DNA of 53,437 bases. It comes from a virus. The DNA lies in IMG/VR virus record IMGVR_UViG_3300025413_001163, positions 1-53,437 of that record; one strand, written 5' to 3'. Under the pieces are notes generated by a model. It worked only from the letters and a program-made list of their open reading frames with translations. It was not told the DNA's origin and did not search any database. A program made the position numbers and the translations under genes. Shown here piece by piece: positions 1 to 53,437 of the stretch (within the stretch, counting starts at the first letter, position 1; each line of letters starts with the position of its first letter).

Positions 1-2
1 AA

Positions 3-152
3 GCGTATATACAAAAACTTTACCCGCAACTCAAAGATAGAGTTGCTAAGAAATTGGATTTTTCTGGACTTATTCCAGCTGATCAATATAGAAAAGAATG
101 GAAGCGTGGATATAGTCAAATACATCCAGGCGATCCAGATTACAAAAGCTAG
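3..152 (+). CDS. C-terminal end of an unknown protein (partial)
   Basis: An open frame runs in from the left edge and ends at TAG 150-152, giving about 49 residues ending in GDPDYKS. It is rich in Lys, Tyr and Gln, with no motif I recognise. Its stop codon overlaps the stop region of the convergent minus-strand gene by 4 bases, which is typical of tightly packed phage genomes. The start lies outside the window, so no function can be given. Confidence 0.55.
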   Translation, partial: AYIQKLYPQLKDRVAKKLDFSGLIPADQYRKEWKRGYSQIHPGDPDYKS

Positions 153-436
153 AGTTGGCCTAGCGTCTTAAGACTACTAACAGGCATATCCCAAATATGC
201 TTGCTTTCGATGCCTTTGCTTTGTGCAAATTTCTTAGCATCACAATCACCACATACATGATAGAAGTTGTTGTTTAACCTATTAGGATCCATATTACCCT
301 TATCTCGGTTAAACACTTCTCCGCAACAATCACACCGTAATACCAATACGGTTTTTTTACGACTATAGGTATGGGTCTTCCCACGACTGCTAGTTCGCAC
401 GTAATGATTCTCTCGAAATTCAGTTCCAATGTACAT
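149..436 (-). CDS. Small zinc-ribbon-like protein
   Basis: A 95-residue protein with a basic N-terminus and two CxxC pairs: C35/C38 (with an extra C37) and C62/C65. The spacing suggests one bound zinc, as in small zinc-ribbon or HNH-like phage proteins, but I see no HNH catalytic histidines in the right arrangement. A late-promoter-like GTAAATAC on the minus strand (plus coordinates 441-448) sits only 4 bases before the ATG, so the message would be nearly leaderless or the start may lie further in. It is convergent with the gene at the left edge and divergent from the Fe-S carrier gene. Function unknown; nucleic-acid binding is a guess. Confidence 0.6.
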   Translation of the reverse strand: MYIGTEFRENHYVRTSSRGKTHTYSRKKTVLVLRCDCCGEVFNRDKGNMDPNRLNNNFYHVCGDCDAKKFAQSKGIESKHIWDMPVSSLKTLGQL

Positions 437-440
437 ACTT

Positions 441-448
441 GTATTTAC
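441..448 (-). promoter_or_regulatory. Late-promoter-like motif GTAAATAC
   Basis: The plus strand reads GTATTTAC, so the minus strand carries GTAAATAC, one of several copies of a T4-late-like motif. It lies just upstream of the minus-strand zinc-ribbon gene. The short distance to the ATG makes this copy less certain than others. Confidence 0.35.
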
Positions 449-462
449 ATTAAGGTTATAAA

Positions 463-822
463 ATGGTATTGATAAATACTCAATCGAGGGCTACAAGTGT
501 GATTACAATTACAGAATCAGCAAAAACAAAAATCAAAGATATCCTTTATGACGAAGGAAACCCAAATTTAGCACTACGAACTTTCGTGCAAGGCGGCGGG
601 TGTAGCGGTTTTAGTTATGGTTTTACCTTAGATGAAGTAGCGAACGAAGACGATTTTGAAATCCCCTTAGATGAATTTAGAGTACTAATAGATGCAATGA
701 GCATGACGTATCTAACTGGTGCTGAGATAGATTATAAAGAAGAGTTAATGGGTAGTAGTTTTACTATAAAGAATCCAAACGCAACAAACACATGCGGCTG
801 CGGTAGCAGTTTCGGAGTATAA
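463..822 (+). CDS. A-type iron-sulfur cluster carrier (ErpA/IscA/HesB family)
   Basis: This 119-residue protein carries the three cluster-ligand cysteines of the family: C47 in GGGCSGF and C111/C113 in TCGCGSSF near the C-terminus. The family hands [2Fe-2S] or [4Fe-4S] clusters to apo-enzymes in the cytoplasm. The stretch [13 protein letters not shown] followed by the GGGCSGF box is closer to ErpA than to IscA. The start is uncertain. ATG463 has a weak AAGG upstream. An in-frame GTG at 499 has GAGGG 8 bases upstream and follows a late-promoter-like ATAAATAC (472-479), and a start there would give VITITESA, close to the usual IscA beginning. HesB-like genes are known in T4-like cyanophages; here it directly precedes the giant fibre gene. 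Confidence 0.9.
472..479 (+). promoter_or_regulatory. Late-promoter-like motif ATAAATAC
   Basis: ATAAATAC in GATAAATACTC resembles the T4 late promoter TATAAATA. It lies after ATG463 but before the in-frame GTG499 of the Fe-S carrier gene, so it either marks a downstream start or drives the giant fibre gene that follows. Confidence 0.45.
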
Positions 823-824
823 AG

Positions 825-3800
825 ATGACACAACAAATAATTGATATTGGCGTACAAGGTAATGACGGAACTGGTGACAGTATCCGTACAAGTTTCCAAA
901 AGGTAAACAGTAACTTTAACGAGTTATATGCTATTTTTGGTGCAGGTGGTACTATTAGATTCACTAATTTGTCTGATGCTCCATCGACATATAGTGCCAA
1001 TCAAATTATCATGGCCGATACTACTGGCGGATCACTAAGTGCTAGAACTATTGTTGCAGGAACTGGTATTGGTATTACTACTTCAGACCCTACAAAAATT
1101 ACAATTGCGGCTCTAAGTGCTCGATTAAACAATGATCCTAGTCCAACGCTAAGTGCAAGTATCAACGCAAATCAGTTTAGTATTGGTAATTTAGGCGACC
1201 CAAGCCAGCAGATAGTTGATGATTTCAATGCGTTATATGCTTCACAAAATATTACTACTACCATTGGGCAACTGGCAGTTACAAAGAATTATGCTGATAA
1301 TAATTATGTAGGAACATATAATGGTGTAGTTGCCAAGGCATTGAGAATTCGTGAAGAACCAGCTACTCCGCAAACATCTGATATCGATTACGATGCAACT
1401 TTAACCAGTAACTATGTAAGTACTGAAGCAATGCAACGTAAGCACACCGTATATCGCGGTGGCGATACAATGACCGGGAAATTAAATCTAAACGATCATC
1501 CTGGTTCAATGGCTGGCGCTGGTACTCCTAATGGCGCTGATGACTTACAGGCTGCTACAAAATTTTATGTAGATAACAATACAAACTACAGCACAACAAA
1601 TTTATACGTTAAAACTAACGGAGACGATTTACAAACTAGAACTCCTGCAGGACGCGAAGGTCGTGCGTGGCAGTATGCTTATAAAACTGTAGGTGCGGCA
1701 GCTCTACAAGCACAAAATCTTATTGCATTATCATCAATTGAACCTGGACCATATCGACAACGAATCGCATATACAATTGGACCTACACAAACTTTTAGTA
1801 CAATACAGAGTATTACCCTTACTGGCGGTAATAGCGGAATAGTAGGTTATACAGATGCGGCAGCTATATTAGAAGCAAATAAATCTTTTATTCAAGCTGA
1901 AACCATTGCTTATCTTAACAAGAAATATGTAAACACATTTACATTTGACAAGTCTAGATGGGCTAGCATCATTTCAAATATTGTTGATGCTGTTGGATAT
2001 GATACTGTATTAGGTACAAATTTTAACTCTACAACACAAGCATCAATATTGTTTAATGCATATAACAGTGACATACTTAGCAACAATTTAACTCAAATAA
2101 TTGATGCCGTTAACTATGCTAAAAATCAAGTTCTTAACTTTTCTTACAGCACTGCTAATACTCAAACATACTTAGGTCAAGTAATTGATGCAATCCTATA
2201 TGATATGATCTTTGGATCAAATCTAAGAAGCATCCAAGTTGCGAGAAACTTTAATGTAGCGGCTACTGGTTTAGACACTGCCGCTACTATAGTTAATACT
2301 TCAACGGTTAACACTACATCAGTTACTAATACTGTAACAGTATTATCAACACTAGGTATGATTGTTGGTAGTCCTATTACATTCACAGGAACAAGTTTTG
2401 GTAATATTGTTTCTGGAACAACCTATTACATTCAGTCTATAGTAGACAGTGCAAATATTAAAATTAGTTTGTCAGCAGGTGGATCACCATTTGTGCTTAC
2501 CACACATGCAGGTATAATGTCTGTTTCTACAACTGGACCAAGTCAAGTATCCGCAACATTATCAGATCTTGCGAATACTATCACTTCAGATGCATCTTTT
2601 GCAAATCTACCATCTGCTGTTACATCAATACAAAACAGTATTGCACTTATTCAAGGTATCATTGCAGGTGGAAGTCTTCCTGCAGTTGTGTTTGGTGCAT
2701 TGCCAACTACTAATGATAATTCAACATTTACATTTGATCAATCAAAGTGTAGTCGAGATGTTGGTATTATTGTTAATGCTGTACTAGACGATTTAATATT
2801 TGGTACTAATTATCGCTCAATTACTGCCGCGTTTGCCTATATTAGAAGTTATAGTTCTGTAGTAACATCTTCTCAAAAGGCGCAGACTATTGCTGGTCTT
2901 AACTTTGCTCGTGATGAAATCATTGGCTTGATTCCAACTAATACTGCCGCTATCGCTGCCATTACAGCCAGTATGAGTGTGATTACTACTATTATCAATA
3001 ATGTCAGCACTAGTGGTGCGCCAAGTATAACTTGGACTTATAATAATCCTACTGCGGGCATTAATATTAGTGCTCAGCAATTACAAAACAACCGACAGTT
3101 TTTAATCGATGAAACCATTGCATACATCAATGCAAACCTTAATCCTGGTAGCATTTCGATGTATAACGAGGCAAATTGCCGACGTGACACTGGATACATC
3201 ATTGATGCTATAACATTTGATTTAATCTACAGTGGTAATACTGCTACCGTCGCGGCTGCCGATGCTTATTTCACTGGCACAAATGTAAACACTATTTCTA
3301 CAGAACTTTCATCAGTTACCAGTGCATATACACATTTGAACTCTGTAATCGCATCTGTTATTCCAGGAACATTATATTCTAGAACCACTGGAAATACAAC
3401 AGTACAATCAACAAGTGCCGGAACCGGTACTGCAACCGCTGCCGCAAGCACACTAGTAACTAACGTCATTACTATTATCAATGGTGGGGTTGCTAGTGGG
3501 CCTACACTAGTTGTTCCAACATATGCTAACGGTACTACCTATGCGGCCAACAGTTCATCAAGAACAATTATTCTAAATGGTTTATCAACTGTTCAAGCAA
3601 ACGTAATATTATTCTTAATAGAAACATATCAATCAAATGTTGGTGTGACTAGTGCAAGAGATTTATTATTGAATAACTTATCATTTATTCAAGCTGAAAT
3701 TGTTGCCTTCCTATTGGTCAACTATCCAACATTAAGTTATAGCTCAACTACATGCCAACGAGATGTTAAGTTTATAGTGTGGAGTTTGATCTATGACTTT

Positions 3801-6800
3801 ATGTATGGCGGTAACAGCCAAAGCGTATACGCAGGCCTTCAATATTGGATCGGTAATACCCTACAAATTGCTTCATATGAGCAGACGGCTACTATTGCTT
3901 CTATTAATTATATTAATACATTGTGTCAAGCAATTATCAATAACGTATCACCTTCAACTGTTTATCAACAAAGTGTATACCAATACATCAATCAAACATT
4001 AGGTAATGCTAACATTGTTAGCACTTCGATAGCAAACAACATAACAACTATTGCAGGTATTGTTGGCAGTGTTAGTACGCCAACACCAACATTATATGCT
4101 CCAACTACTAGTAATGCTAGCTCTACATTAAACACAGCTAGACTTGCTATTCTAGCAGAAAAAGCAACAATTGAGTCAACTGAAGTTACCTATGTTAATT
4201 CAACATTCTCTGTAATTAACAATACAATTATTAGTTCTACAATTACTAGTTTGTTTAACGGTGTCACATCGTTATTAACCAACGGCATTGCTTCAAGAAC
4301 TACTCCAACGTTTGTTGATCCTTCATCACTTGTTACTACTACTGCACACGCACGATCTGGTATCCTAGCTAACATTAGTTTTATTGCCGCTGACACTATT
4401 GCTTGGATTAATTTAAATTATCCTTCACTAGTTTATAGTAGTACTACTTGTAGTAGAGACATAACTTATCTACTAGAGGCAATCTGCTATGATTTAACCT
4501 ATGGCGGAAATTCAGGGACTCTGCAAGCCGCATTACAATATTGGTATGCAGGAACACGACAAATTGCCAATGCAGAAGTAACAGCCACAGTTGCCGCAAT
4601 AACACATGCTCAAAGTTTAGCAATTGCAGTCTCATCAAATTCATCTGTAACTAGAACTAGCGGCAACCAAGTTACACAAACATTTAATTCAGTATGGGCT
4701 GATGGCTCTGCGGCAGCTAGTACTATCAACGGATTGTTTAATACTGTCACAGACATTATTGCCAATGATACTGTATACTCTCAATCACTTCCAGACCTAA
4801 CAACATATGCAAGTATTCCTCAGGCGGCTCAAGTAATTTTACATAATAATAAAACTACTATAGCAAACGCAACCAACGTTTATTTGTCTGCAACATATCC
4901 AGGTGGTTTTAATTATAATGAAGCAACCTGCTATAGAGATCTAGGCTATATCATTGATGCTATGGTCATTGACATCTTAACTGGCGGAACTTATCAAAGT
5001 ATCAATGCCGGTAAGAGCTACTATAAAAATGCATCTGCAAAAGCCATTGCTATTGGAACACAGTTAACTGAAACATTAGATGGTATTACCTTTGCTAAGA
5101 ACTTAGGTCTTCAGGTACTTAACAAAACAACACAAACACGTTTCCAAAGTTTAGTAACACAAATAACCAATACATATTCTCCAAGCGCACCTGCAATTGC
5201 TACATTTACTACTAACATGAATACGTTGATCAGTATTATTACTACTGGTTACGGCGCGGCACCTACACCAACATTTGGTACTGGTTTATATTCAATTACT
5301 TTTGACAACGGTGGTAACGGATATGTTGACCAAGGACAGCCCGGCGATTCACACATTATTCCTGCTAAGGTACTAGTTGGTGCCAACAGCAATGCCTTTG
5401 GACAAATTGTAACATATACTCCAGGACAAAGTAATTCATACGACACTATTACTGTGCGTATGGTTCGTCCAGGATTCTTCCAACTTGGCGAACAATTAGA
5501 CTTCGGAGAAACAGTTCCAGAACAACACATTACCATTTACGTTGAAAGTGGTATCTACTATGAAGATTATCCAATTAAACTTTCTGCAAACGTAACTATT
5601 GCAGGTGATGACTTCCGCCGTACTATTATTCGTCCACGCGATCGTATATCACAAAGTCCATGGCGTAGTGTATTCTTCTATCGTGACTCAGTGATTGATG
5701 GTATACAAACAGGTATTATAAATTATTCTGGTGTCGACTATGCTGCCGCTACTGGATCAACTTTAACACTTAGTGGAACTACTGGTAATATTACTGCTAC
5801 ATTAGGTACAGGTCAAGCACCATCAAGTTGGTTAGGTCTAGTAGTAACCGACAGTACTAGCGGTTCTGGTACTCCAGGTAAAGCTGTTGTTAGCACAATT
5901 AGCGGAAACGTATTAAACTTAACAGTGATATATCCGTTTGCTGCCGTAACAACATATGCGGCTGGTTCTTGGCATATGTATGGCACTATTAACTATGGTC
6001 GTCATTATTTGACCAACCCACTAGATATTACAAGTACACCATTAAACAACAAATTAATAGATGTATTCCTATGTAATGATGCTACTCGAATTCGACTAAT
6101 AAGTATGCAAGGCCACGGTGGCTTTGCTATGGTGTTGGATCCAGAAGGTCAAATTAAAACTAAATCCCCGTACGCTCAAGAAAGCGGCAGTTTTAGTCAA
6201 AGTATTAACTATAAGAGATTTGCTGGCGGTCAATTTATTGACGGCTTCACTGGTCGTTTATTTGGTACTATTACTAACGTGGCACAAAACCTTGCTGGTG
6301 TTAATGGTACTCAACTTACAGTTGTAGGTAGTACTAACAGCGGTCTCGATGTACGTGCTCCGCAGACTCCTTGTGCTTTTTATATTCAAGGTAATCGTTT
6401 CCAAGTTAACGATGTTGTAAGTTTTAATGCGGCGACTGCTACTGTTGTTTTAACTATAGATACTGGTACTCCATTCTATCCCCCAAATTTTTACAACACA
6501 AGCACATTTACTACATCATTAGGTAGTGTTATAGATAATATTGGTATTGATATGGTAACTGGCTCTAACTACAAGAGCTTATTTTCAGGTTATGCATACT
6601 TGTTCCCTCAGAATAGTTTAACCATATTAGCCACTTTGTTTACAACTCAAGGTTTAGCATATATTAATTCTAATTTAGGAAGTGTGTCGTCAGCTGGCAA
6701 GGCTTCAATCGCTACTAGCTTGCTTACAATTTCTAATATGCTAAACAACGGTGTCACAACTGTGCCGGCAACTACATTCCCAATACCGAGTGGTGTAAGC

Positions 6801-9800
6801 GGAACTGCTAACATTGTTAAAGCATTAAACACATTACAGGCTAATAGAACATTCTTGCAACAAGAAGTGTCTGCATGGATTGCAGCCACTTATAACGTAA
6901 ACACTATTCCTAATTACAACGCTGTAAAATCTCAACGAGATACTGGATTTATTATTGATGCTATCTGTTATGATATTTTATATGGCGGCAATAGTGCAAT
7001 TTATGATGTGTCGCTAAGTTATTATGGTAGTGGTGTAAGTCAAATTTTAGGAGAAGAATCATATTGTGTTGCCGCATACGGACATTTAAATACCATTATG
7101 CAACAGGTTGTTCAAAATCAAACTGTAAGCAAGGCTGCCGGAAATCCGTATAGTCAAAATACTAGTTTACCTGCGGCTACTTCAGCTGAAGCAACAATAA
7201 TTAATACAGAAATTGGAATTTTATCAGACTATGTTGCTGATGGCGTATTTACTAACCCAACTACTAGAACTACTCCAACAAGTAGCTCATGGTGGTCAAG
7301 TCAAACTGAATATGCTGATTACGGAATATTGCAAGGTTTGAAATCAACATTATTGTCTGGTGCAGTATCATACTTAAATTCAGGCGCTGGATTAGGCATT
7401 AATATTGAGATGGGCGGTAATAAGAGTATGTTGGCCAACGACTTTACACAAATTAACGATTTAGGTTATGGTGTATTTGCAACCAACGGTGGTTTAACTG
7501 AGCAAGTATCTACGTTCTCATATTACTGTTATACAGGTTATTGGGCTAACAACGGTGGTCAGGTTCGAAGTATTGCAGGTTCTAACTCACACGGTGTATA
7601 TGGTTTACGTGCAACAGGTTATGACGTGACTGAGTTACCTGACAGTGTAAACTTAGCCTATGACATGGTTCAAGTGGCTCGTGTTTATAAGCAGGGCGAA
7701 TTCATTAATGCAATGACTCCTACTCAGTCTAAACAAGCTGTTACCGTTTACGTAACTGGTTATGCTTACTTGCCGTTTGGATCAAGCGAACTAGAAATTG
7801 ATCATAGTGTGCAAGGTGGTGGTATTGTTAGATATCTAATATCAACAATTGCACACACCGACGTTACTATTAATGGTAAGAACATTTTATCTATCACTCT
7901 TAGTACTAGCGGCACTGACAGTACAAGTAGCACAGGTTTGCAATATGCACTGTATGACGGACAAACTGTAACTATTCGTGTTCTGCAAGACATTAAGTTT
8001 TTAAACATTGATAACGTTAAACCTGTACGTCCAAGTACTGCGTTACAATACATTGACAATTTATCTGAAATTTATCGAGTAGTTGCTTATAACTTAACTG
8101 AAGCAACTGGCGAAACACTTGGCGCAAATATATCAGTACTACAAACTGATTCTAGTTTTGCCTACTATAAATTTGTATCAGATGGAAGTAACATAACACA
8201 ACTAGACCCGTCAGATTCTACCAAAACTCAAGGTAGTAAAGTTGGTGATAATAAAATTGCTGTGTTAACAATTAGTTCAGCAACAACTGTCAACCAAATT
8301 AATAAAGGAACATATATAGTTGGTTGGGGTGGACGTACTCATCGAGTAATTAGTTATACTCAGCCAACAACTATCTCAACAGGTCTATTTGTCAGTTATA
8401 CTGTAACTTCAGGTCCTACATATACTCTAGTAGTAAACGGAGTTGCTGGAACCATTAGTCAAGGTCAAATCTTAACCAGCACTGGTTCTAGTACAGGATT
8501 TAATGGTACACAAACAGTAACTAGTGTTATTATAACTAGCCCTGGTGGAGTAGCTACTGCAACTATTACATTAAGCGGACCTGCTACAGTTAATCCACCA
8601 ACTGGAACTGTTACTTTTGGTGTTGCAACCAATGGTTATTTAAGTATTGATCCAAATCCATTAAGCAACTTAGCATCCGATGGCACTCTTGTAAACGCTA
8701 TGACCTATGTTAGTAGTGTTGCCCAAACAGGTAGTACAACAGCTAAGATTGTAACATTTAACATTCCTTATATTCCGTCAGCTCAATTACCTGCGGTTGA
8801 CAGTTATCTAACTGTGACTAGCAACAGCAATAGTAATTACAATGGAACTAAGCAGATTACCAGCATTGTCAATACTACTCAACTAACTGTATCAAGTACT
8901 GCTAGTTTATCAGTAGGTATGGTTGTATCTTCAACTAGTACTGGTGCATATGTTCCAACAGGAACTATTATTCAAAGTATTGATAGCACTACACAATTTA
9001 CAGTAAGTCCATCATGCTGGATCCCAGCTGGTAGTATTGTAAGTTCAAGTTTAGTAGCCACTGTACAAAGTATTACAATTACTAATGGCGGTTCAGGGTA
9101 CACAACTGCTCCAACTATAACATTCTCTGGTGGTAGTGCTACTAGTCAAGCTATTGCTACAGTAAGTATTGCCAACGGTGCCATCGTAGCTTACACTCTA
9201 GTAAGTCCAGGCTATGGTTATACAAGTACTCCAACTATCACAATAACTCCGGCATTAGGTGGAGCAATACTTACACCGGTATTAACAACTACTGCAACTA
9301 TCACGACAACTGCATCAGCTGGTAACAACACTGTGACTATGGGATTGTTGTATCCAACAGATCCAGGAGTAAACTCAAATGTTACTGCAACAACTAATGG
9401 TACTGTAAGCGCCACTGGTAAAATTGCAGGTACTGTATTAAGTTTAACTAACGTTGCATCAGGTACACCATCGTTAGGTATGGTACTAAGCGGAACTGGA
9501 GTTACTGCTGGAACATATATTAGTGCTGTTAATACTGCATCGTTTGTTGGAAATATTACAAGTACAACTACATTGACTATTGTGTCAGGTACTACTCCAA
9601 GTATTGGTATGGTGTTGGTTGGAGCGGGTATACCTTCTGGAACATATATTGCCAGCGGTACTGGTCCATTTACATTGAGCGCGGCAGCGTCTAATGGCAC
9701 TAACATTGGCATTGTTGGCACTAGTTATACTGTTAGTGCAAGTCAAACTGTTAACGCAGGAACTGCAATATCTGGTTTATTAAACGCATTAACCGTTGCA

Positions 9801-12611
9801 TCTACTACTGGATTAAATGTTGGGCAACAAATATCGTTTAGCGGAACTGCGTTTGGAACTGGATCAATCCTAACACCATTCAACGGTATTACACCAAACA
9901 TAATTTATTATATCAATCGAGTTGTAGGAACATACATTGGTATTAGTACCACACTAGGCGGAAACGATATAACATTGACTTCGGGTAGTGTTAGTGTTGG
10001 AACTGCTCTTGCATTGTATACTCCAAACTATGGGTATGGAACTAGTTATGCTATTAATGCATCGACTGGATTTACAAGCAAGACTATTATCGGTAGTGGG
10101 CCAACTTATAGTGTAGTATTGAATTTCAGCACAACAACTGCTCCAACTACAGGCAAATATTATCTTGTATCAGGAAATGGTAATCCATTGTATAATGGTT
10201 ACTATCTATGTACAGCTAGCAGTTCTACTACTATCACCCTAACGTATCTTGAAGATCCAGGTACATGGAATACTGGATATGCTACTACTGTCACATTAGA
10301 AGTAACTAATGGCAGTGGAAATACCCTAGGTATTGGCCGACCATTTAATACTATAAACAATGCTACATTGCGTGTTGGTAGACCTGCAGGAGCTGCCGCA
10401 CAGATTACTACACGTATTAGTACTTGCCGCGCTACAGGGCATGACTTCTTAGACATTGGTACAGGCGGATATGTTACTACTAACTATCCTGTGCAGATTT
10501 ATGGTAATCCAGCAATACAGGCAAACAGTGCCAATCAGGTATTAGAAGAAACTGTTGGACGTGTGTTCTATGTAACAACAGACGAAAACGGTATTTTCCG
10601 TGTAGGACGTTTCTTCAGCGTTGACCAAGGTACTGGTACTGTTACATTTAGTGCAAGTATTGCGTTAAGTAATTTGGACGGTCTAGGATTTAAACGTGGT
10701 GTAGTTGTTACTGAATTCTCAACAGATCCTACTATGACTGATAATGCTCCGGACATTGTTCCAGTGCAGTCAGCAATACGTAGCTTCATTGATAATCGAT
10801 TAGGTCTAGATTATGGCGGTAGTCCAGTAGCCACAACTAGTTTAATTGGCCCAGGTTACTTAGCATTAAATGGTACCTTGGCTATGAAGGGTAACCTAAA
10901 CTTAGGTAACTTTAGTATTGGCAATGTAACTATGCCAACTACCGGCACTAGCAAGTATGACGGTGCTAATAGAGATTACGTTGACCAAAGTTTAGTTTCA
11001 TTGAACTCATTCTACAAACTACTAGATGTGGGAATTTCTGCTGCCAAGGGTACCTACGTAAGTGGAAGTAGTATTAGTTATGTATTAACTGTTAATAATA
11101 TCTCTGGAACTATTGTTAACGGTCTAGCTGTGTATGGTACAGGTTTTAACGGAACTCAAACAGTTCAAAGCGTAAGTGTTAATGCCGGTGTTGCTACTGT
11201 TACACTTGGATCATATCCAAACAGTAACCCAAGCGGAACTATATTCTTCTTAAGTCCAGTAGCTGGTGGATCATTCTTAGTTTATGATGCTGGATTAGGT
11301 AAATGGAAAAATGTAACAGCACCAACTGGTGATTTAGCCATAACTTATAACTCTGGGACTGGAGCAATTACTACTAGTATCAATGCTGGTGTAATTACTA
11401 ACGCTGGAATTAGTTCTAGTGCGGCAATTGCGCAAAACAAATTAGCAATGAATGCCGCCACAACACGAGTTAACTACACAGGAATTACTCAAGCTAATTT
11501 AGGTCTAGCTAGTTTTAACAGTTCATCATTTAGTAGTACTAGCGGTTGGATTGACTTATTAACAAGTACTAGCCCAACTACAGGTATTACCTATAATAAA
11601 ATACAGCAAATGAGTGCTGGCACATTACTAGGTAATTTAACTAGTGGTGCCGCAAGTCCATCTGAAATAACTCCGTCTCAAATTATATCGTCAGCTAACG
11701 GTATTGTCAGCGGATCTTTTGCTGCCAGTGGTGCTATGATTGTAGGATATGACGGATCTAATACTGCAAATAACACCTATGGTGTTGTCAGTATCACTAC
11801 AACACGAGGTGCTAACAGCCTAGTGAAGAGTGGGCCAGACGGAAGTGTTGACGTTGCTAACTTAAAAGTTGGCGGATTTACTGTTCTATCAACTTCTGGA
11901 GCTACTGTAGAATTTAGTACTCCAGGTGGCATACAACAGTCTACTCCTTTCTACTACATGACTGCTGTAGGTACTACTGGTAGTAATACAACTATTACTA
12001 CGCAAGGTACATTAGATACTAGCAACGGAACATTAATCGCTGATACACTTACTTCAGGTAGTCCTGCTACTAGCGGATCAATGGAAGGTCAATGGTACTT
12101 GACTGCAAGTAGTCAATTTGATTTTAGTCTAGGTATATTAAAATCTAATAACTTAACAGCTGGTTCAAGCACTGCGGCTGGTACTATTGATGGTAACTGG
12201 AATTTAACAACAGGCAGTCAATTACGCAGTACCTATGCCGACTTAGCTGAGTTCTACGAAGGTGACAAAGAGTATCCAGAAGGATGGGTGTTAGTGTTCG
12301 GCGGTGAAAAAGAAGTTACTAGTACAACAACATTTAACGACACTAGACTAGCTGGTGTAGTAACAACTAATCCAGCTTACGTAATGAACGAAGGACAAAA
12401 AGGTATTAAGGTCTGTTTAGCACTAGCAGGTCGTATCCCATGTCGAGTAGTTGGCAAAGTTAAGAAAGGCGATTTACTAACAACATCGGCTGTAGAAGGT
12501 TGTGCAGTCAAGGCAACTAATCCACAAATTGGTAGCATAGTTGGTAAAGCTATTCAGGACAAAGACTACGATAGTGTGGGTGTAATTGAAGTTGCCGTAG
12601 GGAGAGCATAA
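825..12611 (+). CDS. Giant tail-fibre / structural protein (3,928 residues)
   Basis: An unbroken frame of 3,928 codons, with GGAG 8 bases before ATG825. The N-terminus (MTQQIIDIG, then FQKVNSNFNELYA) is shared with the next gene, so it is probably a common virion-attachment module. Residues about 370-2060 hold roughly nine helical repeats around a core like C-x-RD-x-GYIIDAI-x-x-DL-x-YGGN. Residues about 1560-1640 look like a pectin-lyase-type beta-helix entry. Residues about 2500-3200 are Thr/Ser/Gly-rich adhesin-like repeats. The end (from about 3802, YADLAEFYEGD) resembles the C-terminal auto-cleavage or chaperone domain of some phage appendages (Peptidase_G2 type). Such proteins are known from T4-like cyanophages. 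Assignment as a fibre or baseplate-linked structural protein is well supported; its exact place in the virion is inferred. Confidence 0.85.
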   Translation: MTQQIIDIGVQGNDGTGDSIRTSFQKVNSNFNELYAIFGAGGTIRFTNLSDAPSTYSANQIIMADTTGGSLSARTIVAGTGIGITTSDPTKITIAALSARLNNDPSPTLSASINANQFSIGNLGDPSQQIVDDFNALYASQNITTTIGQLAVTKNYADNNYVGTYNGVVAKALRIREEPATPQTSDIDYDATLTSNYVSTEAMQRKHTVYRGGDTMTGKLNLNDHPGSMAGAGTPNGADDLQAATKFYVDNNTNYSTTNLYVKTNGDDLQTRTPAGREGRAWQYAYKTVGAAALQAQNLIALSSIEPGPYRQRIAYTIGPTQTFSTIQSITLTGGNSGIVGYTDAAAILEANKSFIQAETIAYLNKKYVNTFTFDKSRWASIISNIVDAVGYDTVLGTNFNSTTQASILFNAYNSDILSNNLTQIIDAVNYAKNQVLNFSYSTANTQTYLGQVIDAILYDMIFGSNLRSIQVARNFNVAATGLDTAATIVNTSTVNTTSVTNTVTVLSTLGMIVGSPITFTGTSFGNIVSGTTYYIQSIVDSANIKISLSAGGSPFVLTTHAGIMSVSTTGPSQVSATLSDLANTITSDASFANLPSAVTSIQNSIALIQGIIAGGSLPAVVFGALPTTNDNSTFTFDQSKCSRDVGIIVNAVLDDLIFGTNYRSITAAFAYIRSYSSVVTSSQKAQTIAGLNFARDEIIGLIPTNTAAIAAITASMSVITTIINNVSTSGAPSITWTYNNPTAGINISAQQLQNNRQFLIDETIAYINANLNPGSISMYNEANCRRDTGYIIDAITFDLIYSGNTATVAAADAYFTGTNVNTISTELSSVTSAYTHLNSVIASVIPGTLYSRTTGNTTVQSTSAGTGTATAAASTLVTNVITIINGGVASGPTLVVPTYANGTTYAANSSSRTIILNGLSTVQANVILFLIETYQSNVGVTSARDLLLNNLSFIQAEIVAFLLVNYPTLSYSSTTCQRDVKFIVWSLIYDFMYGGNSQSVYAGLQYWIGNTLQIASYEQTATIASINYINTLCQAIINNVSPSTVYQQSVYQYINQTLGNANIVSTSIANNITTIAGIVGSVSTPTPTLYAPTTSNASSTLNTARLAILAEKATIESTEVTYVNSTFSVINNTIISSTITSLFNGVTSLLTNGIASRTTPTFVDPSSLVTTTAHARSGILANISFIAADTIAWINLNYPSLVYSSTTCSRDITYLLEAICYDLTYGGNSGTLQAALQYWYAGTRQIANAEVTATVAAITHAQSLAIAVSSNSSVTRTSGNQVTQTFNSVWADGSAAASTINGLFNTVTDIIANDTVYSQSLPDLTTYASIPQAAQVILHNNKTTIANATNVYLSATYPGGFNYNEATCYRDLGYIIDAMVIDILTGGTYQSINAGKSYYKNASAKAIAIGTQLTETLDGITFAKNLGLQVLNKTTQTRFQSLVTQITNTYSPSAPAIATFTTNMNTLISIITTGYGAAPTPTFGTGLYSITFDNGGNGYVDQGQPGDSHIIPAKVLVGANSNAFGQIVTYTPGQSNSYDTITVRMVRPGFFQLGEQLDFGETVPEQHITIYVESGIYYEDYPIKLSANVTIAGDDFRRTIIRPRDRISQSPWRSVFFYRDSVIDGIQTGIINYSGVDYAAATGSTLTLSGTTGNITATLGTGQAPSSWLGLVVTDSTSGSGTPGKAVVSTISGNVLNLTVIYPFAAVTTYAAGSWHMYGTINYGRHYLTNPLDITSTPLNNKLIDVFLCNDATRIRLISMQGHGGFAMVLDPEGQIKTKSPYAQESGSFSQSINYKRFAGGQFIDGFTGRLFGTITNVAQNLAGVNGTQLTVVGSTNSGLDVRAPQTPCAFYIQGNRFQVNDVVSFNAATATVVLTIDTGTPFYPPNFYNTSTFTTSLGSVIDNIGIDMVTGSNYKSLFSGYAYLFPQNSLTILATLFTTQGLAYINSNLGSVSSAGKASIATSLLTISNMLNNGVTTVPATTFPIPSGVSGTANIVKALNTLQANRTFLQQEVSAWIAATYNVNTIPNYNAVKSQRDTGFIIDAICYDILYGGNSAIYDVSLSYYGSGVSQILGEESYCVAAYGHLNTIMQQVVQNQTVSKAAGNPYSQNTSLPAATSAEATIINTEIGILSDYVADGVFTNPTTRTTPTSSSWWSSQTEYADYGILQGLKSTLLSGAVSYLNSGAGLGINIEMGGNKSMLANDFTQINDLGYGVFATNGGLTEQVSTFSYYCYTGYWANNGGQVRSIAGSNSHGVYGLRATGYDVTELPDSVNLAYDMVQVARVYKQGEFINAMTPTQSKQAVTVYVTGYAYLPFGSSELEIDHSVQGGGIVRYLISTIAHTDVTINGKNILSITLSTSGTDSTSSTGLQYALYDGQTVTIRVLQDIKFLNIDNVKPVRPSTALQYIDNLSEIYRVVAYNLTEATGETLGANISVLQTDSSFAYYKFVSDGSNITQLDPSDSTKTQGSKVGDNKIAVLTISSATTVNQINKGTYIVGWGGRTHRVISYTQPTTISTGLFVSYTVTSGPTYTLVVNGVAGTISQGQILTSTGSSTGFNGTQTVTSVIITSPGGVATATITLSGPATVNPPTGTVTFGVATNGYLSIDPNPLSNLASDGTLVNAMTYVSSVAQTGSTTAKIVTFNIPYIPSAQLPAVDSYLTVTSNSNSNYNGTKQITSIVNTTQLTVSSTASLSVGMVVSSTSTGAYVPTGTIIQSIDSTTQFTVSPSCWIPAGSIVSSSLVATVQSITITNGGSGYTTAPTITFSGGSATSQAIATVSIANGAIVAYTLVSPGYGYTSTPTITITPALGGAILTPVLTTTATITTTASAGNNTVTMGLLYPTDPGVNSNVTATTNGTVSATGKIAGTVLSLTNVASGTPSLGMVLSGTGVTAGTYISAVNTASFVGNITSTTTLTIVSGTTPSIGMVLVGAGIPSGTYIASGTGPFTLSAAASNGTNIGIVGTSYTVSASQTVNAGTAISGLLNALTVASTTGLNVGQQISFSGTAFGTGSILTPFNGITPNIIYYINRVVGTYIGISTTLGGNDITLTSGSVSVGTALALYTPNYGYGTSYAINASTGFTSKTIIGSGPTYSVVLNFSTTTAPTTGKYYLVSGNGNPLYNGYYLCTASSSTTITLTYLEDPGTWNTGYATTVTLEVTNGSGNTLGIGRPFNTINNATLRVGRPAGAAAQITTRISTCRATGHDFLDIGTGGYVTTNYPVQIYGNPAIQANSANQVLEETVGRVFYVTTDENGIFRVGRFFSVDQGTGTVTFSASIALSNLDGLGFKRGVVVTEFSTDPTMTDNAPDIVPVQSAIRSFIDNRLGLDYGGSPVATTSLIGPGYLALNGTLAMKGNLNLGNFSIGNVTMPTTGTSKYDGANRDYVDQSLVSLNSFYKLLDVGISAAKGTYVSGSSISYVLTVNNISGTIVNGLAVYGTGFNGTQTVQSVSVNAGVATVTLGSYPNSNPSGTIFFLSPVAGGSFLVYDAGLGKWKNVTAPTGDLAITYNSGTGAITTSINAGVITNAGISSSAAIAQNKLAMNAATTRVNYTGITQANLGLASFNSSSFSSTSGWIDLLTSTSPTTGITYNKIQQMSAGTLLGNLTSGAASPSEITPSQIISSANGIVSGSFAASGAMIVGYDGSNTANNTYGVVSITTTRGANSLVKSGPDGSVDVANLKVGGFTVLSTSGATVEFSTPGGIQQSTPFYYMTAVGTTGSNTTITTQGTLDTSNGTLIADTLTSGSPATSGSMEGQWYLTASSQFDFSLGILKSNNLTAGSSTAAGTIDGNWNLTTGSQLRSTYADLAEFYEGDKEYPEGWVLVFGGEKEVTSTTTFNDTRLAGVVTTNPAYVMNEGQKGIKVCLALAGRIPCRVVGKVKKGDLLTTSAVEGCAVKATNPQIGSIVGKAIQDKDYDSVGVIEVAVGRA

Positions 12612-13369
12612 TGACACAACAACTAATTAATATTGGGCCGTCGGCTAACAGCGTAAGTGCGGATCCATTGCGTACTGCGTTTAATAAAATTAATACTAAC
12701 TTTACAGAACTGTATGCAAATTTATCTACATATTTGCCAAGTCCAACAGGTAACAGTGGTAAGTTTTTAACTACCAACGGCACTACACTAAGTTGGTCTA
12801 CACTTCCGACTCCCTCTCCTAGTGCGGCGCCAATTACTGCTAGTGCAACTCCTCCCGGTACACATCCAGAAGGTACATTATGGTATGATGATAATAGTGG
12901 TAGGCTGTATGTTTATTATGATAGTAGCTGGGTTGATGCTAGTCCGCGCGGCGGAGATGGGACTTATGTTGCTCTCAGTACAACCGGTCAAACAATTACA
13001 GATACTTCCAATGCTACAAATTACACATTAAAAATTGCCAATGGTACAACCGGAGCTGTGTTTGCTATAGGAACAGGCAATGAAGCATTCGGTATTGCTA
13101 ATGATTCATTAAATCATAATGCAACTGGTTATGTTCCATACAATGCAACTGCTAGCAGTATGAGTTTTAATATTCCTGGAGCTGGCGGTAGTTTAGTTAT
13201 AGGTACAACTGGCGTTGTTACCATCCCAAATGGTTTAGTTATTCCAACAGGAACTAAAGCCGCAAATGCCGCAGGAACAACTGGGCAGATAAGTTATGAT
13301 TCTAATTACATATATATTTGTACAGCAACTAACACATGGAAACGATCACCCTTAACTGGTGGTTATTAA
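12611..13369 (+). CDS. Tail-fibre-like protein sharing the giant protein's N-terminal module
   Basis: A 252-residue protein whose ATG overlaps the TAA of the giant gene by one base, so translation is probably coupled. Its first 40 residues (MTQQLINIGPSANSV, then RTAFNKINTNFTELYAN) repeat the N-terminus of the giant protein. Around residues 88-113 is a module ending GRLYVYYDSSWVDASP, which recurs near residues 70-95 of the fibre gene at 21811. The remainder is Thr/Gly/Ala-rich beta structure ending in a short segment like those of other fibre tips (ATNTWKRSPLTGGY). It is probably a short fibre or a tip protein that uses the same docking site as the giant protein. No enzymatic motif seen. Confidence 0.75.
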   Translation: MTQQLINIGPSANSVSADPLRTAFNKINTNFTELYANLSTYLPSPTGNSGKFLTTNGTTLSWSTLPTPSPSAAPITASATPPGTHPEGTLWYDDNSGRLYVYYDSSWVDASPRGGDGTYVALSTTGQTITDTSNATNYTLKIANGTTGAVFAIGTGNEAFGIANDSLNHNATGYVPYNATASSMSFNIPGAGGSLVIGTTGVVTIPNGLVIPTGTKAANAAGTTGQISYDSNYIYICTATNTWKRSPLTGGY

Positions 13370-13384
13370 TCAAGGACATAAAGA

Positions 13385-15643
13385 ATGGCAATTTTAAATT
13401 TTCCAAATAGCCCGCAGACTGGTGACCAATACACTGGCGATAATGGGTCAACCTATGTATTTGATGGAGTAAAATGGATAGGGGCGGCGATTGGGTCTTT
13501 TGGATCTAACTCAATAACTAATAATGGATACAGTGTTCAAATTGACACTACTGGTAAACTGGTACTGCCCGCATACGCATTACCAAACGCCACTGGCACT
13601 ACGGGACAAGTATTAACTTGGCCAGGTAGTGGTACAACACTGGTATGGGCCAATCAAAGCGGTAGTGGCAGTAGTTCTAGTTTAGTTAACGGCAGTGCTA
13701 CATTAACTCTTAATTCAGACGGTAGTGTATCAGTGCCGCTGGCCAGTGTAATCAAAGCGACTACTGACAGCTATACTGGTATTGCAACACACGACATGAA
13801 TACGTTTGCCTATGTAAATAGTGACGGATTCTTTGTTGACACACTTTATAACACAGCAGAATATGAATGGCACTTTAACAATACCGGTGGACTAACATTA
13901 CCATCTTCTATATTCCCAATAACATTTTCTGCGGTACTATTACCAGTGTACGGCGGCGCACCAGACATCGGCCCATATGGCGGTGATGCTTGGACTTTGA
14001 GTGTGACTTTTACTGAAGATGCTAATGGTGTAGTATCTACATCAGTGGCACAGATATTTCCAATATCAAATAATCCAGGTTATAAAACTGGTGATACTTA
14101 CCACTTTACTCAAACTGCTCACGGTATCCCTGGATATACCCTTACTATTGTATTAGACAATGTTCAATATCCCGGCGGCGCTGGTTGGACTGCAAATGTT
14201 GAGTGTAGTCAAGCTCCTGCAAGTCCTTCCACAGTTTCTTCCAACCATGCTATCAAGATTAATTCTAATAACAATATTTGGGCATTTGGATCAAGTGGCG
14301 GATTAACCTTGCCAGATGGTTCCATTATTAATGATGGGGAATGGAGTAGTACTAACGGTCTTGTTTTAGAAAATCACGACACAGATTTTTCCTTACAGTC
14401 CTCAATAACCGTAGGTGCTTCGGGTCAAGCATCTATTCATTCTCAAAACGATAGCGGATCGATTCAACTTACTGTAACGACTGATTCACATAATAATAAC
14501 ATTACAATCGTTAACAATAGTCACACTTGGATTTTTAGTAATGATGGTTACTTAACTGGTGAAAGCCTACACCTAACAGGTTACTTGAAAGGTGTGGACG
14601 GTAGCATAGGTACAACTGGTCAAGTGTTAACTCGTGCAAGTAACGGTGGTGCAGAATGGGCAGATAGTACCGGCGGCAGTAGCAATCCCAACGGTGGTGT
14701 TGCTGACAACACGGCAGGTATTACCATTACCACATATACATTACAAAATGATCAAGGCCAGTATGATAATAGCGGATCGGTTACTTACAACATTAGAGAT
14801 GCTGGCGCTACTGCCGCTGGTGTAATCATTAACGGATTAACAGTTAGCCACACTCAAACAATCACCGGCGGTATTAATCAAGGTGACAACGTGTTAAGCT
14901 GGTCAACTATAGATTACCAATTGTGGGAACAAGTAGCGTCTATAACAGCCTATGTTACTGATAGCAGAGGTTATACATTCTATACAGTGGTACAGGATGC
15001 ATATGAAGTGCCGCACGGACCCTGTCTGGTAGAAGGTACAATGATTACTATGGCTAATGGTACACACAAGGCTATTGAAGATATTACACCTGGTGAACTA
15101 ATACGTGTTTGGAACTTTGACCTAGGCGAGTTTAGTGAAGCACAACCTATCTGGATTAAGGTTGAAGAGGAAACCACAGGACACGATGTTTATACATTTA
15201 GCGATGGCACACAGCTACGCACAGTTGGACACCATGTGTTCAATAAACAAGCTGGTGCATTTACTAAATTGAAGTTAGCAGAAACTCCAGTAGGAACAAC
15301 TACATTTAACGAGCAAGGCCTAGAAGTTACCTTGATAAGTAAAGAAAGAGTAATTGAGCCGACACGTTACTATAACGTGTGGACACAGTATCATATGAAC
15401 TTGTTTGCTGATGGTATATTAACAAGTAACAGATTTAACAACATCTATCCTATAGTGGACATGAAGTTTGTTAAGGATGATAGAGCATTACGTAGTGTAG
15501 AAGAATTTGCAGGCATTGATGAAAAATACATTACTGGCTTACGATTACAAGAACAAACTTATAGTGTTGAATACATACAAAATTATGTACACAATAGATT
15601 AGAAAGAACAGATATATCTAATATCTCGGAACAAGGAATTTAA
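13385..15643 (+). CDS. Tail-fibre protein with a C-terminal Hint (hedgehog/intein) domain
   Basis: A 752-residue protein starting MAILNFPNSPQTGDQYTGDNG, a typical fibre N-terminus. The middle holds W-x-F-x-x-D/G-G-x-L-x-x-P modules. From C547 the sequence switches to a Hint fold: block A CLVEGTMITMANGTHKAIED (547-566), a block-B-like TVGHHVF (613-619), and a terminal beta block NLFADGILTSN (672-682). Hint domains cleave their own backbone at the leading Cys. The usual C-terminal His-Asn is replaced by Ser-Asn followed by Arg, so splicing is unlikely and N-terminal cleavage, as in bacterial intein-like or hedgehog domains, is more likely. About 70 residues follow the domain. Fibre role is likely; autocleavage is inferred. 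Confidence 0.8.
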   Translation: MAILNFPNSPQTGDQYTGDNGSTYVFDGVKWIGAAIGSFGSNSITNNGYSVQIDTTGKLVLPAYALPNATGTTGQVLTWPGSGTTLVWANQSGSGSSSSLVNGSATLTLNSDGSVSVPLASVIKATTDSYTGIATHDMNTFAYVNSDGFFVDTLYNTAEYEWHFNNTGGLTLPSSIFPITFSAVLLPVYGGAPDIGPYGGDAWTLSVTFTEDANGVVSTSVAQIFPISNNPGYKTGDTYHFTQTAHGIPGYTLTIVLDNVQYPGGAGWTANVECSQAPASPSTVSSNHAIKINSNNNIWAFGSSGGLTLPDGSIINDGEWSSTNGLVLENHDTDFSLQSSITVGASGQASIHSQNDSGSIQLTVTTDSHNNNITIVNNSHTWIFSNDGYLTGESLHLTGYLKGVDGSIGTTGQVLTRASNGGAEWADSTGGSSNPNGGVADNTAGITITTYTLQNDQGQYDNSGSVTYNIRDAGATAAGVIINGLTVSHTQTITGGINQGDNVLSWSTIDYQLWEQVASITAYVTDSRGYTFYTVVQDAYEVPHGPCLVEGTMITMANGTHKAIEDITPGELIRVWNFDLGEFSEAQPIWIKVEEETTGHDVYTFSDGTQLRTVGHHVFNKQAGAFTKLKLAETPVGTTTFNEQGLEVTLISKERVIEPTRYYNVWTQYHMNLFADGILTSNRFNNIYPIVDMKFVKDDRALRSVEEFAGIDEKYITGLRLQEQTYSVEYIQNYVHNRLERTDISNISEQGI

Positions 15644-15645
15644 GA

Positions 15646-18498
15646 ATGGCAACAATTCAATTAAAAAGAGATACATCGGCAAACTGGACTGCTGCCAACC
15701 CTACATTAGCTCTTGCTGAACCGGGATTAGAAACAGATACTAATAGAATAAAATACGGTGACGGTGTAACTTCATGGCAAAATTTGCATTATGCCAGTAA
15801 CGTTGCGTTCCGTGAAGTTAGTTTTCCTAATGGGGTAGCTGGCGACACTGCTGGTACTATTGTTGTCAACGGTGCCGGCAAAACTTTTATTTGTACATCG
15901 ACCTACTCAGCACAAGAACCAACTGGTTACACTCTTACAACAAGTGAAACCGTTCTAAATGGTCAAAACATAAACGGCAATCTGGCATTTACATTCAATG
16001 TAAGTGACAACCCAACACTAGCAGGATGGTTGTATAACATTGCAGTGGCCAGCGGTACTGTTACATTAACATCACCTGTGTTGGAAGGTACTAGAACTTC
16101 TGCTGTGGGTACCATGAACTATGATACCAATCACGTTACATTTAGCATTCAAGTTCCATACGTTAGTGGTGATCCTACTGAGATTGATTCAGGCACAACA
16201 TTTGTAGTAACAGTAACTCCACCACAACCTATAATTTGGGATGCAATTGGTGACACTGGTAACATTAAATTCAACGGCTATAATATTAGTACTGTCACGG
16301 ATCAGCATATCAACATACAGGTAAATTCATCGGCGGGCGATGATACTGAGTTGGATCTTCATACAAATACTATTGACCTTTACACTTATAACGGGTCTGC
16401 CGGTGCTGAACTATACTTAGACAATAGCGATCATGCACATCCATACGCTTACATTGGGGTACAGCCAACAGGTTCCAATGAACAAACCTGGACATTTAAC
16501 AAAGACGGTAATATTATATTTCCGGATCAAACTGTGCAGACCACAGCATATCCCGGACCCACAGTTACTGATCCCACAGTATGGGCAGTACAGGCTGTAT
16601 CCTCAACTAAACAATCTTTAACACAGGCCGTTGCTTATGATAGTCAAGGTAATACATTTGCCTTAATATACCAAGGTCCATGGAGTGGCCCAGGAGAAAC
16701 TAGATCCAGTATTGTTAAATTAAGCAATCACGGTGACACAGTTTGGACCAAAGACTTATACAACAACGACAGCGTTAACCCTTGGAGTTTATGCTGTGAT
16801 GCCAACAACGATGTATATGCTGTTGTACAAATAAATGTTGGTAGTAATGTATACAACAATACCCTGGTAAAGATCAGTGGCAGTGATGGCAGTATCTTAT
16901 GGCAAGTTGATATACATGACTCCCACCAGGCTAATAATATGCAGGCTGTGCCCATGGTGTATAGTTCAGGTGGCAACAGCTTCAACGGCGTTGTAGTTGC
17001 TGGCTCTGCTTATAATATTACTGATAGTGCCGATGATTTCTTTATAGCATTCATTGGTACTGACGGTAATACATCCGCGCCAACAAGCACATTTGGTGAT
17101 CAATATGAGCAAGCGGCCTACAGTTTGGCCGTTAATAATAGCACAGGTGATATTTTGCTAGTTGGTGTTAAAGAAAGTAACACTGATGCACACTACTATC
17201 TAGAGATGGTTAAATTTAACGTTACTAGTCCAACAGCCATATGGCAAAAACAAGTTTCAGTAACTGGCAATAATTATGATGTTAAAGGCACTGATTGCTG
17301 TTTATTAGCAGATGGTAACTGGGCTATATTAGCTACACACGATGCAAGTAGTACGTACGGCATTATAACCATGAAGGTCAGCAACACTGATGGTAGCGTC
17401 ATGTGGAGCAGGGAAGTTGGCCAAGGATGTGCTAACGTTAGTTCTAGTATGACTACTGGTGCAGATGGGCACATTTACATTTCAGCAACAACATTTAACA
17501 ATAACTCTAATGGCGGTAATGCTGGCATTCCACAGACCAGTAGATTAGTAGCGGCTTATGATACCAGCGGTACTAGCTTGTGGCAAAAGTTCTTTGGAGC
17601 ACCCGGCAGTAACTCATTAATAGATAATAATGGGTGGAATAGTCCTGGTGCCACTGGTAAAGTCTTGGCATTGAATGGAACTAATTTGTTAATTGGTGCC
17701 TCAATTATTGTACTAGCACCTTATCCTACAAATAGCATAGGTGTCATGGCACAGATAACTACCAGCGGTGATAATCAAGTTATTGGACCATTTGAATTGA
17801 CCAATAGTGCTTTGAGTGGCGCCCCAGTGACCTTGACTGTAACCGATACTACTTTTGGATTTACCACAAGTACACAAACACTGGCCGCAGGAGATACTGT
17901 CAGTGTTACTGCCAGCACATTAGATTACACCTTGTTCCATTCAGGTATTAGACCAAATCAACTGGCAGTTGGTACTAAAACTGTAACACTTCAATCGAAT
18001 GGCACGTTGGTCACTGATACTGGTAGAAATATTACCGGTGAACTTGTTCAAAACACTGACAGTAGCAATAATTTCTCAAATGTGCCAGTGGGTATAAAAA
18101 ATGCTAGTGGTTACAAACGTCTAGTAGGAGCAAGCAGTACGGCGCAAGTATGGTTAGATCTCAGCGACGTGGGCACACAGTTGGGCATTAACCCTAACTG
18201 GATCAATGGTATGATTATCGACTATCAAGTATTGAGTAGCAATATTGGCAATACTGGCAGTATGACTGGACAAATTATTATAGCTTCAAATGAAAATTAT
18301 GCTATGAATGTCAGCCATATAGAATCAGCAATAACTGAAAGTAATAGTCAAAGCGATGTTGTGTTTGCCAACTTGAATATATGGCAACCGTATAATGGCA
18401 CATTAAGAGCTTACAGAACCGATTCTATTAGTACTCAACAACTGGACTTTATATGGACTGCTAAAGTGTTCTACAACGCCAGCGAACAATACTGCTAA
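15646..18498 (+). CDS. Tail-fibre protein with a beta-propeller domain
   Basis: A 950-residue protein starting 3 bases after the previous stop. The N-terminus (MATIQLKRDTSANWTAANP, then ETDTNRIKYGDG) is the small beta domain found at the start of many phage tropism and fibre proteins, where it docks to the virion. A W-x-F-x-x-DG module lies near residue 285. Residues about 320-680 have repeated blades of the type DG-x-x-x-W-x-x-x-(V/D) with strands such as NTDGSVMWSREVG and TSLWQKFFG. This fits a PQQ-like or delta-60-type beta-propeller. The C-terminal 250 residues are Thr-rich beta structure. Binding of a surface sugar or protein on the host is the likely job. Confidence 0.75.
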   Translation: MATIQLKRDTSANWTAANPTLALAEPGLETDTNRIKYGDGVTSWQNLHYASNVAFREVSFPNGVAGDTAGTIVVNGAGKTFICTSTYSAQEPTGYTLTTSETVLNGQNINGNLAFTFNVSDNPTLAGWLYNIAVASGTVTLTSPVLEGTRTSAVGTMNYDTNHVTFSIQVPYVSGDPTEIDSGTTFVVTVTPPQPIIWDAIGDTGNIKFNGYNISTVTDQHINIQVNSSAGDDTELDLHTNTIDLYTYNGSAGAELYLDNSDHAHPYAYIGVQPTGSNEQTWTFNKDGNIIFPDQTVQTTAYPGPTVTDPTVWAVQAVSSTKQSLTQAVAYDSQGNTFALIYQGPWSGPGETRSSIVKLSNHGDTVWTKDLYNNDSVNPWSLCCDANNDVYAVVQINVGSNVYNNTLVKISGSDGSILWQVDIHDSHQANNMQAVPMVYSSGGNSFNGVVVAGSAYNITDSADDFFIAFIGTDGNTSAPTSTFGDQYEQAAYSLAVNNSTGDILLVGVKESNTDAHYYLEMVKFNVTSPTAIWQKQVSVTGNNYDVKGTDCCLLADGNWAILATHDASSTYGIITMKVSNTDGSVMWSREVGQGCANVSSSMTTGADGHIYISATTFNNNSNGGNAGIPQTSRLVAAYDTSGTSLWQKFFGAPGSNSLIDNNGWNSPGATGKVLALNGTNLLIGASIIVLAPYPTNSIGVMAQITTSGDNQVIGPFELTNSALSGAPVTLTVTDTTFGFTTSTQTLAAGDTVSVTASTLDYTLFHSGIRPNQLAVGTKTVTLQSNGTLVTDTGRNITGELVQNTDSSNNFSNVPVGIKNASGYKRLVGASSTAQVWLDLSDVGTQLGINPNWINGMIIDYQVLSSNIGNTGSMTGQIIIASNENYAMNVSHIESAITESNSQSDVVFANLNIWQPYNGTLRAYRTDSISTQQLDFIWTAKVFYNASEQYC

Positions 18499-18514
18499 AC
18501 ATTAGGATATAACA

Positions 18515-20227
18515 ATGACAAACCCAATTTTTTATAATAGAGTAGTAACATCAACTGTACAGGGCGACGGTTATAATGTTATACTACCTAACGGCACACT
18601 GGTTGTTGCCAACGGCGGTGAACTACGCTTACACAATGGTAGCACAGCAGGCGGTAATGCGATAAGTGGCGGGGGCGGAAGCATAGGATCATTTGGCACT
18701 GATGCTGGCATTGGCTCGGGCTATAACACAAATAATCCAGCAATATTGTTCAGTGATGATGATATGATTATCCGCACAGGCGGAACCGCAGGCCACGGCA
18801 CTATTGGCGCTATGTATATTGCTTCAGCAGAAGAACTGATCATTGGTCACTCAGACAGTTCATTAACTGATGCCACTTCTCTTAGCACAGCCAGCTATAC
18901 AAATTATCTTTACTTCGATGGCAGTGGTATTGAGATGCACACAGCCCGTGGTACAGTACAGTTTGGTTATAATCTTGAGGCACCTGGTATGCCAACACAC
19001 TTCCACATCAACAAGGTTGATCAAAGTTTTGATCTGTTCTTTGGTGATGATGCCAACTATTTACAATTACCAGTGGGCGGTGGAAGTCCTACTATAGGTG
19101 CTAGCGGCGGTAACGGACAGAAACTATATGTATTTGGCCAGAACGGTATACTGACAATTCCCGGCGAAATAGATTCTGCCGCTGGCACAGGTGCTGTTAC
19201 AGTTAATAGCTACGATGGCGCTACCACACGTACTTGGACATTTGGCACTGACGGTAATCTAGTAGTTCCGGGTGCTATACAAAGCACTAATGGCATTGTT
19301 ATTAGTAATGCAGGAGTTGTAGGTGCTACAGCCGGTATCGTATTACCTGCTAATGCTGGAACTGGAGCAGTTCAAATTGGTAACACTTATGGCCCTATTC
19401 AACTTGGATCAGCGGTAGGCGGTGGTACTGAATTAACTTGGACATTTGATACTACTGGTATTTTAACAGTTCCTATAACTGCCAGTGGCGCCGGACAAAT
19501 AAGTGGTGGAACTAATGGACTACAGTTAGTATCTAATAGCAACACCTGGGGCTTTGGCACAGATGCCAGCCTAACAGTACCCGGTATAATAACATTACCG
19601 AACGGTCAAGGACAGATTGGCAACGGCGGTGCTGGTATTGACATAATCTGTAATGTAAACAGTTATGGTTATATAACATTGAACTATCTAAGCCAAGCAT
19701 CTGTAAGTGTTAATACCAGCGGAATCGTTCTTACAAGCAACAGCAGTAGTTGGACATTTAATTCTGGTTCTATTCAATTCCCAGATGCTACAAACCAGTT
19801 AACAGCATTTGAACTACAAGGAGTATCACAAAGTCCTTGGGGAACAACTTATCCAAGCAGTGGTGGAATCGCTAACTTAGATTATCAATTCTATTTTGAT
19901 CCTGGAACCGGTCATCCTACTATACAGAGTTATTCGTCAAACGGTGGCAATCCCCTTTATAACAGTATTTGGAGTTATGATGCTTGGCTCGCCGCAAATG
20001 ATAGCGCAAATCCTATAGCCGGTTCAAGTGGTACAACACCAATCCAGGTAAACAACACAGGTGGTAGCGTTATATTATCATCTGTGCTACAACCAGGCGA
20101 TTATGTCACGGTTCGTATACAATGTATCGACACTGGTAGAATATTTAGAGCAACATTCATGGGCTCAGTTAACCCAAATGATTTTGGCATTACATATGGT
20201 GCTATCACTGTAGAGAGATTGCTGTAA
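18515..20227 (+). CDS. Tail-fibre protein with repeated W-F-DG-L-P modules
   Basis: A 570-residue protein made largely of repeats of the form W-x-F-G-x-D-G-x-L-x-x-P, for example TWTFGTDGNLVVPG, TWTFDTTGILTVP and TWGFGTDASLTVPG, each followed by a variable beta segment. The same module occurs in the two preceding genes, so the three fibres have probably exchanged parts. The C-terminal 130 residues are distinct and could be the receptor-binding tip. It ends one base before the next gene. No catalytic motif seen. Confidence 0.75.
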   Translation: MTNPIFYNRVVTSTVQGDGYNVILPNGTLVVANGGELRLHNGSTAGGNAISGGGGSIGSFGTDAGIGSGYNTNNPAILFSDDDMIIRTGGTAGHGTIGAMYIASAEELIIGHSDSSLTDATSLSTASYTNYLYFDGSGIEMHTARGTVQFGYNLEAPGMPTHFHINKVDQSFDLFFGDDANYLQLPVGGGSPTIGASGGNGQKLYVFGQNGILTIPGEIDSAAGTGAVTVNSYDGATTRTWTFGTDGNLVVPGAIQSTNGIVISNAGVVGATAGIVLPANAGTGAVQIGNTYGPIQLGSAVGGGTELTWTFDTTGILTVPITASGAGQISGGTNGLQLVSNSNTWGFGTDASLTVPGIITLPNGQGQIGNGGAGIDIICNVNSYGYITLNYLSQASVSVNTSGIVLTSNSSSWTFNSGSIQFPDATNQLTAFELQGVSQSPWGTTYPSSGGIANLDYQFYFDPGTGHPTIQSYSSNGGNPLYNSIWSYDAWLAANDSANPIAGSSGTTPIQVNNTGGSVILSSVLQPGDYVTVRIQCIDTGRIFRATFMGSVNPNDFGITYGAITVERLL

Positions 20228-20228
20228 T

Positions 20229-20939
20229 ATGGTTGCGGCTACATTAACTATCAATCCTGGTATAACCATTAATCCTGGAATCACACTATCAGGACTGATT
20301 CCCATAATCACTAATGGCATAATATTGTGGTTAGATGCGGCTAATCCTACCAGTTACCAACCAGGATTTGAAACTTGGGTTGATCTCAGTAACAATCACT
20401 ATGATGCTCCATTATATGGAAATTTTAGCGCATCAGATAGCGTATCTGTAGATTTTTCAAACGAGAACTACGCACAGATAGCACCTGCCAACATGTTCAA
20501 CGGAGACTTTACAGCCATTGGTTGGGTTTATGTTAGAAGTTATGCGTCTTGGAGTAGACTGTTTGACTTTGGTAACGGTGCTGGCCAAGACAATGTGATT
20601 GTTGCTGTGACGTCTGGCAACAGTGGATATCCTGTTTTCTATGCCAATGCCAATAATCTACAAAGTCCAGCACAAATTCCACCGAATCAATGGGCTCAAC
20701 TGGCGGCAACGCAGGCGGGCACGACTCAGACACTATTCATAAATGGTCAACAGGTAGCACAACAGTTAGGCGGCCCAGAAGGCAGTGTGACTCGTAATTA
20801 TAACTACATTGGTCGCAGTAATTATCCTCAAGATAGTTATCTCGATGGCCGTATCAATACCCTAAGGATGTACAACAGAGCATTAAGTTCTGCAGAGATA
20901 CTAACAGATTACCATGGTATGAAAGGAAGGTTAGGATAA
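20229..20939 (+). CDS. LamG-like (concanavalin-type) lectin, likely fibre tip
   Basis: A 236-residue protein. After a hydrophobic start with repeated INPGIT, residues about 30-230 fit a LamG or concanavalin-like jelly roll. Visible features are ILWLDAANPTSY, a strand FTAIGWVYVRS, QWAQLAATQAGTTQTLFING, and the typical ending GRINTLRMYNRALSSAEI. This fold binds sugars, and phage tail proteins often use it to bind host glycans. It follows the fibre gene at 18515 with one base between them, so it may be a separately made tip or adhesin. Domain call is strong; the target sugar is unknown. Confidence 0.8.
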   Translation: MVAATLTINPGITINPGITLSGLIPIITNGIILWLDAANPTSYQPGFETWVDLSNNHYDAPLYGNFSASDSVSVDFSNENYAQIAPANMFNGDFTAIGWVYVRSYASWSRLFDFGNGAGQDNVIVAVTSGNSGYPVFYANANNLQSPAQIPPNQWAQLAATQAGTTQTLFINGQQVAQQLGGPEGSVTRNYNYIGRSNYPQDSYLDGRINTLRMYNRALSSAEILTDYHGMKGRLG

Positions 20940-20940
20940 C

Positions 20941-21203
20941 ATGTGGATACGCCCTGCTAACACTAGGGGCATGCTGGATGTAGGTTGGATTAAAAGCCGC
21001 AGAACATTCAGCAATAACAGTTTGGATGGATTCGTGGAGAAACTACGCTAAATATATCTAGAGCGTACTTGTATGTTGTAGAAGGTACAGTTACAGGCGC
21101 AGATTTTAAGTTAAACGAAGGTGATGGTGCAGAGTTAGACGCTGATTTCACAGCAGATTTTAATGCCCATATTTTATTGTTTCAGGAACAACACAGGTCC
21201 TGA
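20941..21203 (+). pseudogene. Decayed pirin-like gene remnant
   Basis: A short frame 20941-21051 encodes 36 residues beginning MWIRPANTRGMLDVGW and continuing KSRRTFS. This resembles the N-terminus of pirin-family cupins (IRP-x-x-x-RG-x-x-x-x-GW-x-x-x-x-TFS). After the stop, a different frame ending at TGA 21201-21203 encodes a strand pattern YLYVVEGTVTGADFKLNEGD, then LLF, like the last cupin half of pirins (V-x-x-G-x-x-x-x-x-x-x-x-x-GD, then LLFD). The metal-binding central part is missing. The simplest reading is a pirin-like gene with a large internal deletion and frameshift, left between fibre genes. The 36-residue piece might still be translated. Confidence 0.55.
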
Positions 21204-21215
21204 CAAAGGAAAAAC

Positions 21216-21509
21216 ATGTTATCAAAACCACTAGGCCCAACAGGCTTATATCAAATTTCAAGTACAACTGGTACTCACAACGCAACCACATTCGCAGGTG
21301 TTGCTCCACTTAAAGTAAGAATAGCCACATCAGGACAGCCATGTGTGATCAATTTTGGCGGAGAAGGTACAGCAGACAACAATTCAGACTTGTTGATTCC
21401 TCCAGGTACTGTAGAACACTTCAAACTAGATTCAACCAGCACTATCACATTTGTAGAAGTTACAGGTGGTGGAGCAAATGGTTGGATTTCAATTACACCA
21501 GTAGCCTAA
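21216..21509 (+). CDS. Small fibre-associated beta protein
   Basis: A 97-residue protein with AAAGG before the ATG. The sequence is Thr/Gly-rich with beta-strand character (LKVRIATSGQPCVINFGGEG, then TITFVEV and GWISITPVA). There is no signal peptide and no catalytic motif. It lies between the pirin remnant and another small gene in the fibre block, so a small virion or fibre-tip role is plausible. I do not recognise the family. Confidence 0.6.
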   Translation: MLSKPLGPTGLYQISSTTGTHNATTFAGVAPLKVRIATSGQPCVINFGGEGTADNNSDLLIPPGTVEHFKLDSTSTITFVEVTGGGANGWISITPVA

Positions 21510-21518
21510 GGAGATACC

Positions 21519-21797
21519 ATGCGAGCCGCCGAAATATTAAGACACATTGCCAACGTGATTGATCGCGTGGAAGGTGGCCAGCCAGCAGTTGCTCCTCCAG
21601 CATCCGTGGCAGTTGTACAGCCAGCACAGGTTACAGCACCCGATGAAGCGCCACAAGTTGCTAAGTTATTACCAACTAACCAAGAACCTGTTTCAGCCAC
21701 AGACGCTGACACAATGGCCAGTCCTTTACAACAAGAACTAGAACTACTGAAGAAGGTAGCGGGTGTTCCTTCAGCGTACGACGCACACAAACAATAA
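21519..21797 (+). CDS. Small Pro/Ala/Gln-rich protein of unknown function
   Basis: A 92-residue protein with a strong AAGGAGA ribosome site. The N-terminal 20 residues (MRAAEILRHIANVIDRVEGG) form a likely amphipathic helix. A low-complexity Pro/Ala/Val/Gln linker follows, then a C-terminal helix (SPLQQELELLKKVAGV). This is the layout of a small adaptor or docking peptide. It is followed 13 bases later by the 1,164-residue fibre gene, so a role in fibre assembly or attachment is possible. Family unknown. Confidence 0.6.
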   Translation: MRAAEILRHIANVIDRVEGGQPAVAPPASVAVVQPAQVTAPDEAPQVAKLLPTNQEPVSATDADTMASPLQQELELLKKVAGVPSAYDAHKQ

Positions 21798-21810
21798 GGA
21801 GGCCTGCTAA

Positions 21811-24800
21811 ATGGCTTTCTACAAGATCAAATCAGGGCGTGTTACAGGAGAAAGAGGTGTCCTTACCTTTGTAGGTGAAGTTGGACATTTATTCTACTCA
21901 CAAGACGACAATGTAATCCGCATATCAGACGGACATACTCCAGGCGGTATTCCCCTAAGTGGCGGAAGCATAACATTCATCAGTGAAGGTGCTCCGCAAA
22001 ATCCCCAAGACGGACAGCTATGGTTTGATCCTGTAACAGGACGTTTATACGTTTGGTACGACAACAACTGGGTAGATGCAAGTCCAGACATAGCGTCTAC
22101 TGCTACTGGCATCACATTGAGCATGTTGAGCGTTGGCACAGGATCGGCTACTGGTGGCGGCGCTCTGTCATATGATCATACAACAGGTGTGTTTACATTC
22201 CAACCAGCGGATCTAAGCACCTATGCTACACAAGGTTATGTTACTAACGCAATCAGCGATATCGTATATCCTTACACTACAACAGCTACAGTCACTGGGT
22301 TAATTGCAAATAGTCTTACAAACTATGCCACACAGGTGTATGTTAACAGTCAAGGCTTTATTACCGCTGACATATTCACAGTTACCAATGTATCAACCTT
22401 CATCAATGATGCACACTATCTACAGGTAGAAACAGGTGTACACTCTGTTACAGGCACAGCCAACCAAGTTATTGTTACAGACTTGGGCAACCGTGACATA
22501 CAGTTAAGCACACCGCAGAATCTCAACACCACAGCCACAGTTACTTTTGGTAACTTGACTGTCAACAACCTAAACGTACTCAACACACTGACTTCAGTTA
22601 CACCAGTAGTAGTAGAAGGTTATAGAATATATCTAGCATCTAATTCAACACAAGACACACAAATTGATGGTGGCGGTATCGTACTGGGAACAAGTACTTG
22701 GACCACAGGCATACTCTACAGTCTAAACAACAACTACTGGTACACGATGGATGATGCTGGATTCCAAGTAGAACATTTGATAGCAACAAAAACCACAGTT
22801 ACTACCCTAACTGTTACCGGTGGAGCCAATATTGGCTACTCAAACCTAATGGGCCAGTTCAGCAACGCACTACTACAGATAGATGCGGCCTCGGATACCT
22901 ACTCACAGGTCAACTTCCAAAACCATTCCAGCAGTACATGGGCAAGTGGTGACTATGTGGTTACCAACGATATAGGCACAGACGGCAAGCACTACATTGA
23001 CATGGGTATCAACTCAAGTCGTTGGTCTACTTCATCGTGGGTTATCAATGGTGCTAACGATGGTTACCTGTACGTAGACTCGGGCAACCTTGCCATAGGT
23101 ACTACTGCTTCTAATGTCAAATTCTTTGTTGGTCCCACTGATACTGCCGATAGCATTGTTGCCTCAATGGACAGCACAGGATTAAACGTTGACTCAATCA
23201 AGCCATTAACTCCTGGCGGTGACCTTGTTTTAATATCAACTGGCACTAATGCCGCTACAGTACATGTACCAAGTATAAGTTTCCCTAACGGTGGCTTGTT
23301 GATCACGCAGAATCAAATTGAAGCATATCTAACCAATTATGTTCTGAGTAATATAGTCACATACTCTACTACCAGCACTGATACATTGACCATAGGCCAG
23401 TACGGTATTATCAATGGTGTCGCGGCTCCTTACGCTGTATTCAACCTAAACACCAATACACAGGTGGTAAATTTAGGCGATGTCTTAGCAGGACAAAGTA
23501 TTGTTCCCAGCACAGTTATCAGTAAAGGTTCCACAGGCACTACATTCACAAACTATATCGTAGTTGACCTAGACATGAGCATACTGGGGCAAGTACTGCC
23601 TGTACCAGGTGCTCCATTTACTCTATTGCGTCCGTTAGAAAAACCTGGACTGGATATACAGACTAGACCAGGTACGGACATTTTCCTAAACAGCCAAGGC
23701 TTGGGAGATGTTCTAGTCAACACCAACATCATACCTATTGGTACTAACATCAGTAACTTGGGTTCGCCGACTCGCCGTTGGAAAGAAGTATGGGTAGGCC
23801 CTGGCTCCATCTATGTACAAGATGAAACACTGGGCAGTGACCTACGACTAACAGCCATTAATGGTGACTTTGTGGTAGCAGGTGCGGCTGGCCTAAATGT
23901 AGGACAGTTTACACTTCGTGACAACAATATCTATATTAGCAATCCTGACCGTGACATCAACATTGGTGTTACCACTGCTACAGGATTTGTTAACTTTAAC
24001 CGCCCTATAAAGGTAGCAGACTCAACAGGACGCACAGCATTTACAGTTGGTAGAACTGGGTTGACTACAATCATTCCTCCAACAACGATCTTATCAACAC
24101 AGTCAGCATTAAGCATTATTGGCAACGCCGCAGGCATTCAACAACCTCGTAACTATAACAACACAATGTTACAGATTACTGGCCTGGACAGCACCAGCAC
24201 TCGCGTAAGCATTGACAGTTTTGGTACAGGTACATATCCTATTATTGCAGGACGCCAAGCAGGCGGCACAGTCTCAGCACCTACACGCACAATCAGTGAT
24301 GACACACTATTCCGAATCAGTACACAAGGTTGGGGCGATACTGGCTATATCAGTAGTATTGGACGCTTGAACTTCCAAGCTCTGCAAGATTTTACTAATA
24401 CAACTGCTGGCACAGGTGTTCGCTTCCAACTAACACCTCTGAACTCAACTACAATACAGACTGTGACAGCAGACATTACCGCCACAGGTTTAAGTTTTGT
24501 TGGCAATCCACTTGGCGGCATAACATTCCGCGACAGCACAAGACAGATCACAGCGTGGAATTCAACAGCAACAGTCTTATGGAGCCAGATTACAGGCGCA
24601 CCTGCGATCGGCGTTACCAGCATTACCACAGGTACAGGCATACGTGTTGACCATTCTACAGGCACAGTGAACATATCCTGGGCCAATGATGGTGGATACA
24701 TCACCAGTTCCGCATTAACTGGTTATGCCACACAAAGCTATGTACTAGGATTAGGTTATACTACAACTGCCACAGTAACAAGTTTGATAGCAAATAGTCT

Positions 24801-25305
24801 AACCAACTATGCTACACAAACTTATGTAAACAGTCAAGGCTTTATCACAAGTTCTGCACTAAGTCCTTATACTACAACTGCCACAGTAACAGCATTGATA
24901 GCAAACAGTTTAACCAACTATGCTACACAAAGCTATGTACTAGGACTAGGATACACAACTACTGCTACAGTTAATACACTGATAGCAAATAGCACTACAC
25001 CAAGGATTATTTCTGGAATCACAACTGCATTTACTATCGACTTTTCAACAGACACAACTATCCACCTACATACAAACGCCGCAACTGTAACAGCAACATT
25101 AACTAACTATACCGCAGGTAAACAAGTTAATGTTATAGTTTATAATAATATTGGCGGCACTCAGCAGTACAATCACGGACTTTCAACCAGTAACAACGCT
25201 GTTGGAGGAACATCATTTTATCTCTGTAGTCATCCTACAATGTGGGTAACTTATATTTGTGTGGATAACACAGCAGGGAATTGTTTTGTAAAAGCGTCAG
25301 TATAA
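21811..25305 (+). CDS. Long tail-fibre protein (1,164 residues)
   Basis: An AAGGAGG ribosome site precedes ATG21811. The N-terminus (MAFYKIKSGRVTGERGVLTF, then DDNVIRISDGHTPGG) is a fibre docking domain. A module near residues 70-95 (GRLYVWYDNNWVDASP) is shared with the 252-residue protein at 12611. Repeats of the type YATQ-x-YV, then GYTTTATV and LIANSLTN, occur near residues 140-175 and again three times near 970-1065; they look like trimeric fibre-shaft repeats. The end (residues about 1070-1164) is a beta tip (GGTQQYNHGLSTSNN). A second open frame continues for about 19 codons after the stop in the -1 frame, so a longer C-terminus may exist or have existed. Confidence 0.85.
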   Translation: MAFYKIKSGRVTGERGVLTFVGEVGHLFYSQDDNVIRISDGHTPGGIPLSGGSITFISEGAPQNPQDGQLWFDPVTGRLYVWYDNNWVDASPDIASTATGITLSMLSVGTGSATGGGALSYDHTTGVFTFQPADLSTYATQGYVTNAISDIVYPYTTTATVTGLIANSLTNYATQVYVNSQGFITADIFTVTNVSTFINDAHYLQVETGVHSVTGTANQVIVTDLGNRDIQLSTPQNLNTTATVTFGNLTVNNLNVLNTLTSVTPVVVEGYRIYLASNSTQDTQIDGGGIVLGTSTWTTGILYSLNNNYWYTMDDAGFQVEHLIATKTTVTTLTVTGGANIGYSNLMGQFSNALLQIDAASDTYSQVNFQNHSSSTWASGDYVVTNDIGTDGKHYIDMGINSSRWSTSSWVINGANDGYLYVDSGNLAIGTTASNVKFFVGPTDTADSIVASMDSTGLNVDSIKPLTPGGDLVLISTGTNAATVHVPSISFPNGGLLITQNQIEAYLTNYVLSNIVTYSTTSTDTLTIGQYGIINGVAAPYAVFNLNTNTQVVNLGDVLAGQSIVPSTVISKGSTGTTFTNYIVVDLDMSILGQVLPVPGAPFTLLRPLEKPGLDIQTRPGTDIFLNSQGLGDVLVNTNIIPIGTNISNLGSPTRRWKEVWVGPGSIYVQDETLGSDLRLTAINGDFVVAGAAGLNVGQFTLRDNNIYISNPDRDINIGVTTATGFVNFNRPIKVADSTGRTAFTVGRTGLTTIIPPTTILSTQSALSIIGNAAGIQQPRNYNNTMLQITGLDSTSTRVSIDSFGTGTYPIIAGRQAGGTVSAPTRTISDDTLFRISTQGWGDTGYISSIGRLNFQALQDFTNTTAGTGVRFQLTPLNSTTIQTVTADITATGLSFVGNPLGGITFRDSTRQITAWNSTATVLWSQITGAPAIGVTSITTGTGIRVDHSTGTVNISWANDGGYITSSALTGYATQSYVLGLGYTTTATVTSLIANSLTNYATQTYVNSQGFITSSALSPYTTTATVTALIANSLTNYATQSYVLGLGYTTTATVNTLIANSTTPRIISGITTAFTIDFSTDTTIHLHTNAATVTATLTNYTAGKQVNVIVYNNIGGTQQYNHGLSTSNNAVGGTSFYLCSHPTMWVTYICVDNTAGNCFVKASV

Positions 25306-25369
25306 CAATCACTGCTATCGGCGGTGTTTGGATCTACGGAAACGGTAGTTTATAACAGTAAATAACATT

Positions 25370-25690
25370 ATGAGAATACATCAACTAACAGAAGCTCCAA
25401 TAGCGGCTACAGATGATCCAAACAATCCCTTGATTCACGGACATCAAAAAGCCAACCCTATGGAACTAAAAAGCCGTATAGCACAAGCTAGAGGGCAACT
25501 ACAAGATCTAGCCAAACGAGCAGAATCAAATGACCTGTTAGTTTGGCAAAGTATTTGTCGTGACGCTAAAGGCGGCATGATGATGGGCTTAGAACAAAAC
25601 CTAGAACAAATCCGTCACGGTATAGAAGAACTAAGTACAAAACGTAAGAAAGGCGGTGTTCAAAGCCGCGGAATCGATAAACATATCTAA
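25370..25690 (+). CDS. Small protein with capsid-targeting-like leader
   Basis: A 106-residue protein starting MRIHQLTEAP. The leader has an L-T-E followed by Ala, which fits the (L/I)-x-E cleavage rule of the T4-type prohead protease. The rest is a charged helical region (LKSRIAQARGQLQDLAKR) and a basic C-terminus. It is probably an internal head protein or a late conserved gene. There is no enzymatic motif. Comparable leaders occur on several other genes in this window. Confidence 0.65.
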   Translation: MRIHQLTEAPIAATDDPNNPLIHGHQKANPMELKSRIAQARGQLQDLAKRAESNDLLVWQSICRDAKGGMMMGLEQNLEQIRHGIEELSTKRKKGGVQSRGIDKHI

Positions 25691-25700
25691 AGGAGATATA

Positions 25701-26534
25701 ATGAAAAAACTATTAGCAGGCTTATTCTTAGCCTTAACAGCCCTAGCCAGCACACAAGCTCTTGCTTGGACTCAACGTGCTCCGGGTACAGTACAACAAT
25801 GTGCTGTCCACGCACCATATGGCTTACCACAAGTACAGGGCGCAGTACAACCAATTTGCCGCGAAGCATATCTAGTTGGATATGATGCTCCAGCAAAACT
25901 ACCACGTTTCGTTATGTGGACACTAACACCGGGTCACGCACTAGGTTGTGTAGCTCGTTCAAACGCTTTCGTAGCTGACCAAAGCATCCAAGGTGGTGCT
26001 GTTCCAGGTGACTACGCAGGTACAGGTTACGACAAAGGCCACATGGCTCCAGACGGTGACCAATCATGGGATCAACAAGTTGAATATGAATCATTCTTGA
26101 TGACTAACATGAGCCCACAAGCTGGTTCATTGAATCGCGGTATTTGGAAGTTGTTAGAAACTTCAGTACGTGGTTGGGCATTCCAAGGCGGTCATAACTT
26201 CAATGTTATCTCAGGCGGTGTTTATAATGCACAAGACAAGAAGATTGGTGCTGGTGTAGTTGTACCACACGCTTTCTACAAGATCGTAGTTGATCAAAAC
26301 ACAGGTGCTGTAGCAGGTTGGTGGTTCCCACACGTTGCTCCATATCCTAACCTAGGCAACGACTTGACCAAGTTCCGTTTACCAATCGCACAGATCGAAC
26401 AACAAGCCGGTGTTAAGTTTGCTATGCCAGGCAACGCACAAGAACTTGCTCCAGGCAAAGAATGGCCAGTAGACTTTGGTGCTTTAACAAATGCAAAACG
26501 TAAACTTTGCGGTGCCAACGCATCAGTTGATTAA
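25701..26534 (+). CDS. Exported DNA/RNA non-specific endonuclease (NucA/EndA-like)
   Basis: The start is ATG25701, with AAAGGAGA 7 bases upstream; the frame is open further upstream but has no such site. The 277-residue product begins with a clear Sec signal peptide (MKKLLAGLFLALTALAS, cut after ALA at about residue 22). The beta-beta-alpha-metal active site is present: Y-D111-K-G-H114-M-A-P (family DRGH), then TN136MSPQ and LN145RGIW. Enzymes of this family cut single- or double-stranded DNA and RNA with Mg. An exported copy would act in the periplasm or outside, for example on incoming DNA of rivals or on DNA released at lysis; that role is inferred. A GC-rich terminator-like hairpin follows the gene. 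Confidence 0.9.
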   Translation: MKKLLAGLFLALTALASTQALAWTQRAPGTVQQCAVHAPYGLPQVQGAVQPICREAYLVGYDAPAKLPRFVMWTLTPGHALGCVARSNAFVADQSIQGGAVPGDYAGTGYDKGHMAPDGDQSWDQQVEYESFLMTNMSPQAGSLNRGIWKLLETSVRGWAFQGGHNFNVISGGVYNAQDKKIGAGVVVPHAFYKIVVDQNTGAVAGWWFPHVAPYPNLGNDLTKFRLPIAQIEQQAGVKFAMPGNAQELAPGKEWPVDFGALTNAKRKLCGANASVD

Positions 26535-26556
26535 TATAGTTTAACTTAGCTATCAG

Positions 26557-26580
26557 AATGCCGGCATTGCCGGCATTTCT
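26557..26580 (+). terminator. Hairpin after the nuclease gene
   Basis: AATGCCGGC and GCCGGCATT form a perfect 9-base-pair stem around a 3-base loop, followed by a short TTTCT. The T-run is weak, but the position just after the nuclease stop fits a terminator. Confidence 0.6.
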
Positions 26581-26584
26581 ACGA

Positions 26585-26592
26585 TTAAATAT
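26585..26592 (+). promoter_or_regulatory. Late-promoter-like motif TTAAATAT
   Basis: TTAAATAT lies 23 bases before ATG26616 and directly after the terminator hairpin. It matches the late motif seen elsewhere except for its second base. Confidence 0.45.
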
Positions 26593-26615
26593 TCGTATAA
26601 CAAAAAGGTAAAGCA

Positions 26616-27239
26616 ATGGCGTGGAATGCAAAACGTAAAGTAGGCGCAGAAAGCCTAAAGACCTATGCCGCTAAGATCTACAGCGGCTTTATGGACAAGT
26701 ATCTAAGCGGAGACAAGATACTTGAAATAGGACATCGAGGATCAGGCGAATGGGAAACAGAATTAGGTATAGTGCCTAATGCTAAGGGCATCGATTTAGG
26801 ATATCCCGGGTATGACGGAATACATTTGCCTTTTGAAGATAAAACACAAGATGCTGTATATTCTAGTCACTGCTTAGAACACATAGAAGATTTTTCAACA
26901 GCCCTGCACGAGTGGTTTAGGGTACTAAAGCCAGGCGGTTTTTTAATAATAGTAGTTCCGCACTATCAACTATACGAAAAAACATTCTTCTTACCCAGCA
27001 GATTTAATGACGATCACAAGCGTTTATATCATGCGGGTACGCTATTAACAGAGCTACATAACAGTTTACCCCTGGGAGAATGGCGGTTACGTCACTGTCA
27101 AGACAATGATCTAGGGTTTGATTACACGATTCCGTGCGAAATACATTCAGAAGGCACTTACGAAGTAGAGTGTGTAATCGAGAGAATTCCTAAATATCCC
27201 TATGTACAGCAGATGATGGATGAAGCGAATTCTAGGTAA
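26616..27239 (+). CDS. SAM-dependent methyltransferase (class I, Methyltransf_11-like)
   Basis: A 207-residue protein with the class I methyltransferase motifs. Motif I is ILEIGHRGSGEW (35-46), the acidic end of strand 2 is D60, motif IV is SSHCLEHI (83-90), and LKPGG is at 104-108. The fold lacks the long N-terminal part of many DNA methylases and has no (D/N)PPY motif, so a small-molecule, sugar or protein target is more likely than a DNA base. It is preceded by a terminator and a late-promoter-like motif. Two further methyltransferases of another family lie at 39059-40494. Substrate unknown. Confidence 0.8.
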   Translation: MAWNAKRKVGAESLKTYAAKIYSGFMDKYLSGDKILEIGHRGSGEWETELGIVPNAKGIDLGYPGYDGIHLPFEDKTQDAVYSSHCLEHIEDFSTALHEWFRVLKPGGFLIIVVPHYQLYEKTFFLPSRFNDDHKRLYHAGTLLTELHNSLPLGEWRLRHCQDNDLGFDYTIPCEIHSEGTYEVECVIERIPKYPYVQQMMDEANSR

Positions 27240-27243
27240 ATAT
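27236..27243 (+). promoter_or_regulatory. Late-promoter-like motif GTAAATAT
   Basis: GTAAATAT overlaps the stop codon of the methyltransferase gene and lies 119 bases before the SprT-like gene at 27363, which it may drive. Confidence 0.4.
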
Positions 27244-27321
27244 ATGGATGAAAACCAATACCCAGTCTATCCTGACGACGACGGCACAGATCGTCCGAGA
27301 AATCCTTACAGCCCTGTATAA
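27244..27321 (+). CDS. Possible 25-residue acidic peptide
   Basis: ATG27244 opens a 25-codon frame rich in Asp, Pro and Tyr, ending at TAA 27319-27321. It starts exactly where a late-promoter-like motif ends, so if that promoter is used the ATG would be at or before the transcript start. There is no clear ribosome site. It may be chance. After it, AGCCC and GGGCT (around 27310-27328) could form a small hairpin. Confidence 0.25.
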   Translation: MDENQYPVYPDDDGTDRPRNPYSPV

Positions 27322-27362
27322 CGGGCTATCGAGACTAGGTTGCGGTATGGCCGGCCTCCCAT

Positions 27363-28541
27363 ATGAAAATTAATGATTTACTAGTAGAACATAAATCCGA
27401 ATCTAATGATTTTTTAAAAATCATGCGTGACTTTCTGCCCTTGGCAATGAAAGAATTAAAATTAAATGTATTACCTGATTTAAAACTAGTAAAATACATT
27501 GAGGATGCTCAGCAACCTACATTTGGCAAATATGTTGATGATGAAAACAGGATCTATGTAGGTATCGAAGATCGACATCCGTTAGACATCATCCGCACTC
27601 TAGCACATGAGCTTGTACATTTCAAACAAGGCACAGAACATAGATTAGATGCTACAAGCGGACATACTGGTAGTCCTATAGAAAATGAAGCGCATGAAAT
27701 AGCAGGTATTATTATGCGTAACTTCAACAAACAACATCCGCAATATTTTAGAGAACGTGCTATCAACCTAGATGAAGGTAAGTATTCCGGATCGATGGAA
27801 CCACTAACAGCTAAGGGTAAAGAAAAGTCGGGTGCTGTTGCCGCATTAGAACGTGCATTACTAAAGGCCAAGAAAGCCGGTACTGAAATGAATTATGAAA
27901 ACATCGATGCTATGATGCAGAAGATATGTAAGATACATAACATTACAGGCCAAAAATTACACGATGAATTTGTTAAAGCCAATAGATTGATTCCGGATAA
28001 CTGGATCAAGAAACAAGTAGAAGAATCTGCGGCATGGCAAAAATCAAGTGGCAAGAATAAGAATGGTGGGTTGAATAAGAAAGGTGTTGATAGTTATCGC
28101 AGAGAACACCCAGGCAGTCACTTACAAACAGCCGTTACTAAAAAACCCAGCGAACTTAAAGCAGGTAGTAAATCCGCTAAACGCCGTAAAAGTTTTTGCG
28201 CTAGAATGAAAGGAATGAAGAAGTCCCGCACTAGTGCAAAGACCGCACACGATCCAAATAGTCGCATTAACAAGTCATTACGTAAATGGCATTGTGAAAG
28301 TATTGAAGAGATGCAGGAATTAATCATGCTAGGTGAAAACTATATTAGTAACCTAAAAGAAAACTTCGCAGATGGCAAGCATCCTGGACGTAAAGGTCTT
28401 GCCAAACGTAGTGGAGTTAATACAAAAGCATCAGTAAGCAGTTTACGTAACACAGCCAAACACTCATCTGGTGAAAAGGCTCGTATGGCACATTGGTTAG
28501 CTAATATGAAAGCTGGTAAAGCAAAGGCTAAAAAGAAATGA
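27363..28541 (+). CDS. SprT-like zinc metallopeptidase fused to a basic DUF6321-like tail
   Basis: A 392-residue protein. Residues 1-9 (MKINDLLVE) form a leader with an L-V-E site. Residues about 12-125 are a SprT-like peptidase domain with the zinc site H82-E83-L-V-H86 and a downstream E-x-E-x-H region (ENEAHEIAG, 107-115) that may give the third ligand. Residues about 220-320 carry the pattern AWQKSSGKNKNGGLNKKG, then KRRKSFCARMKGMK and LRKWHC. This is a basic module seen in many phage proteins (I recall it as DUF6321). The last 60 residues are Lys/Arg-rich with HPGRKGLAKRSG. Together this suggests a DNA-binding, possibly packaged protease. The peptidase call is strong; packaging is inferred. 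Confidence 0.8.
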   Translation: MKINDLLVEHKSESNDFLKIMRDFLPLAMKELKLNVLPDLKLVKYIEDAQQPTFGKYVDDENRIYVGIEDRHPLDIIRTLAHELVHFKQGTEHRLDATSGHTGSPIENEAHEIAGIIMRNFNKQHPQYFRERAINLDEGKYSGSMEPLTAKGKEKSGAVAALERALLKAKKAGTEMNYENIDAMMQKICKIHNITGQKLHDEFVKANRLIPDNWIKKQVEESAAWQKSSGKNKNGGLNKKGVDSYRREHPGSHLQTAVTKKPSELKAGSKSAKRRKSFCARMKGMKKSRTSAKTAHDPNSRINKSLRKWHCESIEEMQELIMLGENYISNLKENFADGKHPGRKGLAKRSGVNTKASVSSLRNTAKHSSGEKARMAHWLANMKAGKAKAKKK

Positions 28542-29353
28542 CAGAACCTAAAAAGAAACCCGAGGATCAACGGGGCAATCCTAAACCTACACAAGACAAA
28601 GAGCATGATCCCTTTAGCGCCTTTGATAATTTATTTGGACAATCAGACGATCAGCCGTTAGCACATAGACCTGAAGAACCTGAAGAACCTCATCCAGAAC
28701 AAGACCAACCTCATCCAGAACAAGACCCTCGTCAACGTGCTAGTCAGCGAGACACTCAACGTGCGGCAGGTGGCGCTTATAATCCACGTATGGGAGATTT
28801 GTTAAATCGCATGCGTGATATAGAAGCAGATCCAGATGATCCTGGATATCCAGAACCCGAGCAAGATAATCAAGTAGCACATCGTGTAGACAACCAAAAT
28901 CTACCTACTATAGCAGGACATGCTTTAGACGTAGGTGGAGTACAACGTCCAAACTTCCATAAGGTAGCAAACTTACCCGGCAACATGAGTCGCAGTATAC
29001 GAACATTAGGTCGTCATTTATTCCGCAGTTTAACCAGCACACCTACAGATGATATTTGGATGATCGCTAATCTAGCAGGTCAAGGACCAAACAGCCGTCA
29101 AGAAGTTAATGCTGTAGCAGGATGGTTGCGTAGTCACGGTGAAGATCTAGGAGATGGAAACATCGATTTTGCACAATCTATACCTGGATATGATGCAGAT
29201 ATACATCAATACGTAGCGGCCGGCATACGTTGGCTTGTTGTCCGTGACGAATTTGGGGATTATATCTATAGTTGGCCCGAGCAGGATAGCGTAGATGCAC
29301 GTAATACACGTGAACTAGGGCATGAACGAAACCATCCTAGACTAGGTAACTGA
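28538..29353 (+). CDS. Acidic, disordered phage protein of unknown function
   Basis: A 271-residue protein overlapping the previous stop by 4 bases (ATGA), so it is probably translationally coupled to the SprT-like gene. Residues 1-125 are low-complexity, with Pro, Glu, Asp and Gln and a short direct repeat (HPEQDQPHPEQDP). The C-terminal half looks folded, with a helical stretch (NMSRSIRTLGRHLFRSLTS) and a beta part (IRWLVVRDEFGDYIYSW). It has no leader of the L-x-E type. Family not recognised. Confidence 0.65.
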   Translation: MTEPKKKPEDQRGNPKPTQDKEHDPFSAFDNLFGQSDDQPLAHRPEEPEEPHPEQDQPHPEQDPRQRASQRDTQRAAGGAYNPRMGDLLNRMRDIEADPDDPGYPEPEQDNQVAHRVDNQNLPTIAGHALDVGGVQRPNFHKVANLPGNMSRSIRTLGRHLFRSLTSTPTDDIWMIANLAGQGPNSRQEVNAVAGWLRSHGEDLGDGNIDFAQSIPGYDADIHQYVAAGIRWLVVRDEFGDYIYSWPEQDSVDARNTRELGHERNHPRLGN

Positions 29354-29360
29354 TAAATAT
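29353..29360 (+). promoter_or_regulatory. Late-promoter-like motif ATAAATAT
   Basis: A clean GATAAATATTTC lies between the stop of the acidic gene and ATG29365. Only 4 bases separate the motif from the ATG, and no ribosome site is seen, so the transcript would be leaderless. Confidence 0.45.
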
Positions 29361-29364
29361 TTCT

Positions 29365-30252
29365 ATGAAACCGACAACACATCAATTATTTGCTCAACTT
29401 TGCGAATCTCTTATTGATTTAGACGAAACTAGTACTGCTCTATCTCTAATAGGCAAACATCCTGGCGCTAATCAAGTAGTTAAAAAACTACACAGCACAG
29501 ACAAGTTGAGTCACAATCAAGACTTTAGTCAAATTAAAAAGATTTCTTGGTCAGATCTTAAAGGACGTTGGCCTAGAGGTTGGGTGTTAGTAACTGGTCC
29601 TAAAGGATCAGGTGCTATTCGTGCTAGAAATAATAACTATTCCGCAATGGCCAGCACAGGTGAAGAACCTGTAGGATTTGAGGATGCCAAGGGCGGAAAT
29701 GTTCTAGACTTCCTACAAGGCAAATTAGGCGGCAAATGGGAAAACTATTCATACTGGATAGGTACAGAAAACAAATATGCAAGCGACAAGCAAGATAGTC
29801 GCAAGCAAATGGCACCTCCTAAAGCAGAAATGAGTCAAGATGCCCTAATGAAAAAATTCCGTCCCTTGTGGGCCAAGGCTGTTACCCTTGCAATAGGTGA
29901 TGCTAAAGGTATGGTCACTACTATGATTAAGAATGATGCTTTTGAAAAAGCTGAACGCAAACTTAATCAACTAAAATTCCTTGAACGTGCATTAGATACT
30001 ATTGAATCAGGGGAAACAGAATCTACTCCAGACTTTATTAAAACTGCAATGAGTTCAGCAGTATCAATGGCGGCCGCACATTACTATCCAGACGACACTG
30101 GAGAAATTACTCGTTCCAGATATGGCAGTGGAGGTTATTCCACAGCCAAGTCCGACGGGCCTAAGAAGTTGCTAGCTGATTTATCTAACGGCGACCAAAA
30201 AAAATTAGGTACAGTATTAGCATTCTTTAAGAGGAGTTTAATTTCAGGATGA
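29365..30252 (+). CDS. Possible internal head protein, leader L-C-E
   Basis: A 295-residue protein starting MKPTTHQLFAQLCESLIDLD, with an L-C-E followed by Ser that fits prohead-protease cleavage. The body is mixed, with WPRGWVLVTGPKGSGAIRAR (residues about 69-88), which has a GPKGSG run but no full Walker A context. The C-terminal half is helical with KAERKLNQLKFLERALDTI. It overlaps the next gene by 4 bases. No ribosome site is visible upstream. I do not recognise the family; an injected or head-internal protein is an inference from the leader. Confidence 0.65.
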   Translation: MKPTTHQLFAQLCESLIDLDETSTALSLIGKHPGANQVVKKLHSTDKLSHNQDFSQIKKISWSDLKGRWPRGWVLVTGPKGSGAIRARNNNYSAMASTGEEPVGFEDAKGGNVLDFLQGKLGGKWENYSYWIGTENKYASDKQDSRKQMAPPKAEMSQDALMKKFRPLWAKAVTLAIGDAKGMVTTMIKNDAFEKAERKLNQLKFLERALDTIESGETESTPDFIKTAMSSAVSMAAAHYYPDDTGEITRSRYGSGGYSTAKSDGPKKLLADLSNGDQKKLGTVLAFFKRSLISG

Positions 30253-31394
30253 GACTTACACAAATATTTGAAGGTATCGTTGTTGCTGAAGCAAACGTTG
30301 CCAATAAAATTAAAGATCCTAAAACTGTCAAACAGATTTATATTGCTATGACTCATGATGGTACTTTGCCTAAACATGCTTTAGCTAAGTTAGGTCCTAA
30401 ACCTACTCCCGAACAGACACTAGGATTATGGAGCGAATTATTAGATAAGTCATTATCCAATACAAGCTATGGAAATATTTCTACAGACGGCAAGTTTGAT
30501 GAATGGTTAACACGCTTGTATATAAATGGACAAGCTGACTTCGAAGATATTAACGGTGAAGGCGGTGATGCCTTAGGTGCGTGGAAAGCTCTAAGTGTTA
30601 GAGGTAAACTAGCACCAAAATTTCAAGACTTTAATAAATTCAAAAGCATCAAGCAGATACAGAGTATTGTACAGATGCGAGAGTATCGAGACGAACTAAG
30701 AAAGATCGCAGACGCAGAAGTTATTGAAAAACATAAACGTGAACGTAAAGAAATTGTTTTAGTAGACGATCAACGTTTCCTAGTTGTTATGCCTATGAAC
30801 TATGGTGCTTGTTATACATTCAACAACTCCGCAGGTTATCAAGCCAATTTCTGTACAGGTTCATCGTCCGGCTTACGTTGGTTTCAAAACTATGCTCCGG
30901 ACGGTCCTGTTATTTCAGTTACAGATAAAACCAACATAGAACAGGCAGAAGGCAAATGGCAGTTACATGCGCAGACACGTCAAATCGTGGATGCTGATCA
31001 AACTCGCCGCCATGACACTAATTGGAATGACGAACGTTTTAGCAAACTATTCCCAGGCTTGATGAAAGCCATCGGTGACTCTATGACTGCTAAAGCTGAA
31101 GAAATTAAAGAAGCTAGTAAAGAAATCACAAATGGAAGAGGCTATGATGTAGCTAAAGATGTAGCTGACCTACAAAAGACCTATCCACTAAGTTGGGCTA
31201 GTGAACCAGAAAAAGAAGCTGATGGTCCAGGTACATGGGTAGTAACACACAAAGCATCTGGTAAGTCTGCACGTATCGAAGCTGACGATCTAGCAGATGT
31301 CAAACACAAATTATTGACTCGTCATCCTAACACTAATTTTGATGACTTTACATTTAAACTTGAAAAGGCTCCAGAGCCTGAACAAGGAAACTAA
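30249..31394 (+). CDS. Possible internal head protein, leader I-F-E
   Basis: A 381-residue protein starting MRLTQIFEGIVVAEAN, with two candidate cleavage sites (I-F-E followed by Gly, V-A-E followed by Ala). The centre (residues about 170-215) has VLVDDQRFLVVMPMNYGACY, then ANFCTGSSSGLRWFQNY and DGPVISVTDK. This resembles a family of phage proteins with a W/F-C-T motif followed by a GP-(L/V)-(Y/I)-(V/I) strand, whose function is unknown to me. The C-terminal 90 residues contain a small alpha-beta unit (WVVTHKASGKSARIEADDL). It is the last gene before the convergent terminator at 31499. Confidence 0.65.
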   Translation: MRLTQIFEGIVVAEANVANKIKDPKTVKQIYIAMTHDGTLPKHALAKLGPKPTPEQTLGLWSELLDKSLSNTSYGNISTDGKFDEWLTRLYINGQADFEDINGEGGDALGAWKALSVRGKLAPKFQDFNKFKSIKQIQSIVQMREYRDELRKIADAEVIEKHKRERKEIVLVDDQRFLVVMPMNYGACYTFNNSAGYQANFCTGSSSGLRWFQNYAPDGPVISVTDKTNIEQAEGKWQLHAQTRQIVDADQTRRHDTNWNDERFSKLFPGLMKAIGDSMTAKAEEIKEASKEITNGRGYDVAKDVADLQKTYPLSWASEPEKEADGPGTWVVTHKASGKSARIEADDLADVKHKLLTRHPNTNFDDFTFKLEKAPEPEQGN

Positions 31395-31490
31395 CACCTA
31401 CCTTAGGAACGCTATGCGTTACTTGGTGTGCCCGGGTGCTGGGCAAGAATAGTAGGAGTCGTGCCCTGGGAGCCATTCTTGAAGTGACCG
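31395..31490 (+). ncRNA. Candidate structured RNA between convergent genes
   Basis: This stretch has no open frame and looks more GC-rich than its flanks. It holds several nested or adjacent stems: AACGC-TAT-GCGTT inside a CACC/GGTG pair, TGCCC with GGGCA around a 7-base loop, and AAGAAT with ATTCTT around 24 bases. It ends directly before a strong intrinsic terminator, so it would be made as the 3' end of the upstream transcript or as its own RNA. It is not a tRNA and I do not recognise a family. Confidence 0.4.
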
Positions 31491-31498
31491 CAGATAAG

Positions 31499-31524
31499 AA
31501 AATACCACCCTAGGGTGGTATTTT
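31499..31524. terminator. Bidirectional terminator, perfect 26-base palindrome
   Basis: AAAATACCACC, a CTAG apex and GGTGGTATTTT form a perfect palindrome with A/T tracts on both sides, so it can stop transcription from either strand. It lies between the plus-strand genes ending at 31394 and the minus-strand cluster ending at 31573. Confidence 0.85.
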
Positions 31525-31572
31525 GCTTTACGGATTATAGTATAGTAAACTTAAAAGGCTACGCCAAATGTA

Positions 31573-31836
31573 TTATTTTTTTGCGCCGTTTACAAATGCG
31601 TACATCTTCTCTGCTGTTTCTAAAACTTTTTCAAGTCCTGGAAACTCTGGCATATCTACCTTAGTAATAACTTGTCCTGTCTTTTCATCACGCTGAACTG
31701 ACATTTCCCAACCTCTAAATTTAGAGTGGAATTCTTCGCTAACTAAGCCCTTGGCCATATCTAAGATATCTGTACGGATTTCGTAACCGTTCTTGTTAAA
31801 TTTAACTTCTGGTAGTTTTGGAGTTAGATCGGACAT
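31573..31836 (-). CDS. Conserved small phage protein, partner of the phasin-like gene
   Basis: An 87-residue protein. Residues 8-60 (LPEVKFNKNGYEIRTDILDM, then SVQRDEKTGQVITKVDMPEFP) look like a short beta domain, followed by a helix (GLEKVLETAEKMYAFVNGAKK). I have the impression of similar proteins in T4-like phages of aquatic bacteria, but cannot name a family. It starts one base after the stop of the phasin-like gene at 31838, so the two are surely co-translated. It is the last gene of the minus-strand cluster before the bidirectional terminator. Confidence 0.65.
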   Translation of the reverse strand: MSDLTPKLPEVKFNKNGYEIRTDILDMAKGLVSEEFHSKFRGWEMSVQRDEKTGQVITKVDMPEFPGLEKVLETAEKMYAFVNGAKK

Positions 31837-31837
31837 A

Positions 31838-32065
31838 TTAAACTCCTGCTTTCTTAGGACTAAATGCCTTAACAGAATCGTTAAAATTCTTAACGGCTGT
31901 TTCGGTGACTTCTAATGTATTTTTGTAAGATGTCTTAGCAAACTTAGTTTGAGCTTCGATTAGCTTAACTAACTCTGATTGGACTTTTTTATCTGTAACG
32001 TAAGTCTCTACGAAAGATTTTTGTGTACCGCTAACGGTATCGATGATTGAATCAAAATTAAACAT
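31838..32065 (-). CDS. Phasin-like small helical protein
   Basis: A 75-residue, almost wholly helical protein: MFNFDSIIDTVSGTQKSFVE, then SELVKLIEAQTKFAKTSYKN and a C-terminus ending in SPKKAGV. The pattern of aromatic-plus-Lys/Thr amphipathic helices (KSFVETYV, LVKLIEAQTKFAKTSYK) resembles phasins, which coat polyhydroxyalkanoate granules. It is much shorter than bacterial phasins (usually over 100 residues), and helical proteins can look alike by chance. It has an AGGAGA ribosome site and its own sigma-70-like promoter (32123-32151). An alpha/beta hydrolase gene lies upstream on the same strand. Confidence 0.5.
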   Translation of the reverse strand: MFNFDSIIDTVSGTQKSFVETYVTDKKVQSELVKLIEAQTKFAKTSYKNTLEVTETAVKNFNDSVKAFSPKKAGV

Positions 32066-32122
32066 ATTTTTCTCCTGTGTGTATGTTTGTGTTTCATAGG
32101 TACTTCTTTTTCCCTATGTACT

Positions 32123-32151
32123 ATTATATATGCCTAACGGCAAAAATACAA
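32123..32151 (-). promoter_or_regulatory. Sigma-70-like promoter for the phasin-like gene
   Basis: On the minus strand, TTGTAT (32151-32146) and TATAAT (32128-32123) are separated by 17 bases. The promoter lies in the gap between the hydrolase stop and the phasin-like start, so the last two genes of the cluster can be expressed on their own. Confidence 0.65.
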
Positions 32152-32730
32152 CTACTTTCTGAACTTTTTTGTTCGTTCTTTAATAATCTTAACTACTGGT
32201 TCTGCTAGAACAACTTCATAATGATTAAAGTCTACTTCTACTAGTTCCATATCCTCATGATGTTTTTGACTGGCAATAGTCACTACCCCATCGTTATGGG
32301 CTAGCATAAATGGACTTTGACCTTTTACAGTTACAATATTAGTCCAGGGATGTTGTATCTTTATCTTATCCGCTTGTTCAAATGCCCAACTATTAGGACC
32401 GATATCTCGCATTAGACGGCTAAATGGTAAAAAGTATTTGGCATACTCTGCTACTTCTGCGCCACCATAAGGTGTGCTTAGAGTAACTGCACCTACTACT
32501 TGATCAGGCATGGCATTGGCAATATGGAGTGCATATATACCTCCCAGACTATGGGCTATAAATGCCATATCTTTTTCATCCTTCAACTGCTCTATCATTT
32601 CTGCTAGATTGTTTTTGAACCCGTTGCGGCTGTCGTAATTGAGATCTATACCTTTACCTATCTTGCTTCTGATAAAGTTAAAGCTGTCACTGGTGGCACT
32701 GGCACCGTGAATATATACCAATGTCATCAC
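32152..32730 (-). CDS. Alpha/beta hydrolase (lipase/esterase-like)
   Basis: A 192-residue protein with the alpha/beta-hydrolase plan. The oxyanion strand is VYIHGAS (5-11). The nucleophile elbow is A-H60-S61-L-G-G, with the usual first Gly replaced by Ala. The acid is probably D147 (HNDGVVT) and the histidine H170 (FNHYEVV). It is short for the family and has no signal peptide, so it acts in the cytoplasm. It could cleave an ester such as a lipid or a storage polymer. It starts directly after the cupin stop (zero spacing), and a phasin-like gene follows. The substrate is unknown; a link with polyester granules is only suggested by the neighbour. Confidence 0.8.
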   Translation of the reverse strand: MMTLVYIHGASATSDSFNFIRSKIGKGIDLNYDSRNGFKNNLAEMIEQLKDEKDMAFIAHSLGGIYALHIANAMPDQVVGAVTLSTPYGGAEVAEYAKYFLPFSRLMRDIGPNSWAFEQADKIKIQHPWTNIVTVKGQSPFMLAHNDGVVTIASQKHHEDMELVEVDFNHYEVVLAEPVVKIIKERTKKFRK

Positions 32731-33147
32731 TTACTCCCAAGGAGTTGGATCGGGTATGGCGCAAGGACCTTCTGCTGGCTCTGTACCGTAGTCAGCTGGT
32801 GTAATGATTTCCAAGTATTCCATGTCTGGGCTGTAGTCGTACAAGTAGTGTACAATGCCCGGACGTTGCTGTACGCAGTCGCCTGCTTCGACTAGGTGGA
32901 TTTTGTCTTCATACATGAACTTAGCCCAACCCTTTAACATGTAAACGATTTGGAACTCAGCTACGTGAATATGCCAGCCTGTACCGCCCGAACCCTCTGG
33001 TGGCAAGTTAGCTTTGGTAATATGGGCCAGTACTCGCCCGTTGGTTGCATCTGCCACGCCCAGATCCTTGTAAAGAAAAAAGTCGCGAAGCCCGCCACCT
33101 TTGAACTCTACTTCGGAACCCTTAACGTGTGAAAATTTCGTAGTCAT
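32731..33147 (-). CDS. Single-domain cupin
   Basis: A 138-residue protein with the two cupin motifs. Motif 1 is GWHIHVAEFQIVYMLKG (57-73), with metal ligands probably H59, H61 and an acid or Gln nearby. Motif 2 is GDCVQQRPGIVHYLY (89-103), with H100. Small cupins bind a metal and act as isomerases, dioxygenases or sugar-binding proteins; no specific one can be named. A strong AGGAGGT ribosome site lies upstream, and a GTAAATAC late-like motif (33168-33175) lies 20 bases before the start. It heads a minus-strand unit with the hydrolase. Confidence 0.8.
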   Translation of the reverse strand: MTTKFSHVKGSEVEFKGGGLRDFFLYKDLGVADATNGRVLAHITKANLPPEGSGGTGWHIHVAEFQIVYMLKGWAKFMYEDKIHLVEAGDCVQQRPGIVHYLYDYSPDMEYLEIITPADYGTEPAEGPCAIPDPTPWE

Positions 33148-33167
33148 CTAGAAGACCTCCTGTGTGT

Positions 33168-33175
33168 GTATTTAC
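33168..33175 (-). promoter_or_regulatory. Late-promoter-like motif GTAAATAC for the cupin gene
   Basis: The minus strand reads GGCGTAAATACAC, 20 bases before the cupin ATG and just before its ribosome site. A 5-base-pair hairpin (ACGCC, TTAG, GGCGT) overlaps the upstream edge of the motif. Confidence 0.55.
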
Positions 33176-33191
33176 GCCTTAGGGCGTGATA

Positions 33192-33311
33192 TTACTCGCC
33201 GTAGATTGCTTTGGCGTCGGCAATTCTGCCTTGACGTGCTAGATGTGCGGCATATCTTGCTTGGCCTACAGCTTCTAACACTGTCCAAATAGACTTTAAT
33301 ATAGATTTCAT
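33192..33311 (-). CDS. 39-residue basic peptide
   Basis: ATG at 33311-33309 opens a 39-codon frame ending at TAA (33194-33192). The product starts MKSILKSIWTVLEAVGQARY and continues as a basic amphipathic helix. It overlaps the stop of the upstream 61-residue gene by 4 bases (ATGA), which supports real, coupled translation. It resembles short chromosomally encoded helical proteins of proteobacteria, but I cannot name a family. Confidence 0.55.
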   Translation of the reverse strand: MKSILKSIWTVLEAVGQARYAAHLARQGRIADAKAIYGE

Positions 33312-33493
33312 AGTCCACGTCCCCAGTACTTTGCTTCAGTTTCGTATTGACGTTGCCAGTAGTCTACATCGGCCGCGTTAGTTGGGTTTTTGCTGTTGAT
33401 ATATTGTTCCAAACGGCTTTGATATTTCTGTGTTGGAAACATTTCTGCTAGCTTTTCTAGGATAGAAAGCATTTTCATTGATATTGTTGTCAT
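33308..33493 (-). CDS. 61-residue helical protein
   Basis: A 61-residue protein starting MTTISMKMLSILEKLAEMFP and containing LEQYINSKNPTNAADVDYW. AGGAGTCAC lies just before the ATG, and a GTAAATAC motif (33534-33541) lies about 40 bases upstream. The second half (NPTNAADVDYWQRQYE) looks like small host proteins of the DUF3563 kind in betaproteobacteria, from memory only. It leads the small minus-strand pair. Confidence 0.55.
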   Translation of the reverse strand: MTTISMKMLSILEKLAEMFPTQKYQSRLEQYINSKNPTNAADVDYWQRQYETEAKYWGRGL

Positions 33494-33533
33494 TTTGTGA
33501 CTCCTGTATGTATGTGTAGTTTTTGTCTACTCA

Positions 33534-33541
33534 GTATTTAC
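33534..33541 (-). promoter_or_regulatory. Late-promoter-like motif GTAAATAC
   Basis: The minus strand reads GGTAAATACTG about 40 bases before the start of the 61-residue gene. Confidence 0.5.
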
Positions 33542-33580
33542 CATTAGTATTATTACAACAAGATTAAACCGAACTTGTAA

Positions 33581-33620
33581 ATTGTCAATTATTATGTTAC
33601 ACTTATGTTTAATTGACAAT
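33581..33620. promoter_or_regulatory. Divergent promoter region with an 11-base inverted repeat
   Basis: ATTGTCAATTA (33581-33591) and TAATTGACAAT (33610-33620) are perfect inverted copies 18 bases apart, and the spacer holds a direct repeat TTATGTT. Each arm offers a -35 (TTGTCA). For the minus strand, TTGTCA with CATAAT at 17 bases is good; for the plus strand, TTGTCA with TATGTT at 16 bases is weak. The arrangement fits divergent promoters with a shared operator. Confidence 0.5.
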
Positions 33621-33626
33621 AAATAT
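33619..33626 (+). promoter_or_regulatory. Late-promoter-like motif ATAAATAT
   Basis: CAATAAATATTG overlaps the right arm of the inverted repeat and lies 20 bases before GTG33647, with the AGGAGT ribosome site between them. Confidence 0.55.
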
Positions 33627-33646
33627 TGCGATACATAGGAGTCACT

Positions 33647-33943
33647 GTGAAACGACACACCCGTAGTTTACTCGAAGAACTTAACGATATTGCAGTTAAG
33701 AAAGATACCGAAGCAGTAATCGAATCCCGTGCTGTACATGTTATTAATTCAGCTATTAATCTTCTAACGCTAATTCGCGAAAACTTTGAACCAGAGATGG
33801 CCTATGAGTTAGAACGCCGTTTGCTAAACAGCATCAAAGGCGCAGATCCTGCCAAATTCACACGCGGTATACGTAAGTTACGCGAAACACGTGAAGATGC
33901 TAGCACCTTAAAATCCATAGAAGATTCATCAAAAGAGGTCTAA
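33647..33943 (+). CDS. Conserved small T4-like phage protein
   Basis: The start is probably GTG33647, with AGGAG about 6 bases upstream; the open frame reaches 7 codons further to a TTG without a ribosome site. The product of 98 residues is helical and charged (KRHTRSLLEELNDIAVKKD, then ESRAVHVINSAINLLTLI). Its end is KFTRGIRKLRETRED. I have the impression of close relatives in T4-like cyanophages near head genes, but cannot give a firm name. A core or scaffold role is possible. Confidence 0.7.
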   Translation: MKRHTRSLLEELNDIAVKKDTEAVIESRAVHVINSAINLLTLIRENFEPEMAYELERRLLNSIKGADPAKFTRGIRKLRETREDASTLKSIEDSSKEV

Positions 33944-33978
33944 TTTAGATCCATTTCCTTAGGTTTTTCCTATATTTG

Positions 33979-33986
33979 GTAAATAT
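33979..33986 (+). promoter_or_regulatory. Late-promoter-like motif GTAAATAT
   Basis: GGTAAATATG lies 56 bases before ATG34043, in front of a gene that has a strong ribosome site and a strong terminator. Confidence 0.55.
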
Positions 33987-34042
33987 GTATACCAAAGCTC
34001 CAGAGTAGGAGTTTTAGGACATACGAGAATAGGAGAATTATT

Positions 34043-34483
34043 ATGTCTTTATTAGGAATCACAAAGGTACATGGTACCGCAGAAATCGGTTCTTCATTGA
34101 ACCTAACAGGTCGTAAATCAAGTTTTTTCAGTGGCTATCAGCCAGTATTTGTTAAAGTTCAAACTTTAACAGCCGCTTATGACTTCGGCACAGGTGCTGG
34201 TACAGTTAACAGCGCATTTGAGCAATTGATCCGTGCAGTTGAAACAGTTGGATCCGTAATTATGTACGGTAACCCATCTAACACAGATACAGCATCAAGC
34301 TCAACAGTTATCATCGGTTTTGATGCCGCTTCCTTAAACCAAGGTGACGGTGTTGACGGTTCTGGTGTTACAACTGGTCTAGGTGCATTGAAAGCCGCTA
34401 TTGCCGCCGCTGGTGGTATTACAGCCGCTCAAGTTGCTACAACAACTTACACAGGTTTCACAGGCGCTTCTTGGGCCGCTTAA
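34043..34483 (+). CDS. Probable abundant virion protein (146 residues)
   Basis: The protein starts MSLLGITKVHGTAEIGSSLN and is rich in Ala, Thr, Gly and Ser, with few charged residues and no Cys. This composition suits a stable beta-rich virion surface protein. The gene stands alone between a late-promoter-like motif, an AGGAGA ribosome site and a strong intrinsic terminator, which points to high late expression. A head-decoration or tail component is plausible. No family recognised. Confidence 0.65.
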   Translation: MSLLGITKVHGTAEIGSSLNLTGRKSSFFSGYQPVFVKVQTLTAAYDFGTGAGTVNSAFEQLIRAVETVGSVIMYGNPSNTDTASSSTVIIGFDAASLNQGDGVDGSGVTTGLGALKAAIAAAGGITAAQVATTTYTGFTGASWAA

Positions 34484-34507
34484 TTTTTAATTAAGTTAAA
34501 CCACTCG

Positions 34508-34537
34508 AAAGGACGTTTTTTAACGTCCTTTCTTTTT
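34508..34537 (+). terminator. Strong intrinsic terminator
   Basis: AAAGGACGTT and AACGTCCTTT form a perfect 10-base-pair stem around TTTT, followed by C and TTTTT. It ends the single-gene unit at 34043-34483. Confidence 0.9.
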
Positions 34538-34541
34538 GACC

Positions 34542-34549
34542 ATAAATAC
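34542..34549 (+). promoter_or_regulatory. Late-promoter-like motif ATAAATAC
   Basis: CATAAATACC lies right after the terminator and 23 bases before ATG34573. Confidence 0.6.
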
Positions 34550-34572
34550 CTATAACAATTAAGTAGGTATAT

Positions 34573-34986
34573 ATGGCACAGATAGAATTGAAGACTTTGA
34601 TTGATATTACTAACACTGATGTTAGACGTCCTAATCAAGGTACTCCAGTAGAAGCAGATCAGTATAGAAATTGGGTGACACTTAAACAATGCATTGAGCT
34701 AAGAAGCTTAGTTGAGTTTGATCACGATCCTACATTTGAAGAAATAGATATAAAAGGTCTAGGGTTTGGTGCGGATTATAAAGGCAAACATCGGGTGTGG
34801 ACTTTTAGATTTTATCCCGATAGAGATGGTGCTTTTAGTACAGAAGACGATGAGTTGGGTCTATTACTAACTGCTATGGACCGAGTTCCAATTATTAAAA
34901 ATCTCACAGAGACAATAAATACAGATAGGTCCGTATTTGACCTCAGTGATAAAAAATTCAAAAACACCACCATTAGGCTCATTTAG
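34573..34986 (+). CDS. Conserved T4-like phage protein of unknown function
   Basis: A 137-residue protein starting MAQIELKTLIDITNTDVRRP, followed by NQGTPVEADQYRNWVTLKQC. The second half has a beta pattern with HRVWTFRFYPDRDGAF. Proteins of this type recur in T4-like phages of aquatic bacteria as far as I recall, without assigned function. It is the first gene after a terminator and a late-promoter-like motif. Confidence 0.7.
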   Translation: MAQIELKTLIDITNTDVRRPNQGTPVEADQYRNWVTLKQCIELRSLVEFDHDPTFEEIDIKGLGFGADYKGKHRVWTFRFYPDRDGAFSTEDDELGLLLTAMDRVPIIKNLTETINTDRSVFDLSDKKFKNTTIRLI

Positions 34987-35029
34987 GCACAGTTTAGATT
35001 AGAGAAAACTAACTCCAGGAGATAATGGG

Positions 35030-35266
35030 ATGTCAAACCCTACAGCAATAGAAAAAGAAAATCTAGAAGCACACGTCGAGCTATGCGCTCAACGATATGA
35101 TGCACTAGACAAACGTTTAACAAGCATCGAAGGTAAAGTAACTACCCTTCAATCAACCATAGAAGCTGGCCACAACAGCATGGTTAAAATTCTCATCGGT
35201 ACAGCAGGTACCGTTATTTGTGGTATCCTTAGCTTGTTAGCTGTTATTATTACAAAGGCACACTAA
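35030..35266 (+). CDS. Coiled-coil protein with a C-terminal membrane anchor
   Basis: A 78-residue protein. Residues 8-48 form a heptad-like coiled coil (ALDKRLTSIEGKVTTLQSTI), and residues about 53-75 are a transmembrane segment (ILIGTAGTVICGILSLLAVI). This is the layout of XhlA-type or small holin-accessory proteins, so a role in lysis or membrane anchoring is possible. The ribosome site is CAGGAGA. Its stop directly abuts the ATG of the next gene. Confidence 0.7.
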   Translation: MSNPTAIEKENLEAHVELCAQRYDALDKRLTSIEGKVTTLQSTIEAGHNSMVKILIGTAGTVICGILSLLAVIITKAH

Positions 35267-35872
35267 ATGCGTATTAGCGAGCTAGTCAGCGAAGATCGCG
35301 TCGATGAGTTCTTGCCCGCAGTTGGAGCCGCAGTCGGTGGATTAGCAAGAGGTGCGGCCGCAGTAGGCCAGGGCCTAGCTAAAGGTGCACAAGCAGTGGG
35401 TCAAGGTGTTAAAGCAGTAGGTCAAGCGACAGGCCAAGCCGCAAAAACTGCAACAAGTACTTTGCAAAAATCAATTAGTGCCGCTGGTTCACAGGGCGCA
35501 AAAATCCTATCAAATCCCAAAGGCATTACTAACATGCCCATCAATCAAGTAACCAAAGCTATGGGAATTCCAAATCAAGGAGCCCTTCCACCAGATTTAA
35601 AGAAAGCATTTGGTCTAGATAAGATACCTGGTAACCTTACAGTTAAAAGTGTTAATGGTCCAGGTAACAAAGATTCAGTTGAAGTAGATAGTTCACAACT
35701 AGGGTCACCTATATCATTAAACAAAGATACATTTGTTGGTGCATTAGGTAATCTAAAACAACTACAAGCCAAACAAGATGCAGAGCAAGCTGAAAAAGAT
35801 GCTCAACAAGCAGACAGAAATCAAGTTCAATCAAGTGCAGGTGGCACAGGTACCACAGGTGGAGCAGTATAA
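35267..35872 (+). CDS. Gly/Ala/Gln-repeat protein with leader
   Basis: A 201-residue protein starting MRISELVSEDRVDEF, a member of the leader-bearing set (I-S-E and L-V-S-E sites). Residues about 17-65 are a repeat of amphipathic units such as AAVGQGLAKGAQAVGQGVKA, low in charge and likely to insert in or lie on membranes. The C-terminal 40 residues are Gln/Asp/Glu-rich. It could be an injected protein that helps DNA cross the envelope; that is speculative. Its stop overlaps the next start (TAATG). Confidence 0.65.
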   Translation: MRISELVSEDRVDEFLPAVGAAVGGLARGAAAVGQGLAKGAQAVGQGVKAVGQATGQAAKTATSTLQKSISAAGSQGAKILSNPKGITNMPINQVTKAMGIPNQGALPPDLKKAFGLDKIPGNLTVKSVNGPGNKDSVEVDSSQLGSPISLNKDTFVGALGNLKQLQAKQDAEQAEKDAQQADRNQVQSSAGGTGTTGGAV

Positions 35873-36093
35873 TGAGAATCCATCACCTTGTACAGACCCC
35901 ATCAATCATTCTAACAAACGAAGAAAGCAAGTTTGTTAACAGTCATCCAAAAGAAATTTCTATAAGTAGTCTCTATCATAGAGATCGTATTATTGCCCAG
36001 ACCCTTGTACGCAAGGGAGTTTATGAAATAAGTAACGATAGTAAGAAATTAATGTTGAAACAAGATGACGAATCTAACACCAAAATTATTTGA
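35872..36093 (+). CDS. Small protein with MRIHHL leader
   Basis: A 73-residue protein starting MRIHHLVQTPSII. The leader matches MRIHQL of the gene at 25370, but without the L-x-E cleavage site. The body is a short alpha-beta fold (SLYHRDRIIAQTLVRKGVYE). It overlaps the previous gene by one base and the next by 29 bases. Function unknown. Confidence 0.6.
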   Translation: MRIHHLVQTPSIILTNEESKFVNSHPKEISISSLYHRDRIIAQTLVRKGVYEISNDSKKLMLKQDDESNTKII

Positions 36094-36529
36094 AGACGTT
36101 AAGTATCTAGCCTCTAAGGTCAAAACTGATCTTAAGGGCAAGGGCTTTATCGTACCTTCTAAAAACAAAGACGGATCAGTCATAGTAGGAGACTATTCCA
36201 TAGTCAGAGAAAATGATGGTTTTCATATCCGTAAAAACGACAAGGAAGTTTGCGGACCCATAAATTTAGCAGAATCTGCTATCATAACAGCTAATAACCT
36301 AGCACTGGGAAAACAATTAGACCATAACTTGTTAGAAAAAGACAAATGGTTCGGATATAAAAAGTTTGATGAAGAATCTAGTCTACATGGTGCTAGGATG
36401 TGTATAAAACGCAAGGATCCAGATAAAGCAGATGTGTTGCTAATCAAAGCGGAACTAGCTAAACAACAGAAAAATCAATACAAATCTAGCATATTAAGTG
36501 TGTTTAATCAAATCCGCAGGCTAGGATAA
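36065..36529 (+). CDS. Conserved T4-like protein with L-F-E leader
   Basis: A 154-residue protein starting MTNLTPKLFEDVKYLASKVK. The central part has SIVRENDGFHIRKNDKEVCG and NLAESAIITANNLALGKQLD, and it continues EKDKWFGYKKFDEES with a basic helical end. I recall similar hypothetical proteins in T4-like phages. The 29-base overlap with the previous gene, and the lack of a strong ribosome site, suggest coupled translation. L-F-E followed by Asp is a possible prohead-protease site. Confidence 0.65.
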   Translation: MTNLTPKLFEDVKYLASKVKTDLKGKGFIVPSKNKDGSVIVGDYSIVRENDGFHIRKNDKEVCGPINLAESAIITANNLALGKQLDHNLLEKDKWFGYKKFDEESSLHGARMCIKRKDPDKADVLLIKAELAKQQKNQYKSSILSVFNQIRRLG

Positions 36530-36543
36530 ATTGAATAACTGAA

Positions 36544-36551
36544 ATAAATAC
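36544..36551 (+). promoter_or_regulatory. Late-promoter-like motif ATAAATAC
   Basis: AAATAAATACAA lies 25 bases before ATG36577. Confidence 0.6.
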
Positions 36552-36576
36552 AATATCGGATTTTTGGAATACAATT

Positions 36577-37980
36577 ATGAACACAAACGACCTTTCTAAA
36601 CAAGTTACAGCGGCTCAGTTGAATGAGAATATGTACAAAAAATTTGGTGTCAAAATCAACTTTGATAAGTACTCCAGAGAGCAACTAGAAGATTATCGCA
36701 ATCTATTACGTAGCAAGACATATCATGCTGAAACACAAGCCAACTTTAACTCTTTGTTAAATGACGATGTTTATCAACGTGACAAGTATATGTTGAATAT
36801 GCTTAATCAAAAGATTAAAGAAATGTTAGGTGAAAGTATTGCTGAATTAAAATCAACTATTGCAGAGCGTAAACTAAGTTCTGCAGAAAAAGCTAAGAGA
36901 GAAAAGACTGTTAAGAAATTAAAAGGTCAAAAATTCAAAGGCGGTAAGGAAGAAATGTATGCCGTCGCTACAAACATCGCCAAGGGTAAAAAAATGAATA
37001 AAAAAACAACAACAAATGAAGGTATGGAAGGTCATCACATGGCTCACTACCATGCACAAAAATGTGCAGAAGCATATCACAATGGTATGTTAGAAGTAGC
37101 TATGCATCACAAAGCTGAATGTGAAAAGTGTGGTGGTACAATCACAACAGGCAAAGGCGGTTGCCACCATACTCATCCAAAGCTAAACAATGGTATGCCA
37201 TACGAGTGCTCCGGTATGTGGGAAGGCACTATGAGCGAAGGCAAATTACCAATGAAGACAGTTAATGGTAAGAAGGTTCCTGCGTTTGCGGCAGATGGTA
37301 AAGGTAAAAATGATCTTAACAAGAAGAAAGCAAAAACAGAAGCTCTTGATCCAGTTGGCCAAGAAGATGATGATATCGACAATGATGGTAAGAAAAACAC
37401 TAAGTCTGACAAGTATTTAAAAAATCGCCGTGCCGCAGTTAGCAAGGCAATTGGCAAGAAGAAAGTTAAAGAAAGCCTAGTTCAAACTGTTGTTCGTATG
37501 ATCAACGAAGACCAAGAAGAAAAAGCCAAAGACGTTACAGCAGGTATCGATATGGTTAATGACTTTACAAGTTGGATGCAACGTGTTGGTCAATATCAGA
37601 CTAAGTCTATGATTGAATTGTCAGACAGCATCAAAGCAAACTTTGGTCCAGAGATGGCTGAAGCTTTCAAGAGCACAGTTGAAGGTGCACTACAACAAGC
37701 ACAAGAAGCTCTACGTCAAGCACGTGAAACAATCAGCGGTGCAGTTACTAACTTAGCCAACGAAGAAGCAGGTGCAGAGCCAATGGGTATGCCTCCAGAG
37801 TCAGGTATGGAAGAACCAATGCCAGGTATGCCAGGTGAAGAAGGTCCAGAAATGGATATGGGCGGCGAAGATGAATTTGCTACAGCTGATGCGGCTACAT
37901 CACGTGAAATGCGTGAGTCAATGATACGTGAAAGTATCTACCGTGGCGATCGTTTAATGAAGATTTTAGGCACAAGGTAA
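36577..37980 (+). CDS. Prohead-core-like protein with a Cys/His-rich insert
   Basis: A 467-residue protein. Residues 1-150 are highly charged and helical. Residues about 152-212 form a Cys/His cluster (HHMAHYHAQKC, CEKCGG, CHHTHP, PYEC) that could bind zinc. Around residue 267 is DIDNDGKKN followed by YLKNRRAAVSKAIGKKK, an EF-like acidic loop with a basic helix seen in other phage structural proteins. Residues about 402-435 are a Met/Pro/Gly/Glu-rich linker. The high helix and charge content fits a scaffold or internal protein. Possible cleavage sites include L-N-E near residue 17. Late promoter upstream. The family name is uncertain. Confidence 0.65.
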   Translation: MNTNDLSKQVTAAQLNENMYKKFGVKINFDKYSREQLEDYRNLLRSKTYHAETQANFNSLLNDDVYQRDKYMLNMLNQKIKEMLGESIAELKSTIAERKLSSAEKAKREKTVKKLKGQKFKGGKEEMYAVATNIAKGKKMNKKTTTNEGMEGHHMAHYHAQKCAEAYHNGMLEVAMHHKAECEKCGGTITTGKGGCHHTHPKLNNGMPYECSGMWEGTMSEGKLPMKTVNGKKVPAFAADGKGKNDLNKKKAKTEALDPVGQEDDDIDNDGKKNTKSDKYLKNRRAAVSKAIGKKKVKESLVQTVVRMINEDQEEKAKDVTAGIDMVNDFTSWMQRVGQYQTKSMIELSDSIKANFGPEMAEAFKSTVEGALQQAQEALRQARETISGAVTNLANEEAGAEPMGMPPESGMEEPMPGMPGEEGPEMDMGGEDEFATADAATSREMRESMIRESIYRGDRLMKILGTR

Positions 37981-37981
37981 T

Positions 37982-38341
37982 ATGCGTTTATTCGAAGCGG
38001 TCAGTGATATCGCAGATTCACTGGCCGTATTTTTTACCAATAAAATCGGCACTGCTGATGAAATGGGACAACCATTAGAAATGTCCTATGAGGATCCCGA
38101 ACTACAGGGATTCATGCATTCGCAAGGACTCGGCGAATTGAACTATGATGCGTTAGATAGTTTATTGAAAGATCCTCAAAACAAAGAGTTAAAGAACGCT
38201 ATTAGATCTTGGGATAGCCAAGGTATCAAACTTAAAACCAAAGTTGGTGCAGATGACCAACAGTCAAATACAAATCCAAATACATCCGCTGGTAAATCAG
38301 TAGATCAAATGGCCCACAACGTGGTTGCAAAAGATAGATAA
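37982..38341 (+). CDS. Small protein with MRLFE leader
   Basis: A 119-residue acidic protein starting MRLFEAVSDIADSLAVFFTN. The L-F-E followed by Ala at positions 3-6 is a textbook match to the prohead-protease rule. The body is acidic (EDPELQGFMHSQGLGELNYD) with an Asn/Asp-rich, probably disordered end. It starts one base after the stop of the core-like gene. A packaged small protein is likely; the activity is unknown. Confidence 0.65.
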   Translation: MRLFEAVSDIADSLAVFFTNKIGTADEMGQPLEMSYEDPELQGFMHSQGLGELNYDALDSLLKDPQNKELKNAIRSWDSQGIKLKTKVGADDQQSNTNPNTSAGKSVDQMAHNVVAKDR

Positions 38342-38358
38342 AGAAAGTAAAATAAGGG

Positions 38359-39057
38359 ATGGACCTTATAACACCACCGCCATTTGTAGAGCGGTTTCAA
38401 TACAAAAACTGCAAACAAGTAAACGATCCAGTAACTAGAAAACGAGTATACGTCACTCCCGATGGCGAGCGTCTTCCCAGCGTTACTACGATTCTTTCAG
38501 CTACCAAAGACATGACAGCCATTAATGAATGGCGCGACCGTGTCGGACATGAAAAAGCAAATCAAATTACTAAAGAAGCCGCTGGGGTGGGCACAAGTAT
38601 GCATGGCAATCTAGAAAGATTCCTTGCAGGACTAGAACGTCAACCGGGCGGAAATCTTGTGCATGATCAAGCACACAAGATGGCAGACGTTATCATCGGC
38701 CAAGCTATCGTAGATATCAGCGAAGTGTGGGCAATGGAACAGAGTTTATACTTTCCAGGACTGTATTCTGGAACAACAGACTTAGTTGCTGTTTATAAAG
38801 ATAATCCTAGCGTATGCGATTACAAACAAACTAACAAACCTAAAAAAGCAGAATGGGTTGAAGATTACTACTTACAGTTGGTTGCTTACATTTTGGCTCA
38901 CAATGAAGTCTACGGAACTGATATCCGAGAAGGACATATCTTTATGTGTAGTAGAGATTTAATTTATCAACAGTTCGACTTATTGCCCAAAGACTTTAAC
39001 CAGTATCAAGACAAATGGTTAAGTAAAGTAGAAGAATATTACAACATCACAAAATAA
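38359..39057 (+). CDS. PD-(D/E)XK exonuclease (RecB/Cas4/MGME1-like)
   Basis: A 232-residue protein with the full PD-(D/E)XK nuclease set: G-T-S-M-H82-G-N-L-E86, E127 (AMEQSL), D141 (YSGTTDLV), D154-Y-K156 and Q173 in YYLQLVAY. Those residues bind metal and DNA ends in RecB-like exonucleases. The early PSVTTILSATKD resembles the N-terminal part of phage and mitochondrial (MGME1) versions. There are no iron-sulfur cysteines as in Cas4. It probably trims DNA ends during recombination, replication or packaging. Confident in fold, not in exact role. Confidence 0.85.
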   Translation: MDLITPPPFVERFQYKNCKQVNDPVTRKRVYVTPDGERLPSVTTILSATKDMTAINEWRDRVGHEKANQITKEAAGVGTSMHGNLERFLAGLERQPGGNLVHDQAHKMADVIIGQAIVDISEVWAMEQSLYFPGLYSGTTDLVAVYKDNPSVCDYKQTNKPKKAEWVEDYYLQLVAYILAHNEVYGTDIREGHIFMCSRDLIYQQFDLLPKDFNQYQDKWLSKVEEYYNITK

Positions 39058-39058
39058 T

Positions 39059-39727
39059 ATGAGCTATAGTTTAATTCCAAATATCGATGACGTTTTTGCA
39101 AAGATAGGCACCACCAACAAATATTGTGTTGAGTTTGGTGTGTATGACGCAGTGAGCGATCATACAGTAAATCTAGTAAGAAAACAAGGTTGGAAAGCCA
39201 CATACTTAGAAGCAGATGAAAAACAGTATCATCAAATAGTTTTTAATTGTATGGAGTATCCTGTTAAAGTCGTCAAAGGCTTCATTACAGCAGAAAATAT
39301 CAATCAGTTATTTGCACAAGGAGAAGTTCCCAAAGAGTTTGATTTCTTGAGTATCGACGTTGACGGTATGGACTACTGGTTATGGAAAGCCCTTGATTAT
39401 AAACCTAGGGTAGTGTTTATTGAATACAACGGAATCAAAGTTCCTCCGACACTAGCAGTACCTCCTTACAAGTCAGACTATGTATGGAACGGCACTCGCT
39501 ATATGGGATCAAGCCTTGCTAGCATCACTAAGATGGCTAACGAAAAAGGATACGAACTTTACGGAGTTGATCAATGGGGTGCTACTGCATTTTATATTGT
39601 CAAAGAAGAATTCCATAAACTAGGAATCGAAGATAACTCAGTTGAAAAAATATTTGTACACGCTAATTATGGTGTAGAACCAGATGGTGGCCATCCAGGA
39701 CCAGATGGAGAGTATTTAGAAATATGA
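39059..39727 (+). CDS. FkbM-like methyltransferase-fold protein
   Basis: A 222-residue protein with a class I methyltransferase core. The motif I position is VEFGVYDAVSDHT (24-36), the acidic end of strand 2 is YLEAD (49-53), and strand 4 is DFLSIDVDGMD (95-105), as in FkbM-type enzymes. FkbM proteins methylate sugars or small molecules. The glycine-rich loop is degenerate, so activity is not certain. It overlaps the next gene by 4 bases (ATGA), and that neighbour is a clearer FkbM member, so the two may work together. Confidence 0.7.
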   Translation: MSYSLIPNIDDVFAKIGTTNKYCVEFGVYDAVSDHTVNLVRKQGWKATYLEADEKQYHQIVFNCMEYPVKVVKGFITAENINQLFAQGEVPKEFDFLSIDVDGMDYWLWKALDYKPRVVFIEYNGIKVPPTLAVPPYKSDYVWNGTRYMGSSLASITKMANEKGYELYGVDQWGATAFYIVKEEFHKLGIEDNSVEKIFVHANYGVEPDGGHPGPDGEYLEI

Positions 39728-40494
39728 GCGACTTTAAAATATACAACAGTGACTATGGACAGTTTGTAGTAAATCAATACTGCAAGTTCCAAGGCGAAGC
39801 ATTAGAAACTACAGGCAAGACTCACATCGAAGAAGAGTTAGAGCGTATGTATCTAATCATAGATAGTCTTCCAGATGACGCTGTAATCATTGATGGAGGT
39901 GCAAACATTGGCTTTGTAACTGTGCCATTATCACGCAGATTAGAGTCAAAATCAGCAAAAATAATTTCATTTGAGGCTCAAAAACGTCTGTTTTATGCAC
40001 TTGCTGGAACAGTCGCTATCAACGACCTATACAACGTACATATCTATAATCAAGCATTAGGTGACGTTACGGGTGTTGTCCGCATGCCAGATGTAAACTA
40101 TAAAGAAGTAGATGATTATGGATCTGTTGCTGTAGATTCACAAGTTCCGGAATATGATTATACCAACCCTAATCTAACCCAAATGGTTACTATAGATAGT
40201 TTAAACCTACCTAAAGTTGATTTTATTAAGTTGGACGTAGAGGGGTACGAACCACAAGCTATACACGGCGGTGCCCAAACTATTAGAGCGCATCGTCCGT
40301 GGTTATGGGTAGAATACAATAACTGCCAAGGCTCTTATATACACGAAACTATAAAAGCTCTAGTTAATGAAATCGCACCCGACTATAGCCATTGGTTTAT
40401 CACAGATGATGGACAAAACATGATCTGTGCTCCTAACGAAAAACTTGCTCAAGTTGAACTACCCTATTTGACCTCTAGATGGCGCGGCTGGTAA
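39724..40494 (+). CDS. FkbM family methyltransferase
   Basis: A 256-residue protein with clear FkbM features: motif I VIIDGGANIGFVTVPLS (54-70), E84 at the end of strand 2 (ISFEAQ), and FIKLDVEGYEPQAIHG (about 167-182). The usual substrates are sugar hydroxyls in glycans. In a phage this could modify host or virion glycans, but no target can be read from sequence. Start overlaps the partner gene by 4 bases. A late-promoter-like motif follows for the tailspike gene. Confidence 0.85.
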   Translation: MSDFKIYNSDYGQFVVNQYCKFQGEALETTGKTHIEEELERMYLIIDSLPDDAVIIDGGANIGFVTVPLSRRLESKSAKIISFEAQKRLFYALAGTVAINDLYNVHIYNQALGDVTGVVRMPDVNYKEVDDYGSVAVDSQVPEYDYTNPNLTQMVTIDSLNLPKVDFIKLDVEGYEPQAIHGGAQTIRAHRPWLWVEYNNCQGSYIHETIKALVNEIAPDYSHWFITDDGQNMICAPNEKLAQVELPYLTSRWRGW

Positions 40495-40498
40495 TAAG

Positions 40499-40506
40499 AT
40501 AAATAT
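40499..40506 (+). promoter_or_regulatory. Late-promoter-like motif ATAAATAT
   Basis: GATAAATATCC lies 21 bases before ATG40528, with a GAGGAT ribosome site between them. Confidence 0.6.
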
Positions 40507-40527
40507 CCGTACAACGAGGATATATTC

Positions 40528-42204
40528 ATGGCCGTTTTACAGATTTCCAAAATACAGGTCCGTAGAGGACAAGAGTTAGTTACAGGTGTACCTACCTTAT
40601 CAGCAGGTGAATTTGCCTGGTCAACTGACGTACAAAAACTATATATTGGTAACGGTAGTACAGCTAGTCCTACAGCCGGCGGTGATGGTGCTCCAACTGT
40701 AGGTAACACTGAAATTTTAACTATTAACAGCATTGCCAATGGTAATCTGTTCAGCCTAGAATCTTATCAATACGAAAAGAACAACCCAATTATACAAACA
40801 GGACCTACGAATTTTCCTGTTATTCGAACCCTACAATCTAAACTAGATGATAGTGTTACAGCCAACGATTTTGGCGCAGTGGGTGATGGCGCAACTGATG
40901 ATACTAAAGCTCTGCAACAAGCTATCAGTCAGTTGTATGCAAATACTGATGCCAACAATCCATCTAGTCGTAAACCTCTAAGAATTCCCGCAGGTACATA
41001 TCTAATAACAGGCACATTGTTTATTCCTCCATACGCAACAATCATAGGCGATGGTATTGATAAAACAATCATACAACAACTAACCACTGGTACCGCTGTC
41101 ATGCAATTTTGCGGACTAAGTGCTAGCCAACCAGGTGTATTAACAACATGGAACGCTAGTAGCATACAAGGCGGTCGTTACCAACCTCAAGAAATTTCAA
41201 TCGATGGTATGACTATCGGATATGCATCGGCATTAGCAGAAGTTGGAGAACAAGGATTAATCGAAGCCGACTGTGTTTTAGATTCTAAAATATCTAATGT
41301 AAAATTTGAAGGCGCAAATACAACTCCTCCGGCATCACTACCTGGCGTAGCAGGAATCGAAATACGAGGACTTGGAGCGACTACTACTAAGAATCTTAAA
41401 ATCAATAACTGTATATTTGAGAAATTAAGTACAGCTATTGTTTCAAAATACGACAGCAGTGAAATTTATATTTCTAATAGTCAGTTTCGAAATCTAACCA
41501 TTGGTATTGATTTCTTTGACTACAGAGCAGGCGGATACGGAAGCTGGCCAAACGTGCCTGCGTACTCTGTTCCTGTTAGCGTTGGTCCACAACACGTGTT
41601 TATTCAAAACAATAGATTTGAGAATATCTATGAGCAAGCAGTATTCGTAGGAACAAATACAAACAATACACCTTCTTTCATTAACAGTACCAACAATGAA
41701 TATTTTAATTGCGGTAATAGATTAACAACTGAAGCTTCGCAGAGCTATGAAGTGCTAGGATATTATACTCCAAACAATACCAGCTTCAATGATTATTTCT
41801 TTAGAACAGATGAATATAATACTGTAACTAATACAGCAACAGCATACTTACCTACTGTTATGAGTCCTGCTTACATACAAAGTAGAGCTCCTGTTACTGC
41901 GACTCTTAATCCGTCGATCTTAACATTTCAACCAGTATTAACTGTGGCTAAGACTCCAACAGATCAATCTATAAAATTATCATATATTGCCACACAAGCT
42001 AGTGTTACTAGACGTGGCGATCTATTAGTGACCTGCAACAGCAATGGTCCTGCAGTAACAGACACATATACATACATAGGTGCCAATGATGGACAAATAG
42101 TTTTTACAGCTACTATAACAACATCATCTAGTGCATTGACTATCAGTGCTTTGGTTCCGTATACACAAACCTATCTAGAATTCGAATACTATCAGTTGTA
42201 TTAA
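40528..42204 (+). CDS. Tailspike-like protein with a pectin-lyase fold
   Basis: A 558-residue protein. Residues 1-60 (MAVLQISKIQVRRGQELVTG, then SAGEFAWSTDVQKLYIGNG) are a docking domain of the phage-fibre type. Residues about 112-400 begin with NDFGAVGDGATDDTKALQQA and IPAGTYLITGTLFIP, the standard entry into a right-handed beta-helix, and continue with N-rich coils such as LKINNCIFEKLSTAIVSKYD. These tailspikes often cleave host polysaccharide, though no catalytic residues can be assigned here. The last 100 residues are a beta-sandwich-like cap. Confidence 0.85.
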   Translation: MAVLQISKIQVRRGQELVTGVPTLSAGEFAWSTDVQKLYIGNGSTASPTAGGDGAPTVGNTEILTINSIANGNLFSLESYQYEKNNPIIQTGPTNFPVIRTLQSKLDDSVTANDFGAVGDGATDDTKALQQAISQLYANTDANNPSSRKPLRIPAGTYLITGTLFIPPYATIIGDGIDKTIIQQLTTGTAVMQFCGLSASQPGVLTTWNASSIQGGRYQPQEISIDGMTIGYASALAEVGEQGLIEADCVLDSKISNVKFEGANTTPPASLPGVAGIEIRGLGATTTKNLKINNCIFEKLSTAIVSKYDSSEIYISNSQFRNLTIGIDFFDYRAGGYGSWPNVPAYSVPVSVGPQHVFIQNNRFENIYEQAVFVGTNTNNTPSFINSTNNEYFNCGNRLTTEASQSYEVLGYYTPNNTSFNDYFFRTDEYNTVTNTATAYLPTVMSPAYIQSRAPVTATLNPSILTFQPVLTVAKTPTDQSIKLSYIATQASVTRRGDLLVTCNSNGPAVTDTYTYIGANDGQIVFTATITTSSSALTISALVPYTQTYLEFEYYQLY

Positions 42205-42206
42205 CA

Positions 42207-42641
42207 ATGTTCAACGCCGATCCGGACAACCGGTTATCCCATTGGGCTGATTTCAGGAACTCACTCGAGTTATCCAAGAATCCACTAAAAGAAGTTGCTG
42301 TTTTTTGGAAACAGGCTCCTTTAATTCCCTACAATGCAAAAATAGATCCATTCTATCCAGTAAGTTGGCCAACTCCTTGGGAAATCATAGTAGAAAATAA
42401 GTATGATGATTTTACCTTAAGTGTGATGATGGGCTACAGTCTGCTATATACAGATCGTTTTAAAGATTCCGCAATCACAATCAAAACCCTAGTTGACGAT
42501 GAACACAATAGGCTCTATAATATAGTGTATATAGATGAAACTGTAGTTTTGAATTTTTCCGACGGCGAAGTGATTAGTGCTGATAATGTACCGAGTTTAT
42601 ACAGGCTTGAAAATATGGTCACCTTAACCAGGCCTAGGTAA
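42207..42641 (+). CDS. Conserved T4-like phage protein of unknown function
   Basis: A 144-residue protein whose ATG lies 2 bases after the tailspike stop. It contains VAVFWKQAPLIPYNAKIDPF and PVSWPTPWEIIVENKYDD. The PSSWPTPWE-type motif recurs in hypothetical proteins of T4-like phages as I recall. No signal peptide or catalytic motif. Possibly a tail or baseplate accessory protein, judged by its neighbours only. Confidence 0.7.
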   Translation: MFNADPDNRLSHWADFRNSLELSKNPLKEVAVFWKQAPLIPYNAKIDPFYPVSWPTPWEIIVENKYDDFTLSVMMGYSLLYTDRFKDSAITIKTLVDDEHNRLYNIVYIDETVVLNFSDGEVISADNVPSLYRLENMVTLTRPR

Positions 42642-42645
42642 ATAT
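42638..42645 (+). promoter_or_regulatory. Late-promoter-like motif GTAAATAT
   Basis: GGTAAATATC overlaps the stop of the previous gene and lies 51 bases before the nrdA start. A late-type motif in front of a nucleotide-synthesis gene is unexpected, because T4 nrd genes are early or middle; it may be chance. Confidence 0.4.
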
Positions 42646-42696
42646 CAACTCCAGTATACAGAATTTCAAAATAATAACAAAAAGAATAGGTGAAGC

Positions 42697-45054
42697 ATGA
42701 TCACAGTTGTCAAGCGTAGTGGCGAAAGAGTGCCTCTAGACATAGCAAAAATACAAAGACAAGTTGCATTTGGATGCAAGGGAGTAGATGGGGTAAGCCC
42801 GTCAATGATTGAGATCAAGGCTCAAATAGAATTACACGATGGAATGACGACAGAAACGATTGACGAACTACTATTAAAAGCGATGGTAGATTTAATCGAC
42901 GAAGAAGAAAATCCAGAAATCAACAATGTAAATTATCAATACGTAGCAGGACGCCAGAAGGTATCGATGCTACGCAAGGAAGTATATGGAACATATACTC
43001 CACCAAAACTATACGACATAGTTAAAAAGAATGTAGAACTAAACATGTACACTCCAGAACTTCTAGAGTGGTATACCGAGGATGAATGGAACATTATCGA
43101 TTTGTTTATCGATCATGCCAAGGACGAAGAATATACTTACGCGGCTATCGCCCAGTTGGCTGAAAAGTATTTGGTACAGAATCGTGCCACTGGTCAAATT
43201 TATGAAACACCGCAGATACGTTATGCTATTGCGGCCGCGACAGCATTTCATAATGAGCCCGCAGATAAGAGGTTAAAATATGTCAAAGAATACTACGAAT
43301 GTGCGAGTGATGGTCACTTTACTCTTGCTACTCCTGTGTTGGCCGGTCTTGGCACACCTACTAAACAATTTAGTTCGTGTGTTCTTATTAGTAGTGACGA
43401 CACATTAGATTCAATCTTCGCCGCCGGCGAGATGATGGCCAAGTACGCTAGTAAACGTGCTGGCATTGGATTAGAGATTGGTCGTATACGTCCTTTAGGC
43501 GCCCCTATTAGGAATGGAGAAATAAAACACACTGGTCTAATCCCATTTCTAAAGAAGTGGTTCGCTGATTTAAGATCATGCTCGCAAGGTGGTATCCGAA
43601 ATGCATCATGCACAGTTACACTACCTGTTTGGCATGCGCAGTTTGAAGACTTTATCGTATTGAAAAATAATCAAGGTACTGAGGAAGTTCGTGTTCGTCA
43701 AATGGATTACAGTATCGTAGTCAATAAGATGTTTTGGAATCGCTATCGTAAAGGCGAAAACATTACTTTGTTTAATCCCGCAGAAGTTCCAGACTTATAC
43801 CAAGCATACTATCGCGACTCTGCAGAATTTGAAAAGTTATATCTAAATTACGAGAAGCATCCAACAATTAAAAAGAAAGTTGTATCAGCAGAGGATATCT
43901 TCAAGAACGGTATTTTAAAAGAACGTACAGATACAGGAAGAATTTACCTTGTCAATATCGACAACGTCATCAATCAAGGTCCGTTCGATACAAAGACCGA
44001 TCCGATATATCAAAGCAACTTGTGTCAAGAAATACTATTGCCTACACGACCTTTTCAAAGAATTGAAGACCCTAACGGACGTATTGCCCTATGTACACTT
44101 GGAAGCATAAATTGGGGAGCGTTCAACAACCCACAACAGATGCGTAAAGCATGCCGTGTACTAGTTCGTAGTTTAAGTAACTTGCTGAGCTATCAAGATT
44201 TCCTAAGTATTCAAAGTAAACTTGCTAATGAAGATTTTGAACCATTAGGCGTTGGTATTACTAACCTAGCTTACTGGCATGCTAAACGTAGTTTGAAATA
44301 CGGCGAAACTGACGCCCTGGCCGAAGTCAAACGCTGGATGGAACATCAGGCATATTTCCTAACTGAAATGAGTGTAGAGCTTGCCCAAGAGAAGGGCCCA
44401 TGCGGACGTAGTCAATACACTTATTATGGTAAAGGCGTATTTCCCTGGGAACGTAGAAATGCTGGAGTAAATGAATTAACTGATTTTACTCCAAGTATGG
44501 ATTGGGAAAGTCTACGCAAAAATATGTTGCAATATGGAATTAGAAATGCTACACTTATGGCTGTAGCACCAGTTGAATCTAGTTCTGTTGTTTTAAATTC
44601 TACCAACGGTATTGAAATGCCAATGGAAATGATTTCTGTTAAGGAATCAAAAGCAGGATCGTTCGTACAGGTAGTACCAGAATACAAACGTCTAAAAAAT
44701 CGTTACCAACTAATGTGGGATCAAAAAGACTGTGATGGTTATTTGAAAACCGCGGCTGTACTTGCGGCTTATATTGATCAAAGTCTATCAACTAACACAT
44801 TTTATAATCCTGCGCATTTTGCAGAAGGTAAAGTTCCTGGAACATTGATTGCTAAGAATCTAATGTTAGCCTACAAGTGGGGCATCAAGACTATATACTA
44901 TAGTCTAATCAACAAAGTTGGTGCGAAAGCATCAATGGCTGGAACCAGCACTAATACAATTGGTGTGAACGGTCATGCTACTGGTATTATCACCGCAGAC
45001 AACGCTGTGCTTTACGAAGCATTAGATGACGATTGTGAAAGTTGTAAATTATAA
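42697..45054 (+). CDS. nrdA: Class Ia ribonucleotide reductase, large (alpha) subunit
   Basis: A 785-residue protein, close to the family length (about 750-780). It reduces ribonucleoside diphosphates to deoxy forms with NrdB. Residues 1-90 are an ATP-cone (VVKRSGERVPLDIAKIQRQV). Active-site residues visible are C228 (QFSSCVLI), N441, C443 and E445 (NLCQE), C466 (ALCTLGS), the paired tyrosines in TIYYSLI for radical transfer, and the C-terminal redox pair C780/C783 (CESC) that glutaredoxin reloads. The next genes encode NrdB and a glutaredoxin, giving a complete reductase set. Confidence 0.97.
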   Translation: MITVVKRSGERVPLDIAKIQRQVAFGCKGVDGVSPSMIEIKAQIELHDGMTTETIDELLLKAMVDLIDEEENPEINNVNYQYVAGRQKVSMLRKEVYGTYTPPKLYDIVKKNVELNMYTPELLEWYTEDEWNIIDLFIDHAKDEEYTYAAIAQLAEKYLVQNRATGQIYETPQIRYAIAAATAFHNEPADKRLKYVKEYYECASDGHFTLATPVLAGLGTPTKQFSSCVLISSDDTLDSIFAAGEMMAKYASKRAGIGLEIGRIRPLGAPIRNGEIKHTGLIPFLKKWFADLRSCSQGGIRNASCTVTLPVWHAQFEDFIVLKNNQGTEEVRVRQMDYSIVVNKMFWNRYRKGENITLFNPAEVPDLYQAYYRDSAEFEKLYLNYEKHPTIKKKVVSAEDIFKNGILKERTDTGRIYLVNIDNVINQGPFDTKTDPIYQSNLCQEILLPTRPFQRIEDPNGRIALCTLGSINWGAFNNPQQMRKACRVLVRSLSNLLSYQDFLSIQSKLANEDFEPLGVGITNLAYWHAKRSLKYGETDALAEVKRWMEHQAYFLTEMSVELAQEKGPCGRSQYTYYGKGVFPWERRNAGVNELTDFTPSMDWESLRKNMLQYGIRNATLMAVAPVESSSVVLNSTNGIEMPMEMISVKESKAGSFVQVVPEYKRLKNRYQLMWDQKDCDGYLKTAAVLAAYIDQSLSTNTFYNPAHFAEGKVPGTLIAKNLMLAYKWGIKTIYYSLINKVGAKASMAGTSTNTIGVNGHATGIITADNAVLYEALDDDCESCKL

Positions 45055-45063
45055 AAGGTTAAC

Positions 45064-46164
45064 ATGAGCAAAGCACAATACGACATTAGTCGTCAGACTA
45101 ATTACCTCAAAAGAAAGATGTTTCTGGATCCAGAAGGTCCAGTTACAGTCCAACGATTCGAAGAAGTAAAATATCCTAAGATTGCCAAGTATGAAGAAAC
45201 AGCACGTGGTTTCTTTTGGGTACCGGAAGAAATTAGTTTAACCAAAGATAAAATTGATCATAAAGAAGCATCTGATGCTGTTAAACATATTTTTACTAGT
45301 AATCTATTGCGTCAAACAGCACTAGACAGTATTCAAGGTCGTGCACCATCACAGGTTTTCAGCCCAGTTATATCGATTCCAGAACTTGAAGCATTGGTCA
45401 GTAATTGGAGTTTCTTTGAAACAAATATTCACTCAAAATCTTACTCGCACATTATTCGCAACGTCTACGGTGTACCTAAAGAAGAATTCAACAAGATACA
45501 CGATACTAAAGAAATCGTAGATATGGCCGCAAATATCGGCAGGTACTACGAACAACTACACAGAATCAACTGCCAGAAAGAAATGGACGGCGATATTAAT
45601 GAAGCAGAACATGTCAAAGCTATTTGGTTAGCTCTAAATGCTAGCTATGCACTAGAAGCGTTCCGCTTTATGGTTAGCTTTGCTACAAGTTTAGCCATGG
45701 TAGAAAATAAGATATATATTGGTAATGGTAATATTATCAGCTTGATCCTACAAGATGAAATCTTACATGCAGAATGGACAGCTTTCCTAATTATGCAAGT
45801 TGTTAAAGAAGATGAACGTTTTGCACAGGCTAAGATTGATTGCGAACAAGAAGTATATCAAATGTACTTAGATGTTATACATGAAGAAAAAGCATGGGCA
45901 GACTATCTATTCAGCAAGGGTGTTGTTATTGGACTTAATGCACAGATCCTAAAAGATTTCGTAGATTATACAGCGTTTACTAGATTAAAAGAAATTGGTA
46001 TCAAGTACCTAGAAGAACATCCTCGCCAGAGTCCAATCCCATGGTTTAACAAACACGTAAATATCAACAAGAAACAAACAGCATTACAAGAAAACGAATC
46101 TACTAACTACGTCATTGGGGTAATGAGCGATAGTGTTAGTTATGATGAATTACCGGAGTTATAA
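45064..46164 (+). CDS. nrdB: Class Ia ribonucleotide reductase, small (beta) subunit
   Basis: A 366-residue radical-cofactor subunit. Iron ligands can be placed by comparison with E. coli NrdB from memory: D88 (LDSIQGR), E119, H123, E198 (EAFRFMVSF), E232 and H235 (DEILH). The radical tyrosine is probably Y127 (HSKSY). E119 and H123 are four apart rather than three as in E. coli E115/H118, so one residue is inserted in this helix (ETNIHS against ETIHS). Start ATG45064 lies 9 bases after the nrdA stop; the glutaredoxin gene abuts its end. Confidence 0.95.
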   Translation: MSKAQYDISRQTNYLKRKMFLDPEGPVTVQRFEEVKYPKIAKYEETARGFFWVPEEISLTKDKIDHKEASDAVKHIFTSNLLRQTALDSIQGRAPSQVFSPVISIPELEALVSNWSFFETNIHSKSYSHIIRNVYGVPKEEFNKIHDTKEIVDMAANIGRYYEQLHRINCQKEMDGDINEAEHVKAIWLALNASYALEAFRFMVSFATSLAMVENKIYIGNGNIISLILQDEILHAEWTAFLIMQVVKEDERFAQAKIDCEQEVYQMYLDVIHEEKAWADYLFSKGVVIGLNAQILKDFVDYTAFTRLKEIGIKYLEEHPRQSPIPWFNKHVNINKKQTALQENESTNYVIGVMSDSVSYDELPEL

Positions 46165-46392
46165 ATGAAAGCAACAGTCTGGAGCAAATACAACTGCCCA
46201 TATTGCGACCAAGCAAAGGCATTATTAAAACAGCGTAACATTCCATTTGAAGAAAAGAAAATTGGAGATGGCTACACTAAAGAAGAACTATTAGAAGCAG
46301 TTCCAACTGCTCGTACAGTTCCACAAATATTCTTAGATGAGGAATTAATCGGTGGATTCACAGAACTCAAACGATACTTTGACACTAAATGA
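46165..46392 (+). CDS. Glutaredoxin
   Basis: A 75-residue glutaredoxin with the active site C11-P-Y-C14, the cis-proline loop TVPQ (51-54) and a GG turn (63-64) that binds glutathione. Its length is at the short end, as in phage and NrdH-like forms. It directly follows nrdB with no gap, so its likely job is to reduce the NrdA C-terminal disulfide. Confidence 0.95.
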   Translation: MKATVWSKYNCPYCDQAKALLKQRNIPFEEKKIGDGYTKEELLEAVPTARTVPQIFLDEELIGGFTELKRYFDTK

Positions 46393-46852
46393 TCCTAATA
46401 ATAGTGGCAACACTATCACAGTAGGTGGAACTGAATATGCCAGCACTATGGCCATAGACATGTCCGACTTGTCGTCATACGGTGCTAGTGTTTCTTCAGT
46501 CATGGGAAACTATTCAACTTCATCATATGGAAATATAACGATTAGCAACGGCGGATCTAGTGGTAGTGGTTTAATATATGGAAGTGGTGCCGGCGGATAC
46601 AGTTGGAGTAATATTACTGCTAACGATGCCCAATCAAGTCTACAGGTAACAGGCGAAGCTAACTTCGATGGCGATGTAACGATCAAAGGTATTAGTATTA
46701 CTAAAACACTCGAAGATATTAACAAACGCCTTGCTATACTTGTACCTGATCCTGATAAGCTAGAACACTTCGAGGCACTTAAAAAAGCCTACAATCATTA
46801 CAAAATGTTAGAAGCACTATGCGAGCTTCCAAAAGATTCAAATGACTCCTAA
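46352..46852 (+). CDS. Phage protein with beta N-terminus and helical C-terminus
   Basis: The frame starts at GTG46352, inside the end of the glutaredoxin gene, with GAGGAA about 8 bases upstream; an in-frame ATG lies at 46448 if the first part is not used. The product of up to 166 residues is Ser/Gly/Thr-rich (NITISNGGSSGSGLIYGSGA). It then has EANFDGDVTIKGISITKTLE, followed by a helix (INKRLAILVPDPDKLEHFEA). The second half resembles a conserved C-terminal motif in small structural proteins of T4-like phages, from memory. Virion role likely but unproven. Confidence 0.65.
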   Translation: MDSQNSNDTLTLNDPNNSGNTITVGGTEYASTMAIDMSDLSSYGASVSSVMGNYSTSSYGNITISNGGSSGSGLIYGSGAGGYSWSNITANDAQSSLQVTGEANFDGDVTIKGISITKTLEDINKRLAILVPDPDKLEHFEALKKAYNHYKMLEALCELPKDSNDS

Positions 46853-47003
46853 AGATCCACAAATTGAAAAACTAGAAAAACGCATCAACGAACTCGAAAG
46901 AGTTGTTAAAATCCTAGCAGGTAAAATTTCCTATCTAGAACGTGAGAACACTCGCAGAAAAGATAACATAAACAACATAGCACAGCATATAACCAGAAAG
47001 TAA
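46842..47003 (+). CDS. 53-residue coiled-coil protein
   Basis: ATG46842 opens a 53-codon frame ending at TAA 47001-47003. The product is an almost pure coiled coil: IEKLEKRINELERVVKILAG followed by KISYLEREN with heptad leucines and isoleucines. It overlaps the previous gene by 11 bases and is followed 6 bases later by thyX, which fits a real gene. It may bind the C-terminal helix of its neighbour. Function unknown. Confidence 0.65.
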   Translation: MTPKDPQIEKLEKRINELERVVKILAGKISYLERENTRRKDNINNIAQHITRK

Positions 47004-47009
47004 AAATAA

Positions 47010-47705
47010 ATGAATGTTCGACTACTTAGTTACAGCCAGCCAACTGAAGAATTTGCAAGCGTGGGAATTAATGACGCACAAGAGCTCATTGCCTATTGCG
47101 CCCGTGTCAGCAATCCCTCCAATCAACTTAACACCGAAACATCGGAGAAACTCATACGATACTTGGTCAAGCACCAGCACTGGAGTCCACTCGAAATGGT
47201 CTCAGCCTGTATCGAAATCACAACTACCCGTGATATTGCCCGACAGATCCTCAGACATAGATCTTTTAGCTTTCAAGAATTTTCTCAGCGATACGCAGAC
47301 CCTACTAAAGACCTTAACTTTGTCACAAGAGAAGCAAGACTGCAAGACACAACCAACAGACAAAATTCAAGAGATCTCAACCTCGAAGATGATATGCACC
47401 GCCAGATCGCATATCAGTGGGAAAACTTACAAAGAGATATCATTGCTAAGTCAAGAGAAACCTACGAATGGGCTGTCAGTCGTGGCATAGCTAAAGAACA
47501 AGCAAGAGCTGTATTACCAGAAGGTCTAATTGAAAGCCGTATATACATGAACGGCACCCTACGCTCATGGGTACACTTTATTGAATTACGTAGTGCCAAC
47601 GGTACACAAAAAGAACACCAAGAAGTTGCTATAGCCTGTGCAAAAGTAATTTCGGAAGTATTTCCAATGGTAGGGGAATATGTCCAACCTAGCCAAAGGT
47701 CGTAA
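47010..47705 (+). CDS. thyX: Flavin-dependent thymidylate synthase
   Basis: A 231-residue enzyme that makes dTMP from dUMP with FAD, NADPH and methylene-tetrahydrofolate. The ThyX signature is present at 82-94: R82-H83-R84, then S92-x-R94 (RHRSFSFQEFSQR). ESRIYMNGTLRSWVHFIELR (about 175-194) carries the catalytic Ser/Arg region of the C-terminal half. Its place after the reductase genes completes a dNTP-supply block. It overlaps the next gene by 26 bases. Confidence 0.96.
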   Translation: MNVRLLSYSQPTEEFASVGINDAQELIAYCARVSNPSNQLNTETSEKLIRYLVKHQHWSPLEMVSACIEITTTRDIARQILRHRSFSFQEFSQRYADPTKDLNFVTREARLQDTTNRQNSRDLNLEDDMHRQIAYQWENLQRDIIAKSRETYEWAVSRGIAKEQARAVLPEGLIESRIYMNGTLRSWVHFIELRSANGTQKEHQEVAIACAKVISEVFPMVGEYVQPSQRS

Positions 47706-48156
47706 TAGCTACGATTCAACTAGTACAGGATTAGTTGCATTTTTTAATAGGAATGTAACACCTTACCCTACAGAAGTAGGCGGTCCTGCATTTGATCTAA
47801 TTCCTGTAGAAAAGCAAAAAGACCTAATGGTCAATATTGCTAGACTACACGGGCAACAAGAATACAATCGTATAATGGAACTGGTAGCTGTTCTACAAAA
47901 ACAAGCGGCTGGCATTAAGCGCAGACTAGAAATTACAGATGCAGTACACGAAGCCAAATATCAGTTCCAAGTAGCCCATGGTCAAATATATTGGTTAGCA
48001 TGGGACACAAGGCATAAATGTACTATACTAACACATCATGGACCAAATGATTGGTCCACTGGTAAACCAGAAAACTACGATTATATAGCCCAGGTAAAAT
48101 ACCTAGGCGATTATAGTTGGCAAGAAATAGACGAACAGGGAAATTATGTTAATTAA
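47680..48156 (+). CDS. DUF2452-like conserved protein
   Basis: A 158-residue protein. The helical first half (VEKQKDLMVNIARLHGQQEY, then LVAVLQKQAAGIKRRLEITD) and the beta second half (HGQIYWLAWDTRHKCTILTH, then HGPNDWSTG and LGDYSWQEIDE) match what I recall of the DUF2452 family, which has members in T4-like phages and bacteria. Function unknown. It overlaps thyX at its start and the next gene at its end (11 bases), so these genes are co-translated. Confidence 0.7.
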   Translation: MSNLAKGRNSYDSTSTGLVAFFNRNVTPYPTEVGGPAFDLIPVEKQKDLMVNIARLHGQQEYNRIMELVAVLQKQAAGIKRRLEITDAVHEAKYQFQVAHGQIYWLAWDTRHKCTILTHHGPNDWSTGKPENYDYIAQVKYLGDYSWQEIDEQGNYVN

Positions 48157-48436
48157 CAAAGGTTTGAGCAACGGAGACGTTGTCAGTATTAAAATTATCA
48201 ACGGTGATGAAATCATTGCACGTTTTGAAAGTGAGGATAAAGATAGTGTTACAATCAGTCGTCCTCTAGCACTTACTATGGGTCAGGGCGGATTAGGCAT
48301 GATTCCTTGGGTATTTTTAGGTAATTCAGAAAAGATTACACTACAGCGCAATCACGTATTTTTTGTTGTTCCAAGCAAGAAAGATGCGGCCGATCAGTAT
48401 ATGGAAGGCACTACCGGAATCGCCCTGGTTAAATAA
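48146..48436 (+). CDS. Sm-like small beta protein
   Basis: A 96-residue protein whose N-terminal half (GDVVSIKIINGDEIIARFES, followed by DSVTISRPLALTM) reads as the five-strand Sm/Hfq-like barrel, including the Sm1-type turn G-D-E-I-I. Similar proteins are widespread in T4-like phages of aquatic hosts. They might bind RNA, but the Hfq RNA-contact residues are not evident, so this is a fold guess. Confidence 0.65.
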   Translation: MLINKGLSNGDVVSIKIINGDEIIARFESEDKDSVTISRPLALTMGQGGLGMIPWVFLGNSEKITLQRNHVFFVVPSKKDAADQYMEGTTGIALVK

Positions 48437-48456
48437 TAGTTTAACAAGGAATAGAT

Positions 48457-49311
48457 ATGGCAACCCCATGGATAAGCAGTAGCATACAACGATTAAGTAG
48501 TGATCCTGGCGTTCATGATCTCTACAAAAGTCCTAACGTTATTATCAACGGACAAAAGGTAGTATTGTACGGTGAGCCATCGATGAACGGAAATAATCCT
48601 AGCATCACTTTAGCGATGTCCGTTCCGGAATTAACTCCATTAGATAAACCATCCAATCCGGGAAGCACAACAACTGTAAGCGGAGATCAACCTGCTTCAG
48701 TTGCATTGCCAGACACAGATGCACCGGCTATAACAAGCGCACCTCCAGGTACTGTTGTTCAAACTAATGGCGATATTAAAGCCTTCCTTGATGCAAGGCT
48801 AGCAGAAGCCGCAACTTGGACTAGAGGTGCCGCACCGTTAGGTCCTGGTGGAAATCAAAATATCGTAGGTATATTCAAAGATCTAGGTTGTGGTACTTGG
48901 GCACAAGATGAAAAAACTCCATGGTGTGCAGGCTTTGTTAATTTTACATTAAAAAATACTGGTTACAAATATACACAAGATTTAGGAGTAGCATCGATTT
49001 ATGCCAATCCAAGTAAATGGGGCGGTACTGTAAAATATCAGCGTGGCACAACTGCAACCAATTGGCAATCAGCCAGTCCCGGGGATATTTCCATTTGGGA
49101 TTACGGAAATCCCAAAGGTAGTCACGTTAATTTTGTATATGCAAATTTAGGCAGTACATTGCAATTCTGCGGTGGAAATCAAGGCGGTAAAACTGTTAAC
49201 AATAATAACCCTAGTGGTAGTAGTGTTACTAATGGATCCAAATGGAGTCCAAGTATTGATAAGCCCGGTTCTTACAGTCTAATGATGATATTCACGCCTG
49301 CAAAGCGTTAA
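48457..49311 (+). CDS. CHAP-like cell-wall hydrolase
   Basis: A 284-residue protein. Residues about 105-283 form a CHAP or TIGR02594-like domain: PWCAGFVNFTLKNTGY, with catalytic C157, then SPGDISIWDY and GSHVNFVYAN, with H223. This family cleaves peptide bonds in peptidoglycan. The first 100 residues are Pro/Thr/Ser-rich and could anchor it to the baseplate. It may be an endolysin or a virion-associated enzyme. There is no signal peptide. The two-piece tmRNA follows on the same strand. Confidence 0.8.
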   Translation: MATPWISSSIQRLSSDPGVHDLYKSPNVIINGQKVVLYGEPSMNGNNPSITLAMSVPELTPLDKPSNPGSTTTVSGDQPASVALPDTDAPAITSAPPGTVVQTNGDIKAFLDARLAEAATWTRGAAPLGPGGNQNIVGIFKDLGCGTWAQDEKTPWCAGFVNFTLKNTGYKYTQDLGVASIYANPSKWGGTVKYQRGTTATNWQSASPGDISIWDYGNPKGSHVNFVYANLGSTLQFCGGNQGGKTVNNNNPSGSSVTNGSKWSPSIDKPGSYSLMMIFTPAKR

Positions 49312-49375
49312 ATAATATTATCCGTTAAGCGTAGTTGCATAGCAATTCCAGATTATTATTAGGCGAGAGTAGGTC

Positions 49376-49404
49376 TTGACGGGCTCGTCAAAAGATAGTA
49401 TAAT
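49376..49404 (+). promoter_or_regulatory. Sigma-70 promoter of the tmRNA
   Basis: TTGACG (49376-49381) and a perfect TATAAT (49399-49404) are separated by 17 bases. Transcription would start near 49411, just before the acceptor piece. This is the best host-type promoter in the window. Confidence 0.85.
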
Positions 49405-49476
49405 TAAAGTTATTGTTGTAATTCCTTCAAAGCGAAGGCGTTGCGGACCCGGGTTCGACTCCCGGCAGGTCCACCA

Positions 49477-49532
49477 AAAGTGTATCGTATAGTATTCGAT
49501 ACGAAAGCTGGCCAGGCTGGTACACTTTTGAT
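49477..49532 (+). other. Excised spacer between the two tmRNA pieces
   Basis: These 56 bases lie between the encoded CCA and the coding-piece 5' end. AAAGTGTA (49477-49484) pairs with TACACTTT (49521-49528), and TCGTAT (49485-49490) pairs with ATACGA (49499-49504). The fold would close the loop joining the two pieces and place the cut sites next to the acceptor stem. Confidence 0.75.
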
Positions 49533-49602
49533 GGGCCTGTATTGGCTTCGACGTGGCGAGATAGTAGAGACGGCAACACAGTAGGCGATGACTGTAAATC
49601 AA

Positions 49603-49695
49603 GCAAATTATACAAATGCAAACACATTTGAATTCAAGACTTTCAGCGTAGAAGAAGTTGCTAGCAACGACTTCGCGTTCGAATTAGCGGCCTAA
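49603..49695 (+). other. tmRNA tag-peptide reading frame
   Basis: The likely resume codon is GCA 49603, in the TGTAAATCAAGCAAAT context. The frame gives a 30-residue tag that begins ANYTNANTFEF and ends NDFAFELAA, then TAA (49693-49695). The ELAA end fits the C-terminal degron recognised by ClpXP-type proteases. The frame is also open upstream to GCG 49585, so a slightly longer tag cannot be ruled out. Confidence 0.8.
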
Positions 49696-49742
49696 GAAAC
49701 CGCTCTTGCGAGGTAGTTATACCTTGTCATCCAAAATAGCAG

Positions 49743-49769
49743 AAAGCATCTTCGGGTGCTTTTCTTTTG
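49743..49769 (+). terminator. Intrinsic terminator of the tmRNA
   Basis: GAAAGCATC and GGTGCTTTTC form about nine base pairs around a TTCG tetraloop, with TTTT after it. It ends the tmRNA transcript. Confidence 0.85.
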
Positions 49770-49843
49770 TCAACTAAACCCTCTCCTTAGGCGTTATTAG
49801 TATATGCACCCTAAGGAGGGAATTATGCTAATGAGGACTAGGA

Positions 49844-50176
49844 ATGAAAAGGTTTTTGATTTTAATCACTATAGCTTTGATGATAAAGGCTCAAAATGGG
49901 ATGGCGAATATGTCTATTCCTGTCGTTGCCCAGACGCGGCATGTGACCAAAAACGTTCGGGCCCATGGAAAACCAAAACTACGATTAAAATCGACGATAG
50001 CGATAAACCCGCCGACTGATCCAGAAGAACTGATAGTAGACGATGATATAGTATTTGGTCGAAATCGTAACCGTATTGAAATAGTACGCAATACAGAACT
50101 CAGTGACTATGTGAAAATAAGATTAGCGTTGGCTAGGATGAAAGCATTAAATGTTTATAAACAACGCTGGGGTTGA
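49844..50176 (+). CDS. Small exported protein
   Basis: ATG49844 has GAGGACTAGGA directly upstream. The 110-residue product starts with a signal-like segment MKRFLILITIALMIKAQNGM, followed by a basic, Pro-containing middle (RAHGKPKLRLKSTIAINPPT) and a charged C-terminus (RNRIEIVRNTELSDYVKIRL). An overlapping frame at 49804-50019 (71 codons) is the alternative; it has Cys residues but a poorer ribosome site. The longer frame with the signal peptide is preferred. Function unknown. Confidence 0.55.
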   Translation: MKRFLILITIALMIKAQNGMANMSIPVVAQTRHVTKNVRAHGKPKLRLKSTIAINPPTDPEELIVDDDIVFGRNRNRIEIVRNTELSDYVKIRLALARMKALNVYKQRWG

Positions 50177-50201
50177 CAAAATTAAAGTTTTCATATACAA
50201 T
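50173..50201 (+). promoter_or_regulatory. Sigma-70 promoter for the DksA/TraR-like gene
   Basis: TTGACA (50173-50178) and TACAAT (50196-50201) are separated by 17 bases, giving a transcript start near 50208, about 25 bases before ATG50234. Confidence 0.8.
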
Positions 50202-50233
50202 AATGCACTTATAAACTTTAATATCGATCTGCT

Positions 50234-50494
50234 ATGAACAACAAAGATGATTTTGAATATAATAACGAAGAAGAAGCCGAAATGGCTCAACTTCATTCTA
50301 TTCACTTACACATGAACGCTGTGGCAGATGTTCGACGCAAGCTAGAAAAGCAAGCAGAACAACCTAGTCTGGAAGAATGTGAAGATTGTGGAGAAGATAT
50401 TCCACAAGCTCGAAGAGAAGCAATCAAGGGTGTAACACGTTGTATTACATGCCAAGAACTTCTCGACAAGCGTAAAAAACTCTACGGCGCTTAA
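50234..50494 (+). CDS. DksA/TraR-type zinc finger protein
   Basis: An 86-residue protein with the C4 zinc finger of the DksA/TraR family: C49-E-D-C52 and C70-I-T-C73, with CGEDIPQARREAIKGVTRC between them. The N-terminal 40 residues are an acidic helix shorter than the DksA coiled coil, as in TraR, which enters the secondary channel of RNA polymerase and shifts promoter choice without ppGpp. It has its own sigma-70 promoter. The predicted role is to retune host transcription early in infection; the family call is strong, the effect is inferred. Confidence 0.85.
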   Translation: MNNKDDFEYNNEEEAEMAQLHSIHLHMNAVADVRRKLEKQAEQPSLEECEDCGEDIPQARREAIKGVTRCITCQELLDKRKKLYGA

Positions 50495-50736
50495 GCCGTT
50501 GCGCTTACCAACATAATCAAACCAGAAACAGCTTGATCAAAAGCAAGATGCTCTTGCAGAGTGTTTGCCTGACCTTCTATTTGATTTTGAGTTTTTAAAT
50601 CTTCCAATAACTCTGCGGCTTCTTGTCTAGTAATTTGATTAGCCTGTATAGCCTGCGCTATTTGAACTGCCTGCTGGCTACGTCCGCTCACTGCCGGATA
50701 GCCCATTAATTGTGTTAATTGCTGAATTGGGTCCAT
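50491..50736 (-). CDS. Small helical protein, Gln/Ala-rich
   Basis: An 81-residue protein starting MDPIQQLTQLMGYPAVSGRS and continuing as Gln/Ala-rich helix (AVQIAQAIQANQITRQEAAE), with a hydrophobic C-terminus (AVSGLIMLVSATA). There is no signal peptide. It overlaps the upstream lipoprotein gene by one base and the convergent DksA/TraR-like gene by 4 bases. Function unknown. Confidence 0.6.
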   Translation of the reverse strand: MDPIQQLTQLMGYPAVSGRSQQAVQIAQAIQANQITRQEAAELLEDLKTQNQIEGQANTLQEHLAFDQAVSGLIMLVSATA

Positions 50737-51140
50737 TATGGTCTCCTACGTTGTGCTACTGCTGATTTAATTGTTCCAGCGGCTTCTTCGATTGCATTTA
50801 ATTTCAAAGTACAATAAAATTTAGTGCGGGTTTCATTGTTTTGGTAAGCCTTATATGCTTCTCCAACTACCTTATCCAAATTCTGCGTCATAACAATCGT
50901 GCTGTCATTGTTAGGCAGATCTTTACTGTAGTTTACCAAAAGTCTCGTTTCTCTTTCTAGATTAAAGAAGTTTTGTTTGGTTTTAATCTGATCGTCACAT
51001 TCTGCTTTATACCACTCTGCATCTGTATAGATCCTGTTTATAGTGTTATATTCCGCTGAATCAAATGGTGCTGTTGGTGTTATCCAAGCACAACCTGCTA
51101 CAGTAGATGTTACTAATAAAATTGATAGTATTTTGGACAT
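50736..51140 (-). CDS. Predicted lipoprotein (134 residues)
   Basis: The N-terminus MSKILSILLVTSTVAGC is a lipoprotein signal peptide, with lipobox V-A-G-C17. The mature part is helical and charged with two further cysteines, and ends IKSAVAQRRRP. GGAGGATATGCT precedes the ATG, with a minus-strand GTAAATAC motif (51157-51164) 17 bases upstream. Lipoproteins in phages are often outer spanins or exclusion proteins; this one is longer than typical outer spanins, so no firm call. Confidence 0.7.
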   Translation of the reverse strand: MSKILSILLVTSTVAGCAWITPTAPFDSAEYNTINRIYTDAEWYKAECDDQIKTKQNFFNLERETRLLVNYSKDLPNNDSTIVMTQNLDKVVGEAYKAYQNNETRTKFYCTLKLNAIEEAAGTIKSAVAQRRRP

Positions 51141-51156
51141 AGCATATCCTCCCGAG

Positions 51157-51164
51157 GTATTTAC
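51157..51164 (-). promoter_or_regulatory. Late-promoter-like motif GTAAATAC for the lipoprotein gene
   Basis: The minus strand reads GGTAAATACC 17 bases before the lipoprotein ATG, with the ribosome site between. Confidence 0.5.
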
Positions 51165-51190
51165 CTAAACTATTTTGGTAAAATTAGGTA

Positions 51191-51219
51191 TTGACTTATT
51201 ACAGATAAAACCATATAAT
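51191..51219 (+). promoter_or_regulatory. Sigma-70 promoter
   Basis: TTGACT (51191-51196) and TATAAT (51214-51219) are separated by 17 bases, 33 bases before ATG51252. A second TATAAT-like run at 51230-51236 lies just after it. Confidence 0.8.
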
Positions 51220-51251
51220 AGTTACTGTAGTATAATCAAAGGAGGTTCATT

Positions 51252-51578
51252 ATGAACGCAGATATTACGATTAATGCAGTTAAGAAGTTTTGTAAGGCTA
51301 ATAGTAGCGATGAGCAAATTTGGTCTGGTAATGCCGGTACCTACTACTGGAATATTGGTAAGGTTACTCCGCAAGGCATCGTTAATGGTGTTGTCCGCAA
51401 GTTAGCCGGCATCGATGTAAGTGGTAAACAGATTTGGGTAGTCGCAGGATCGCTTAAAATCATGCCAGACGGTACTATCGCTCGTTTTACTGGTTTAAAC
51501 AAGAAATTGGTTGAACAAGTATTATCATTGCGTGAAGTACACGTTGCGATTCCAGAAACCGAAACTGTAACAGTATAA
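51252..51578 (+). CDS. Small phage protein of unknown function
   Basis: A 108-residue protein with AAAGGAGG upstream of ATG51252. It has a beta-rich middle (YYWNIGKVTPQGIVNGVVRK, then GKQIWVVAGSLKIMPDGTI) and an acidic Thr/Val-rich end. There are no membrane segments and only one Cys. It is expressed from its own sigma-70 promoter, so probably early. Family not recognised. Confidence 0.65.
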   Translation: MNADITINAVKKFCKANSSDEQIWSGNAGTYYWNIGKVTPQGIVNGVVRKLAGIDVSGKQIWVVAGSLKIMPDGTIARFTGLNKKLVEQVLSLREVHVAIPETETVTV

Positions 51579-51579
51579 T

Positions 51580-51672
51580 ATGGCTTGGCTAGTACCAATC
51601 GTTCTTATACTTACAGGCCATTGGATTTTGGCTTTATTCATTACATTTATTTTTATAGAGTGTGATATATGA
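51580..51672 (+). CDS. 30-residue membrane peptide
   Basis: ATG51580 opens a 30-codon frame that is almost all hydrophobic (MAWLVPIVLILTGHWILALF, then ITFIFIE), a single transmembrane segment. Its stop overlaps the next ATG by 4 bases (ATGA), which supports coupled translation. Phages often carry such tiny membrane proteins next to host-takeover genes. Function unknown. Confidence 0.55.
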   Translation: MAWLVPIVLILTGHWILALFITFIFIECDI

Positions 51673-52070
51673 GTATGCATTTGGAAGGCCCGTGGTTATC
51701 CACTACAGGCAAGAAAAGAGGCAAGGTAAAATGGGCCAGTGCCGAACACAAGCGTAAGGCTGAAGAAGCTGATCGTGCGTGGAAAGAACTGCTCAAACGA
51801 CAGGGTATCGAACAGGAAGAAAAGAAACGCAAACGTGCTATGAGTGCTGGTAACTTAACTAGTACCGGGTATAGTTTGAAGATTCCTGAAGGTCGTAATA
51901 CCACAGCCCATATTCCTAGTAGAGATTCGGGTGGCGGGAATGCAACACTTCCGGCTCCAAAAGTCTACACAGGAACTAAAGTTTTGGGTATTGCTACTAT
52001 GCACAAGTCAAATGCTGTTCCGGTATTCTCGGACGAACAAGCAGTTGATATTTCCAAAATGAGACGATAA
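51669..52070 (+). CDS. Conserved basic phage protein
   Basis: A 133-residue protein starting MSMHLEGPWLSTTGKKRGKV, followed by a charged helix (HKRKAEEADRAWKELLKRQG) and a C-terminal tail with YTGTKVLGIATMHKSNAVPV and SDEQAVDISKMRR. I recall this motif set (GPWLSTT, TGTK-x-x-GIATMHKSN-x-x-P) in hypothetical proteins of many tailed phages, often among early genes. Function unknown. Probably cytoplasmic. Confidence 0.7.
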   Translation: MSMHLEGPWLSTTGKKRGKVKWASAEHKRKAEEADRAWKELLKRQGIEQEEKKRKRAMSAGNLTSTGYSLKIPEGRNTTAHIPSRDSGGGNATLPAPKVYTGTKVLGIATMHKSNAVPVFSDEQAVDISKMRR

Positions 52071-52073
52071 TGG

Positions 52074-52102
52074 TTGACACACAGGTAAAACCGTGTTACA
52101 AT
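52074..52102 (+). promoter_or_regulatory. Sigma-70 promoter of the lipoprotein operon
   Basis: TTGACA (52074-52079) and TACAAT (52097-52102) are separated by 17 bases. The start would be near 52109, about 20 bases before ATG52130. Confidence 0.8.
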
Positions 52103-52129
52103 TATACATCAACACACACAGGAGGTAGT

Positions 52130-52642
52130 ATGAAGAAGTTTATGTTAGTTCCAATCGTAGTTGCTCTTACAGCTTGTTCGGGCATGACTACATTGAAAAC
52201 CGAAAACGTCAAAGAGAAACAGGTACCTAGTTGGTATTTGGATCACGCAGACAAAGGTAATGAAGGATGGATTTGGGATCGCCAAGGCATGTATTATGCA
52301 GTTGCCGAAGACGTAAGCCCAAGCATGGAGATGGCTGTTAAGAAAGCAACACTCAAGGCCAAAGCTAAAATTGCAGATCGTGTAGCAGGCGAGTTGTCAA
52401 ATACAACTTCGATCAGTTATACAGAATCCGGCAATCCAGCTAATCCAATCGGCAAAGGACATGCTAGTGATGTTATTGTGAACAAGATCACAGATAATGT
52501 ACTTCGCACTTACGGAGTCGATCAGAAGGTTGTAACCTACAATCCAGAGCAAGGTAATTACCGTGCGTTTGTTATGTTGAAGATTAGCCAAAAAGATGTG
52601 CAAACATTGGCTTCGGCATTTGACGCTAAAAAGGTGCAGTGA
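52130..52642 (+). CDS. LPP20-like lipoprotein
   Basis: The start is ATG52130, with AGGAGG upstream; the frame is open earlier, but that region overlaps the promoter. The 170-residue product has a lipoprotein signal MKKFMLVPIVVALTAC with lipobox L-T-A-C16. The mature part (WYLDHADKGNEGWIWDRQGM, then MEMAVKKATLKAKAKIADRV and YRAFVMLKISQKDV) follows the LPP20 fold, which repeats as a small alpha-beta unit in bacterial outer-membrane lipoproteins. Its role in a phage may be to alter the host surface. Family call moderate. Confidence 0.7.
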   Translation: MKKFMLVPIVVALTACSGMTTLKTENVKEKQVPSWYLDHADKGNEGWIWDRQGMYYAVAEDVSPSMEMAVKKATLKAKAKIADRVAGELSNTTSISYTESGNPANPIGKGHASDVIVNKITDNVLRTYGVDQKVVTYNPEQGNYRAFVMLKISQKDVQTLASAFDAKKVQ

Positions 52643-52983
52643 TGCATCCTTATCGTGTAAAAGAGATCATGTGGATATCTATTGTCCTAATGTTTGCTCT
52701 TATTGCTTTGTTATCGGGGTGCAGTTCAACACCTAACAGACCGCCCACAGAACAGATGTGTAATCTGCGAAGTGAAACAGTATCAACGCCTCAGGGCCAG
52801 CGTACTAAGGATGTTATGGTGTGTACTGATAATCAGTTAGATCGTATCACTATCAAACAAGCAGGTATTGCTAAAAATTGTGGTGAATACATTTATTATA
52901 TTAACCTAAATGGAAACATGGTGCAACAACGTGGACTCGCTTGCCAAAAATTTGACGGCCGCTGGGAAGTGGTTAATAATTAG
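52642..52983 (+). CDS. Lipoprotein with a 17-kDa-antigen-like end
   Basis: ATG52642 overlaps the previous stop (TGATG); a GTG one codon earlier is less likely. The 113-residue product has a hydrophobic signal (WISIVLMFALIALLSGC) with lipobox L-S-G-C. The mature part is short, and its end (CGEYIYYINLNGNMVQQRGL, then ACQKFDGRWEVVNN) matches the C-terminal pattern of the 17-kDa surface-antigen family (C-x-x-Y, then ACR-x-x-DG-x-W). It is in the same operon as the LPP20-like gene. Confidence 0.65.
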   Translation: MHPYRVKEIMWISIVLMFALIALLSGCSSTPNRPPTEQMCNLRSETVSTPQGQRTKDVMVCTDNQLDRITIKQAGIAKNCGEYIYYINLNGNMVQQRGLACQKFDGRWEVVNN

Positions 52984-53290
52984 TTTATTGCTCTGTAGTA
53001 CTCAAGCATTTGCTTGGGGTTGGGGCAATAGTCTAGAACCGGAGGACGAACAACTCCTGATACGAGCTGTAGCTGTTGCTCTAAACAACACTCAAAACGG
53101 CGAGATCGTGGATTGGTGGTCAAAATATAATGCGGCCAATGGACATGTTCGTGTGGTGTATACGTATCCAATCGGTGATGGATTTTGTAGGGTGTTCCAA
53201 ACTGAAGTTGTTATCAAGGGCAAGTCTCAGTATTATCAAGAACGTGCTTGTCAACAAGTTGGATCAAATGGGTGGCAGTTTTACAAATAA
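52952..53290 (+). CDS. Exported protein with a 17-kDa-antigen-like domain
   Basis: The frame is open from ATG52910. The signal peptide ends at AFA before WGWGNS, and a start at TTG52952 (giving LTAAGKWLIISLLLCSTQAF) yields the best-looking signal; GTG52931 is another option, and no start has a clear ribosome site. The mature part ends CRVFQTEVVIKGKSQYYQER, then ACQQVGSNGWQFYK, the same surface-antigen pattern as the gene before it. It overlaps that gene by about 30 bases. It is the third member of an envelope-protein set. Confidence 0.6.
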   Translation: MTAAGKWLIISLLLCSTQAFAWGWGNSLEPEDEQLLIRAVAVALNNTQNGEIVDWWSKYNAANGHVRVVYTYPIGDGFCRVFQTEVVIKGKSQYYQERACQQVGSNGWQFYK

Positions 53291-53294
53291 ATAA
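53287..53294 (+). promoter_or_regulatory. Possible late-promoter-like motif ATAAATAA
   Basis: ATAAATAA overlaps the stop of the previous gene. The last base deviates from the C or T seen in other copies, and it lies only 8 bases before ATG53303, so it is weak. Confidence 0.25.
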
Positions 53295-53302
53295 GGGATA
53301 TT

Positions 53303-53437
53303 ATGCTAGTCGGTTACTTAACTCTGCTATCAGGCCTATTAATTAGTGCCATAGCCATTTATTATTCCGTAGAAGGATTGGTCGCGATCTATCCTGCTAT
53401 GGTCATTCCCATTGTGATCATGGGTGTAGTAATTGAG
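53303..53437 (+). CDS. Phage membrane protein (partial, N-terminal part)
   Basis: ATG53303 has AAGGGAT upstream, and the frame runs off the window end after 45 codons. The visible part is hydrophobic with two likely transmembrane segments (LTLLSGLLISAIAIYYS and YPAMVIPIVIMGVVI). Phages carry a common membrane protein with a similar start (A-x-A-I-A-x-Y-x-S) of unknown function; the match is from memory. Confidence 0.6.
   Translation, partial: MLVGYLTLLSGLLISAIAIYYSVEGLVAIYPAMVIPIVIMGVVIE

Follow-up and report, generated by a model that had tools for sequence, protein, structure and literature searches.

The window, by which we mean the whole 53437-base stretch of DNA analysed here, encodes a permuted (two-piece) tmRNA at 49411-49770, as confirmed by covariance models and by the anatomy of the gene. 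Quite probably, this is a functional phage tmRNA of the beta-proteobacterial type, which would perform trans-translation during infection with the SmpB of the host. The Rfam model tmRNA_permuted (RF04321) matched 49414-49695 with 133.4 bits (E = 5e-26; cut-off 47), and beta_tmRNA (RF01850) matched 49362-49765 with 125.6 bits over model positions 1-331 (cut-off 84), both above gathering. ARAGORN also called a permuted tmRNA, with the tag ANTFEFKTFSVEEVASNDFAFELAA. Taken together, the three calls span 49362-49786. The gene does not belong to alpha_tmRNA (RF01849), since beta_tmRNA had the best score of the clan and the T-loop is UUCGACU, not of the GGCRGUR type. Nor is it a one-piece tmRNA (RF00023), in which the coding half comes first; here, the acceptor half precedes it.

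The coordinates and the two-piece anatomy given in the original prediction were upheld by these searches, and so were the gene's own promoter and its UUCG-loop terminator (Table 1). From the position of the promoter, transcription is expected to start near 49411, and several relatives have TATAAT at the same place. The two acceptor strands pair at 7/7 positions, including G3:U70, the alanine identity pair. Folded together with the intervening segment, they reached -33.5 kcal/mol (z = -5.7 versus shuffles).

Table 1. Positions of the tmRNA gene, its parts and neighbouring genes in the window
Feature	Position	Strand	Remarks
nrdA and nrdB	42697..46164	+	class Ia ribonucleotide reductase; nrdB served as phage marker in this analysis
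thyX	47010..47705	+	thymidylate synthase
Upstream neighbour of tmRNA	48457..49311	+	284 aa
Promoter, sigma-70 type	49376..49404	+	TTGACG-17-TATAAT; 11/12 matches
Acceptor half	49414..49476	+	P2 strands, GGAC, T-arm, acceptor strand, A73, CCA
T-stem	49449-49453/49461-49465	+
T-loop	49454-49460	+	UUCGACU
Acceptor strand of acceptor half	49466-49472	+	CAGGUCC; A73 next
Encoded CCA	49474-49476	+
Intervening segment	49477..49532	+	expected to be excised; long stem extending the acceptor stem
Start of coding half	49533..49617	+	acceptor strand, D-arm, P2 strands, first hairpin
Acceptor strand of coding half	49533-49539	+	GGGCCUG; G1 = 49533
Tag reading frame	49618..49695	+	resume codon GCA at 49618; stop TAA at 49693
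Intrinsic terminator	49742-49763	+	UUCG loop; with U-rich tail to 49770

Phage nature of the record

The window is a linear IMG/VR virus record, from a freshwater phage, and probably a fragment. Seven other IMG/VR contigs were 100% identical to it over 4.4-11.5 kb, the tmRNA gene included, and a 69-kb contig overlapped it for 34.5 kb at 99.8% and ran 34 kb past its end. Over the resulting stretch of about 88 kb, phage-like genes flank the tmRNA on both sides. Those in the window include tail fibres, a baseplate wedge connector, nrdA/nrdB, thyX and an exonuclease. The extension contains an endolysin, phage-only families, DnaK and a FecR-domain protein, whose only matches among isolates were in HTVC008M and Melnitz. 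No integrase was found among the proteins scanned from the window phage, and no tRNAs in the window. The copy is viral, as had been argued originally, and does not lie on a host chromosome. The upstream neighbour, taken to be a CHAP hydrolase, had no Pfam match and weakly matched endolysin or baseplate hub-lysozyme families instead. The surroundings include tail, baseplate and replication genes of a phage, but neither a terminase nor a major capsid protein was identified among the proteins scanned from this fragment. Thus a T4-like or Kyanoviridae-like tailed phage is likely, not proved, from its structural and replication genes.

One reading frame of 3928 aa without a Pfam match occupies 825-12611. 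At 40528-42204 lies a tail protein with an Mtd N-terminal domain and a pectate-lyase-like repeat; no reverse transcriptase to accompany it was seen among the proteins scanned. The DnaK of the extension (L132:1099-3036, minus strand) is full-length, and DnaK is also encoded by some huge phages.

Conservation among related phages

Relatives were found via nrdB, at 82-90% protein identity. Permuted tmRNA was present in 19 of the 46 contigs searched, which were mostly selected by nrdB and mostly fragments; as only this part of them carries it, the gene does not look essential. In the relatives that have it, the distance to nrdB, which lies upstream in the same orientation, is often 3-5 kb.

We aligned the window tmRNA with those of 18 relatives and surveyed 25 base pairs across the 19 sequences. 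Compensatory changes, with both sides altered, were observed at 16 of the 25. Pairing was kept in 97.7% of the alignment cells, compared with 43-46% when the alignment was slid, and the covariation score was 0.531, against 0.187 for shuffled and at most 0.10 for slid controls. In the P2 helix that joins the halves (helices 1 and 2), 8/13 pairs had changed on both sides. G3:U70 was present in 181/181 unique phage cores, although the extraction required a stem ending in GGG/UCC and thus favours that pair. The intervening segment extends the acceptor stem by at least 5 pairs in 176/180 phage cores. These patterns indicate that the structure is kept by selection in the phage clade, and they are the marks that a working trans-translation RNA would leave in its sequence. 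In four relatives (L188, L213, L220 and L228), the intervening segment is very short (26-27 nt) and ACCU stands in place of ACCA.

The tag

The tag of the window comprises 25 aa and ends in LAA. It is long in comparison with the bacterial permuted genes sampled, nearly all of which had tags of 10-13 aa; other phages had tags of 26-33 aa. AA is the ending of 65 among 78 distinct phage tags. In the window tag, the C-terminal 11 residues (ASNDFAFELAA) are similar to the 13-aa tag ANASNDEVYALAA found in two relatives (L157 and L190), so its length reads as an insertion near the start. In another relative, L156, the tag differs from that of the window by one residue (75/78 nt identical). The neighbouring hydrolase of L156 is just 73% identical to that of the window, and identity is 58-69% in the P2/PK1 region, 74-80% in the arms of the tRNA-like domain and 43% in the intervening segment. 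As the tag is far more similar than the rest, it is either strongly constrained or was recently exchanged as a module. The 25-aa tag does not start with AND, and adaptors such as SspB may deal with it differently. No SspB was found among the window-phage proteins scanned with Pfam.

Proposed function and alternatives

No SmpB gene was found in the approximately 88 kb of the window phage, nor in the isolate phages that carry permuted tmRNA; the host SmpB is therefore presumably used. In the mechanism that we favour, the gene would be transcribed from its own promoter, RNase P would cut before G1 and other host RNases after the CCA. The 56-nt intervening piece would be lost, while P2 and the acceptor stem would keep the two pieces together. 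Host AlaRS would charge the tmRNA via G3:U70, and host SmpB and EF-Tu would deliver it to ribosomes stalled on truncated mRNAs, where the LAA-ending tag would be added and would lead to ClpXP-type proteolysis. The phage would benefit because ribosomes stay available in late infection, a time at which many mRNAs are broken by nucleases of the host and the phage. Expression, processing, charging and delivery are inferred here from known tmRNA biology, our own data being features of the sequence.

The same molecule might instead serve mainly as a weapon, tagging host proteins for degradation so that amino acids are recycled or host factors removed. This idea has been put forward for Melnitz (PMC9004378) and agrees with an intact, LAA-ended tag. 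However, a tmRNA tags any nascent chain on a stalled ribosome without a choice of protein, and we saw no sign of targeting; we consider this role unlikely. It is very unlikely that the RNA is a decoy or inhibitor that keeps SmpB away from the host tmRNA by titration, a role suggested for a gene of phage DS6A that comprises the tRNA-like domain only. An RNA of that domain does inhibit tmRNA (PMC4131195) and the window phage is without SmpB, yet a decoy would need no tag, P2 or terminator-bounded coding half, and all of these are kept.

The level of free phage tmRNA might also report ribosome stalling and so set the timing of lysis. The gene does adjoin a lysozyme-like gene, and a sensor is a general suggestion for phage tmRNAs cited in PMC7162821. 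Against it, no regulatory link was found and other phages have their tmRNA beside nrdA or tRNA genes, which leaves the sensor highly improbable. Islands commonly integrate at tmRNA genes, and one might finally suspect that the gene was captured from a host and does not function, or that the contig is misfiled host DNA. We give hardly any credence to this. Phage-like genes flank the tmRNA over about 88 kb and seven contigs are identical, and the compensatory changes in the phage clade refute the idea in the main. Trans-translation with the SmpB of the host remains the reading that we prefer.

Comparison with known systems

The original prediction knew only of one-piece phage tmRNAs, and its claim of novelty does not hold. 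Two-piece phage tmRNAs were reported in 2022 (in phage Melnitz, with 53 found via ARAGORN), and the same two roles were proposed for them (PMC9004378). Stenotrophomonas phage tmRNAs are annotated in some GenBank records, and we confirmed that the gene of phage Yut2 is permuted. Permuted genes as a whole are covered by one Rfam model. As a two-piece phage tmRNA, the window gene is thus not the first of its kind, but its tag is unusually long.

Methylophilales phage Melnitz and Pelagibacter phage HTVC008M have a permuted tmRNA and no phage SmpB, like the window phage, and share with it a FecR-domain gene beside curli-like genes. For their tmRNAs the best model is alpha_tmRNA, for that of the window beta_tmRNA. 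The Melnitz gene is followed by a glutamine riboswitch and encodes a tag of 14 aa, whereas the window has a terminator and 25 aa. Stenotrophomonas Menderavirus phages such as Yut2 have a beta-type permuted tmRNA near nrdA, as in the window; unlike the window gene, that of the Yut2 type lies upstream of nrdA among tRNA genes and has the tag VAANDDSYTVRIAA. Betaproteobacterial genes of RF01850 (Rhodocyclales) agree with the window in the order of halves, the tRNA-like domain, P2 and the tag position, but they have ACCC/ACCT ends and 10-aa tags such as ANDERFALAA, compared with ACCA and 25 aa. Mycobacteriophages Bxz1 and Wildcat and Bacillus phage G also carry a trans-translation RNA, but in one piece with the coding half first. 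The tmRNA of Wildcat is its most highly expressed lytic gene (PMC7474061), which demonstrates that a phage can make heavy use of its tmRNA and is consistent with a genuine role during infection.

Possible exchange of the tRNA-like domain

Three main elbow types occurred among the 181 unique cores, with the T-loops UUCRA, UGCRA and GGCAGU; the elbow of the window is UUCGA. UUCRA mostly occurred together with (U/C)GGAC and a UUCGAC D-arm that contains GG. UGCRA was combined with a UUCGAC D-arm containing UAG (28/29), and GGCAGU with AAGAC and (A/C)UCGAU (58/59). The D-arm side was absent from the two search patterns that yielded most cores, and the coupling of T-loop and D-arm is therefore a result on that side. 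It rests on this wider count of 181 cores, which ignores relatedness; a sign test of independent elbow switches comprised four pairs on well-supported branches (P = 0.125). Locus L204 has a P2/PK1 body identical to those of L289, L220, L318, L319 and L373, with a different T-loop and D-arm.

L204 and L289 share 3.4 kb upstream of the gene at 86%, and their P2 strand is identical (33/33 nt). They then diverge, with 16/23 matches in the T-arm, unrelated intervening segments and 7/13 in the D-arm; past the D-arm the match resumes (79/91). Such differences are likely to result from exchange of a tRNA-like-domain cassette, judged from the alignments. For 29 of 58 GGCAGU cores, there was a twin of the GGAC type (elbow UUCRA or UGCRA) that shared 57 or more of the 63 body bases. 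In the nrdB tree, the GGCAGU phages do not form one clade (AU test, P = 0.0011). The elbow type changes at least seven times on the best nrdB tree, although nrdB may itself recombine, so that the number of exchanges is uncertain. Related phages thus have, at homologous positions, tmRNA bodies that are almost the same but bear different elbow types, each with its own matching D-arm. In the permuted gene the cassette is contiguous, in the order T-arm, acceptor, intervening segment, acceptor, D-arm. One exchange event is therefore enough to replace the entire domain. We tentatively suggest that phages of this group exchange the cassette and that the driver may be fit to the SmpB, AlaRS or EF-Tu encountered in a new host. 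Targeted searches of the open-access literature returned no account of elbow exchange.

The GGCAGU loop with a tmRNA acceptor end was present in 152 of 385 alpha genomes (control 0), and the AAGAC form of the GGCAGU relatives in none of the 385. Alpha hosts were rejected as the direct source of this elbow, as the loop is alpha-like but its closing pairs were not seen in alpha hosts. When a GGCAGU-elbow gene was searched by BLAST against isolate phages, the sole match was a terminator in Acidovorax phage ACP17. The isolate phages of gamma and beta hosts that we found have UUCGA elbows, except for Melnitz, which was grown on a beta-lineage host and has an alpha-like T-loop. We hypothesize that the elbow is matched to the host, with this one exception. 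If so, the elbow would report host range and could be a usable host marker for uncultured phages, and a tmRNA tree would not be a simple record of host history, contrary to the reading given to the Melnitz mismatch. Near-identical bodies with different elbows are natural pairs for testing which parts of tmRNA must match SmpB.

Distribution and origin of permuted genes

The nearest bacterial form of the window gene is the Rhodocyclales/beta type, with a best core identity of just 69%. A tree of the tRNA-like domain including bacterial copies, as had been proposed, was poorly resolved, and the window belonged to none of its starred groups; a donor can therefore not be named. Our bacterial samples were centred on a Rhodocyclales genome, which GTDB assigns to the class Gammaproteobacteria. 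Of 369 genomes in the class sample, 2 had a permuted gene, one of them being the centre itself, as had 16 of 300 genomes of its order; the standard (one-piece) model scored over its cut-off in 100/114. The Rhodocyclales permuted genes (L044-L062) end in ACCC or ACCT, the final A of CCA not being encoded. Phage permuted genes mostly end in ACCA. Although CCACCA was a condition of the first viral search, it played no part in finding the isolates.

Permuted tmRNA was present, largely unannotated, in isolate phages of Pseudomonas, Xanthomonas, Stenotrophomonas, Alcaligenes and Acinetobacter. The genes unannotated in GenBank are those of Pseudomonas phage PA_L9, Xanthomonas phages X1 and Rb1, Stenotrophomonas phage QDWS359, Alcaligenes phage QDWS595 and Acinetobacter phage BUCT628 (L038, L039, L040, L041, L042 and L511); across L040, a hypothetical protein is annotated in antisense. 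The hosts of these phages presumably use one-piece tmRNA, in line with the class-level count. The permuted form in phages of Pseudomonas, Xanthomonas, Stenotrophomonas and Acinetobacter, bacteria of a class in which tmRNA is almost always one-piece, is new. Because many phages of one-piece hosts carry it, long circulation of the window tmRNA among phages appears more likely than recent capture from a host. The earlier suggestion that it was taken from a host is thus too simple, and simple capture was rejected on the low core identity, the different CCA end and the lack of a donor group in the tree.

In Dechloromonas agitata (L063/L065, G018:C1:1035817-1036400), a second, lower-scoring permuted-tmRNA match lies about 150 bases away on the opposite strand. 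The permuted tmRNA of another bacterial genome (G633, locus L078) is possibly part of a prophage and encodes an unusual tag of 28 aa, GNQPSNLQVMQQFDVPTPANGDQYLNVA.
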